Assembly: GCA_963281155.1 (NCBI GenBank)
Contig: CAUJLY010000004.1
Coordinates: forward strand, 2,728,001 to 2,792,000
Source of the DNA: Rhabditophanes sp. KR3021
Taxonomy: Eukaryota; Nematoda; Chromadorea; Rhabditida; Alloionematidae
DNA: 64,000 nucleotides
Direction: 5' to 3'
Part shown: in pieces, positions 1 to 64,000 of the stretch
How the letters are laid out: every line of letters starts with the position of its first letter
Numbering within the stretch: position 1 is the first letter of the stretch
Program-made: the position numbers and the translations under genes
Notes under the pieces: generated by a model
What the model was told of the DNA's origin: nothing
Database searches by the model: none
Seen by the model: only the letters and a program-made list of their open reading frames with translations

Positions 1-1
1 A

Positions 2-2077
2 TTTTGTAAATAGGATAACCTCGAGTGGTCTCAAAAACACTAAGGAAAAAAGTCCTGTGCCAGAGGTAGGGAATGGGTCGAAGTTTAAAATATTAAAAAG
101 AGATTTGGGTTCATCTATTGAGAAGGCAACAGATAGACCGGCACATAAACTGGATTCAGACAAGATTTTAATGGATGCTAAACCATATCACGTGAAATGT
201 AGTGAAGGCGACAATCCACGTCTAAACTATGACCAAAATTCATTTCAAAACGATAAGAAAAAAAGGTCTAAACACAGATCGAAAGATACATACAATAAAT
301 CAAGAGGGGATGTACCTCGAAGATATGATGCAGAAGTTACAATTGGAAGAGAAGGTGCACCTCGAACATACTGGTCAGACGCTTCGGTTTTAGTTGGGAA
401 AGGAGATTCGAGTGGAAGAGGCACAAGAACGTGGCAAAAAAGAGAGTACACTGATGGACGGTCAAATTTTATTCCACCAAATACTCGAGGAGTCGACGTT
501 TGTGAAGATGTTACCAAAAGCAAATCTCACAAATTTTTGACTAACATAAAAATATTATCGAAATCAGCCACTACACCATCAGCACCTCCAAAGAAGCCTG
601 AGTACATGTCGCTTAATAGAGCAAATAAGAAGAAACTCTGCAAATACTCCTCTGTACTTATTAATGATTCTTCCGATTTTGAAGCGTCACTGAAGGATTT
701 ACTTTCTGACACAAATACCGATTACACAGTTGTTTCAATAATTGGCGAACAAGGATGTGGAAAATCATCAATGGCCAGCCTATTGTGTGGAAATACAGCG
801 TATGAGCTTCCAAAAAAGCCAGTTTTTAGACTATACAATTCAACGTCCAGCAAACTACCTAGACCAAATGCACCTAAGGCAGAGATGTTTATAACGAAGT
901 CAAGTTTGATTGTAATTGACTTGAAGGCCATTTTACCCAAATCAAGTATTCCCACTTTTATCAAAAGAGGAAAAGATTACTTTAGCAAGGAAAAAGATAT
1001 GACGACTGAAGAATGGATTGAAGTAGAGCAAATGAAACTCCTAGCATTTGCATTATCAGTCAGTCATACGGTTATGCTAGTTGCCGACAATTATAAGATG
1101 GATGCTTTGACTGAACAACTGATATATGGAAATCGGATCTTTAAAGGTTTGTATGGAGGTCTTGCTCACAAGTATCCTAATAGATTTAAAGATATCGCCA
1201 TGAACCGGCAAACAAACATAGTCTTGGTTTATGTTGACAAGACTAATCGTGAAATGAACAATGATGTTTTTTGTAAAATTGACTTGTTGGCTCAAATAAA
1301 AAGTCAAACTCAACGGGAAGAATGTGATAATTTGAATTTCGATGCCTACAAAGTGATGTTTGCTGACAAAAGTTACAATCGTAAAGTTGATCCTTGGTTT
1401 GTTATACCAAAAATTATTAGTGGAGAAAGTGCCAATAAATGCAAAGACATCGATAACATCAAAGTTACGAGTACTGCAAAGGGTAGCAACTTTGATATTT
1501 TGACAGATAGAAGAACAACTAGAAAGATCAACTTTATTACAAATGAATCTAACTTTTTGTATGATGATCAAGAGAACAATCAAAAATCGCTTGCTAAGGA
1601 ATATTCAAAAGTTGACTTTCCATCACATATTGTTACCATGGATTTTGCTTACATCAATGTTCACGACGAAGACATTTACAAGCAATTTGGAACTATTCCG
1701 AGCGAAGCCTTGATGGCCAAAGAGGATGCTTTGTTAAAGTCGGTTCTAAAAACACCAAATGAAATGCTAGAAAAGCTTGATTGGATCAAAAGTGGAAAGC
1801 ACAAGGGTAATCAATTTACAAGAAATGGAGAACTTAAGAATGTTAGAAATAAAAATCGTGAAGTAGATGCAATTGTTAACAACATTCGCCAAGGAATTAA
1901 TTTTCTGGTTAAATATCCTTTTATCAACAACGAAGAGTTAGCAGAAAAAGATTGGTAAGGAAATGCTATATTTATCATTTCATTAATCCTTTTAGGTTGA
2001 TGTTCGCGCAAAATATTTGGAAAGAACTCACTTATCTTCAAATTAAGAAAGAAGATGTTGAAAAATTGGTTACTTGA
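2..2077 (+). CDS. smg-9: SMG9-like nonsense-mediated decay factor (5' partial)
   Basis: SMG9 is the G-fold partner of SMG8 that binds and restrains the SMG1 kinase in nonsense-mediated mRNA decay. The frame is open to the window edge, so the 5' end is missing. A charged, disordered N-terminal part is followed by a nucleotide-binding domain with a P-loop (GEQGCGKSSM, near 740-770). Later stretches include the hydrophobic VLVYVDKTN strand. The last exon is found by splicing 1954 to 1996 (intron GTAAGG...TTTTAG, 41 nt), which restores the C-terminal EKDWLMFAQNIWKEL typical of SMG9, with stop at 2075-2077. The alternative unspliced stop at 1958 would lose this conserved end. The N-terminal low-complexity part is longer than in most animal SMG9 proteins. 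The family call rests on the P-loop context and the C-terminal motif, with no search run. Confidence 0.8.
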
Positions 2078-2512
2078 AGAAGTTGGAGAGGTTAATTTTT
2101 GGAAATTTGGAAAAGTTCTTACTTTAAAAATTGGAAGGTTAATATGTGTTACTTCTTTTGAAAAGGGAATTATTAAAGCCGTTGGAAAGCAATTATTTGG
2201 CTACATTGAAGAAATGTTAGTTGAGAAAAATTTGCTTGATCACTTTAGTTTGTTAAACGAGCGTCGATAAAATATTTGTTTTTAACTCATTCAAATAAAA
2301 TAACTATTGCACTATACACGTATCTTTAATGTATTAATAAAGTTAATTATTCTATTTTAAGCAACAGTGTATATTGGCCATGTCACCTACATCCTCCCGC
2401 TAACATTTAAACCTTAATACTCCCGTAGTGAATTTAAAAACGACATTCCAATTATTAGATTGTCTACGAAATTGAGTTTATTTCGAAGGTAAGGTGTCTA
2501 ATTAGTGAAATC
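2078..2512. other. Intergenic spacer
   Basis: No supported gene. A possible short ORF at 2055-2270 overlaps the SMG9 last exon in another frame and is taken as a shadow. An AATAAA-like motif near 2334 could end SMG9 transcripts. Confidence 0.5.
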
Positions 2513-4220
2513 ATGCATAAAACCACAAGCCTATTGGATACTATCAAAGATTCAAATGTACCAGTTCTCGAAGATAATTTAAAGATGATTATTTCTCCGC
2601 CTCGTAAATTAACAGCAGAAATGATATTAAAAAGTAATTTATATAAACCATCAAACGATCATAATAATTTTGATTTTAGGAGATCTACTTTTGTCTAACC
2701 CAGATAATTTTCCAACAGACCCTAACAAAACATACCAGGTTTACGAAGATTCCATAAATTTAAATGTTCCTCAGTCTGGTAGTAGGAAAAGAAAGAATAC
2801 GTGTTTAGAAGACATTCATGAATCACCTAAATCGTCCAAATCATCCCTTCACAGATCAAGTACGTATAACTCGAGTCAATTTGATAATACTCAAAGAACT
2901 AGCTTTCGTGTTCGTAATCTATCCAAACGAGGGAATATTTCCAAATCTTTTTCAGAAAGACTGGATGTACCTTCTGATTCAGACCAATTTCTCAAAGCAA
3001 TTGAACAAAATGTAAACATAATAGCAAGTACCCCTCCCGCAAATGGTCTATTGGGAAGATCACAGCCTCTTATACCTTCTTATCAAGCCAAAAAATATAT
3101 ACGCGTACGCATGGAAATAAGTCAAAAGAAAGCTGAAGAACATCGTGATGAACCTATAATAGTAGACTCACCTCAAGCCATAATGGCGAATTGCATTGAA
3201 AAGGTTGGAACATTGAAAGAAGTTCAAAATGACGCAATTGTTCAAGGTTGGGATGACAGTTTTGATGAAGAACTGGTAATTTGTGGTACACTTGAAAAGG
3301 AGGACAATGCAACTGAAGCATCATTAGAGCTTCGGCTAGGTAATGGGGTCCAAGAAAACAGTAAAGCTCAAAAAGTATGTGATAACTTTAAAGAAGAGTT
3401 GATTTATCCAGATTTGGTTAAGGAAAACATCATTACCACCGAAGAAAATAGTGAAACCAAAAAACTAGACGATAGCTTTGAGGAAGAGTTGATTTATTCA
3501 GATTTAACCAAAGAAGTGGAAAACATTATTCCTGCCCAAAAATTAGACGATAGCTTTGAGGAAGAGTTGATTTATCCAAAACTTCCCAAGGAACTAGAAG
3601 ACAATACTAAAGTCCAAGAAAAGAGTATTGCAATCCCGGAAAAGAATGTGATAGTCCAAGAAGACATTCCAATTCAAAAGCCGTCTGCAAATATTACGCC
3701 TATCAAAATTGAAGAACCTGTTGTTGGCAATGAGCCCGTAAAAGAGACTACTGATGATTCAGTTAAATGTCGTGTAATTAAAGGAATATCAAAGATGCCT
3801 TTACAACAAGACGACATTGACGATGATTTCTATGATGATGACTTTTACATTCCTCCGCATATTGAGCCTGTTATACCATGCGTCGTAGAAAAAAAACCAA
3901 TTGCAAATCTCTTCCCGCATAGTCAAACTACTCCTAGAAGAATAAGCACTCTCATTCCCAGAAATACTGATTCATCACGTAGGCTAAGTCAACTTAGATC
4001 GAGGCACATATTTGGTTCATATCAAAACCATTTGGCACCTTCAGAGGGTAGTACTAGCACTGGTAACATTACACCCAATAGAAACACTCAATTAATTTTA
4101 ACAAAAACAACACCAAATAAACGGATGCTAAAAGATGTAGCTTTCTCACCTAATTGCTACTTGTTCAGAGACGCACCTAGAGACGACCATTTTAATGATG
4201 ACTACAACGAAGACCTTTGA
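2513..4220 (+). CDS. Unrecognised acidic-repeat nuclear-type protein
   Basis: Two exons (2513-2633 and 2680-4220, 46-nt intron GTAATT...TTTTAG) give a 553-residue protein that I do not recognise. It is mostly disordered and rich in Ser, Lys, Asp and Glu, with KRK-type basic clusters that suggest a nuclear protein. Its clearest structure is a repeated acidic amphipathic motif: DDSFDEELV near 3256, then FKEELIYPDL, DDSFEEELIYSDL and DDSFEEELIYPKL between about 3388 and 3590. A very acidic stretch (DDIDDDFYDDDFYIPP) lies near 3808-3860, and several SPxx/TPxx sites follow. The motif resembles short acidic-aromatic docking segments such as those that bind RPA or TFIIH-like folds, but that is inference. 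It sits between SMG9 and TRAPPC6 on the same strand, 181 bases before the latter, so a nematode-type operon is possible. Confidence 0.65.
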
Positions 4221-4401
4221 ACATTCTAAATCAACCATCCACATATTAAATAGCGATATCTTTTAGTAATTACATTTATTTATAATCATTCCATTCATTT
4301 AATAAAACTTTATTTTGCACATTATAAAAATAGAGACGCGGCCTTCCAAATATCCTTGTTTACAATTTATCGTTTTGATTATAACTTATTTAAAAACCAA
4401 A

Positions 4402-5043
4402 ATGTCGTCTGTTTCCACCTCCTTATTAGCCTATAATTTATTGCAAATGGAAATTGTGAAGTATCAAAAAGATGCAGCGGAACAAGCGGACAAGAAGAGA
4501 AAGCAAATGTTTTCAAGAAAAGAAGAAGATATGGAGGCATGCGCCATTTTAAAAGAGGAAGATTCGGTTATTGTGCAATTATTTACTCATGTAAGTATAG
4601 GGTCAATCAATGATTTGTGTATTTAAACCTCGTCTGCTAATGTTACTGTTTAGGGATCTGCAGAAACGCGCTTAGAAGCAATGGGATTTAGAATAGGCAA
4701 GACGTTGTGTGAAAAAAATTCGAAAGAAGTAGCTAGGTTATCCTCATCACTCGAAATCATGAAATTCGTATGCAAGGACTTTTGGTCGTATGCATTTGCC
4801 AAGCAAGCAGATAACCTTAAAACGAACAATCAAGGCATATTCGTAATCTTTGACAATTCCTTTTCATTCCTGGTAAACTTCTCAAAGGGTAAACAGTTTG
4901 TTGAAAGTTGTGGAATTCACTTGGCATTACCTTCCGGCATTATTCGTGGAGCTTTAGCAGCACTAAATGTCAAGGCAGTTGTAACAGCATCAATAGAAAC
5001 TCTTCCTGCTGCTAAATTTCAAATTCATTTACAGAGTAATTAA
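4402..5043 (+). CDS. trpp-6: TRAPPC6 (Bet3-family TRAPP subunit)
   Basis: This is a core subunit of the TRAPP tethering complexes, which act as guanine-exchange factors for Rab1/Rab11 at the Golgi. Two exons (4402-4590 and 4654-5043) encode 192 residues. The intron is 63 nt (GTAAGT...TTTAG). Family hallmarks are consecutive in exon 2: LEAMGFRIGKTLCEK, then IMKFVCKDFWSYAFAKQADN, then GIIRGALAALNVKAVVTA, and a final AAKFQIHLQ. These match the TRAPPC6A/B pattern closely. The N-terminal part, about 60 residues, contains an extra charged insertion (QADKKRKQMFSRKEEDME) compared with the compact animal protein of about 158 residues. The ATG at 4402 is the first after the upstream gene and is followed by a helix normal for the family. 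Confidence 0.9.
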
Positions 5044-5224
5044 TTTAAAAGACCTAAATAAATACACACATAAATAATTTATTAAACTATGTTTTGTAAT
5101 GTGTTTTATTGGATTTATTAATTTAAAGAACTTTTATTATATCTGATAAAGGTAATTTAATAAAATGATCGTATTAGAAAGCATAAGGAATTAAATTTAA
5201 ATTAGTAATAATACAATGAACGCT

Positions 5225-6893
5225 TCAGGCGGCATATAAATCATCCGATTCCTCGCGAATACAATTAACTAAGGCATTCTTGACATCCTTGAAAATGCTA
5301 AGGAAGACAAACCCACTTCCTCTTAAGCGGCGGAAATGAACCAAAGTGACATTTTCTTTAAAATTGTCAACTTTGAAAGTACGCATTTGGAAGATCAAAG
5401 ACTCGTCATTAACATTGCAACTGAATTTAATAGTGGTTGAGTCTTCAATTGTATGTTGGAAAGCATTTGCACTCATGTTTTTAAAGTACTCAATTGCTCC
5501 TGTCAAGAAAGTTGTACGGTCGGCATTGACTAAAAAGCGAGTTCCACGACTTTCAAAGATTCGCTTTTGTTCATTTACGTCCTTAAGGACACCTTCATCA
5601 TCAGACTCTAAGGCGTATTTGTCATGGATTGGCTGAGACAAGGCATAATTCTTTTTGAGATTTAATGAATTATCAAGAATACGCTGAGTTTGGAATGGAT
5701 TGAAAATCTCCTTGCGAGGTGGTTCAATGGCTCTACATTCAGCCTTTACAGGAATGGAACAAGAATAAGCAGCATGACCTCCTTCCATTTTCATTAAACG
5801 AGAGATATGGCTATTTCTTAGATTGCCGCCATTATTATTTGTGACTTCGATTCTGTGGTCAGTAACATAACGGTGGTCTTTGATCTTCTTTAGAGTTGCT
5901 CTTCTGTTAGGATTAAGTGTGAGCATCTCAAGAATCAAGGAAAGAGCTTCAAGAGGGACTTTTTGAGTGGCGTAAATATCTTGACTAAATTGCTGGCCAG
6001 TAACAAAATTATGGAAGCGTTTGTCAGATGTTTCCGCCTTTTGCCACGGCAATTTTCCAGTTAGCATAGCGAAGAAAACAATTCCACATGCCCAAATATC
6101 ATTTGGTGGACCACGATATGGGGGTTGAAAGATTTCTACAGACATATAATTCAGAGAACCAACTCTCTCATGTAAAAGTTTTTCTTCACCGTTACTCATA
6201 TACTCCGTCGATAATCCAAAATCAGCAATTTTGAGCACCTTGTCGTTGATCAAACAGTTTTCTGGTTTCAAATCACGATGCACAATGCCTTGCGCATGGA
6301 TGTAGCTCAGACCATTCATCAAGTCAAAGAAGTAATTTCTGGCATCAGTTGGATTCATCCCAACGTCAGGTTCTATAATAACAATTAAGCAACCTAATAA
6401 AGGAATCACTTACTAATATGATTAAAAAGATCACCCTCGTTTGCATATTCTAGAAAGATACCAAAACCTTGTGTACCCTCGTACTTGCCCCAAGTTTTGA
6501 TGATATTTGCATTCCCTGTTAGACATTGTAATATGTGATACTCTTTTTCATACAAGCCTTTTCCATTGTCATGATATTCTTTCCTTTCTTTAAATACTTT
6601 TAAAGCGGCCACCCCATTTTCCTTGTTTCCAACAAGCTTGACTTCAGCGTAAGTACCTGAAATGATGACATTCATATTCAAAAAATAGGTAAATTACCGT
6701 CTCCGAGATCTTGTAAGTGTTGGAAGCCACCATAAGTCACTTTTCTTTGAGAAGCAGTTGTGGGTGGCATTACTTTTGTTGGTGATGCCTGAGTTGGGAC
6801 GGGAGGTGGCGAAGAAGGAGCAGTTATTACACGATTACCCTTTCTAAACTTACGAATCTTCTTACTGATAATTTGGCAACCTTTTATAATCAT
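5225..6893 (-). CDS. chk-1: CHK1-like checkpoint serine/threonine kinase
   Basis: CHK1 is the effector kinase of the ATR DNA-damage and replication checkpoint. Three exons (6893-6698, 6656-6414, 6372-5225; introns of 41 nt each) give 528 residues. A basic, Pro/Ser/Thr-rich N-terminal extension of about 55 residues precedes the kinase domain. Visible motifs are the Gly loop LGDGTYAEV, the ATP-site lysine in ALKVFK, the hinge FLEYANEGDLF, KPDVGMNPTDA (CHK1 has EPDIGM here), the catalytic loop HRDLKPEN and DFGLS. The C-terminal third ends in a KA1-like fold (VDNFKENVTLVHFRRLRGSG). One oddity is that the APE motif reads SVE (GSLNYMSVEIF). Its start lies 242 bases downstream of the bZIP gene on the same strand, an arrangement compatible with a two-gene operon. 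Confidence 0.85.
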
Positions 6894-7135
6894 CTTAAGG
6901 CGGGAGAATAATTTAGACTCACAAAAAGTATGATTTGTTGTGACTAACTGACGCGATCGAGCAACTAATTTGGTGTGGTGTAATTTAAATAATACGATTA
7001 CTTTTATTTAAAGTTTAAGCGAATAATATGTATTGGATTTAGTTGGGTATGCAGCACTTTTTCTAGTAATATGTTTGGAATAAGTAAATAATGATCACAA
7101 AAAAGTTTAAATGGTTAAATATTATATTATAGAAA

Positions 7136-8158
7136 TTATAATTGTTGGATTGTTTTATCATCCATCGGAGTAGGAGTTTCAAGGTCTGAATATTTATTAG
7201 TAAATTGGATTTTTCTAGTAGTTGAAGAAATTGGCGTCAATCCAGTTACTCCACCGCCTAAATTCATTCCATTGTGTTCAAAAATATTAAATACTGACTG
7301 ACCAGGAGTTTCGAGGTCGAATGGAGTTTCCATAAGTCTACGAGTCCCAGACGTAAACCCATTATCTAATCTCAAAAAGTCTGGCCTTTTAAGAGGAGTT
7401 GCAACTTCGACTGGGGAAACAATTGAGAATCCTAAGTCATTATTCTCGATGAAATCTAATGTTGGCTTTCGGATGTCTCCATTCAGGCAAACTTTCTTAT
7501 CTACCACATAACCATTGCAATTATTGTTGATTTGTGGTTTGGCAGATACTGGCCCGTGTTTTATTTCAATCTTAGAATCTGAAGGAAGGTGTTTTCTTTT
7601 GTTGCACGCTGCAAACATATTACTGCTGGACTGACCTATTTCATTGTCTAGCGGGTAATTATTGTAAAGATTGGCATTAACAAAAGTTTCGTTTTTATTT
7701 TTTTGCATTTGAACGGACTCCTCGTTTTGAAAGTTGTTCTGCATTCGAGAGATCATTTGCTGTTGTTGACGATCTCCCCCTAGTTCGCAATTTGGATGTG
7801 ATAGTGCCGACACCAGAGTCTGTTCGTTTTTCCGAGCAACCTCCAATTGAGCCCTTAATTCTGCGACTTTGGCTCTTTCAGCATCTAACTCCAATTGCAA
7901 TTCAGTCATCCTAGTTAATCTTTTTTGTCTACACCTGGCAGCAGCTTCTTTATTCCGTTCACGGCGTCTTCTACGTTTTGCAGCCTCTTCACGCGTTATG
8001 GGCTCACCATTTGGTTCCATACTTTCTCTTGACTTTCTCCCTCCCCGACGACCCTTATTTGAATGATTCTCCTTTTGTTGGTCTGAGGAATTGCCATCCT
8101 CATCCTCAAATGAATTTTCTCCATGCGAAGAAGAAACAGATGGCTCTCTGGTTTTCAT
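7136..8158 (-). CDS. Fos/AP-1-like bZIP transcription factor
   Basis: A single open exon of 340 residues begins at ATG 8158. Residues about 50-130 form a bZIP. The basic region reads RRRRRERNKEAAARCRQKR, containing the N-x-A-A-x-x-C-R DNA-contact signature of the Fos/Jun/ATF group. A leucine-zipper helix with heptads (LQLELDAERAKVAELRAQLE) follows and ends at HPNCEL, comparable to the HRPACKI end of the Fos zipper. ATF3/JDP2 or ATF2/7-type factors remain possible because the RCRQKR version also occurs there. The C-terminal 200 residues are disordered, with repeated TPxx sites (ETPFDLETPGQS, LTPISS, ETPTPMDD) that look like proline-directed phosphorylation or docking sites. Members of this class dimerise and bind TGA(C/G)TCA-like sites. 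Confidence 0.75.
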   Translation of the reverse strand: MKTREPSVSSSHGENSFEDEDGNSSDQQKENHSNKGRRGGRKSRESMEPNGEPITREEAAKRRRRRERNKEAAARCRQKRLTRMTELQLELDAERAKVAELRAQLEVARKNEQTLVSALSHPNCELGGDRQQQQMISRMQNNFQNEESVQMQKNKNETFVNANLYNNYPLDNEIGQSSSNMFAACNKRKHLPSDSKIEIKHGPVSAKPQINNNCNGYVVDKKVCLNGDIRKPTLDFIENNDLGFSIVSPVEVATPLKRPDFLRLDNGFTSGTRRLMETPFDLETPGQSVFNIFEHNGMNLGGGVTGLTPISSTTRKIQFTNKYSDLETPTPMDDKTIQQL

Positions 8159-9290
8159 TTTAAAAATTACTTCAATAATTGTACGTTATGTGAAGAATCA
8201 GCTGTTGGTCTGAAAAAGCAAACAAAATAATAGGATGATTATAGAACGTATAGGACGCATGATTGTACATCATATTCTCGCATAAAATTTAAACAACAAA
8301 GTAATATTTATGAAACCATTAGTACGTACAATACTTAGTAAACTTTTTTGTTTGGTAAATAAATATAGTTGATGTTGCGAGATCATACTACACAAAATAA
8401 TTTCATCATAATATTCTAATTAATCAAAATATATATTGAAAAATAAAAAAGCAAAGAGTATTAAAAGTATCCTTAAATAAGTATGAATCATCGCGTAGGT
8501 GAACATCATCTGACTGTTTGGTGATCAAGCCGCAGGAAGCAAAGAATTAAAAAATAACGATTAGTCATATGAAATGGTTGAATATAAATAAAAGAGAAGA
8601 GTTGTATGCATATGTGCGAGCAAATGATAATGTCTCCGATCTAGTGTAGATGTGTCTATGTGTACAATCACAAATGTGCTACAGCCACTTTGAATCAGTG
8701 TAGGGAAAAATATGATAGAGAGTTTATATAACATATTTGTATAATAATAATATCGAAATGCACAGACACACACATTCTTCCTGACACCACTAGATCAAAG
8801 AAATATTCCTTTAACTACACGTCATATAATTGATATGGAGTTAAAAATAATTACTTAACATGGATTGAAGACAACAATATTATTAATAATAAAAACGAAA
8901 TCAAAGTCAATAAAGTAGGATAAAGTGAAAATAACGTTTCTTAGTAAAAAATAATGGCTTGTTGCAATATTGTCTAATGGGAGGTCATTAACAATAATGA
9001 GATTGTATGCCGCCATGTGGATATTGTTTAAAAAAATTAAAACCAAACAGATAACACAATATTATGTATACTTATTGTGTAAATAATTGCTACTGTTGTA
9101 ATAGTTCGTTTGCTATAAAAAGTATTTGTATACATTTGTATAATCAAAAAATACATATGTAATAGCGGTTTGTTGTTTGAAGTTGAAAATGAGTACTTTT
9201 TTACAATGAGTAGAGATACTATTTATAAGGCCACCAAAACAGTTATAAACAAAGCAGTTCAAAAAGAATAATCTACTCGTGTCCAGAAAT
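8159..9290. other. Divergent intergenic region between bZIP and TIL genes
   Basis: No supported gene; only short AT-rich open frames occur (for example 8561-8773 and 8855-9046, minus). It must hold the promoters of both divergent genes. Confidence 0.5.
9220..9229 (+). promoter_or_regulatory. TATA-like box upstream of TIL gene
   Basis: TATTTATAAG lies 62-71 bases before the ATG at 9291, at a spacing that suits a TATA element with a short 5' leader. Confidence 0.45.
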
Positions 9291-10208
9291 ATGAAACACC
9301 TAATAGTAAGTTTAGAAATTTGCTTATATAAGTAATTGTTTGATACAATCTTTTTTCAATTATTTGTTTACTCATTTGTTCTTGTTTTACAGAAAAGGTT
9401 AGTCGCTGTGTTAATTATCAGTGCATGCTACATTTCTTCCAACATAATCAAAATACATTCTGACCACAGTGACGACGGATATCATGCCAAGTCCTATAGA
9501 ACGATAAGGCACCATGAATCTAGAGGTTCGTCATCGTCAAGTGAAGAAGAAAATGGGTTTAAGAAATGCGTTGGAAATTTGACTTATTTAGAAAATGGCA
9601 AGTGTGAGAACCACTGCGAAAATGAAGAAATTAAATGTATTGAGGAGCATAGATTTTCAGACTGTTATTGTATTAATGAGTATGCAAGAAACAAAAATGA
9701 AGAATGCGTTTTAATTAAAGATTGCAAAGATTCGGAAGCTACTGTTCATAAGAAAAAACATAATTTTTCGCATAAAAAACATCACCATACTCACCATCAT
9801 CCTGTAGACGAAGTTGATGAACACCAATGTAAAGGCAATAAAACTTTTGAAGAATGTGGCCCACCTAGAGTTAGTTGTTCTTCAGTAAATGATATTAGGG
9901 AAGTAACTGAGGAGGAATGTTTAGAGCCAGGCTGTTACTGCAAGAAACATTATGTGTATCGTGAGCCTGACTCAGAAGATTGCATTTTAACAGAAGATTG
10001 CCCTATCGGAACTTCTTGCCCAGAAAATGAAGTATATGAGCGGTGCGGTAAGAACTGTGAGCGCAGTTGCAAAAACGTGATGAGTAAAAAGCACTGCGAA
10101 AACGAATGTACCAAAAAGGCGTCTTGTATTTGTAGTTGGGACCTAGGTTTTGTTCGAAATGAAGACGGTGATTGCATTAAATTTGGAGATTGCCCAGTTT
10201 TTGAATAA
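9291..10208 (+). CDS. Secreted three-domain TIL-type protease inhibitor-like protein
   Basis: Exon 1 (9291-9305) holds only MKHLI. Exon 2 (9393-10208) continues with KRLVAVLIISACYISS, so the spliced product starts with a clear signal peptide. The unspliced start at 9336 would spoil this. Three cysteine-rich units follow: residues near CVGN...KDC (8 Cys), QCKG...EDC (8 Cys) and SCPEN...GDC (10 Cys, the full TIL pattern with five disulfides). TIL domains usually inhibit serine proteases of trypsin, elastase or chymotrypsin type in the extracellular space. Units 1 and 2 lack two cysteines, as seen in divergent TIL domains. A His-rich linker (HKKKHNFSHKKHHHTHHH) separates units 1 and 2 and could bind metal. 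A Ser/Glu-rich stretch follows the signal. Function as an inhibitor is inferred from the fold alone. Confidence 0.8.
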
Positions 10209-10213
10209 CTTAT

Positions 10214-10254
10214 TTTATTATATCATTTATCATTCAGAAAACAAATACAATAAA
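10214..10254. terminator. Overlapping convergent poly(A) signals
   Basis: AATAAA at 10249-10254 serves the plus-strand TIL gene. On the minus strand AATAAA is read from 10219 to 10214 for AHSA1. The two stop codons are only 57 bases apart, so the 3' ends must overlap. Confidence 0.5.
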
Positions 10255-10265
10255 ATGTAATAATC

Positions 10266-11580
10266 TTAATAAACTGTACTCATGCTGCACATGAAAGTAC
10301 GTCCGACGAATTGTAAATAATATCTTTCCAATCCCACCTTGGTCTCATCGTATTTGGCTTTGGGGACGTTATTACAAGTGATAATAAGGTCGCTGCTATC
10401 TCCTTGATCTACGATTTTGAAATTAACATCAGCGTGGTGATCTCCAGGGTAAGATTTGATTCTCCACTTGCAATCAACTTGATCGTTTTCGGTCTAAAAG
10501 GAGAGTTAGTTTATATTATTACGTTTAAACTACTTACAATCTTAGTAAATGTTCCACTGATTTGACCGTTAAGCAGATTGAAAGCTCCATTTTCCTTGAA
10601 ATCATATTGAGTTGGATTAGAATTAGACCATCTAGCGACATTTTCCTTCTCAAAGACAAGTTTCCACAAATTGTCAGGGGATACTCTGAAAGAATCCTTT
10701 GCGGTGAAAGTTGTAACTTCAACTGGTCCAGTAACAACTTCCTGTTTCTTTTCTTCTCCAGACTGAACGACAGTATTTTGGAAGGATTTCTTATCAACGG
10801 CGGAACTCTTTCCTTTGATGACAATTTGTTCTTTAATTGGACCAACAGGGAAAATGAGTCCTTTACTGAATTCCGTTTTTAATCTATTGATGTAGATAGC
10901 ACATTGCTTTTGAACCAGAGCAGTTCCTTCTTTGTTGATCAAAGACTTGATGTCGGATTCGTGGGGACCTTTGGTTTCAACGGTCGATGTGCAGTCAATT
11001 TCGTCAGCTGTGTTTTCATCGGACAAATTTGGAATCTCAATTTCACCTTTGTATTCGGCATCGAATCCGGTAACAGTAGCTATGAAGTTGACCTTGATGA
11101 CCCATTCGTAAAGGAAGATCAACTTGGCCTTTCTGTTGTTGGCTCTAGCTTCTCCGATGCTACTCTTGATTCCAGTGAATTTGAGATTGACTGGACCTCT
11201 GGTGACCTCAATTCCAGTGAAAAGTTCTTCGAAAACATCCTTGGACCATCTATCAGCATTCTTCTCTACCCTAAAAAACATATTAATAATTGCCAATATA
11301 TTTCGTTTTTGTAAACATGACTGATGTTTAATTTGTTGTGTCATAATTTTACTTTAATTTTTGTTAATTGAAGATAAACTTTAATTTACATTAATTTTAA
11401 CAAAACTTTATTTAAGTTAATTGTGTTTAACTTCTTTTAGACAATCACCTACCAATGCCAATTGTTGTGGTTTTGTAAGTTGTTGGCACCGGCTGGAATG
11501 GGTGCTCCTTCACTTGTAGCTGCAATAAATGTTTAAAAAGATTCGCAAAATGATATAGACTTACTTTTCTCACCAGACAT
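10266..11580 (-). CDS. AHSA1, activator of Hsp90 ATPase
   Basis: AHA1 binds the middle domain of Hsp90 and stimulates its ATPase in the cytosol. Four exons (11580-11565, 11519-11453, 11270-10538, 10493-10266) give 347 residues, close to the 338 of the human protein. The first two exons are tiny and encode MSGEKTTSEGAP and the diagnostic NNWHWVEKNADRW (human NNWHWTERDASNW). The N-terminal Hsp90-binding domain has INNRKAK-like NNRKAKLIFLYEW. The C-terminal START-like AHSA1 domain has FRVSPDNLWKLVFEKENVARW and ends WRIKSYPGDHHADVNF...GLERYYLQFVG. Start and splicing reproduce the family order without gaps. It sits 423 bases downstream of the RdRP on the same strand. Confidence 0.92.
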
Positions 11581-12003
11581 GTTTAATACGCTTCAGAAGA
11601 TTGTTGCTTTTAAAAGTCGATCTACTATACACTAGCAATGTTCTTTTAAAATGTATGTATGTATTTTTCCAAAGAAATTCCTTGTCGGACATATAGTGCA
11701 AATTCAAGTTACTCCTATATATTTTCTATATCGAATTTTCTGGAACCTTCTATTCAAGCTAAACAAGTATTGTACATTGGAAATCTGTCATTAAAGAAGA
11801 AACAGTAATATTCTGATGTTATAAAATTGAATAAAAGTGTATAACCATAGACAAAATGTAAATTTAAAAATAAAGTAAATGCAAATATTAAAAGAAGGAC
11901 AAATTCAAATATTTATTTAAAAACGCGTGTCTTAATGAAATGGCACTACAATACTTGAAAAAGGTAAATTGCATTTAGGAAAAGTAATTATAAGTAAATA
12001 AGA

Positions 12004-15000
12004 TCAACAGTCTTTAGCAAGATGAAGAATCAAATCAGTATCAGCAAAGTTGTTAATAGTAAATGCAGCAGTGCTATTAAAGAATGGGATTGTTCGGTAT
12101 CTAGATCCTGATAAATGATATTTTATCGAGTTTCTTTGTTTTAGAGTCCCTACGGCAGAAATCATAAATCTTTGAGCGCCTGATTTGGCACCACGAGAAA
12201 TGTTTCTCAGGGAAAGGTATTTGACTCCACTTACTTTCTTCAAGGCACAAATGAGCATGTCAAGTTCTCTTTTATCAAACAACCCGCTTGTTTCAACTAC
12301 AAAAGGCTCCATGTCCGCAATAACTTCAGCCTCTTTCGCCATGTTCTTTTGACGGCATAGGAAGGGCAAAAGATGGTCGAATGTTTTAGACAAACAGATT
12401 TTGAGATAAGTCTCCATTCCATGGTTGTGTAAATGAGCCCATTCTTTATTAATCATAAGAAGATCATATCCTGTATTGGGTTCACTTAAAGACAACCATT
12501 TAAGATCCTTAAAACGTTGGAGCGAGATTACTCTTAAGAAATCTAAAAACTTTCTTCCAATACTATGTCTCATCTCCTTCATATCAACTTGAGCACTTGG
12601 CAATGCCAGATATTGGTGACGCAAATAGTTTGGAGAAACAGCTTCACAATCCATCTTGATTAAATTATTGGTCACAAATTTGAGGAAAACGATGCAAATT
12701 TGGTGGCAATCAAAGTGTCTTACCAACTCTTCATTGGTGGCAGCCCAACTACATACAAAATAAAGTAGAGCAGTAAGCCCTTTGTACATTTTGGCGTAAT
12801 CTACCAACATGCGACAAAATCCCCCAGTTTCTTCATCGAACGACAATACGAATTCATCATAAAGAGCATTGTTTTGAGTCAATTTGTAAATGTTCTCGGT
12901 CAACTCCTCAGCTAAGGGTTGTCTGGTACCGATGACTCTTTCTGGGTTAGCTCGAGCTTTGACTTTCATTGCAACTAACACATCTCTCAATGCCCAAGGG
13001 AAGGACAAGAATTGGTTTTGACGATGATCAGTATATGCGACCATGTAGTATGCACTAGCCATCTTCATCATTTCAGGACTTGGATAAGTAAAGTCACGAT
13101 CCAGAATTTGACGAATTCTGTAGACTTCGCGATTTTCGTTGCCAACTTTTTTGTCGGTTCTTTGAAGCCACATCCGGCCGTCTTCAAATGCTTGGAAGAA
13201 GTTTGTTCTGACGTCAGCAATTACATTCTTTAAACGGGATTCAATGACATGGGAAGTGTTGTATTGAGATAGATGATCATTGTCCGAGTCACTGATTCTG
13301 TTCTTCAGATTCAAGAAAGAGCTAGAGAACAACTCAAATTCGTGCTCGATATTGTAGGACTCCAGGATACTTCCACACATTGCTTTGTAGGAACGATAGT
13401 TCTTGGCAGCCGTTTCTTCATACTCCTTCCATCCTTCAATTTCAAGCTCTCCATCAACTTCGACGCTTTCTCTCTCAGAGTGGTTAATTGAAATAGTTAG
13501 GATGTCATCAACCTTCTTTAATCTCCTGTACAACTGTCCTAATAAACGCGGACTTTCATAACTTTGGAAGCGCCTTTTTTCCATGTAATCTGGGAAGCGA
13601 TCCGGCAATTCGGGTGGGCTTCTTCTGGTTCCTCTGTTGGTCAATGGAGGAGGGTAAACGCCACTCTTGGCAAAATCAACAGCAATAGAGTGCTTTTGAG
13701 CTATAGTATGACAAATCTTGCTATCGATCCCGTAAATGTCCGAATTAACTAGTAAGGCATTAGCAATCAACCCAATTGAATCTTGTCTGATATGTTCCAC
13801 TAAGAAGTTTCGCATCTCCTGGTCCAAGGTCTTGATATTAGCATTGGGTAAAGTTTTGGGGGATGGATTGGTGAAAAGAAAGGCTCTTTCACTTTTATCC
13901 AAAAACAGCCGTTCATCCCAGATAATACTATACTCATCTCCATCAAGATCACTGCCTGCCATTTCATCGGGATGTGGGCGAGGTCCAGTGCTTGGGAAGA
14001 CAACAACATCGCGGAGATGGTGCAATTGGTGGACATCAACAGCGTTGAACATACGAATATCTCCGCCAATAGTACATGGATTCTTTGAGACCATTACTTT
14101 TCCGACATGAACCTTTGCAAAAGTGCCATTGTTTTGATCCTTGTATTGGTCGATGTCGTGAGTGTATTGGAAAAAGACTTGACCTGGGTTGAGAAGGCCC
14201 GTTTCGTCAACAATCCCAAACATAGTTCTTCCTTGGGAAAAGGGAATTTTAATCTTCATTTTCTTCATAATATTTCGAATAGTAAAGACAGTTGAGGCAG
14301 TAGCAAGTTGCCTAAAGAATGGCTCTCTAGTCAGAATAAAACCATCCTCGAATCTGAGTGATTTGAAATTTAAGAACTTCGGAAACTGATTTAACTTGGA
14401 ACGTAGATGGAACTCATCAATGAGTGGCTCTGTAGCGTCAAAGATGTTTTGATCGTACAATTGGTGGATACGCTGACGGATTCTTTGATTTGTTTGGGGG
14501 TTTTGCTTAAGGGAAACTTGATCCAAGATATTAATTACGGGACGATTCAAACAAACAGGAGTAGGTGAGGAATGCTTCACGATTTCAATTTTTGACGACC
14601 AAGGAGCGTAAAACTTTTCTTGTGATGGTCTGAATAGAAAATCAAGCTCAGTCAAGTAGGCCAGTTTTTTGAAAGCAGCTTGAGTAATGACTTTTCCTCT
14701 GCAATTATCAAATGCACTATTGATAAATCCCAACTTTTCACTAACAGCAAGAACACCTAAAACGAATCAAAATCAATAAGAAGTTGCACTTTGAATATAA
14801 CATTGAAATTACGATTTGTACAAACCTTTCATTCCTTGAAATCTAAATTGAACGCACGAAGGAACAACTGGGTAGACTCCAATGTCTCTAGCAATACGCG
14901 TCATCATCCTCAAAGAAACCAGGCCACATCCATCAGAAAAAGTGTACGGCCTTCCTTTTCTGAGCAACCCACCTTCATTGTCCTCAATAAACCCAATCAT

Positions 15001-17016
15001 CGAATTGGTTATATCAATTTGATCGCAAACATGAACTTGAGTAAAGCATTGCCCGATTCTAGCCATCAATCTAGGAATGGGTTCGACTCTGAACTGTCCC
15101 ATCGTCTTTCTAACATGAGTGACTTCAAGACCACTCTGGTTTTCAATAAAGTAACATCCATTATCTCTCATTTGGGAGTTGGAGGAGCCCAAGTAACAGA
15201 ACTTGATATGGCAAATTATAAAGCCCTTGGCCAGACAATTTCCAACAGTAAGTTTGATTAAATAATCTCCAGTACTAGTAGTTCTCATCTTGAGACCGTC
15301 TTCATCTCTAAAAACAACTCTAATTGTTCTCTCTCCATTTGTGTCAAAGTGGCGCAAAACACGATTCGACATGATGTATTCGGGAGGCATCAGCATCGTT
15401 CTGGTGGGAGTAATCACAATCTTCCTGAGTCTTACAAACCCACTTCGAGTTTGATCTTCTTGGACCTGCATAATTTGCTTTCCGCTAACCTCAAATTGAT
15501 GGTAAAGATACTTTAACATTGAACTAACACAATCGGTGATCCCCTGCTTGTCTATTTGCCTGATCAGACGCTCCAAACTATCAATCGTAAGGATGCTGTC
15601 ACTTTCGTAATATCCTAAAACCATATCCATAAACTGATCTCTCTTCTCCGCATCAATCATCAAGTCGTCACGCAAAAATCCACCTCTTAAGAAAATAGCG
15701 GAGATGAGGTATTTGAAGTCAAAAGGCTTTTCAGTAATCTTGGTCCGGTACTTACCATCTTCGACAGGATCGAGTAGGTAGTCAGCTTTCGAAATGTGCC
15801 GCGTTTCCATTACACGATACTCAGCTTCACAACCAGATCTTGCCAGGAACCGATTGACAACCCAGTAAAGTTGATCAGGTTTCAAGTCCGTAAGAGTCAC
15901 ATTCACGACATAGGCCTCGCTGATGGCAATATGGTCAGAATCAGAACTATCCCAAGTAGCAAGACGTTGCATGTTAGTCCTAGTCATCCTTCCCCCACCA
16001 CTCTTGTACTTGGCGTGCTCCCAGCACCTAACTTGCATAGGATGCTTCAGAACAAAGTAAATGTCGACATCCAACAATCCACCTGGCTTGTCACTCATTG
16101 AGAAGATGAACTTTCGGAAGCTGCTGTAGTTGGCGAATAAGTTAATGACAACGTCCTTGTATTCGCCTTGATCCTTGTATGGGTCTCCCTTTAGGAATAT
16201 GCTGGTTCCAAACTTCAAACTAAATTGACCCTTGTCATGCTCCAAATCCAAGATGATGCTATTGGTCAAGTTGGTAGAACCATGAAATGAATTGAGCATG
16301 TTGCGGTACTTGTCGAATTCGGAGGCTGGATGTTTTCTGTGGCAGAGGTAGTTTTTTGGATGCAACACGTTTCCAAAGGACATTTCTTGGACAGGCAGGA
16401 GACCATCGTTTGGATTGAAGACGGTGGATGTGTACAAAGTTTGACTGACTTTGACGGTACAGTCTAATTTGGTCTTTTGAAACAAAAAAGTGGAAATGTC
16501 CCTAACCGTTCTGAATAGCAGCTCACTCGACTCGCCCATATTTACAAGAACTTTTACCTCCGTTGTTAACAGATTCAGATTTGTGAGAAGCTTTTTGATC
16601 GGCAGGACAACATTAATGATCGATTTGTGGAGGAAGTAGCCCTCCACTTCCGACTACAAAGCAATTACTTAAAAAGATGCAAGATAACAAACTTACTGCA
16701 ACATTGGCACTAATCAATTCATAATTATACTCGTCTTCGAGAGGTATAACGATCAAAAAACTACTGTCTGTATCAGGATAGTCAAATACAGAAGTGGTTC
16801 TTGGAATATGTTCCTGGGTGTTTTTCTCTTCATCACAAAACCGAGCATCAATCTCTCCGTCGAGTTGCTCCTCAATAGCCGCTGGCATCCCTTCTCCACT
16901 ATCTTCCCTTTACAAGGATAATCAAATAATAACAAATCTCTTACTTACCTTGATTCTAAAATATCTTCTAGAGTTGCCTCAATCATCTGAGGGCTTTGTT
17001 TTTGGGTGTACTCCAT
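12004..17016 (-). CDS. Cellular RNA-dependent RNA polymerase (EGO-1/RRF type)
   Basis: This enzyme makes RNA on RNA templates to amplify small-RNA silencing. Four exons (17016-16949, 16907-16697, 16653-14826, 14756-12004) encode 1619 residues, similar to EGO-1 and RRF-1 of Caenorhabditis (about 1600). The catalytic Asp triad motif is present as HPDEMAGSDLDGDEY near 13970. Upstream conserved family segments include YTFSDGCGLVSL, VQFRFQGMKGV (which spans the exon 3/4 junction), FLFRPSQEKF and the KNPCTIGGDIRMFNAVDV stretch before the active site. The N-terminal 300 residues are divergent and acidic, starting MEYTQKQSPQMIEATLED. The reading frame is intact throughout, so it is probably active. 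I cannot decide from sequence between the RRF-3 (26G) and RRF-1/EGO-1 (22G) subfamilies. Confidence 0.93.
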
Positions 17017-18330
17017 AACTGGTATGTCCAAGGAATGAAATGACGTAATAATACAGAAACTTGAACTGCAAATGAATTAAAATAACTGATTCTCAGACAG
17101 ATCATCACGGATTGGGAAAAGGTTAATTGTTGAACGGCAACTGTTGGAGGTAAATGATGGTTGCATTTATTATGCAGAATATTTGTTAATTATCTGGGTT
17201 GGTGAACATGCGTAGGAGTGCAACCTGCCTTGCGTTTGATAGTTTTGATAATTTCGAATGTGTATGTAAATTATTTGAGCGATCATGGTGAAGCCTTGAA
17301 AATGTCCCATGAAGCAATGCCAGTTGCCATAAATAGCGAGTGTAATTTGCTTCGATAAGTATTCTTATAAATTAATTCAAATTGAATGGAGATATTTTTA
17401 TTGCTCATTAAGGTTAATCTTTCGTCAGAAATAAGAACTTCACTTTAAACGAAATAAAAATATAATTAATAGAGTTGGTATAAAACTAATTATCTAAGAT
17501 AATGCATATTTTAAGGAGGAGGCCGTGTTTCATCAAAACTACGTATTATTTGTATTTATGACTCCAAATCTTGAATTACTCTCGCACAGACTGTTATTGA
17601 TATCTCCCCATTCAACTTCCGAAATAGACTTGCTGTGGGAAATAATTGGGACCAACGATCCTTATCAAAGACGATTAAAATATCAGTTGTTTGATTTGAT
17701 TAGCTGAAGCCAACACTAACGGTTGACGGAACAGTCAAGTAGGATTGAGAGTAGTAGATTATTTTAAATATATCCGTCATCCAGATCTTTTTTTAAATAT
17801 TATCAGGAAGTGTTTTATGTATTAAAAGAAATGTTAAGTTTTCTTTCAAAATTGCTTTGTAATCAGTGTAAAACTTATTAAAAATTATTTGATCATGTTC
17901 CGATTGTGATTATTCACTAAATATGTATGCTTACTTAACTACAGAAGTAGCCATTTAAACTCGGAAGCCGACTTTTGGATAACAAAAATCTGTGTGCGAC
18001 AAATGGTCGCCAAAAGAAATGAATAAAATAAGAGTACATTTTAAAATGAAAGATACCAATACCAAATTGATTTTGATGTTGATGTTTGTACTGCTTTTGG
18101 AGCAATAATGTTTTATAGAACATCATCAATCAATGAAGGAGTATCCGTACTTTTATTACCCATAAAAATAGTCCCATGTTTACACAATGTATACAAAAAA
18201 ATGTTATAAATAAACAGATGACATCAGAGTTTTGTGTATGCATTCTTATAAATACCCTTTAAATTGATTCTCAATGAATAAAACTAAATATGTATATGCT
18301 CAATTTAATGCCTTATTTTTAGTAAAAAGA
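17017..18330. other. Divergent intergenic region
   Basis: No supported gene; short frames such as 17525-17707 (plus) and 17935-18129 (minus) show no family features. It separates the RdRP and O-methyltransferase starts. Confidence 0.5.
18247..18254 (+). promoter_or_regulatory. TATA-like box of O-methyltransferase 1
   Basis: TATAAATA lies 77-84 bases before the ATG at 18331. An earlier in-frame ATG (18274) is only 20 bases from the box, so it would probably fall before the transcript start. Confidence 0.4.
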
Positions 18331-19217
18331 ATGCCACTTATTCCTCCAGGCGTCAATGCTGGTGACAAGCCAATTTCTTCAGTTGTTGCTAAAAGTTATA
18401 GTGAACGTGCAGATCCAATTGCCAAATATTGTGCCGAACATACTGCTAAGCCTACGGAATTGGAACAAAATATTGCTCATAGTACTCTTGCTAACCATAA
18501 AATGGGACGTATGCTTGGTAGGTAACATTTAAATAAGTGGCGTATCACGAAAATTAAATTATTGTTTGAAGTTGCGGGTAATATTTTTATTTTAGGTGCT
18601 CCAGAAGTCTTGCAGTGTGGAAAGAATTTCATTAAGCTTATAAAAGCAAAGAGATGTCTTGATATTGGTAAAAAGACAATAAGCAATATCATCATTTATT
18701 ATTTGTAGGTACTTTCACTGGAGCGTCTGCCGTAGCTTGGGCAACAGCTCTTCCGGACGATGGGAAAGTCATCTCATTCGATGTATCACATGATGCCTTA
18801 GAGCAAATCGGAATGCCACAAATAAATAATGCTCATGGAATCGCCAAAAAAATTGATTTTGTAAAGGGATCGGCCTTGGATGGATTAGATCGCCTGATTG
18901 CTAATGGTGAAAGTGGTACTTACGACTTTGCCTTTGTTGATGCCGACAAAGTCAATTATATTAACTATCACGACCGTTGTATGAAGCTCATCAGATCTGG
19001 TGGCGTCATTATTTATGACAATGCTCTATGGGGTAAGAAATTCAATTTTGCGATTAATAAATTTATATTTTTAGGTGGAAGTGTAATTAATCCTCATGCA
19101 AATGATGAAAGCACATCTGCCATTAAAGCCCTCAATGAAATTGTTTTTCAAGACCCAAAATGTGAAAGCATGCTTTTAAACAGCGGAGATGGCATTCACG
19201 TCTGCTTTGTTAATTGA
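18331..19217 (+). CDS. SAM-dependent O-methyltransferase family 3 (COMT/CCoAOMT-like), copy 1
   Basis: It transfers methyl groups from S-adenosylmethionine to small catechol-like hydroxyls in a metal-dependent way. Four exons (18331-18517, 18596-18667, 18709-19032, 19075-19217) give 241 residues, normal for the family. Key motifs are the SAM-binding loop CLDIGTFTGASAVAWA, the acidic ribose-binding strand VISFDVS, the metal-binding FAFVDADKVNY and the final GDGIHVCF. The chosen start MPLIPPGVN follows the predicted promoter; a longer version would begin MNKTKYVYAQF at 18274. The first intron is 78 nt and the others are 41-42 nt. A divergent paralogue lies at 61777-62600 and shares the phase-1 intron within the DIG loop. 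The substrate is unknown; in Caenorhabditis, comt genes act in dopamine breakdown. Confidence 0.88.
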
Positions 19218-20317
19218 TGAGATGTCTTTGTATCGCTTTAGTTAGCAAAATGTGCAACTTGTGTTTGTTATCACCTAAATTGTACTAATAAAATGTATTC
19301 TGCACAAAAAAAGTGTTGTGAGATGTTTAGCGTGTGATGCATCATAAAATTAGAAATGCAAAATAGTTATATAGATATAATCCAATACATAATATACTCC
19401 ATCAATCAAACAATTTTCAGACAATCTTCTCGTATTATACTTGTGAGATTCGAATTTTTGATTATTTAGTTGTCAGACGTATACTAACACTTATATTCTT
19501 GCGGAAAAAATAAGATCTCAATAATGATGATGACAAAACACAACATACTACTTTAATCGTTAAATTAAAGGTGTTCTTAGATTTTTTCCAGCAACCTCAA
19601 AACATTTCCGCACGTTTTCCATAGGCCAAGCATGGTATCGTATTTTTAGATACATATTAATAAAGATATGGAAGGTTTGAGACTACAAAAATCTCTAATT
19701 TATACGCATTTAGTATTTCATTACTTGTAATTCATTGTATAAACACTTTGTAATTAAGATATGTAAATGAACAGAAACATAAAAATCAAATGTAAAGAAC
19801 AACATATAGAATTAGTAAAAGAGATCATAATTATTTATTCGCGTATATTAGCAAATTATTAAACAGATGCAAAAGATTTCGTGAAAACTTCGTCTCTTAA
19901 ATCATCGACCTTCCCGCAGCTTATCGTTATTTATAGGGGTGTTTTTCCTCCTATTCAAAGCGAAGGTATTTCCATTTGATACGAGTTCCAAAACACAACC
20001 TTGACAATGGTCATTAACTTATAATATCACATTCAGATATTCCAGTGGTATACATTAATTACTATTTACACCTTCAATAATTGTGTAAATTACCATTTTA
20101 CATTTTTCTACACAAATATTAGTTATGGATTTATTTTGACACACGTACTTTCATGCAGTTTTTCTGTGGTCAAAGAATTGGCAATTGACCTGGTATTTGG
20201 ATAACTCATAACTAATAAAAAATATATTAAGTAAATGAGAGCAAATATTTATGAACGTAGTAAAAAGCGTCTATAACATAAAATGACATCTTTGATATAT
20301 CAGAGATTATTGAGTAA
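19218..20317. other. Convergent intergenic region
   Basis: Lies between the O-methyltransferase and carboxypeptidase 3' ends. An AATAAA near 19289 fits the former. No other coding or RNA feature is visible in 1.1 kb. Confidence 0.5.
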
Positions 20318-21983
20318 CTATTTAGCAAATTCAGTTGCAACTTGGTTAAATATTACGAAAAGCCCAGGAACAGTTTCTTCACAAGTTGGTTTGATGAAAT
20401 GTGCTGGTAGATCAAATCCAAACCAATTATCATTTGAAGTATCCCCGGTACCTAAAATAATTTATCAATTAAAATAATTAGAAGACGTTTTGCAAATATA
20501 TTTTAATCCTAACTAAGAAAATAATGATTGTTTAAATATACCTGGTCTTAATTCGATTGTATAAACATATTTAACTCCCTTCGATTTGCTATAATCATCT
20601 GACGCTCCCGCAGCTAAAAAAGTGTGATTATTTGTGTAAATATTTGCAAAATATTTTCAAGATATTATTTACCTGGATAAAGCAAGGCAGAATTTTCAAC
20701 AACATATTTAGTTTTGTGAACTCCATGAATTGCAGTTGCCATTGAATTGCCGAGTTTCTTTAAATCAGCAACATCTGGAGGTAATGTATCTGAAATAAAT
20801 GTAAATTGTTATTACCAATTCGTATTCTAAACGAACTCATGGCATATCCCCATGGATACAAAATACTTTCTTCATATGAATGTAAGGTAGCATACGCTTT
20901 GATTGAATTGTTATTAGCGTCAATAAAATGAGCCAAATTCGCACATTCAACTTCTGAAAGAGGCGATTGCCCTAAAAATGTTTCGTCACATGGATCGTCC
21001 GATGTTCCAGCTACTCCCCATTTGAATGGAAAGTTTCTGTTTGGGTCAACTCCATAACATCCACCTGCATAAGGTCCCGATCGAGTTTTTCTCCAATTTC
21101 TGTCTTTGGTTCTTGAATATTCGTAACCATCTAAAAAATAATATTACTACATCTGAATACATTTTACGGTTAATAAACACAGACTGTCTCATAAATGTTA
21201 AAGATCATATTGTAAATGGAATGTAAATTTGCAAAAATAAATAGCAGCGACAGTCCTGTTCTACTTTATGAACAATAACTATAAGATAAAGTATTTTTAC
21301 AGACCTGGATTAGCAACTGGAGCGATATAAATGTCAATCTTCGTAAGAAGGTCCTTATATGTAGCAGGATTAGATGTAAGGGCATTAATAGTGCAAAGAG
21401 CCACACTATTTGAAATCCATTCTCTGGCATGGATGTTTGCGTCGATGAAAACGGCAGGCTTTACGGCGGCACCAGCTGCTGGGTATCCAATTTTAAGGTA
21501 CTTCGTATCTCTGCCTTCGTGTGATTTTCCAAGAGAAGCAATAGAAACAAAGGTTGGATTTTGAGCGGCAACATTGGTGATATAGTTCTCAATAGAATCA
21601 AAAGTATGATATGTATTGAAATCAAATGCATCCAATTCGTGGTGTTTTTCATATAATTTATATGATTTCAATGATTGATATGTTCTATTGAAAATTGTTG
21701 AAACATCTTTTACAACTAAAGCAGCTTCCAAATCATGTTTCTTAAGGTATTGTTCAACACTAATAATATCACCAGGAGAAACCATCAAATGTGCAGCTTT
21801 TCCAATATTTGTAGATCTTTTCCAGAAATCAATCTTACTTTTAATCTGATTATTGATATCATTTAAAGCGATAACTTGTTGTTTGTTAAGTGGAACAACA
21901 TTTAGAACTTTGTAGCCTTCATACAGTTCGTAACCATTAGCTAGCAGAAAGAAAGTCAATATAGAAGCAAAAAGTAATTTCAT
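20318..21983 (-). CDS. Secreted procarboxypeptidase A-type metallopeptidase (M14A)
   Basis: This zinc exopeptidase removes C-terminal residues. Five exons (21983-21305, 21130-20837, 20789-20673, 20613-20542, 20451-20318) encode 431 residues. It begins with a signal peptide (MKLLFASILTFFLLANG) and an activation propeptide of about 90 residues, followed by the catalytic domain. Zinc ligands are the H and E of NIHAREW and the H of ATLHSYEE. Substrate-binding residues are in GVDPNRNFPFKWG, and the catalytic Glu is in YVYTIELRPG. All catalytic residues are kept, so it is expected to be active. The intron at 20836-20790 uses donor A|GTTCGT (47 nt) and reads GYAMNTLPPDVADL. The specificity pocket cannot be judged by eye. 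Confidence 0.93.
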
Positions 21984-22014
21984 GGTTAATGAATAGTCAA
22001 CTATCTGTCCAATG

Positions 22015-22021
22015 TTTTATA
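22015..22021 (-). promoter_or_regulatory. TATA box of carboxypeptidase gene
   Basis: TATAAAA on the minus strand lies 32-38 bases before the ATG at 21983. This implies a very short 5' leader. Confidence 0.5.
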
Positions 22022-22474
22022 TTACACTTGTTTAACTAGTGTAGTTCTTATCAAGTATGTAGCGGAACCAATGATAAGGCAATAAACCTTCATTAATTAA
22101 CGTCGAAAAAATTAAATAAATATATGACCCTTCATAAAATGTAATTAAATTATGACAATAAAAGGCAGTGGATGTGTTAGATTTTGTGGCGTGGCTTTTG
22201 ACATCAAGAAAATGTAATTGCTTTTGTTAGATTTTTCTAGGTTAAATAATCTTTTTATAAGCAAATTTGTTAAGTAAATAAAATTCTACATGGAATAAAA
22301 CTCATTAAATATACTATTTAACACAATTCGGTATTTCATTGAAGCAAAATGCACCGATTGTGAACATTCGATCATTTGTAACGACACTGGATAGAAAATG
22401 TCTAGCAAATGGACAATCAAGATTTAGAGTTTTTGATTTATTCACTTGAATGTTGAACCTGTAATATTCAATTA

Positions 22475-22930
22475 TCAAACTTTTCGAAAATAATCTTGTC
22501 TTTCCACTGTTTTTCCATTTGGATGACTTCCAAATACAAAAATATTTTCACCAACTATCTGTGAAGAATTATGAGACATATCTGTATTTAACAGAGTCAC
22601 TTGTTTAATTAGAGTACATCTTGAATCTCTTGTATCGTACATGCAAATTCGACACTGTAACACCCACCAGTAATTATTGTGGACTTGAATTTGGCAAAAG
22701 TGGTACATATCAATCTTGTTTGATTACTGTGACTTTAAGCGAAATGATGACTCGTGGCCAATAACCTTTTCTCAAGATGACTAGCAAAGAGGCCAAACCC
22801 AATTTTTGTCCCTGCAATTTCACAAAAATGTAATAAGTATGTGTTTGAATCTGATTCTAGTAAGAGGCCATCTTTCAAGGCAATTCTAAGTATTTTGTCA
22901 CCTTCTGAAATATCTCCATGTGAGAAAATA
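22475..22930 (-). pseudogene. Coding-like remnant, family unknown
   Basis: Two adjacent minus-strand frames look protein-like. One, about 22930-22733, reads EGDKILRIALKDGLLLES then YLLHFCEIAGTKIGFGLF. The other, 22708-22475, starts MYHFCQIQVHNNYWW and contains ENIFVFGSHPNGKTVERQD. They share the HFC.I pattern but no splice pair joins them in frame. I do not recognise the family. It may be a decayed gene or part of an unmodelled one. The flanking sequence to 23345 holds nothing else. Confidence 0.25.
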
Positions 22931-23345
22931 TTTTGTACATATTAAGTTATAATTAGCTATCTATATTGCATGATATTTATGTACGGTAATTTTTATCACA
23001 TTAATTAAACTATTAATCGTCTATAGAACAATAGGCTTTCAATTTTGTCAATTATACATGCTAAATAAAGTAAGTTTATATTTTAAATACTTACAGTCAT
23101 TTTAACTTTTATGAACGTATTGTACTTTAATTTTAAACGACACTTTGACAACCAAATTATTTCTCACAACGTTTGACAACTTTTTGTACATATGTATCCA
23201 AAATGATTATACATTTGAATTATTTTCCCAAATGTTATAATATGTGTGTTAATGAGTATGCCAACGCATGGAATAATTTCATGCATACGTTACATTTATA
23301 GTTACTTTGCTTAAATGTTTTAATAACTGTATTTGTTTCAGAGAT

Positions 23346-25497
23346 ATGTTAGGGGGTTTTTCCGTGTTAACAACTGGCATCGATGACAGTGATGTCTTTT
23401 CTGATAGTGATATCATTTCTGGAATTGATCATTTTGTTGAAAGTGATCTATTCTCAACTATTCCCACAACAACCATCGGGGATAGTAGCGACATTTTTAC
23501 GTCGGATGATGATGCGTGTAATGACATCGTGTTAACTGATTCTACTTTGTCGGATTTGGTGACTGAAGACAGCAAAGGAAATGCTATTTGTTTTCCTATA
23601 TCTAAGAAAGTATCCTCGACTGTCAGAGAAGAACGAAAGCAGAAACGTGAGAAGCGTCTAAGCAGTAAAATGAGCCAAAACACGTCGGTTGGTGAAGAAG
23701 ACAGCTCTGAAGATGAATTTAAGGAGCCTGAATCCAAAGTGTACCGTCGATCAGAATCAGGGGATTCTTCTAGTGACAGAGAGTACATTCTCGACCAGAC
23801 AACTAGTGATGAAGGTGGGCAGTATTCTGATCAGTTTGCCGACGAAAAATTGCAAACTCATATTCTTCAAAACATTGCAATTGAAGATGAAAGGGAAGTT
23901 CCTCTAAAAGATTTCTTAGAAGACGTTGATAAAACCTATTGGAGGAAATATGAATTCAATAATGAGATTGCCGATGATACAGTATCACCACAAACTCCTG
24001 AATTCTTTGCTTCTTACAAATTGCCAGAGATTACTTTCACCACTCCAATTGCATCTTGTTTCGATCTGAATTTTGATTCTTTGTGTGGTAAGTGGAAGTT
24101 TATAGTTAGAATAATAAATGTTTATTTCAGACATCAATCCAAGGACAAAACACCAAGAAAAATTATTATTTAACCGGTTAGCTCAAATGATCTACACTTG
24201 TGTTAACACCGTCGCTTCTAAGGGTGCACTCAAAATTACCTGCTTGCAATCCATCTTCGAGGATGTGTATGGAATTCCAATGAAAGAATTCAAAAAGCTG
24301 ACAAATCTTGACTTTGGATCATTTTTAAAGCATCCTCACTGCAAGCCTTACTTCAAAATTTACTGGGACAATGAAATTGAAACGTTCCTCATCAATGAAG
24401 GTGATGAAGCGTTCAAAAATTTGAGATTTGATATCACTTCTCTTCGTCGTGATAATGCTCTTCTACATCAGAGAAAAATGGGATATTTGGATAAGACGTT
24501 GTTAGAAATTGACTCAAGTGAAAGTGTTCTACATGGAAAAATAATGATCTTGGAATTGGCCAATAGATGTGCTGGTGATGTGTTTGAACTTATCGAGTTT
24601 CAAGAAAATTTCGAAAAATTGTATGGTTTTCCCTTCAATGGGACTTTTTTGAAGAAGTATTTCGTTCGTTCTAAGTTTGCTAAGGTGATCAAGTATCATT
24701 TAACTGAAGTCTTTGAAATAATTGACCTCCCAAACCAACCAATTAAAATTAAGAAGTTGTGTAATATGGAGGAGTATCTCAATAAATGCAAGGACAAACT
24801 TAACTATATGAAGAGCGACAAGTATCGAACTGATCTTGCAAAATCAAATATCATGAGACACAAATTTAATTCTGATAAAAAAGTTGATGTTGGCGAGAGA
24901 AAAAGTAATCGAGTAAGAAACACTTGGGACATTTCCGCAAAAGAAGTGTTTGGGGAAGGTAGACCAAGAACAACACTTGTAGAACCTGATTCAGAACAAT
25001 CCTCTAACCACCAGGGAAGTAAAAATAATGGTGAAAAGCAGATTAACTTTTCGATTCGGAAGAATACCAGAACTATCTCATTCATGGAACAGAACTCCCA
25101 CCAGTATTATAATGATTCAGCCCATAATAAAGTTAAGTTGTCAAAGCATATGGAAACACGTGTTTGTATTAGTTCTGAAAGTAGTAGTGAGGATGAGCAC
25201 AATTCTATAAAGTCTTATCAAAATGAAAGCAATGGGAATAAAATAATCTTGAATCGTTCTGATAATTCATTTATTGAAAGGGACCAAGAAGTGGTTGATA
25301 CCAAAACAAATGACAGTTCCGATTTCGAAAGTGATGAAGAGATAATTCTTACTAAAAAATATTTAAGTAGTGACTTTGAAAGTGACGAAGAAATGATCCC
25401 TCCAAAGCAAAATGTTTTAGTTGAAACTAATGTGAAACAAGCCTACTCAGATGACGATCTTTTTTCGAGTTCCTCTTCTCAATACAGTATTGACTAA
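23346..25497 (+). CDS. Putative LOTUS/OST-HTH-like acidic protein
   Basis: Two exons (23346-24087 and 24131-25497, 43-nt intron) give 702 residues. The start MLGGFSVLTTG directly follows a strong acceptor (TTTGTTTCAG at 23341), so a 5' UTR intron or spliced leader is likely. Residues 1-230 are acidic and Ser-rich. Two related winged-helix-like units follow: one around GALKITCLQSIFEDVYGIPM...FGSFLKHPHCKPYFKI and one around FELIEFQENFEKLYGFPF...AKVIKYHLTEVFEI. The spacing of the L...Y...G.P and S.L.. positions resembles LOTUS (OST-HTH) domains, which bind G-rich RNA or Vasa in germ granules. The last 200 residues contain repeats of SSDFESDEE. The LOTUS call is inference from pattern and needs a profile comparison. 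Confidence 0.5.
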
Positions 25498-26397
25498 TTT
25501 TAGTTATTTATTTTTACTTATTTTAATAATTATTTTGTATTATATTAATATGTTGTTGTTTTTATAATTTGTTTCCTTTAATAAAATTGATGGAAATTTT
25601 TTTTACCTTATAGAAACACTTTCTCTTTTAAAATCACCAATAATTAAGTCATGTCTCAACTTTCTTTAAGACACAAACTTATACTAATGAATATCAAAAT
25701 TGTCTTTTGGTTAATCATTGGTTGACTTAAACCCATAGATCTTTACATGAATCTTACTTGCTTTGCTAATGACAACAAATAAGATGAATGTGTTTTTGTA
25801 AGTTTTGAATGACAATTTGCCTTTTTAACCATTATTTTAGCTTCCTAAAACCCGGACATGTGATTATTTGATATCAATATTTCTGATAATGAGATTAGCT
25901 AAGAAAACTCCCATAATTAATTATTAAATGTAAACTATTTTTTATCCTTAAATAAAATAAAGCATTTTGCTAATCTTGTTTAATATTTTTTAATGATAAA
26001 CAATTGCAGTATTTATTTCATGTTTGTAAAATATCAATCATTTCTCGTTTATATTTGACAATATTATTTTACCTATTTGTTATAAAAAGAGGGCAAGAAA
26101 TTTGGTAAAATTTACGATTTTGTGTATCATGTATGCGCTTGGGCCATGGTAATAAGAACGCCCATCATCCACTGAAGTTGTCTTCTTCTTGGGCTCAAAC
26201 GTATTCGGTATTGCTGTTCATTTCGACATCTTTTGAGATGAGGTTGTATGAAGCCATTTTTTCAACGACGTTTTTGTTTTAGGTGGCAACTCCTTCTTCG
26301 GGAATTAATACAAATTTAATCACTTTTATTAAATTAAAAATAAATGAACAATTTTCAAAGACTGGTTAATTTAAAATGTATTATTGTGCGTAGTTTA
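25498..26397. other. Convergent intergenic region
   Basis: AATAAA occurs at about 25579, downstream of the preceding gene. Otherwise AT-rich with no supported feature. Confidence 0.5.
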
Positions 26398-28247
26398 TCA
26401 GTAAATGTTACTTAAATTATTTATAGTTTGTCTACCACGTGAACGTCTGTTAACCGGAGAATTGATAAAAGAACGTTTTGTGAAATTTGGCCGAAGATTT
26501 GGAGATCTGTTGATGCCTGCTAAGTCATAAAAAAACTTTGCATTTTCAATGTTCTCAACAATAACCACTTTATGAGCACTCATTGCGTTTTTGATAGGAG
26601 CTCCAATTACCCATTTCTTTCCATCAAAATATTCAACTTCACAAGTAACTACAGACCCCAAATATCCTCCAATAGCATATACTTTTCCGGCTAAAACTGC
26701 AGCAGAGAAATTGGATCTTGGAGTACTTAGAGAGGGAAAAGAATTCCACTGATTGCCTCCAATTTCCAAAACTTCACAAGTGGCAAGTCTTCTAGTTCCA
26801 TCATAACCGCCAATCGCCACAATTTGCTTATTATTCAACCTAACAAGTGAAAAACCAGATTTAACATTGCTTAGAGCCGGCCCGTCGTGCCATTTATCGC
26901 TTTTGGTATCGTAAATTTCTACTGAACTAAGCAGAGTTTGCCCGTCAAAGCCACCGCACACATAAATAAGAGATCCGACAGTTGTTGCAGCTCCATCAGA
27001 TCGTTTCGAGGATAAATCGGGCATTTGAATCCAGTTGTTACTTTTGATGCAATACTTTTCACAACTAGCTAGTCTATTCTCTCCATCATGTCCGCCAAGT
27101 GCATAAATGAATCCATCCAAATAAACTACACTCAAATAAATTCTTCTTTGAGTCATTGGAGCTAAAAGTTTCCATTTGACTGTTTTGGTGTCAAATTCAT
27201 ACAAACTATTGAGATGATTAATTCCATCTAAGCCACCAACGATATAAAGTTTGTTGTCAACTGATGCAACTCCATGATAACAAAGATTTAGTGGCAAGTT
27301 AGTTGGGACAAAAGACTTCCATACTCCATCACGTTCGTCGTAAAACTCAATTTTGTTAGTTGGATAACCATTCAACCATCCACCCATTAACAACATCATA
27401 TCTCTAGGTTGTCTACGAAGATTAGGCGCCAATACACCAAAACTGTGTTCACTTTTATTGAAATAGTACGCTTTGAGAAGGTAGCTGGCGAACATAGGTT
27501 CGATGTCAAGTGAGATGCGGGAGGTCTCAAATATTTTGTCCATGAAAATGTGCACATCAAGTTTTCTGTGCTGCAATGTGTTCTCATACCAATGTAGTGC
27601 CATTTCCAGAACCTGCTTTTCTTCATAAACATTGAGATGTGTATCTTTTAGAAAGTGGTGCAATTCATTAAAAGACAGTGACTTGAATCCCTTGTCTGTC
27701 TCTTCGTCTATCTTATATAGCAACGGAACATAGTATAAAGCTTCATTCCAGCAATACAGCATACGCTTGTGATCATGATGTTTGCAAAGCCTCCAAATCC
27801 AAATAAGCAAGTATTTTTTGGTGGAACAAAAGTTGGCAATTGAATAGTCTAGAGCATTAGAAATCAAGCTAAAAGTTATTTAATAAATAAATATGCATAT
27901 TATGTGCATGTAAGTTACCTTTTCAAACCGAACTTATCTGCAAGCAATATCAACTCATTTGCTTGATCCGCTTTTCTCAACACCAATGGTTTACGTTCCA
28001 AATGTCCAATGATAATCTCCAGCATCTTGAATTGAATGTCTGTTGTTATAAACAATCGCTCATAAGTCCCATACTTTCTAATCTCCATGTGATAGTCCGT
28101 ATCAAACAAATTAAGCCAATGTTTGGCAAGAGTATTTGAATTGATACATACACCATTTCTGAGATCATCGGCAATTAAAACGACATCCTTTGTCAAATCA
28201 TCGAAGGGGGCAACGAAATGATTGTCCAAGGCACTCATTTTGTCCAC
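26398..28247 (-). CDS. BTB-BACK-Kelch protein (KLHL-like, cullin-3 adaptor type)
   Basis: Proteins of this type recruit substrates to Cullin-3 ubiquitin ligases or organise actin. Two exons (28247-27919, 27868-26398; 50-nt intron) encode 599 residues. The N-terminal about 110 residues form a divergent BTB domain (DVVLIADD near residue 20, LLADKFGLK at the end). A BACK domain follows (NALDYSIANFCST to FASYLLKAYYF). Six Kelch blades come next, with repeated GG and Y..W signatures: YIVGGLDGIN, YALGGHDGENR, YVCGGFDGQT, VAIGGYDGTR and YAIGGYLGS. A short basic tail (RRSRGRQTI) closes the protein. The start could also be the second Met, MSALDN. The BTB lacks the usual initial H.C/FxAHK core, so its cullin binding is uncertain. 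Confidence 0.88.
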
Positions 28248-28380
28248 TAGATGACGTGTTGGCCAATAGAATGATTACACAAAATAGTGTGCTTTTAAAG
28301 GTCCAAAATTTACATACAAATAAAATGACGATCTCCCGCACATTAAGATGTATATTTATTACTTAAATTTATGAATCTAA

Positions 28381-28823
28381 TTATGCCGAGGTTGATAAAT
28401 TAGATACTTGACTTAGGCGAATTATGACTTTCTTTAGCGCTCGTTGGATTCCAACATAAGTTAAAAACTGTCTTTGTAATTCGATACTTAAAAGTAATAA
28501 GGATAATGCCGAGACAATCAAGCTTACATCAGACGACCATCTTCTCAAAAAATAAGATAAGTAAGGCGGACTGTCGTCATATCCATCGATTGTTGGAAGA
28601 AATGAAATAATAAATACAGAGATAGCGCTAATATAATAAATATTTGAATGAATATTTCTGATTCGTAAATTGGAACTGTAATAAACGGAAAAATAGCCTG
28701 AAATTTGTTAATCAAATAGGTTCTATTCGATTTAAATACAATATTCTCCATCTTTAAATTTGAAAATGCTTGCCAAGTGTGAGTTTTATCAATTCTGATA
28801 TGGTTTATAATAACCTTTGGCAC
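28381..28823 (-). CDS. Possible small membrane protein, incomplete model
   Basis: A minus-strand frame from an acceptor at 28698 (TTTCAG) to TAA at 28381 encodes about 105 residues with two hydrophobic segments: IYYISAISVFIISFLP and SLIVSALSLLLLS. It ends in a basic tail, QRALKKVIIRL. The 92-residue open frame 28823-28545 overlaps it in another frame and also has a hydrophobic segment. No convincing 5' exon was found, so the true frame is unsettled and the family is not recognised. Confidence 0.3.
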
Positions 28824-29726
28824 GAAGCTACTAACTCAAATAAAATAAGATTTATAACAACCCTTGTGATTATTCAACATTTATTAGGTATTTTGTTCTT
28901 CAGTATTTCCACTATATTATTTTCTGTTCGTTGACACCTGGCATCTAAGGCATTTTTAAGTGCTTAAAAGCAGATGTCAAATTAAAATGATTGACAAGTT
29001 GAAGTAAAAATACAAAAAATAGTTTATGAGTTTATTTTAAAGGAAAATGACCTATAATTTGTTTTTCCCGCCAAAGAAGTTTAAAGCTGTTTTGAAGCCT
29101 TTAGAGTAATAACTGAAATTTTCTTATTGTGAGATCCATGACATGATTCAAAGCTTTTACCATCTGATTCAACACCTGAATCATATTTTGGAAGACGAGA
29201 GAAAGCGTTTATGATATTAATTAGAGATATATTGTGTAGGATATTTAGATGTGTTATGAGTCTCAAAAACTATGATCTAACTTGAAAACGGAATCTTTAT
29301 ATAGTCATTTTTATAAACGCATCTATATTAATTAGCACTTTGATTTTACGACTAAAGATGTTACACAATGAATGCAGCTTTTTTGTAAATTAAGATAGCT
29401 CAGTCAAATGAATATAGACTTGCAAGTTAAACGTTGTAGTTGAATGCGGCTTCCTTTGAAATATTATGTAGTTATGTTTGATCTATTCACATATAGGATA
29501 GATTATTTAAGTCTCTTGAAGATCAATTCCGTTGAATAATTTTAATTATAAAGCAATTTATATCATCTAATGCTCTTTAACTAATTTATAATGTGATTGT
29601 AGTGTTAAGTTTAAATTAATGTTGCACATCTTCGAATGGGTACACGCAAATGCAATATCTTGCACGGAAGAGTTTGGAGTCTTGACGTGAGGCTTTAAAT
29701 TTTTAAATAGTATTGTTGTTTTTGAA
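28824..29726. other. Intergenic region upstream of PCID2
   Basis: A 61-residue minus-strand frame at 29266-29081 has no family features. Nothing else is supported. Confidence 0.4.
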
Positions 29727-30997
29727 ATGGCTCAACATAGCTTAGCTGATTTTTTTGAAAGTCATATCCGAAGCAAAACATGGGAAAATGCTGCTTCTAT
29801 GAGTCATGTTTTGATGGTAACAAAATGGCCCCAATTTCGTGACATGGTAAGTAGTATAAACGGTCAATGGCTAATTATTATTTTTTTAGGAAAGTTCGTT
29901 AAATGATTTAACCAAATTACCAGACGATTTTAGAAAGCTGATTAGAAAGCTTGTATCTGTGTTTAAGTTGCACGAAAGAGGGAAATACGAAGAAGCATTT
30001 ACAGAACATGTGGAAGCAATAAGGATATTAACAGGAGAGTTTGCCAACAACAACAAAACAAATTGGTGCTTGCCGATTGTGTATGCTCTTGCTAATAATC
30101 AAAAGCATTTGGCAATGCAAATTGGCGTTAATGATAGCGATCCAAAAAGAATTGAGGCATACACTAACTGCAGTCAGGCCATTCGTTCTATCCTTACCAT
30201 GTGTTCAGGAGATGCCAAAACTGAGAAACCTAAATCAAAAAGAGTCGGTCTCATAAATATTCTAAACCATTGCATGCATCTGGGTTTTTTGACATCAAAT
30301 TTTACTGGGCTGGCGCCTGTTATTAATTTAATTGAAAATGACGAGGAGTTGCAAAAATTTGCTACAAATAAGGATTTTGTTACTTACAATTTTTATCTTG
30401 GAAAACATAGTCTGTTTGAAGATGATTTGGCTAGGGCAGACAAATGTTTAAGTTATGCTCTGTTCCACAATCCAAGAGAATACAAAAACAACAGAAAATT
30501 AATTTTAATTTACTTGATTACTGTGAAATTGTTGCTAGGAAAGTCACCACCCTTGAATCTTTTGAACGAAGAAGGATTGGAAGCTTTCATTCCAGTCATC
30601 AAAGCTGTTCACGATGGAGATGTCCAAAGATTGGATCAAACACTCGATCGGTATGAAAATTACTTCATAAAATTGGGAATTTTACTTATTTTGGACAAAT
30701 TAAAGCAAATTACCCTTTTAATCTTATTTAAGAAGCTTTATTATGATGTATACAATAGTTACCATCAAATTCCGATCAAAGCTTTTTATAAGGCATTAAT
30801 AGCACAAGGATATAATGAATACGACGAGAGATCAGTAGAAGCTCTGTTAGCAGTGATGGTTAGCGATGTAAGTGATTTAATTACTATAACTAGTAATATA
30901 ATGTATACAAATTCTTTTCCAGAAAAAAATCCGAGGATATATCAGTCATGGTCACGCAACAATCGTTCTGTCAAAAAAGGATCCATTTGGTAATTAA
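29727..30997 (+). CDS. PCID2/Thp1-like PCI-domain protein (TREX-2 type)
   Basis: PCID2 is the PCI-domain subunit of the TREX-2 complex, which links transcription with mRNA export at nuclear pores. Three exons (29727-29846, 29890-30867, 30923-30997) give 390 residues, close to the 399 of the human protein. TPR-like helices include NHCMHLGFLTSNFTGLAPVI, YNFYLGKHSLFEDDLARADKCLSYA and RKLILIYLITVKLLLGKSP. A PCI winged helix follows (YEVEALLAVMVSD region). The third exon, reached by splicing GAT|GTAAGT...TTCCAG, encodes KKIRGYISHGHATIVLSKK and then DPFGN. This mirrors the family ending KGYISHQHQKLVVSKQNPF. Without this splice the conserved end is lost, so the model is well supported. Confidence 0.92.
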
Positions 30998-32762
30998 ATT
31001 TTTGAGAAGTGCCTTTGTCGTTTATTTAAATATTTTGTGTTATCGATAAAATTATTTTTCATTTTCTATCTTATTCCCCTTTTATACTCAAGGTCGTATG
31101 AAAATGAATTTTAATTAAACTTATTAATTAAACATATGTTTTATTAAAACGGGTATGCATCCTTAATTGCATTCCCATTATACAAATTAATATGTGGATT
31201 TCTCTTATGAAAGCGGAAAATAATGATTGGCAAAAGTATCTTGACGTCCATTAGATAATCCTGTTAAGCTTTATCAATACAATTACACATTTGGTAAAAG
31301 TTGTAAGTCAAGATCAAGTTTGTGGAATTAAAATTGTTCATGAATCAACAACCGGTTATTTTTATCCTTCCATTTTTTCGAACTTATTTTTTGATTGATG
31401 TCAAAAGGGACGGTCGTTAAAATATGTTATTGGCTTTAATATTTTATCTTTCCTTAAATTGAGGATCTTCTTACTTTTGTCCTCATTTCAAATATACTTT
31501 TCTGAAGGTCGCAAAGAATGAAAATATTTGTAACTGATGAATTGACATATATTTAGTTAGATAACATAATCATTTACGTCATTTTTTACCTCATTCCATC
31601 GAAATGGATAATAATAATAATCGTTTATCTATCAAAAGTCCTTTTTGTTCTAGATGTTTATCCTCTTTCTAAATTTTGTTAATAATCTCTACTCATTCTA
31701 AATATGAACTAGTAATCTCTGTTAATACAGCTTTCCGTTTACCATGCAATTTACAACCATTATTCTCTTTAATATTTGAAATCTTAAAGGTTTATTCGAT
31801 TGTTCAGATTCCTTGTTCGATATGAACCGGCAACGTATATTCCACACCTCGACTAAAGAAAACTTCCGGTATGACCCTCTAGGTGTCACTCTCACTAAGT
31901 TTGGATTACCACTTTTAATTGTATGCATATTTTTCATGTATTCAAGATCATTATCCTACTTGTTTAGTAACTATCCACTTTGCCAACAGCATTTCTTGAC
32001 AAAGAAGGAGACATACGAACAGGCGTTGATTCGAATAACTACTAAATTATACGTAAATTGTTTCTCCTCCTTCAATTCTATCATCTTGGATGGCAAATTA
32101 CTATACCCTTTCATTTTCCTTTTCAATCACAACTACACATCTCAATATCCATTTCGTTCACCTCGCCACTTCAAAGTAGCAACAGCGTCTTTATTTCCGA
32201 AATGGAAAAGACCTTCATCTTTTTGTCTATCCATATAACCTCATTCTTACAATTTGCTCCCCACCTGTGCGATTAAACTTTCCAAATTCACTATTTCATC
32301 TACTTTCTTTCTTAATTTCCATCTTAATTTCTTTCTCAATTTCCATCTTAACTTCATACTTAATTTCTATTGACTATTACTTCTTCCCAAAACATATTCA
32401 TGGATCACGTTACCATGAAATCGGATAACCTGACGACGACTAAAATGTCACGACTCACCAATTTTACTAAATTATAATTATCAAAGATTTCTCCATACCT
32501 TCAGTAATTTAAACAACAAAATCTGACACAATATTATCACTGATATACTACCATTTATGGATATTTGACCCATATACCAAAATATGTCTCGTATACCGGC
32601 TAAATCATAGTATTCAAACCAATCCTAAATCTCTGTCAATCACTTTTAACTGATATATTTCTTTTTACTGCCATTTTTGACCGTTAATTAAGCCTGAAAA
32701 AAGAAATTAATTTAACACTTAAAAATATTTTTACATCTTCACATTTATAGGGCCAACATTAA
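30998..32762. other. Intergenic region
   Basis: 1.8 kb upstream of the Gly-rich gene. A 141-residue frame at 31813-32238 lacks recognisable features and is probably chance. A pyrimidine-rich stretch with repeated TTTCCATCTTAATTTC-like units lies at about 32280-32370. Confidence 0.5.
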
Positions 32763-35700
32763 ATGACGTCAACAGGTCCAGTGCGCTTCAAAGCCAGATT
32801 TCATCTTAAATTGGTTCTATTGTCACTTTTTATTTCATCAATTAAATGTCAATTATATGAGTCAGAGGTAAGTTATTTATTATAAAATAACCTTTTGTAA
32901 AAATAAACTATTAACAATTTTTACAAAATGCGTTATAAAAAGTATTACAAAATCAACTATTAATATGTTTTATTGAATATTTGATTGCCTTCAATAATAT
33001 TTATTAATACTTTTTAATATGACCCCATCTGCAACTTAGAATATTTATGATAAATTAGAATAAATATATGCATTTCTTTATGACGTGCATATTATAAAAG
33101 ACAATACGATGTAACAGCTATAGAATATAGTTAATTCACGTCAAAAGTACTTGAAAAAATAGTTATGTGCCTCTTTGACATCTTCAATTGGAAACATATT
33201 TGTCGGTCAACTAAAAATATCATTGTAAGATATGTTCAAAGATGTCAAAATTTATATGAAGATGTTAAAATATGTATAAAGACGTCTAAATATGTCTTCA
33301 TTTATCAAATTTATGGGGAAGGTGTTTATGATTTGGTTAAATAATTGATTTTCAGAGTGATGATCAGAGGCACTTGAGAGGGATACAGAAGTTGCAAAGA
33401 ATTAATCAGATGCCACAACAGATATATGCAAATCAGATAATGCCGACATCAGTTAGTGCCCAAAATTATGAAGCTTCCAAATCTGTTGACCAAACTGATT
33501 CTGAATATCATTTACCAAGGCAAATGCCCGTCATCTCAGATGATACATACTTCCCTTCCAATTCCAAAAGTAATGTTATAAAGGTGAAACATCATCATAG
33601 GCCTCAGGCTCAATCAATTGTAATTGAAAGTCCCGCAATGACCTCATACGAGGAATCGGGATCATTTCCACAAAGCCGCAAAATTGTTGCTCATCCTGTT
33701 CCAGACGAAGAATTTTCAAATAGCAAGGTTAATGACAGATTTGTGAGTGACTCTCAATATAAAGTAGTCATTAATAGTCCTAAAGCCGAAGTTTATGCAC
33801 CAATCATAACTACCACTACAACGTCTGCACCATTAACGGCTGCAAAACGTGCAGATTTGATGCGTACCCATTGGAATAGGCTCGGACCAATTTTGAAAAA
33901 TCGTATTAATAGATTATACTCCAAAGCCAGATTAGCTTCATTACATGGCCCAGAAAAAAATGTTGGGAAGGAAATTAGACGGTTCAGTACAACCACCCCA
34001 AAGACATTTATGTTGGATCAAAACTCAGACACTCGTTATGTGGAAAGTGATTCATACTACCAGGAAAGTGTGAAGGAAAGACCAGTCGTTCATTCCGTAA
34101 AGACTTTGACCGACGATAAAGACTTCCACAGACCACTACTTCAAGGTAACTATAGAAGTGGAATTGAAAGTGAATCACCAAAGACCACTTTTGACAACAA
34201 GATGTCATTGTTAGGTAATTTTAGGTTGATCGTAAATGTATCTAATTAATGGTTTCTTTCCAGCACAAGCAGTAAATCTAAATAATTTTAATGGACAAGT
34301 TAACTCAGGTACTGATGATGTGTCTAAAAGTAGAATCAAGTTTGTGAGCAAGTTGGCCACTAGACCACGTTTGCACATCCGACGTCCAGGTACATGCTAT
34401 TTTATGTCGAAGCATTCTTTATCATCTTATTTCTGTATTTTCGTTCGCATCTTTTTATACTGAATTTATTTAAGAGGTTATGTTTTAGGAAGTGGACAAC
34501 CTACATTTAATGAAATGAATGTTAGGGAGCAAGCAAGATCTGCCGGGGCAAGTAATAATAAAGCCCACCCTCTTTCGTTACCTGAATTGACTCCTATTTC
34601 TGATAATGGATTTGGTAGTGGAAGTGATTCAAATTCTCCTTATCCGGAAATTCCTAAATCAGCAAGAAAAGTTGTCCCTCAACAAAATATAGCACCACCA
34701 AGTCGATTTTCACCACCAGCTGAATTTGCGCCTATTGAAAGAAAGAAAAGCAGGGAAGAACCGAGTGGATTAGATGTTGCACCACCCGCTCCTGCTTTAG
34801 GTTCATTCCCACCTGGCTTTGGAAAAGGATTTGGGGTAGAAAATGGGCCTAATAAGTTGGAATTCGACAGTGAAGAAATGGATAAAGATGTTCAAGTTGA
34901 ACCTCCACCTCAACCTACCAAATCAAACAAAAGGTACGTTGAAAAATGAATATTTAAAAATATTATTAAAATTAGATGGCAAAAGATATAAAGTATACAG
35001 CAATATTAAAATTTAGTAGTAACAACATTTTTGAGTTCAAACATCTTCTCTACCAAAGTTGACCAATCAATTTGGCATTTTTAGGAGAGGTCATGTAAAC
35101 ATCCTCAATGGTGCATTTACCATAAACCACGTTCCTATCTTGACTGCTAAGTATACTGTTAATATGTATTCTAACTTTTCTTTTAATTATCTTGTAGGCA
35201 CCTTTATCTTGACGACAATGGTTTGAACCATTGAATCATGTGACTTCTTGGTGTTGTTTGTTTCGTTCAATCTTTCTTTTTTTGGAAAGAACGCGATTTT
35301 TATTAACGTGAAGTTTGTATTGCTTGTGGTGTACATTTATTCCACTGTGAAAATGTGGAGTTTTTGGATCTGACTCAGATTCTCCTACGTAATAGGTAAC
35401 TTTAATGAACTCATTCTGCTCAGTAATTCATAAAAGTCCCCTAAGAGGAACTGCAACGAAAGGTTGAATAAGACATAAAATAACATGATAGATAGCATCC
35501 AATGTTGACTGTCGGAGTTAAGGATTGACTAAAACGAATTACATTATAAATTCCAGCATTACTTAACATTTTCCCTTTCTCCAAAAGTAATGGCTTTCCT
35601 AATCACCACTGGTTCAACTCCTGTGGCTTCATAAGACGATTCCTCAGTATTTCCGCATTTATGGGCTCCTTTTATCGTCATTATTTTAGAAATAAACCCA

Positions 35701-38430
35701 GTAGGTTAGACCTTACGCAACTAAAATAGTACCATTAAAATAGATGAACAATATAAATAATAAGGAAATATACAAATAGTAGCCTCGATAAAATAAAAAT
35801 GAGATGATAAAACATGTTATACATGAATTTGAAGTAGCATTATCTTGACCAACGTAATTGCTGCAAACCATCTTTTATGGCTTTGATTTTAAAGCACTAC
35901 AGAATACACACAACAAAATTGATAATAGACATAATTTAAACTCACAAAACAATTACTAGTATTCTATTTAATTCCAAGTAGTCGGTATATAATTAAAATC
36001 ATTTATAACTTTAGGAAACAACCACCACCTGAGGAAACACCTTTTATTTCGGAAAATTCTGGATTAAGAAATGTTGCCCCACCAACTGATTTTGCTGGTA
36101 CTGGTGGATTTGGATCGGCAATCGGAGGCGGTAGTGGTAGTGGTTCACCATTTGGAGGTGGTTCAGGATTCGGAGGTGGTGGAGGTGGATTTGGAGGAGG
36201 TGCCGGTGGATCTTCTGGGGGAGGAGGTGGATCAGGGTTCGGAGGTGGCGCTGGTGCCGCTTTTGGAAATAGTGGAAGTAGCGAAAAATCACCTCCTCCA
36301 ATGCCAGAATCATTTGGCGCAGGAGACTCAAGTGACAGTGCTTTCGGAACAGGAACTAAACCATCAAGCGACTTTGACAAACCATCTAAATCAACTGGTC
36401 CAGAAGAAGAGGCTAAATTTGATCAAGAGACTATGTTCACCGGTGAGCTCATTTAAAATATTAAAAATAGATCGACAAACATTTTTATAAGAAGTAACAA
36501 TTAAAAAGTAGATGAAAAAATATTTTAAAAGCTCAGATAATAAGCTTGAGTTCAAATAGAATTGTAGTCGAGATCTCGACTAATTTGCAGGCATTGACAG
36601 AGTTGAGTGTGTAGATTGCCGGAATAGTGTACTTTCCATGATCACAGTTTGTACTTGCCACTCAAATTTGTGAGAAAAAATAGATCCAAGATTCACAGCA
36701 ACTACACACGATGGCACTGGGAGTTTGCACATAACAATTATATCGACGCCTGCTTTGTTCATTATTAGTTCATTGCGATCAAAAAGACGTTGTTGGAGCA
36801 TCTTTTTTTGGAACTTTTTGACATGAATGTTTTTTCTATTATCGTTCTCTAACTCGCCAAATAGAATATGGCTTTCTAAATTACCCGAAACATTATTTTT
36901 ACTACTTGAGCCGATCATGAAGAATAAGATTTCTCCATCCAGGCCAAATGGAAGATAGGACAAGTCCGACATCAAAGTCGGCGCTGAAATTCTTTTCAGC
37001 ATTGCGTAGCCTTTCGCGTGATCGGATTTCAATGTGGGATGACAAACTACGTTCACTTAATTTTTTGCAGTAGGAACATTTTCCTCATCTTCACCATCCG
37101 ATTGATTATTTTTATTATCTCCACCATAAGTGCACTCATCATTACGTGTAGGTCTAGTTGTAACTTATCCAACTTAATTTGCTTTATAATTGGCATCAAA
37201 TAAGTGTTTAACTTGACATGGATGCAAGCCATCTGGAACTTCTAATGAAACACTATTCATTGATAAATTCATCAAACTTGGACAAGTAGCAATAATGATC
37301 CTCCGAGGCTTAGAGCGGTTTCAGCACAATAATATAGCTTTTTGCCAATTTTCAAAAATCTTGCATCCGCGGTCTTTCTGTCTTAACAAGTTTTTAATTG
37401 TATTTCTTGTTTAATTGACAAGAGTCCGTTTTCTAGTTTTTTTCAAACCTGATAATTGCGTACATCGAGTCTACCATGCAAATGTTTTGGATTGTAACAA
37501 CAACCGACCTATAATGACTCATCTTTAAATGTCAAAATATAGAGTCTACTTATTACAAATTTTGGTATTGATTGTCCTCTCAACCACTATGCAGATTCTT
37601 TTTTCATTAAATTTTAGTTTTAACCAACGTGCATAATCTAAATAAAAAGATAATTAGTAAAAAACTAAACTAAGATATGTGAGATTAATTAGGGACTCAT
37701 TTGCGTGTGACACCGAAAGGATGGTGATAACAAGTGACCAACAAAAGTATAATTTTAAATATTATACTTTCGAAAAGATATAACTGATATACCGTTTATT
37801 CCAAAATATACTGAATTATTATTTAACTAATATTTCTCCATTCTGAAGGTGATTCAGCTTTAAATACTAATTCAAAAGGCCCAACTGGGGACGGTAAGTT
37901 AAATAAATATTTGACATTATAAATAATATTTTGTAGGTTATGGTCCCGCAATCTCACAAGGAGCAGCAGTGCCACCACCAGTAAATGGTTTTGGATATGG
38001 TGGCGGAGCTTCAGGAGCATCGCCTTATGGAAATCTTCTTGAGCAGGGACCCAGAAATGTTCCGACTACAGTTAAACCATCTGCTTTGCTAAATATCTTA
38101 AGTAAAGCTGACGAAGGATTGAATCAAGCTATTACACATTTTGAAAGAGGAACTCCAGTTGAAACCGCAGCCATTGATATACTTGAAGTAGCTTTGGGAA
38201 GCCAACGTCTTGACAGTCAGGCAAAATTGTTAGGGCACGTAGATAGAACGATCGGTTTAGAAAATTTGCAACGAATCCAAAGGCTAGCGAATACAGGAAA
38301 TTTAATGGATATCTTTAAAGAACAATTTGTGAAGCTTGCTAAGAACTATAACCCACCTGAGAATCTACAACTTCCTACATTGCCACCTCAATTAGAATAT
38401 TTATTTTCACCAAATAATAAAAATAAATAG
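32763..38430 (+). CDS. Secreted Gly/Pro-rich protein with conserved helical C-terminal domain
   Basis: Seven exons (32763-32867, 33356-34214, 34264-34389, 34489-34933, 36015-36442, 37849-37893, 37937-38430) give 833 residues. The N-terminus has a signal peptide (LKLVLLSLFISSIKCQ). A polar region follows, with a Thr-rich segment, RAD-like helix and basic RIKF/RPRLHIRRP sites that could be furin-type cleavage sites. The middle is low complexity, with Pro-rich then GGGSGFGGG-type repeats in exon 5. The last about 125 residues form a compact, non-repetitive, probably helical domain (ADEGLNQAITHF, AAIDILEVALGSQRLDSQAK, NLQRIQRLANTG). This domain seems familiar from uncharacterised nematode secreted proteins, but I cannot name it. 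Cuticle or extracellular-matrix localisation is inference. The two long introns (1081 and 1406 nt) each hold an antisense gene fragment. Confidence 0.75.
33231..33290 (+). repeat. Three 20-bp imperfect tandem repeats
   Basis: Units at 33231, 33251 and 33271 share the pattern TATGTNNAAAGATGTNAAAA. They lie in intron 1 of the Gly-rich gene. Confidence 0.5.
35050..35699 (-). pseudogene. Antisense intronic gene fragment A
   Basis: Lies in the 1.08-kb intron of the Gly-rich gene. Minus-strand translation gives protein-like stretches interrupted by stops and a frame change: NTEESSYEATGVEPVVIRKA near 35600, then FIKVTYYVGESESDPKTPHF near 35390, and a terminal VYGKCTIEDVYM near 35120. The last motif matches the ends of fragments B and C, and the first matches fragment D. 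The parent family is unknown. The stops make it non-functional as a protein. Confidence 0.55.
36555..37645 (-). pseudogene. Antisense intronic gene fragment B (largest copy)
   Basis: Lies in the 1.41-kb intron of the Gly-rich gene. A largely consistent minus-strand frame runs over about 1 kb with at least five in-frame stops and two frame changes. It includes YARWLKLKFNEKR, CCYNPKHLHGRLDV, KTADARFLKIGKKLYYC, SLEVPDGLHPCQVKHL, the longest open piece 37056-36580 (YLPFGLDGEILFFMIGSS, MCKLPVPSCVVAVNLGS) and, after a frame shift, [20 protein letters not shown]. An acceptor-like TTTTTATTTAG precedes the first piece, so the copy may derive from an intron-containing gene. The family is unknown. Confidence 0.6.
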
Positions 38431-38532
38431 AAATATTTCCTAAATTTGCCGAAAAAGATTTCTACGGCTGTTGTGCCATTAAAAATATAATAATAATAGA
38501 TTCATACTCCGTTTCGAGGATGTTTGACCCAA

Positions 38533-39430
38533 TTAATGTATAAATTTTAATTGTTTTAAATTATTTAACTTATTTTCAACAAATAAACTTTTTATTATAA
38601 TATCCTTTAAGAGTTGTTCATTTATCAGATACATAATTTGATAACCTCTATTCATCATACCAAATCTGCGTTCTTGTAATCTTGGCCAGGCAGCAGTTGA
38701 AACTTGTGTTTGATATACATCAAACCATAATCTTTCTGCTACTGCAGTTGCTTTTGGGAGAAGTCTTGGTATTGTATTTGTTCCATCAACAAATTCCCCT
38801 AAGTATAAGCATTAACAATTTTACTAAATATAATCAAAATTAAAGTGAATTAGGAGATATGTATTACCCCAAATATTAGCCTGCCCACCAATTACGAGAT
38901 TTTTTGCGCTCGTGTCTCATTAAATCCTTGTGGATCCCACTGTAAATTGAAATATTATTATGATAAATGAGATATTTAGCTGATAATATGTTCCCGTCGT
39001 TTCAATGCTATCACAATCAGCCCCATATTTAATAAATAAAATGAGGTTGATTCGTAGGGGAAAGATTCAGAATCTACTAAATGCGCCATGGAATACATTA
39101 AACTTATTTTGAGCCATTAGACCAATTACGTGCTTATAATAGAATGAGAAATAAAATGACGAGAACTGTCAATCATGACTCTTCTGTGGCTGAATCGAGG
39201 CTTGTATAGGATAAAAACAGATTTGACTAAGCAAACTACTACTATCAGTTCAATATATACCAATTGTGAGAATGATTCTGGATCTATTAAAGCACCCCAA
39301 ATTGTATTACTAACAATGAAGCCAGTGTGTTCAGTTATCGGGTTAGAAATTTCGTAGGATTCGTCCATGTCCAGTTGAGGGTAAACTGAATCACCACATC
39401 CTCGAATAACTTGAATATTTATTACGTTAA
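38533..39430 (-). pseudogene. Broken GH20 beta-hexosaminidase
   Basis: Beta-N-acetylhexosaminidases remove terminal GlcNAc/GalNAc from glycans. Minus-strand pieces match the family in order: GCGDSVYPQLDMDESYEI, TIWGALIDPESFSQLVYI, RFSHRRVMIDSSRHF, MAQNKFNVFH, LVDSESFPYES, then near the end KYGADC, WDPQGFNETRAQK, ANIWG and EFVDGTNTIPRLLPKA followed by AERLW. The catalytic centre is missing: sequence jumps from the SFPYES block to the KYGAD block, losing roughly 200 residues including the conserved DE pair. There are also frame changes after VFH and in the A-run of QKxL, and the donor after TYYQ reads CT instead of GT. One intron near the 3' end (GTAATA...ACTTAG, about 38868-38800) is still intact. 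Confidence 0.85.
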
Positions 39431-39721
39431 TTTATTTACAGAAGCATCCATTTTTTATGAATTAGAATTGCCTATATAAATTATGATGACCTATTACTGG
39501 ATTTATAGTAGGGAATGAGGCAATTTGACATCTTTTTAGAAGTGTCTTTATTTTAAATAACTTATTTGTTTGTTGTATGGCTTGGTTTAGTCTTATTAGA
39601 TTTATTGACCAGTAGCGTCATCTCTTTTTCCTAAGAGATGTATTTAGTATGGTTTTAAAAGAAAAAGTTTTATTAGAAGAAATGGTGAATTAAACAAAAA
39701 TGTATTTTTACAATAAAGTAT

Positions 39722-41293
39722 TTAAGCAGCAATTTTTACCTCTTCGGTAATTTCGATGTGGTCAATGTGACTGATAGTTTTTGTTGTGAAATCGTAGTCA
39801 TTTGGACAATGGAAATAAGCACCATCGGCAAAAAGCTCTTCATCCGCAACTTGATTCCAAATTTTGAGCTTTAGAATTACGCCAGTGACTAAGCCGGCAA
39901 CACTTGGAACTACAATAGCGATTAAAATTGCCAAAGCTTGGTAGAGGGCTTGGTCGGTATTACTGCGTGGATGATCTCCAACTGATGCAGGATATATGTA
40001 AGCATATTCAGCTCCAAATTGTTCTTTTGTATAAACTAAGGCTAAGATAACACTGCAAATTCCGGAAATAAAAGCAGGGACGCCATGCAAACTATTGATA
40101 GAGCAAGTATCGTGAATTCCAAGTTTGTTCTTCATGAAAGGAGTAAGCCAATTAATACACATGACAGATATAATTCCACTGAATGTTCCAATGATTAAAG
40201 CCAAAACAGGGTGTAAGGAGATATTAGCAACACTTCCAATAGCTACCCCACCAGCTAGAATCGCATTGGCCATGTGTACCATATCAAAATGTCTCTTATG
40301 ATTGACTAGTTGAGAAGTGATAAATGTACCTAATACGGCACCTGACAACGATAGATAAGTGTTGAGGATACAACGTTGCTTGGCGTTATCCCCGACAGCA
40401 ACTGCCGCGTTAAACGATGGCCAGTAGATAAATAAGATTAAGGATCCAACCATTGCGAAAAGATCGGAATGAACGATCGAGCCTTCGTGATCTGAACGGG
40501 CAATGCCGCTTCTGTTTAACACTTTGGCAACTGAAAATATTATTGTTTATGTTAATTTTGAGTCTGTCCTACCTCCGAAAGCGAAAACTGCTCCAAACAA
40601 ATGAACGACTAATGATCCTCCTACATCACTTACGTGGAGAACCTTAAACATTTTATTATTATTTTCTCATCGCAGTATTACCTCTACGATTATATGTTCG
40701 GTTACGAGAGCCACCGGTGTTTCTAAGAAAGCCATAATCAAATATTGTGATGGACTAAATGTATAATTGCGATGAAAACTTGGAGTCGAACTTACGAGAG
40801 TTTGCCTAGCAATCCACCCATGGTGATTAAAATGACGGCAGCTGCAAAGTCAGCAGTAATCATGTTTTTAATTCCAATACTAAAGATCCCATGCTCGTGA
40901 AATTCTTCACTAAGGAATCCTCGGATGATAATCGCCCATTCAATCACAAATGTGGCCAAGAACAAGTTTATTGAGATAGCTGAGAATCCATATCTTCGCA
41001 AAAAGGTCATCAAGAAGCCAAAGCCTACAAGGATCGATGATGTGTTAACGTTACGAGTTAAAATTAATAAACGTGGTCCCTTAAGGAATCTTCTTCTTAC
41101 CTATGAAAATCATTCCATGGATATCTTCAAAAAGCGGAAAATCCGACATCTCTTGATTTGCAACTCCTGATGGCTGTGCGCTTTCAGAATATCTGGCAAA
41201 GAGTCCAAAAATAACAATGAAGATGACATGGAGGACTCCAAGTAAAATCACAAATTGGTTGTGCTGAAAAGCAGAAGGTTTTGTGTACGCCAT
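39722..41293 (-). CDS. Rh-type (Rhesus) ammonium/ammonia channel
   Basis: Rh proteins form trimeric membrane channels for ammonia, and possibly CO2, in epithelia. Five exons (41293-41101, 41024-40797, 40755-40682, 40642-40573, 40530-39722) encode 457 residues, matching animal Rh glycoproteins. About 11-12 membrane segments are visible, starting FVILLGVLHVIFIVIFGLF. Family signatures are NMITADFAAAVILITMGGLLGK, HVSDVGGSLVVHLFGAVFAF, YWPSFNAA, CSINSLHGVPAFISGI (the H of HG lines the pore) and HMANAILAGGVAIG (another pore histidine). The acidic cytosolic tail ends EITEEVKIAA. All introns are 37-76 nt. The hexosaminidase remnant lies just downstream. Confidence 0.95.
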
Positions 41294-42147
41294 GTTCTAT
41301 CTTAAAAAAATGAATGAAAATGTATTAGTAAAAGTTTTTTAACAATCCTTATAAAGTCTAGTGAACGACCTTAACAAAAGTAATATAACCATCATAACAA
41401 TGTAACCACTTTAGTACTCGTTGCCCTGAGATAAATGAATTAACAATAAAGTAGACACAAACAAACTAATCAAAAATAAAGTATTTTTAAGTATGGAAAA
41501 CAAATTATTCGCATTGCTACATAATTCCAGCTACCAAATTTGTCAAAAGTACTTATGATAGGAGACTTTTGATACAAGTTGATGAAACTTTAATAACGTG
41601 ATCGAAGGCGTCAACATTTTTATGTCCTTGCATCATCAACTATAAATCATTTTAAACAATTTACAACATATGTGTATATTTCATATTTTATGCATTTTTT
41701 GTATAATATCAATGTGATCAAAAAAATAATCAAATTCTTCGTAACTATGGCAAAATCAAAAGATCAAAGGTAATTTATGATGAGCGCCTTTTGAAAAATA
41801 ATTTAAGACAACTTTGCGCTCCTATTAAACGGGGTGCACACGACTTTGCACGTTTAAAGGTATTTGGTACTTTTTAAGCCGATGGCATTGAAAATTTGAT
41901 ATTTGAACTCTTGATGTTTCTAATTTGTAACCAATGCTTGATATATTGCTATATTATTTACAGTAAATTGCCTAATTGATGTCTGCTTTCGAATAAATTG
42001 CTAGATTCTTCAAAAATTATACCGATCTAAAATAAATTGTAACAATTAAGCATCACAAAATTGGCTATAATTCTGCATTCTTGTGATAAATGGTTAAAAT
42101 TATACATTTGACAATATATTACTATACCAAGTTCTTCACATTAATGG

Positions 42148-42266
42148 CAACTTAATTTTTAATTCAATACTCAACTTAATTTATAATTCAATGTTCAACT
42201 TACTTTTTATTCAATTTTCAACTTAATTTATTATTCAATTTCCAACTTACTTTTTTATTCAAATTA
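42148..42266 (+). repeat. Five 23-24-bp tandem repeats
   Basis: Units start at 42148, 42172, 42196, 42219 and 42243. Each begins CAACTTA(A/C)TTT and contains ATTCAA. The regular spacing is clear by eye. Confidence 0.75.
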
Positions 42267-42740
42267 AGTTTCAATGTCCCCTTTTATGTTTAATTTATTG
42301 TTCAACCTAGTTGTTAGATCCAAAGTAATATATTGTATGATATGTTCTTCAAACCTAAATATAATGCTGTATATATAACTTTGTGTTAATTAATTAAAAG
42401 TTTAGTATTATAAGACGTCAAATAAAAGTCTTAATAATACTTTACATATAAATTATTATTTTATTATAATCGTAACAGAACACATTTAGTCGTCGAATCT
42501 TGCAATAAAGATGAGTAACATCCCTAAAAGATATTGTTTTTTGTTGACTATCATCCATACTTATCACTTAATTACTTTAATTAGTATGCACAAACATATA
42601 CTTATCCATACTAAGATGAAATAACGTGCTAGATTATTAGGTGTAAGAAAGTATTAGGTTGTAAATGAATAGAGATTAATAATATGTTTGTAGGGAATGC
42701 AAATATTTGTGATGTGTTTGTTTAGGGAAACAAAATACAA

Positions 42741-42747
42741 TATAAAA
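42741..42747 (+). promoter_or_regulatory. TATA box of M1-like gene
   Basis: TATAAAA lies 36-42 bases upstream of the ATG at 42783. Confidence 0.5.
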
Positions 42748-42782
42748 TGAATGATGGTGATGAAGTTAATTACTAATTAGCG

Positions 42783-45553
42783 ATGAAAATCAAAACATTC
42801 TTATCCATTGTATCCGTTCTTTTTCTATTACTTGGAGTGACGAATTGCACCCATAAGACGTGGTATCAGGAACTGTTCCCAACCAATTCCTTTCAAATAC
42901 AAAGCCACAATATCAAGCTTTCATTTGACTTTATGGCACACCATCAGACTGACAAAAATCTCAAAATTAACATGGAGGGAACTGACGAAGTCATATTTAC
43001 CATACTTGATGATTGTAGAAATTTAACCTTTGATGCTGCTAAAAATTTTACTTTTAGAAATGTTAAATTATATGACATCACAGATGATATTAAAACACAA
43101 GATTGTGACGTTTATATGGATGAAGATAAACTTCTGTTTACGGTTAAACCTTTCGAAGTTGTTCGTCCAGGGAGAATAATGAAGTTATACCTGTCATTCG
43201 CCTATGTGGTTATGCCCTTTGATAGTCGAAGTGGAGGAATTGTGTACAATTACTACTCAATTGCAAACAAAAATAAAGTATATATTTATAGCAAGCCGAA
43301 TCTACGACAAAAACAACGCATACTACCGCCTATTGGGATAAGGAATGAAAAGAGTACTCTGAATATTACAATTAATCATGGCGGTCATAGTTCAGGATTT
43401 TCAAATGGCTTCGGAGTTGTTGAGCATGATGAATCGAAACTATCTGCGACAAAAATAAATATCAAGCAACATTTACATCCGGATCAGTTGGTTTTGGCTG
43501 TTGGACCATATGATATTGAAGAAGCCAGAACATCAAATGGAATTACTGTGAGATTAATTACTTATCCAGCATTAAAGTTATTCGCAAGTAAAACAGAGTT
43601 GTTAAATGTTGCTATAAAGGCATTCAACTACATGGATGATTATACTAAAACACGTTTGATAGTTGAAAATGTTGATTTTATTTCCGTATTTGACCTTACT
43701 GATAATGCAGCTACGTACATGACTCCCGGAGCAATTTTAATTGACTATACATTGTTGACAACAAAATCAAATCAACCAAAAGGAACATTTGACAAAATCG
43801 GTCTGTACAAACACATTATTAAAGGTGTTGTTCGACAATATTTCAATTATAGTGTATCAAAACAGAAATTGAGTCACCGTTTTTTGACTGAAGGTAACTT
43901 ATTATTAAAAATTAAAATATGTGAAAAACAAAAATAGATATTAAGACTTTATAAGGTGCTTCTCATATCCACATTCTGAGAAGTATAAACACAGCATGAT
44001 TTGTCTCCCTCTTTGACTTTATCCAGTTGTTTGTTGATTTGTACAGCTTTAGCCACGTTTCATTTGGAGTATCCGTGACTTGCACCAACTTTTTGGCACG
44101 TCAATTCGATCGTCTGTACCGGTTTCATAAGGTACATGGGTTAGATGTTCTCCGCAGTCTCTTAAATTTGATTTTAAATAAAACGATATATAAAGAAGTA
44201 ACGTTCAGCTAAACACAAAATTAATAAAGTAATAATGTGTTGATCTAATATCTTATTCTGATTCAAGGATTACCTGAATACTTTGTTAGGAACATCTTAA
44301 ATATCGTTAAGCCGGAATGGAAGGAAATTACCAATTGTTTGGTAAATATTGTGAAGCCATTTGAAAGTGTAAGAGACAATCGTACAAATCAGTACGATGG
44401 AGAGTACACAATTTCCACATTGAATGCAAAGGAGTACCATGTTATGAAGATGGTGGAAAATATTATTGGTGACTCACAATTGACGGAAAATATTCACAAA
44501 TTTTTGATAAATACAGACAGGCAGTTGGATCTGGATAACTTCGAAATTTTCATAACAAGAGACACTGTTTTAGAGAACAAAAAATTCTTTTTGAATTGGT
44601 TAGAGCATGAAGGTTATCCTATCATTGAAGTTGCTTATCATACAAATGAACTTAATATTAGACAAGAAAGACATACCAATTTTTTGATTCCAATTATTAG
44701 CCATAGTTCAAAATTGTTGTGGTTGACCAATGAAACAATTGTCACCTCGGACATGTCTTATTTACCTGTCAGGGAAAATGGAGAAATTTATGGAAGGGTT
44801 CAATATAGCAATAGAACTATCTTTAAAATATTAAACGAAAGAAGATACCATACTTCAACTACTTTGAAAACTTTACTAGCAGATGAATGGGATTGCTTCA
44901 TACAGCCTGGAGCTAAGTCCGACCATATGTTGTTTTCGCTAAAAAATATCGTTGACAAAACATTGGAATTGGGGTTTGTAGGACGAAGTAATACCAATAT
45001 CATTTTAAGCTTCTTTTTGACGCTCAAAGAAATTTTCAAAAGTTTTTCCACTCAAAAAAACCACTTTAAATATAACAAGCAATTTGACAAATATTTTGAG
45101 CATTTCGTTGCTAATCAAGTAGATTCATTGACAATTCATTTTGATGAAAAGAATCCTGATAAGAACTATTTTAGGGCTGCAATGATAACATCCAAAATTG
45201 GGCTAGGTGATAGGAAGCTTCATACTTCATTTAACATTTACGCGAAAGAAATGGCAGAACGATGTCCTACACATGAAGAATGTGAAGATTACGTAAATGA
45301 CGTGTTGCGATTATACTGGGATTTAAATAAAAATCCGTCTGCTGAAACAACGGGTTTAATAGGAGAAGGAGATCATGTACTTGACATGCTATTAAAAGCA
45401 GTTGACTCAATGGGGGAAAATTTGGCTGATGACGTTTTGAGTGGTATTGTTCAATATTCAAGATCTGTATGTAATTTGTACTGGCAAAAACCTGGAAATG
45501 AGAATAATATTGACATTTGTGCCAGAATGTTTGTTGATACTTTGCTTGTTTAA
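42783..45553 (+). CDS. Secreted M1 aminopeptidase-like pseudoenzyme
   Basis: Two exons (42783-43893, 44268-45553) give 798 residues with signal peptide IKTFLSIVSVLFLLLGVTNC. The fold follows the M1 family: an N-terminal beta-domain (WYQELFPTNSFQIQ start), a degenerate thermolysin-like domain and a C-terminal helical ERAP1-like domain with WLTNETIV-type strands. The catalytic motifs are lost. The GAMEN exopeptidase loop is replaced by NAATYMTPGAI, and where HExxHxxxH should stand the sequence reads IIKGVVRQYF. The downstream LTEGLPEYF segment (third zinc ligand Glu region in active enzymes) is still present across the exon junction. The frame is intact over 2.4 kb, so the protein is probably made but not peptidolytic, perhaps binding peptides. 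The 374-nt intron is long for this window. Confidence 0.85.
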
Positions 45554-46517
45554 TTACTAATAATTGTATAATAATAACATATTTTGTTTCACAAGACACA
45601 TAAATAACATCCAACATGATCAAAACAAAAACGCCAAAATAAATATTTATACTGTCATAAATCAAATTGAAAAATTGTTTCACCCTTTCAGTATAAACAA
45701 TCTTATTTCTCTGGTACTATCTGTCTTTATCATTCTCAACCATAACTCAAGCTATCAGAGATTAAAACAATGCGAGTGTCGTTTTTCCATTGCTTTTCTA
45801 CTTAACGTTTTTGTTATGATAAAATTTGGTAATTAAAGTAGGCACTAATGATATTAAAGACAGCTATATTTGCTTGATGACCAATCTTGATAATTAACCG
45901 TTGATTCTTGCACTAGGCAATCAATCTTACTTATATTGTATCTCAATTCTTATACATACAATACATCTTTAAATTGATAAAAAAAACACTGATTAAACCA
46001 AGTCTATTATGCAATATTCGTTGTAACTAGCTTTTATCTAATATTAGCAAATATCATCTGCAATATTTATAAATGTTTAGCTTATACTTGCCAACTTTTT
46101 TAAATTAATCAGCTTTGAGATGCTTGTCTAGTTATATCAATATGAAATAAAATTTAGTCATTAGTAAACTAAAGTCATATTCTAGGTATACAAATATTTT
46201 ATTGAAAGAGATATTTTTCCAAACTCGTTTTGAAAGTCCACTTTGACAATTGAAAACATAAACGTTTGAATGTTCAGCCATTACTTTATTTCGTTTATCA
46301 CAAAGCTAATTAATGGCTTTCAATATTATAACAATCTCATTAATACTTTTACATATTCTCCGTCTTACATGCATTTCAAATATTGGTTATAATTTTAAAC
46401 GGTGAAAGTCGAAATGTAAACACGGAAAAATTTAATTTGACCTCTTGTTTTGGAAAGCTTATCTTCTTATACAAAATTACATCTTTTAGGTGGATATATA
46501 TTTAAGCAGTCCTACAA
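45554..46517. other. Intergenic region
   Basis: No supported gene; open frames at 45564-45836 (plus) and 45267-45683 (minus) show no family features or splice context. Confidence 0.5.
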
Positions 46518-49153
46518 ATGACGAACTTCAAGAATAAAGTTCTACTAATGGGTAGAAGTTGCTCCGGCAAGACTTCAATGCGTAGTGTAATTTTTGCTAA
46601 CTATATAGCTCGAGATACCAGTAGATTAGGAGCAACTATCGATGTCGAACATGCACATGTCAAGTGAGTAACGCTTTACGGTGTCCTTATAATAATATTT
46701 TAATTTTAGGTAAGCAAAAATTTATTAAAACTACATAGTTAACATGCGTCCAAATATTATTAAATTATTCATCAGCCATAATTTTACAATCAAACATCTG
46801 TTTGGTCAAGAGATCAGCGACAGCGCATGCATTAACACTATCAAGCAAGTAGACATCCGGCATAGAGCATTTGCCATGATCACAGTTGGTGCTTGGATCT
46901 TTCAATTAATATAATAAATGCCTTTCTTGAATCTTGGATAGTTGGAGAGAATATAGTTCAACCATTCATAGGCAGTTTTGAACTTGGCGTTGTATTCAGC
47001 AATACACAGTTCTTCACATTGACGAGTGATGATGTGTTCAGCTAATTTACCATAACCGTTCATAACCAACTTGCAGTATGTGCAATGTACTTCTTTTTCA
47101 CATTCCTTTGCTTCAGTCACTGATTCGTTTGTGTTGTTAAGGACTCGCTTTACTTAATACCCAATTTTCGCCTGTTTACACCTTTCCTCAAACGCAGACT
47201 TCATTCTTGCAAGATCAGTACTATTTGGTAACACCAGTATTTTGTTAAGCTCAAGTCGAATTTCCCACTTAGTCAATTCATAATCATCATTTTTGATCTC
47301 TTTGGGCATTGTGTAGTAGTCGACGGCATTCCTAATCAGCATGACAATTTGTAGTATCCCCGTCTTGAAATCAGCGACCTTGGCTAATGTGTATGATAAA
47401 TGATAAAATAACTTTTAGTAAGTTACAGTAAATGATATGGTACCTCGAATTCTGTAGGTTGAAGCAATGCTTTTCGACAAAATGCATAAAATAAAGTCGA
47501 AGCTTGATGTGCAGCAAAACCAGCATCCTTGAACATCGTTGGCATACCTTTAAAGTACTATCAGAGTCCTCTAGGCTAACAATGGCATATTTGAGCTCCT
47601 ACATGTTCTCGGCAGCATCCTTTCAGCTTCATAACTTCCTTGAGGGCTTCTGTTCTCTATAAACATCTTTGAGCTCTTAACTTGTCGCTTCTGTACTTGA
47701 CATATAAATACATAAATAACAACAACAAAATTGAAAGTAATTAATTTAAAAAATATTCTTTTAAACCATACCTCTTGGTGTATATTTACTTAAAACTTAT
47801 CTTACCTTTAATACAAATTTGTTTAAAAATGTTAGGTAAATAACTGCCTTTATTCTAATAATGATTGTTTTAGGTTTCTAGGTAATTTAGTGTTGCATTT
47901 ATGGGATTGTGGTGGTAAGTCTTAAGGGCAAACGAAAAATACAAAATATAACAAACATTTTTAAACAAGAATTGAGTTTGATGATCTATTTGATGCAATT
48001 TTCTTGAAGCATAGTGACCGATTCTCTTAATAACACCAGGATGTTTTAAATACATTATTTTACTTGTTGTTGATGCACGGTTCATTAATTTAACACAACG
48101 GCACAATCAATACCAGCTAAGTTGATTATCTTTATTGTATCTACACAGTAGATTGACATTGCACATAATTAGTTATAATAATTACATCATTTAACTGTAG
48201 TGGCTTTGAATCAAATGTATGCAATATGACTTAAATTGATTTAATTCTATAATTTTCTCATTTTGAATGATTGTAGGTCAGGAAGTTTTCATGGAGAACT
48301 TTTTAAATGCTCAAAAGGATCAAATTTTCAAGGGAGTACAAGTTTTAATTTATGTCTTCGATATTGACTCAAAGGATGAAAAGGACTTTGAATATTATTC
48401 AAAATGTGTAGCTTCCTTAATGAGAAACTCCCCAACCGCGAAGGTTTTTGTTCTACTGCACAAAATTGATCTTATTCCACCTGAAATTAAAGACCAGGTT
48501 TATCGTGAAAAGGTCAACAAGGTCATTGCTTCTACAAAAGGAATGCCGGATGAGCGTTTAGAGTTGCTAAGACAATGTTGCTTCATGTCATCAATTTGGG
48601 ACGAAACTCTGTACAAGGCCTGGTCCGCCATTGTTCATCTTTTGATTCCATCTATTGATATAATCGAAAAGCATTTGATGGAATTTGCCAAAATTATGGA
48701 AGCAAGGTTCGTTATATTTATTAATTTAAATACACAAAAATATAGGCAAAACATAAGGCACGTATGTGTTTATTTATAGAAGTCAAAAATGAGCATATTC
48801 GAATATAAAATTAATTACAATAATATATCTGTTTCAGTGAAGTGCTCCTCTTTGAAAAAGCCACTTTTTTGTCAATTGCTAAAGCAGAGGTGGAACACCA
48901 CGATGATTTACAGAGATTTGAGAAACTGTCAAATATTATAAAACAATTCAAATTATCAGTTTCAAGAATCGGTTCTCACTTCGAATGCTTAGAGATTCGC
49001 AATAGGGATTTTGCGTGCTTTATTGACAGTTTTACTGAAAATACCTTTATCATGGTTGTTGTTCCAGATGGAAATGTATCCTCAGCTACTATTCTCATGA
49101 ACATTAAAAGTGTTAAAAGGAATTTTGAAAGCTTAACTACCGCAGCCGAGTAA
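46518..49153 (+). CDS. raga-1: RagA/B small GTPase
   Basis: RagA, paired with RagC, tells TORC1 at the lysosome that amino acids are present. Four exons (46518-46663, 47874-47914, 48277-48706, 48838-49153) give 310 residues, near the 313 of human RagA. G-domain motifs are the P-loop [15 protein letters not shown], switch [18 protein letters not shown] (spanning exons 1-2), switch [12 protein letters not shown] (spanning exons 2-3) and the guanine-specific HKID. The roadblock-like C-terminal part reads [15 protein letters not shown], then [14 protein letters not shown] and [15 protein letters not shown]. Exon 2 is only 41 nt. Intron 1 is 1210 nt and contains antisense fragment C. Confidence 0.96.
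46765..47560 (-). pseudogene. Antisense intronic gene fragment C (in RagA intron 1)
   Basis: Minus-strand coding-like pieces are [20 protein letters not shown] near 47545, a possible intron (GTACCA...CATTAG, 47442-47384), [20 protein letters not shown] to [10 protein letters not shown] with a stop, then [20 protein letters not shown] to [16 protein letters not shown] with a stop. After a frame change comes [20 protein letters not shown]. The last motif equals that of fragment B almost exactly, also at DNA level. The whole piece cannot encode one protein as it stands. The family is unknown. Confidence 0.55.
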
Positions 49154-49367
49154 AAATGATATAAGTGTTTGTAATCTTGCCTTGAATAAATGTTAATATC
49201 AAATGGGTTAAATATTTATTTCAATAAATACGCCATAAACATACAAGTCTATAATATATACACTTCAATATATTAATAATGGATACAAATGAATAATATG
49301 ACAAAAAATCATTTGCAGTGGACGATAAAAAATCATATGATAAAGAAATTTTACAAGTATTAATATA

Positions 49368-51761
49368 TTAACAAGGAATACTAAAAAACTCGTTCTTTGC
49401 TCGAGGTGATGATGTCGCACTTCCAAAGGGTGAACTATGTACAAACACATCCTTTAGACCAAGTCTGCGCATTTCTGATTGCAAGATTAGTTCCATCTCA
49501 TAACCAAATTTAATTTGCTCAGCTATAAACATCGAAAAACATGACCAAGCTTGCGCTTTAACTGGACACACACTTTTATTTGATAAGGGTGAATTTTTAC
49601 TTCTTCTTCTGACCGAGGCTCCATCGAATGTTGACAAGAAATCTGATGTCAGCAATTTGCTTGATTTGCTATGAGTAAGTTGGTTTGGGCTGTTTTTGAA
49701 AGAACTAATTAAATAGTTTATTGCTTTTTTGTCCCTTTCATTTGTTTGCGTTAATATACTACTACTTTTTGAAATTGTTATTAAAGGATGAACTTTGCCA
49801 GGTGACGAATAGTTCGTTTCATTTGAGGAATTAGTGGAAGAAAAGTCTGTTTCTTGACAATCTTCTCTTTCCTCAACTGATACGATGCCTTGAGTGCTAT
49901 TGGTTTCACTTGACATTAGATCCTAAAAATAAGCAAACATATTATTTTCATATAATCTATTGAAATAAGATATGTGATTTTTGATGCAATGCTTACCTTA
50001 TTTCCGAGTAAAAATACACTGTTTTTTGTAATATCTAATTGTTTCAATTCTTTGGCTTTACTCGTGATTGCTGCTTCGAGTCGATCCCAGTAATTTGTGG
50101 GTACTTTCACGGTTCCATTGAAGTCGACCGCGTAGGTTGCTCCGAATTCTCGTAAGCAATCAAGAACTAACGTCGTATCAAAAATATTTTCGATGCAATC
50201 TATCAGTGTGTTGCAAAATTTCTTTAAAAAAATCAAGATATTATTATAAAGTATTGGTCGTACCTGGTTATGCATCTTAAAATTTATATGCTGTTCCCAA
50301 ACATCGTCTTGATATCTTTCACAAACTTCTAAACCAATTACTTTTAATAGTCTTTTGTCTCGTGAAAATATAGTTTGAAAAACATTATGAACGAAGTCAT
50401 AGAATGTCAACTTGTCAGTTTCTTCAAAAATCAGTTGAATTAACCTTTTTTGAGTATTGCTTAGCTCAGCAGCACTGCCAAGACCATTTCGGTGTCTAAA
50501 GGAACCTGTAATACGTACAATATTAGTAATTCTTTTCTGACTTTGAAATATGTTTCCTATTAATTTTATTATGTATATTTTGTAGTGCTTTAAAATGTAA
50601 GTCAACACCCTTCCCAAGCTTCTGGTTAAGTTTACATTGCTTCAAAATTTGCGTATACATGTCTTAAGACGTTTTGTCATCTCGTTCTTATTTTAATAAG
50701 ATTAATACGTCTTTATCTCCTTATTATTTATATTGTTAATCTATACTAATCATACTATTTTAGCTACACAAGATCTAACCTACTGGGTTTTATTTCATAA
50801 AAACTGATAATAAAATGAACACTGTTGGGCTGAAACGCCGAGGAAGCATCTTGTGAAGCTACAGGAGTTGAACCAGTGATGAGTATAAAAGCTATTACGT
50901 TTGGGAAAATGGAATCATTTTGATCTGTAATCAAATGGAGGAAAATAGTTTGGTTGTTCGAAGAAAGCTGGAAAAAGAAGTTGCTAAATTTAAGGAGTGT
51001 TTGAGAGGAAAGGCCAAATAATTGTTCAAATAAATTCAATGATGAAATGGTTAGATGAAAACATGCTGAAGAAAAGTGCATCGACTCAATATGATCAGCT
51101 GAAAGTCGTTTTTGGGAACATGGAATTACCCCTTCAATATTTGCATTGCTGTTCTTGGCATAGACGATGGAAGGCTTCTAATCCATTATAAAGAAAATGC
51201 TTCCGTTAAAAAAGAAAATTATGCTTCTTTATGACATATGTCCTACTCTCTAGCTACTTGTGATTCTATTAAAGGAACATCGAGGACTCATTTAAAGAAA
51301 ATTATACGTGCACATGGCGTTTTTTGCCTTTTTTGTATTTAATAAATATTCTTATTCGATCGTGCCTAGCATCTTGTGTTGATCAATTATTCCGAATACG
51401 GAACATACCATTATATTTTCTATCCCCCCACTAACCAGTATTTCCTATTCCTGCTCTAAAGGATTTAGTCCTCCTATTTGACCTATCAGTTGAATGTTTT
51501 TGTTGATGGTAGTTTAATGACGTAGAGTTTCTGCTTAAATGACTGTAAGTAATTATGACTTGTTTTTGAAATGTTTTTAACTTACGATACTTCATTAGCT
51601 GAATCACTTCTTTTTCTTCCGGTCTCGGGGTTGGGTGAGCTAGAATTGGAATGGGTGGTAAATATCTTTACTTGTTTTTTGGCTGGTCTACGACTGCTTT
51701 CCGCTACAGAAGATTTGGTAGAAGGAAAGGAATTTCTTAGAGAAGATTCAGAGTTACCCAT
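49368..51761 (-). CDS. Nematode-type globin with N- and C-terminal extensions
   Basis: Preferred model: five exons (51761-51586, 51542-51436, 50505-50264, 50221-49997, 49922-49368), 434 residues. It begins MGNSESSLR, an N-myristoylation-type start known from nematode globins, then a basic Ser-rich leader ending KSFRAGIGNTGSFRHRNG. The globin fold runs from about TQKRLIQLIFEETDKL to NYWDRLEAAITSKAKEL. The helix-F stretch reads LREFGATYAVDF, so the position expected for the proximal histidine is Tyr. The C-terminal extension of about 185 residues is Ser-rich and disordered. An alternative first exon (50660-50609, MYTQILKQCKL) also splices in frame through a weak GTGTTG donor. The globin call rests on helix pattern and the H-helix YWD motif. 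Confidence 0.72.
50837..51190 (+). pseudogene. Antisense intronic gene fragment D (in globin intron)
   Basis: Plus-strand translation starts AEEASCEATGVEPVMSIKAI, nearly the same as fragment A (YEATGVEPVVIRKAI). After frame changes come ENSLVVRRKLEKEVAKFKE and SMMKWLDENM. The latter loosely recalls the C-terminal helices of HSP70-like proteins, though this is weak. Stops in every frame show it is decayed. Host gene and fragment are on opposite strands. Confidence 0.45.
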
Positions 51762-54326
51762 ATTCTAGAATAAACGCACAATAAAATTTTGTAACAATCA
51801 CAAAATTGAAGCAACACATAATTAAGTTGATGCAACACATTTTGTACGTATTAAATAATTACTTTAAGCGTATATAATTTGTAATATTGAATGTACTATT
51901 TTGTACATATTTTAAAGAATGTATAAGTTTTGAATAATCTAAGAAATAAGGAAATTAAGAGATAGGAAAGACTTGAAATTTCAAAAGTAGTTATGTGACG
52001 TCAAAAATGTACAAGGTGGCAGCATTAAATATAAGAGGAAAATGAAATGAATAGGGGTGGGAAATTTAGTATGGATAATAAGATGATGATAAGTAAAGAA
52101 TAAATAAAACGTATGTCAATTACTTAGTTGTATGAGAACGAGTACTGTTAAGTGGCAGCCTTATATAGTTCATTTTTTAAATAATACATTAGGGTATACC
52201 TGAGCAAACAAAAAGTTGGATGGCCATTTGTGATGTGGGAGTGAATGAAACGTCATGGATATACATAAACTTCAGCTAAAAATAAAGCATTCGAGCAAGA
52301 TACAGTTTAAATTTAGAAGAAATAAAGTTTAATGTATTTGTTTGTAAGCTGACAAAAATTGTTTAATTAAATGAATGTGGTATAGAATGTTGCCGGGTAC
52401 CTATTATATTTTATGACAAAAGGATTATAGTCAAAAAGACAATCTACCATCCTACAAGTAGCCAAAACTTTTGATGCATTAAACTGTTGAATGAAAAAAG
52501 GGGAAAGTTTGTAAAAGTATGAAAAGAAGCCAAAGAAAGAGCATCCCATATGGTATGAAAATGTTCACATTGATGGATTGTGGTTATGGATGAAGTAGCT
52601 TGGGAATTGTGATACTTTTTGTAAGCCCTCTACACCCTCACTAATAGTGTAGATTGTTTTAGGAATAATTTGTTTAGTGGTCTATTTATTGAGGAGATTA
52701 GGTGTAATAATGGCACCAACTAGATTATATTTAGCTTCGAAGATTAATATAATTGATCAAAAGTAAGTATTAGATAAGTATTCCATTACTTCCTCCCCTA
52801 TTATCTTCAATGTCATCTCTATTATTTTAGAATGCATTTTTGAACTCTTAAAGAATATAATTGTTTGGTCTGTATTAATCTACCATCATCTTTATAAGCC
52901 ATGAATGAGCTTTTAAATTAAGCAAAAATCAAATATTTGATAATAAACTTTATGACTTTGTAAAAATAAAATAAACTATGTTAACAACCCCTATGAGTTA
53001 TTGTTTCATTAAACGACAGCTGTTTTTTAAAGTAAAAACAAAAATGAACTAAAGAATATGAGGAAGTAAATAGTTTTAATTTTAAGCCATAAATATTTAA
53101 TTTTACCTGACATTTATTTTTAATGAGAGAAGGAATAAATTTATTTTTTAATGAAAGAAATAGTAAATTTATTTATAATGAGGGAAAAACGTAAATTTTA
53201 TTCATAATGATAGAAAGTGAAATTGCTGAAAGGAATAATGGCATGAACAATAGCAATAATAGTTTGTACTGAGAACATATGTATAAAAAATATAACCTAT
53301 TCTTATAAGTTATAGCAATTAGGTTTGTTTGACAAAAATAGATTTAAATAGAGATTCGGTTGTAAAAGTTGAGTAAATGCACGCATCAAAAGACCTTCGG
53401 CACGTTGCTGATAGAAAAATAATTAGAAGAGTCTTTTCAGAATAATAAATAAAGTTTTACGAGCGACACCATTAACTAAAGCTTAAATATTCATCAGAAG
53501 CTCATAGAAGTTGTATCTTTGCATTAATATCAATAAAAAAGTTGTAGGAAATGCCTTTAAATCTTAATAATTGCAAATTGGCTTGTCAGTTATTTGAATC
53601 GTAAAACGGGATAAATCCGCTAGATATTTAGGATTGGCAATCTAAGACCATTTTACGCTTCCTCAAATACAAAGACTCTTGTTGTAACTTGCTATAAATT
53701 GGTATAGATTTATTTAATCTATTTTTTTAATCAAACTTCGTTTTTTGGTTAGATAGTTGAAGGCCTAACCTAAATATCAAATCTCAGGAAAAAAACAACT
53801 ATTTTTTAAATTAAAAAATTGAATGCTCAGAAATTAAGCTTGAAATGGGATATGATGTCAGTTCTGGTGGAAATAATTAAAAGCACATCAAAATGTTAAG
53901 CTCAATATTTTATGTAATGGCTTTATAAAGGCCTAAGGAATTAAAAGATCCTTTATTAGAGTATTATTCAAATAAGGACATACATTATATTTTTTTGATG
54001 AGAAAAAGTTAGGCAATTAAAAAAGTAAAGACAATCAAATAGTTTGAAAGCAAATTAAAAAATTCAATTTTTATACCAAATGTCAAACTGGAAAGTTTAT
54101 GATAAACAAAGTAAAACAGATATAATATTTGCTAAAAATAAATTTAATGACATTTGATAAAAGTATCATCAAAAGTGTCAACATTAATTTAAATTTACTT
54201 TATTGAACAAGTAAAAAAACAATGGATAAAATATTATTTAAAGTTATAAAGTTTGCAGTTTCTTAGAAATAATTAATAATTTAGAGGGTGATTTGCGAAT
54301 CTCATGTCTTTCTGGCTATACTTGGC
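51762..54326. other. Long AT-rich intergenic region
   Basis: 2.6 kb with no open frame of recognisable type, no tRNA-like cloverleaf and one tandem repeat (listed). Probably promoter and spacer DNA for the globin gene. Confidence 0.5.
53121..53219 (+). repeat. About 28-bp tandem repeat, 3.5 copies
   Basis: Units begin near 53121, 53149, 53177 and 53205 with AATGA(G/A)(A/G)GAA and contain TAAATTTATT-like cores. Confidence 0.6.
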
Positions 54327-54741
54327 TTATAACCATTTGTTAATTTTTTCTAGTTGCTTTTTAGCTGTAATATGGTCAATTTCATACATTTTTCTAAGAA
54401 TTACAGGTCCTTTATTTATACAATGTCCTTTGGCTGATATTTCAAAATGTTCAGGTACGATTTCATCTATCGATGTTTCGTTATCGTCTTTCCCATTTCT
54501 GATTTCGATACATCATCTGTCTTTTTTTGAATATTCCCATCATATCTTCCTTCAAACAATTTCCCAAGTTTGTCCTTTTCTTCACAGCACCTTTTGACAA
54601 TTTGCTGGGAAAGATCATTTGCTTCTAGCACATCACTCATATCAATGTCTACATACCCGTTTCCTGAATTAAAATTAAGGTTGATATCCAAATAGTACGA
54701 GGCTTACTATCTCCCGAGACTTTATTAAAGATGTAAGACAT
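54327..54741 (-). CDS. Small unrecognised charged helical protein
   Basis: Three exons (54741-54708, 54663-54558, 54498-54327) give 103 residues. The start is MSYIFNKVSGD, followed by YVDIDMSDVLEANDLSQQIV and KRCCEEKDKLGKL. The last exon encodes VPEHFEISAKGHCINKG and ILRKMYEIDHITAKKQLEKI, with a coiled-coil-like end. The second intron (59 nt, GTTTGA...AATCAG) is needed because the unspliced frame stops at 54467. The family is not recognised. It begins 214 bases after the GLYAT-like gene on the same strand, so the two may be co-transcribed. Confidence 0.5.
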
Positions 54742-54955
54742 TTTGCATAAAATAAAGAGTAACTCAAAACCATGAATGATTCGAACAACTACCAACCTCT
54801 TGCATCTTAAATGGAATATTACTTGATCTATTTCAATGGCTATATTCAAATTATGGCATTGAATGAGCGTATGTATGGACATAAATTAGTACAAGATGTG
54901 CAGAAATACTTTAATTTTTTATTTCAACACTATTAAAACAATTCTTTAGTTAATA

Positions 54956-55925
54956 TTAAGGATAACAGACGTTAACTAAATAATTAATTGGGTCATTATT
55001 ATTTTCCCTCCAGCAAGTCCAGTACTTTCCTTTATTTGTGCTACTCAAAAAAGTGTGGTTGAATTGTTCAATCAACTTACTTGGTACTCTATTCAATTGG
55101 ATGACTTTTTGTGAAGCTCTCAACTCAACTGCTAATCCCAATCCCAATTGACGGTGGTTTGCATCAGTATAGAGGTGGTTTAGCGTGCCACAACTATCAT
55201 AAATGACTTTATAAGGTATATTAAGAGTTGCATCAGAAAACAAATAAACTTACCATATGATACGGGCTGTGAATTTTTCTTGATGCATGCGAAAGGCAAG
55301 TATTTTATTCTTGCACTTAAAGTAGTTATTATTGTTATCATGATATTTAAAACCTACGCAGTTTGTATCTCATCACCCGGCTTAGCGTTTTTCCAAGTGG
55401 AATTTATTAAGAGAGCGTCCTCTTGACTAATATCATCACAAAATGAATAACCATCAGGCAAATTGAATTCATGATTTTTTGTTAGTTCAATTTGTTCACT
55501 ATTCATATAATAGTAGACACAGGGATTTTCTTTAATACTCCCCCGACTTTCACACGTTCCTTTATCCAAGTAGTAAATTGAGCAGTCACACATTCTGCAC
55601 CTTTGAAAATCATAGATTGTTGTGTTTTCAGTTCAGGGTTCTTAGACAAGAATGCTTCAAATATTTCATTCAACTGATCATCAGTAAAAGTATGGCCTGA
55701 TGAAACACTTAGCATTATATGTGACATTGTATAAAGGTTCTTTCGATAGACAATATGAAGCGTATTGTTACCAATTGTTGCTTTGTAGAATACATTCGAA
55801 GTTACGGGAAACAATTGTCTAACTTCGGCATCAACAGAATGGTAGACGAAGAATAAATCTACCTGATTTTTAAGAGTCTCCTGATATTGAAGAAGATCAT
55901 TTTTAGCGATTTCCAAAAATATCAT
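54956..55925 (-). CDS. Glycine N-acyltransferase-like (GLYAT) protein
   Basis: GLYAT enzymes conjugate acyl-CoA to glycine or related amines through a GNAT fold. Four exons (55925-55601, 55559-55358, 55315-55254, 55206-54956) encode 279 residues, near the usual 290. Introns are 41, 42 and 47 nt. The N-terminal half has PCVYYYMNSEQIEL and the family segment EDALLINSTWKNAKPGDEIQ. The C-terminal acetyl-CoA part reads PVSYVIYDSCGTLNHLYTDA, then NHRQLGLGLAVELRA, where the R/Q-x-x-G-x-G/A loop binds CoA. The first intron (GTGCAG...ATAAAG) was chosen because it keeps frame; without it the sequence seems frame-shifted. Substrate unknown. Confidence 0.75.
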
Positions 55926-56496
55926 TTTAATGTTGAATGAAAGTCAATTGTGTTTGAACAAAAAATCAGGATAGAGGACGATGTAATAAAAAGAATGATA
56001 CAACCAAAGATAATTTTTTTAGTCACTGATAATTATCAAATTTTATAACATTTAACGATATTCAGGTAATGTACAAAAATGTGTAATGATAGCCTTTTGT
56101 GCAACGAACCAAAAAAGATCTCAAATGTGCATTAGTTCTTTCTGGAAAAGAGATCAAAATCAGTTTTATTTTTTATCGACCTTGTCACATAAATACTAAC
56201 TTTGACAAGTATGGGAAAGTAAAAACATCAAATTACTTTATCAAAATAAGTTGTATTGTTAATGTTATCCATGATTTACATTCTTCAATTTGTATATAAA
56301 TTATTTATAAAATAAAAATCATATTATTATTAAGGCCAAGTTAATTTATATACTTATTTAAATGAATTCGTCACAAATTTCAGGTCATTGCGTCTATGAA
56401 AAAGTCATATTTTGAGATAACAGTTTTTAGTCTCAAATTGGTTTAATCAACAAGAAGTATTTAAACAGAATATGAGTCTTTTTCTGACATTTCACT
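55926..56496. other. Divergent intergenic region
   Basis: 571 bases with no supported gene. The frame at 56099-56299 has no features of a real exon. Confidence 0.5.
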
Positions 56497-57368
56497 ATGT
56501 TTTGTATGGACGTCAAATTTTTAATTATTTTGCTCTCATTGTACTTGAATTTAACTTTAGTAAGTTTGTATAAATATTATTATTATTATTTTAATGCCAG
56601 GAAACTGAACAACTAAACTTGATAAACAGAAATAAGCTCAAACACAGTCCAAGAGCTAATGTCTATGAAGCTTTTTCCAATGATTCAGAAGAAAGTGTGA
56701 AAATAATTAATTATGATGATGGTAACAGTCTTGAAAAAGCCATAATATTAACTGAACCCTCCATGACTGCCAACTCAACTCAATTATCTGACCTTGTTTT
56801 CCCTTCCAAACAAATACCAAAAAATCGTCTGCTTGTTAAGGCAATTACGAGAAAGGGAATAAGGCAAAATATTATATTACAACAACCAAAATTTAATATT
56901 ACCAGACAGACTGTTGCTCCAACTCTGATTAAAAATTATCGACAAAGAAGAGTACTGTTGAAAAAACAATACCAAAAAAAAGTAAATGAGGAAAAATTGT
57001 TTGGTTTAATTGAAAATAATGCATCGAAGATTTCAAATAAAACCAAAAATACAGGAAGAGTCTTTCCTAATCAGCAGGGTAGAAAAACAGAAAAAACAAA
57101 TGTACATTGGAGGTTAAGTGATAAAGTGTTGAATAAAAATATATTCAACAACAAATCTATCCCACGGCTATTTCTTCACCATTCGAAATTCAAAAAGATA
57201 TTTAGAATTCCTGTTATTGCCAATTCAGAATCATCTTCAATTGAAGAGATTTCTCCATATGAATATTTCGAACAAATTCACACATTTAGTGATAGAGTCA
57301 AGAGTGAAAGAGTAATTCCATTGAAATCTAATTCTAATAAAAATAAAAATGTACCTCTAAATAATTGA
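56497..57368 (+). CDS. Secreted basic Asn/Lys-rich protein, unrecognised
   Basis: Two exons (56497-56559, 56601-57368; 41-nt intron) encode 276 residues. Exon 1 is almost exactly a signal peptide (VKFLIILLSLYLNLTL), which strongly supports the spliced start over the internal Met at 56619. The mature part is basic and rich in Asn and Lys, with dibasic and tribasic sites (NYRQRRVLLKKQYQKK), two NxS/T-type glycosylation sites and no cysteine-rich fold. It could be a propeptide cleaved at basic sites, but no repeated neuropeptide is visible. The family is not recognised. Confidence 0.6.
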
Positions 57369-60234
57369 GCAGTTATTATTTTGACTAATAAATTTTATGT
57401 AAATATATTATATATAAACGTCCCTAAAATCACTTTCTCATTATGTTTATTTTATGTTTGAAAAATGGAAATTATTTCACCAAACAAATGTTATAAATTG
57501 CGATAAACTGCCGTAATTATTTCATGTTACTTAAAATTAAAAAACCAAATTCATATTATCGCATTAAAGTAATTGTATCCAGGTTTTGAAGCCATATTTT
57601 CCATTCTATTATCTTGAAATGTACAAATACTATGCCACTGATTTTTATAATAATAATAAATGCACATTAATATATTTACATGAATCAAAATAGCATCAAA
57701 ACAAGTGAAGCATACATAATAGGGATGATGTGCTACAAAATAAACATAATCATTTATATATTATAATGTGTTTGGCATTAAGGTCTCAAAATACTTTTGC
57801 CGTATTAACAAATTTCCATTTGATTGGTTTGACGAAGTATTATAAGTCATTATCATATCATTGTAGCCTTAGTTCATTCTTAAAATTTAACCACATTCTA
57901 CCGTCAAGATAACTACAGTTAATTAAGGGGGGATTCATAGCTCGCATTAATTTGTCAACAAAACTCTGGCAACTTTTTGGAATTTCTCGTCTTTTAATGT
58001 AACTTAAGACACATTAAGACACACATTTTGCTTACTATTATATCAGATTGAAAAAGGCTCAAAATCGTCCTCTTTATAGATGATACTTAATAACGGGGCA
58101 AATTTAGAATTGCCATGCTTCGGCTAAGTTTAATTTGCTTCTTACATTGATGCTCATATAAAAATATGTCATTGCCATTAAAAATATATTTCACTATTAA
58201 ACGATGCTTAATTAATTTCGATACTTCATAATTTTAATGAAGTTTATTCTCCAGAGCATTAATTTGTTAACAACCTTGGTGGCGTCTTCAATACAGCCAC
58301 TTTATATTTTGCCGTCTTTTAAAACAAACTTTTTGGATTCTTCATTTCCAAAACCTTTTTATAAGATCAATATCATTTTAAATAAATTTATTTTTAACCT
58401 TCAGCCACCCTATAAGTGTTTGGTTAATAGCATTTTGTGTGGTTCCAACACAACAATTTCACCCCTTACTGGCAGCTGTTTTTGATTGGTACATAAAAAT
58501 ACTTAGTGACAAATGTAATCCACACACTCCAGATTTCAGATTCGTAGTATCAAATTTATCCTGGTGTGTACTTACTTTGTTCTATTCAATAATTGGTGCT
58601 ATAAATGTGCATGAAATTACTTTAATGGGTTTAAAAAACCGCCAATAAAATAAGTTGAATAGACGGTAAAATATACCACAACACTTTAAGCTTATTAATC
58701 ATAAGTGAGGCACTTAATGACTGTGTCTAATTTCGTTGCTTAAAAATAGAGCATAATAAATCAAAGAAATATCACGACATTTAGAAAAATCAAAAATCAC
58801 TGAATATGATGTGTTTAATTAAATTTTGTTCTTAAATATCGTAATTTGTGACGGATGTTTCAAAAATAAATGCTTTTTCATTATACTTGTCTAATGGCGC
58901 AATTTTAAATGACAATGCTCGTAAATCGTATCCTAAATGCCAATTTAAATAAAATGAGGTATCTTCATCATTTCCGTTCTTCATTGTTGAATACGTACTT
59001 CTATGGTTGGATTGTCATTTTTAGACAAAAATAACAAACTAAGTAACATATCTTTGTTTTTGCTAAGCTAAGAAAAAATTCATATAATTTCACCAAATTA
59101 TCTTTCCTATAATAACATATCTTAGCGAATGTTTTTACGAAAATCTTTCAACTTATGGAACTTAATTAACATGTATTATTCTAATTTTTTACTATAATAT
59201 GCATCTTTGAACTATTTCTGTCTATCCATTTCCGATTCTCTTTGATTCCTGTAACATTAATTATTATACATACCTTCCTTTTTCTTGGTACATGCTAAAT
59301 GTCAGTTCCTCTACAACAATCCATCCCTGAAATTTCCATTTATATCTTTGAAACAATCTGAGTTGAATTCAGTTTGACATCATCTAAGTCCAAACAATTT
59401 AGTATCTCCTAAATTCATTTTGTTATTATCTATAAACTCAATTTACTATTTAAACATTATCGCTTCCTCAACACAATATATCTATATTTACCAATTAAAT
59501 TATATGAATACTATTTAATAACTTCGATTAAATAACAAAAAAGCTTTAAATTTATAGACTACTTTTAGATTGGCATCCATATAAACTCATCGAAGTAACT
59601 ACATTTTTTAGTTGGCAAACAATGGCGCCACCGCCTTTAACTATTCAAACAAATTCCAAAACAAACTATGTTTTTTAAAATTAATTTTCATTTTATATGT
59701 GGGCCTCATTTGTTTATTAATATCATAACCATCCCATATTTATCTTTACTTATAATTGATGTTAAAACTTTCGGAATTTGGTCTTTCATGTGTATGTATA
59801 TTTATCATAAATATGGGTTATGTTTTTTGTAGGCAAGGGGAAAATAACATCTGCTTGTAGTTTTTAGTAGTCATATTTCTTCATATTCATCTTATATTTA
59901 TTTTCTTTCAAGTAACCGACACAACTTTTATCATGCTCCACACCTGTCCAACCCTTCAACCAACTCAGTATGTCCGAATTGTTATTTTAATATTAGTAGC
60001 GGCGAACTCAAATTAACCCTTCACTCAATTTTATACCCGACTTCTACTCTAATTTACATTTTTTACTGCTTTCCAGGTGTTTAAAGAAATATCATAGTTT
60101 GTAATATGAAGTGCTTTGATATCTAAGATCTATATCAAAAGAAAAATATATTTTTTAATCAAGTAACTTTAGGCGGTTGGCGTATCTTGTCAAGCTAAGC
60201 TAAACGTCTATTTAAAAGTCTATAATATTTTACT
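57369..60234. other. Long intergenic region
   Basis: 2.9 kb, AT-rich. Frames at 58237-58485 and 58439-58648 overlap and are hydrophobic, but show no family motif. Nothing else is supported. Confidence 0.5.
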
Positions 60235-61664
60235 ATGTTAGCCGATGGTGATTTTTCCAATTATACTCTAAATATCAATTATGAGGAAGTAGCTGAGCAT
60301 ATCAATATAAGTTATGATAAGTTTATGACGCTAAAGGATGAGGCTCTGACAAATTCTGTAAGGTGCGGGGAGACAGAAGAAATTACACTTTTTCGATATT
60401 TTTATATTTCTCTCGCATCACTGGTTGCCTTAATTGGTGTCTTTTTGAATTTATTATTGTTTCGAATCTTTTTACTCCAACTATTTCGCAAGCAATCTCA
60501 AAATACACTACAAACATTATATCCCATCGCTCTAGCATTGTTGGATTTCTTCCTCTGCTGCCTTTTTATACTTATATTTGGTGTTGATATTATGGCTGGA
60601 TTCAATCAAATTATAGAGTTGTTTACACTATATCATCAGTATATCGTACCATCTTTTATTTTCTCAAAAATCGTCCAATTGTTGATTCCATACGTCTTAA
60701 TCTTGACAACATTTGAAAGATACGCATGGATTACAAAGGAAATTCGAAATTCATTTTTATTTACTATCAAAGCCCGTGTCTTAACTTTGACGGTATGCGT
60801 AGTTATGTGTGTTTTAATCAGAGGGCCATCCATGTTTTCCATCACCGTAGACGAATATCCTAATTGCGATTCCCCATTCAGACGTCTGGCAGTTCAGCTT
60901 TCGTCCTGGGCACAGGTAAGTGCAAAGACTACTGTTTTTATATTTACATATTTTTGTCTAGTCGTCCACATGGTACCCAATTTATGACTTCCAAATAATG
61001 GTTGTTCTTCAACAAATTATTCCATTTGTAACTCTTCTCATCCTAAATATGATTATTGTACATAAGCTAGCTTCAGAGAGAAGAGAAAGAAAAAAGTCCT
61101 TTATTGTAAGTTACAATTAATCAAATAATAGTCGCTTCTTTACAAAGCCTCATCTATCATATCATTTTGAAATGGTGAAAAATGTGGCGTTATTCTTATC
61201 CTTTACTTTTTTAGTTAAGCTCTACGACAGGCAAGGAAACAATGGCCGGATTTGCTTTAACTCACTTGCATGTCCTTCATTATGAAACTAAGGGTATGAA
61301 TGATGTTGGAAATGCCGTCTATTCAACTTTAGCAATTTGTTTCAGGTAAGTTAAACATATTTTATAATGTATTAATATCTTTTCTAATAGTTACCTATTA
61401 TGCAATGGTTTACATTTAATATTAACCACATTAGAAAGAACTGAATCTTCTATGTTGAAAAATTCGGAAGATGAAAATAAAGCAAGCCTGTTGTACACAT
61501 ACCTGGGGGATTCAATTAGTGTGGTTTATATGCTGACAAGTTCAATGCGAATCGTCATTTACTATAAATGTAATCCAGCTGTCCGGAAAGAAGTTATCAG
61601 TTTCTTTTCAATAGCAAGAGTTAAAGTTTCTAAGGATCAAGAAATCCTTACTACTGAAGTATAA
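60235..61664 (+). CDS. Rhodopsin-like GPCR, FMRFamide-receptor-like
   Basis: Four exons (60235-60915, 60962-61105, 61215-61345, 61391-61664) encode 409 residues with seven membrane helices. The extracellular N-terminus has N-glycosylation sites (NYT, NIS). TM1 is ASLVALIGVFLNLLLFRIF with the conserved N. TM3 ends LTTFERYAWI, giving ERY in place of DRY. The second loop Cys is in YPNCDSP. TM5 spans IIPFVTLLILNMIIVHKL. TM7 reads VYMLTSSMRIVIYYKCN instead of NPxxY, as is common in nematode peptide receptors of the frpr/srw type. A basic loop (SERRERKKSF) is likely the G-protein contact. The ligand is unknown; a neuropeptide is inferred. Confidence 0.8.
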
Positions 61665-61683
61665 TATTTTTGAATTTAAGTTA

Positions 61684-61689
61684 AATAAA
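61684..61689 (+). terminator. Poly(A) signal of GPCR gene
   Basis: AATAAA lies 20 bases after the GPCR stop and 87 bases before the stop of the converging O-methyltransferase gene. Confidence 0.5.
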
Positions 61690-61776
61690 GTATTTTTAAA
61701 TGTTATTTCATTACTATTTTATTCAACGATTAGTAAATATGATAGATGTATTTTATGTTGGCTAAATATCACTAAT

Positions 61777-62600
61777 TTACTTTTTGAATACGAGATGAAT
61801 GCCGTCTGCGATGTTGATCAGCATTGAGTTCGTATTTTGATCTGCAACAATCAAGGAGTTGACTGCTCTTATTCCTTGAGCCATTAAACATGGGGTATTT
61901 GGATCCAAAACACGCTTGAAGAACAAGGCATTGTCACAAATCAAAACACCTCTTTTTCTAAGTAGTTTCATAACAAGAGGGTAGTATTTGGGGTATGATT
62001 CCTTATCAGCATCAACAAAAGCAAAATCAAATTTTCCTTCTTCTCCGTTAGCCAAAAGTTTCTCCAAAGTGTCTATGGCTGGGGCCTTGATAAAGTCGAT
62101 TTTCTTCAAAATCTCAGGGTGCTTAGAAAGAATCGGCATTCCAACTCTATCTAATTCATCATGAGTGATATCCATAGAAATAACCTTTCCATCTTCTGGT
62201 AAAGCTAAGGCGAATGAAAGGGCGGAGGCGCCGGTGAAAGATCCTGGAACATAGATAAACTTTCCTTTTCTGTAGTTGTTTGGACTTACCAACGTCAAGA
62301 ACACGCTTAGCTTGAATCAATTCAATAAAATTTTGGCAGGTTGCAAGCACTTCTGGGGCCCCGAGCTGTAATAAGAATAATGTAATAATGGATCCAATAA
62401 ATTAAAGGTACCATAATGCTCATTTGGCAGTTTTTAATAGTAGCATCCATCACTTCCTGTTCAATTGGAGTTTGCTTCACAGTATGAGCTACGCAATATT
62501 TGGTGACTGGATCAGCGTCTTCAAAAAAACTTTTGCCAACGAATTGGTCGGCAATATTCTTTGAATCAAAGTAATCCGAAGTTAGTGGTTGAGCTGACAT
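61777..62600 (-). CDS. SAM-dependent O-methyltransferase family 3, copy 2
   Basis: Three exons (62600-62412, 62365-62290, 62243-61777; introns of 46 nt each) give 243 residues. Motifs are the SAM loop RVLDVGSFTGASALSFA, the acidic strand VISMDITH, the metal-binding FAFVDADKESYPKYY and the end ADGIHLVF. It starts MSAQPLTSDYF, and its N-terminal segment FEDADPVTKYCVAHT parallels RADPIAKYCAEHT in copy 1. The phase-1 intron in the D(I/V)G loop is shared with copy 1, but the third intron of copy 1 is missing here. The two are old duplicates in opposite orientation 42.6 kb apart. All catalytic acids are kept. Confidence 0.9.
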
Positions 62601-63159
62601 GGCTTGTAAAGGCTAAACTAAATTGTAAGTGAAATAATATGGTTCGAATCGCTTTATTTATATAAAAAATAAGTATTCAAATCATTATAATCTACGAACA
62701 TAAAACTGAAAAACAAGATAAGTTCCACAATCAAAAATAATATTTCCAAAAAAACCTCAAACCGAATGGAATAGTATTTAAATATTAATTGTTAAAGTGA
62801 TTATCTGTAAAGTAGTAAATAACAACCAGATTATCATCGACAACTAAATTCTATTTTACATGAATGCGATCTAATCATGCGAGAATCATGGAGCATCTCA
62901 TTTTATTTATTCAATTTTAATGTTTTTTGCGGTGGAGTCATGTGATGTCAACAACTTTTTTGAAAATATTCGCTTGTTATAGTTGTTGTTGGGATTTAAA
63001 AAATTACTGCACAGCCGCACACTTACTCCTTCATTCTATATAGTTTATTACAGCCACTTTTCCCAAATTCGAACAATGTCGTTCTTCCAACTTTCGCTGT
63101 AACTTCAAAATATTTTGAAATTAGTTGGTACTTTTAAAAGGATTAATTATTCATTTAAA
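62601..63159. other. Divergent promoter region
   Basis: 559 bases between O-methyltransferase copy 2 and CacyBP starts; contains the TATA-like element listed separately and no gene. Confidence 0.5.
62655..62664 (-). promoter_or_regulatory. TATA-like box of O-methyltransferase 2
   Basis: TATATAAATA on the minus strand lies 55-64 bases before the ATG at 62600. Confidence 0.5.
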
Positions 63160-63927
63160 ATGGCATCAATTGAAGAGGCAAGTTTCATATACGTTTAGTT
63201 AATAATAAAAGTTTTAGATTCAAAAGTCTATCGACGAGTATGAAACATTTATTGCTTTGTCAAAGATATCTTCTGTCCAACATGACTTAAGAAAGCTTGT
63301 GGAAGTCGCCAAGGTTAAGAAAGCCCAAGCTACGACCAAAGCTAATGATGCTAAGAAGGCTGATGCTGAAGAAAGCGGAAAGCATGGTGAAAAGCATGAA
63401 CCAAAGAAAGTAGAAAGCAACATTTTCTATTCTACTATGACTTTGTTTTGTAAGTCATCAAATAAACCATATTCTTTATCGATATTTTAGCATACGAGGA
63501 CACTCCATCCGCGATGAAGATTTATTTGACAGTCAAAGGAGCTAAGGAACTCGACGATAAAGATTTTAACCTTTCTTGCACTTCCACATCCTTTGTTTTT
63601 ACTGGAAAAAACATTCAAAATGAGCACTTTAAATTTTCCAAGACAGGATTGTTTGCCAGCATAGTCCCTGCCAGTTGCTCATTCAAAAGAAAAACAGACA
63701 TGATTCTTTTGACATTGAAAAAAGTTAAGAATGAAAAATGGACGGATGTTTTGCCAGTAGAAAAGAAAAGTTTATCTACTCCAAAAGTTGACGAGGATGG
63801 GAATGAAATAAAGCCAGAAGATAGTATCATGAGCTTAATGAAAGAAATGTATAACACAGGAGACCCTCAGATCAAAAAAGCCATTGCAGAAGCATTCACC
63901 AAGGGCAAGCTTGATAGATCTGAATAA
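63160..63927 (+). CDS. Calcyclin-binding protein (CacyBP/SIP)
   Basis: CacyBP/SIP bridges Siah-type ubiquitin ligases with Skp1 and binds S100 proteins. Three exons (63160-63177, 63218-63449, 63491-63927) give 228 residues, matching the 228 of human. The N-terminal helical hairpin (IQKSIDEYETFIALS, VQHDLRKLVEVAK) precedes a Lys/Ala-rich linker. The CS domain follows (MKIYLTVKGAKELDDKDF, then the KTDMILLTLKK strand), and the SGS domain (DSIMSLMKEMYNTGDPQIKK) closes the protein. Exon 1 encodes only MASIEE and ends in a GC donor (GAG|GCAAGT), with a 40-nt intron. The internal Met frame at 63257 would lose the Siah-binding hairpin. Confidence 0.92.
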
Positions 63928-64000
63928 ATTATATTTTTCTTGACTATTTAACTGTTTTAGTAATATTTTAAAATATTAACTAAACTTTTTAAGTAATATG

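Follow-up and report, generated by a model that had tools for sequence, protein, structure and literature searches.

The window analysed here is a stretch of 64,000 nucleotides from Rhabditophanes sp. KR3021 (C4:2728001-2792000), whose genome assembly spans 44.85 Mb over six contigs. Judged from the translations, the genes in the window resemble those of nematodes. A preliminary description of this DNA had reported four stop-ridden, protein-like fragments lying in introns of three host genes, each on the strand opposite to its host. When 64 copies located elsewhere in the genome were compared with the whole window, exactly four matching stretches were obtained; the four fragments are therefore real, although their spans are somewhat longer than first given. 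The first two (copies A and B) occupy two introns of one gene on the forward strand, whose region, as outlined by its open reading frames, extends from 33341 to 38430 and for which a Pfam search with two exons gave no match. Copy A (34952-35980, reverse strand, decayed) carries a C-terminal coding block at about 35056-35216, as located by tblastn, and is enclosed in a host intron at 34934-36014 (5′ splice site after 34933 and 3′ splice site after 36014), whose removal rejoins the host frame as KSNKR/KQPPPEE with more than 40 open codons on each side. Copy B (36485-37849, reverse strand, decayed), whose coding block at about 36536-36726 was identified by comparing the window with the 64 copies, lies in the intron 36443-37848; the join leaves 60 open codons on the left and 23 on the right, and the intron is followed by a short exon and then by an ordinary intron.

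The second host, also on the forward strand, is a RagA-type GTPase gene, the exon following the intron at 46664-47873 matching Pfam Gtr1_RagA with an E value of 1.3e-43. This intron holds copy C (46716-47847, reverse strand, decayed), with its coding block at about 46768-46905, again from the comparison of the window with the 64 copies; the rejoined protein was in this case read by eye and not by script. Finally, copy D (50497-51305, decayed) lies on the forward strand within a 930-nt intron of a reverse-strand gene (50506-51435), whose rejoined frame reads ...GIGNTG/SFRHRNG.... All four copies are thus antisense to their hosts, as first described, with A, B and C on the reverse strand of forward-strand genes and D in the opposite arrangement.

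The motifs shared by the four fragments go beyond chance, since each fragment is a genomic repeat with further matches at the DNA level (counting the query, at least 23 for B, 58 for C, 51 for A and 38 for D). Copies A, B and C have in common a 3′ coding block, a stop codon and an AATAAA-like signal, while A and D share their 5′ part (76% identity over about 260 bases). It had been left open whether one or more gene families were present: a single family is what we find, in which A/D, B and C are subfamilies. A split into two distinct families, B/C and A/D, was considered and discarded because of the one common 3′ coding block.

Genome-wide, the family comprises at least 241 distinct copies, 119 on the forward and 122 on the reverse strand, a figure obtained by merging two protein searches in which 150 of 375 and 150 of 489 candidates were scored and listed. 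For the analysis of the elements, 68 loci were cut out as 51 segments, to which 22 loci were added (20 selected manually from the match lists, 2 because their open frames are long), giving 73 segments with 79 copies; the 12 copies whose 5′ end could not be located were omitted from the strand, flank-repeat and automatic-junction tests, which therefore cover 67. The common 3′ coding block is about 70 residues long (...DHGKC..PDVY.LNSVNA...) and is followed by the stop codon and the AATAAA-like signal, beyond which the aligned copies have little sequence in common. Upstream of the block lie C2H2-like pieces; in a Pfam scan of eight decayed pieces, zf-met in one piece was the sole match above its cut-off, and no known transposase domain appeared. 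Stop codons are frequent: in three sets of ungapped blocks, which overlap one another, they occurred in 15 of 46, 12 of 44 and 11 of 39. Since half of the differences between copies fall at third codon positions (27%, 22% and 51% at positions 1, 2 and 3, in 453 pairs chosen by DNA similarity), the protein was formerly under selection and, judging from these alignments, is that of a once working gene in the source lineage. Searches with two copies found no relatives in a database of 5.8 billion proteins, and none were found among solved structures. As a control, the host RagA exon retrieved 322 proteins, the best 52% identical, with nematodes among the matches listed; the database thus contains nematodes, although close kin of Rhabditophanes sp. 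KR3021 may be absent from it.

Two copies about 100 kb apart, L004 (C3:4209923-4213551) and L007 (C3:4111677-4115316), are 96.9% identical over 1,670 columns and are embedded in different host sequence with differing flanks, the next closest pair being about 83% identical. The near-identity of these two copies points to recent movement, or to conversion.

The antisense position recurs across the genome. When introns were modelled with held-out coding models, the antisense model scored higher than the sense model for 61 of the 67 copies, the sense model scored higher for four, and two gave no model. Two of those four, window copy A and L070, rejoin in antisense on hand reading. Likewise, in 49 segments scored with a held-out coding model, the two window segments being omitted, the nearest exons on both sides were antisense to the element in 27 and sense in two, the other 20 being mixed, one-sided or without exons. 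As for the two "sense" segments, C5_601329 rejoins in antisense, and C4_4534218 is antisense by eye only. Held-out models were preferred to a self-trained model, which had learned copy B itself, and to another that was too weak.

We then consider what happens at the element ends. Removal of the element rejoins an open host frame at 46 of 47 junction pairs read by hand (44 segments outside the window plus window copies A and B), the sole failure being C2_4523781; copy D rejoins as well. At least 40 codons are open on both sides in 34 of the 46 open joins. Because these junctions were sought by eye and solely in antisense, their uniform direction (46 of 46) should not be taken as a measure of orientation; for a few weak joins the script settled on a frame other than the hand-read one, and about 22 of the 67 located copies, having no readable junction pair, do not enter the junction count. 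The joins are further supported by the hosts, which from their translations we take to include collagen repeats, a protein with a furin-like motif, a peroxidase and a DGAT-like protein, among others. Within each subfamily, the 3′ splice sites selected by the intron models cluster at constant distances from the 5′ end of the element. Element-bearing introns have a median length of 1,085 nt (n = 46), compared with 47 nt for ordinary introns (n = 27), the latter being what was left, after a first set of six and a contaminated set of 280, once a filter on intron bases had been applied. A loosely defined branch-like motif occurs in 37 of the 46 element-intron tails and in 13 of the 27 ordinary ones, and ACTAAT in 9 of 46 and 1 of 27, while CTAAT/CTAAC is not enriched (10 of 46 versus 8 of 27).

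The exon bases at the junctions are distinctive. The upstream exon ends with AG in 35 of 46 element introns, as compared with 5 of 27 ordinary introns (p = 2e-6), whereas GT at the start of the downstream exon is not clearly enriched (16 of 46 versus 4 of 27, p = 0.10). Moreover, bases -10 to -3 of the exon end resemble the corresponding bases of the intron end at the hand-read junctions, with 176 matches versus 126.0 ± 8.3 for shuffled partners (p = 1e-4). The excess persists when five junctions chosen with the help of similarity are removed (154 versus 113.3), and it is also present when loci L069-L090 are taken alone (65 versus 42.1 for 16 junctions, three of them among the five just mentioned). 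The 27 ordinary introns, on the other hand, show no such excess (64 versus 61.0, p = 0.32). Runs of at least eight bases common to exon end and intron end number 6 versus 0.17 expected. The longest duplications measure 12 bases (L036), 11 (L015), 10 (L073), 9 (L026) and 8 (L037); L059 also has an 8-base match, but its tail, TCGTTACAG, recurs in several copies, and this match may therefore belong to the element itself and not be a target duplication. In a comparison of one flank with the other, the longest repeat reached at least eight bases in 27 of 67 copies versus 16.4, a modest excess. Most junctions have no long duplication (runs shorter than 7 bases in 39 of 46), and in old copies the trace may have been lost. 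The duplication has no fixed length and is significant at hand-read junctions but absent when junctions are chosen automatically (209 versus 213.2, p = 0.69). Terminal inverted repeats were not found, the two ends of the same copy scoring 17.28 against 17.36 for shuffled partners, and an element bounded by such repeats was rejected on these scores.

The suggestion that the fragments might be a mobile family not recognised at first proves correct. We consider it quite likely, from the sequence of the copies and their junctions, that this is a family of introners, that is, of mobile elements that make a spliceosomal intron where they insert. An element with splice sites on its antisense strand explains together the antisense copies, the introns as long as the element and the repeated exon-end bases. 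Given that exon-end bases are repeated at the intron 3′ end and are not so repeated in ordinary introns, most copies probably created their introns instead of entering old ones. The element, presumably moving as DNA, would insert mainly into exons, just 3′ of an AG. Read in the direction of the host, the new intron would start at the element's 3′ end with a GTAAG- or GTATG-like 5′ splice site and finish at its 5′ end in a branch-like region; the closing AG would come from the copy of the exon end that results from target-site duplication or, in some subfamilies, seemingly from the element. The sense strand of the element carries the gene for the zinc-finger-like protein, with its stop codon and AATAAA-like signal near the element end. 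Because the predicted splice sites lie at the element ends and on the antisense strand, an insertion into an exon could be removed by splicing only when antisense; such insertions would restore the frame and remain, and selection would remove the others. For this reason purifying selection against the sense direction, proposed initially, is probably not the main cause of the bias, since the introner reading would explain the antisense rule by splicing and not by special selection.

The principal alternative is that an ordinary gene-bearing transposon entered short, old introns, and that selection removed the sense copies with their polyadenylation signal while antisense copies stayed. Transposons in introns are well known to show an antisense bias, and the automatic junction test, with no exon-end duplication, agrees with such an origin, as do two copies that break the pattern. 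In the RagA-type gene, positions 46664-46709 have the appearance of an entire intron of the ordinary kind, 46 nt long (GTGAGT...TTTTAG), and copy C lies directly behind it, the element starting at 46710 with GTAAGC and closing with a second TTTTAG/GT; it is as if an AG-preferring element had taken an existing 3′ splice site. In the second case, L007, the element is flanked within its intron, to the left and to the right, by about 30 nt that do not belong to it. Some copies, such as these two, may indeed have entered or joined old introns. As an account of the family, however, entry into old introns would predict neither the exon-end duplication at the hand-read junctions, nor AG at 35 of 46 exon ends, nor splice sites at the element edges, and we regard it as unlikely. 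The RagA-type locus thus presents two TTTTAG/GT 3′ splice sites, 1,164 bases apart.

Genes nested antisense in introns are known in animals, and the copies do contain a real coding block with past constraint, as would be expected of ordinary nested host genes that were dispersed by duplication, decayed in place and were never mobile. Yet the hosts of the copies are unrelated genes, the similarity stops at the element ends and does not run into the hosts in the copies aligned, and the exon-end duplication indicates insertion; an origin of this kind is very improbable. Even less credible is the idea that the fragments persist because they would supply the host with antisense or small RNA. In its favour, the window contains a long gene at approximately 12004-16653 (reverse strand) for what we presume, from its translation, to be an RdRP-like protein, but the antisense position is explained without any RNA role.

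Introners have been surveyed by Gozashti et al. (2022; PMC9860276), in whose account family medians range from 30 to 654 nt, the elements are derived from nonautonomous elements and only two animal groups have them; the string "nematod" is absent from the main text of that article. As with the introners described there, introns in many unrelated worm genes are made up of members of a single repeat family, the similarity extends to the intron ends (the extra 46 nt of copy C and the flanks of L007 being exceptions), the splice sites lie at the ends of the element or derive from the target duplication, and the mRNA is predicted from the sequence to be restored, with its frame intact across the joins. 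The lack of terminal inverted repeats is also found in some introner families. Introners are usually short and without a protein gene, which is not strictly a defining trait; the worm elements differ in their median of 1,085 nt (n = 46) and in their antisense protein gene. Like antisense nested genes of animals, they place a protein gene in an intron on the opposite strand, but here a single mobile unit seems to bring both intron and nested gene to hundreds of sites. As in DNA transposons with target-site duplications, the copies are dispersed, and some hand-read junctions have short repeats that may be duplicated target bases; they differ in having no terminal inverted repeats, no known transposase domain in the eight pieces scanned, and insertion sites that become introns. 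In the papers found on introners, intron gain and nested genes, titles and opening lines of abstracts mention neither a protein-coding antisense introner nor a nematode one. A later introner survey from the group of Gozashti may include related cases. Intron gain in animals is an old open question, and a nematode with hundreds of long, protein-gene-bearing introners would offer an animal system for testing the birth of introns.

The copies are unevenly distributed among the contigs. The largest contig (C6, 11.2 Mb), which is of chromosome size, holds only 9 of the 241 copies listed, versus 60.2 expected from its length, while its share of the protein kinase matches is 38 of 126 (copies versus kinases, Fisher p = 2.8e-12, after setting aside four matches to second pieces of a kinase gene already counted). 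The other five contigs have 5.4 to 7.7 of the copies listed per Mb, and the small contig C5 has 15 of them and one kinase. The depleted contig may correspond to the X chromosome, and the X of C. elegans has few germline-active genes. The element protein is a candidate for the mobilisation of the family. A more speculative version of the introner reading, possible but on balance doubtful, is that of an autonomous introner, whose zinc-finger-like protein would itself be a new type of factor for mobilisation or targeting, aiming at AG in germline-active genes and sparing a germline-silent chromosome. If so, every jump would at once create an intron and a gene nested in it.

Two further features of the copies were observed. 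The 5′ ends of the A/D subfamily (for instance at window positions 35860-35980, reverse strand) contain TTTTGTAG-like sites on the sense strand, which might serve as acceptor sites if transcripts of the gene carried by the element are spliced or trans-spliced. Finally, locus L085 (C1:5088380-5091180) carries two neighbouring copies, at about 26-700 and about 818-2107 of the element strand, as do A and B in the window, and both copies apparently lie in one host, which we take to be a peroxidase-like gene.
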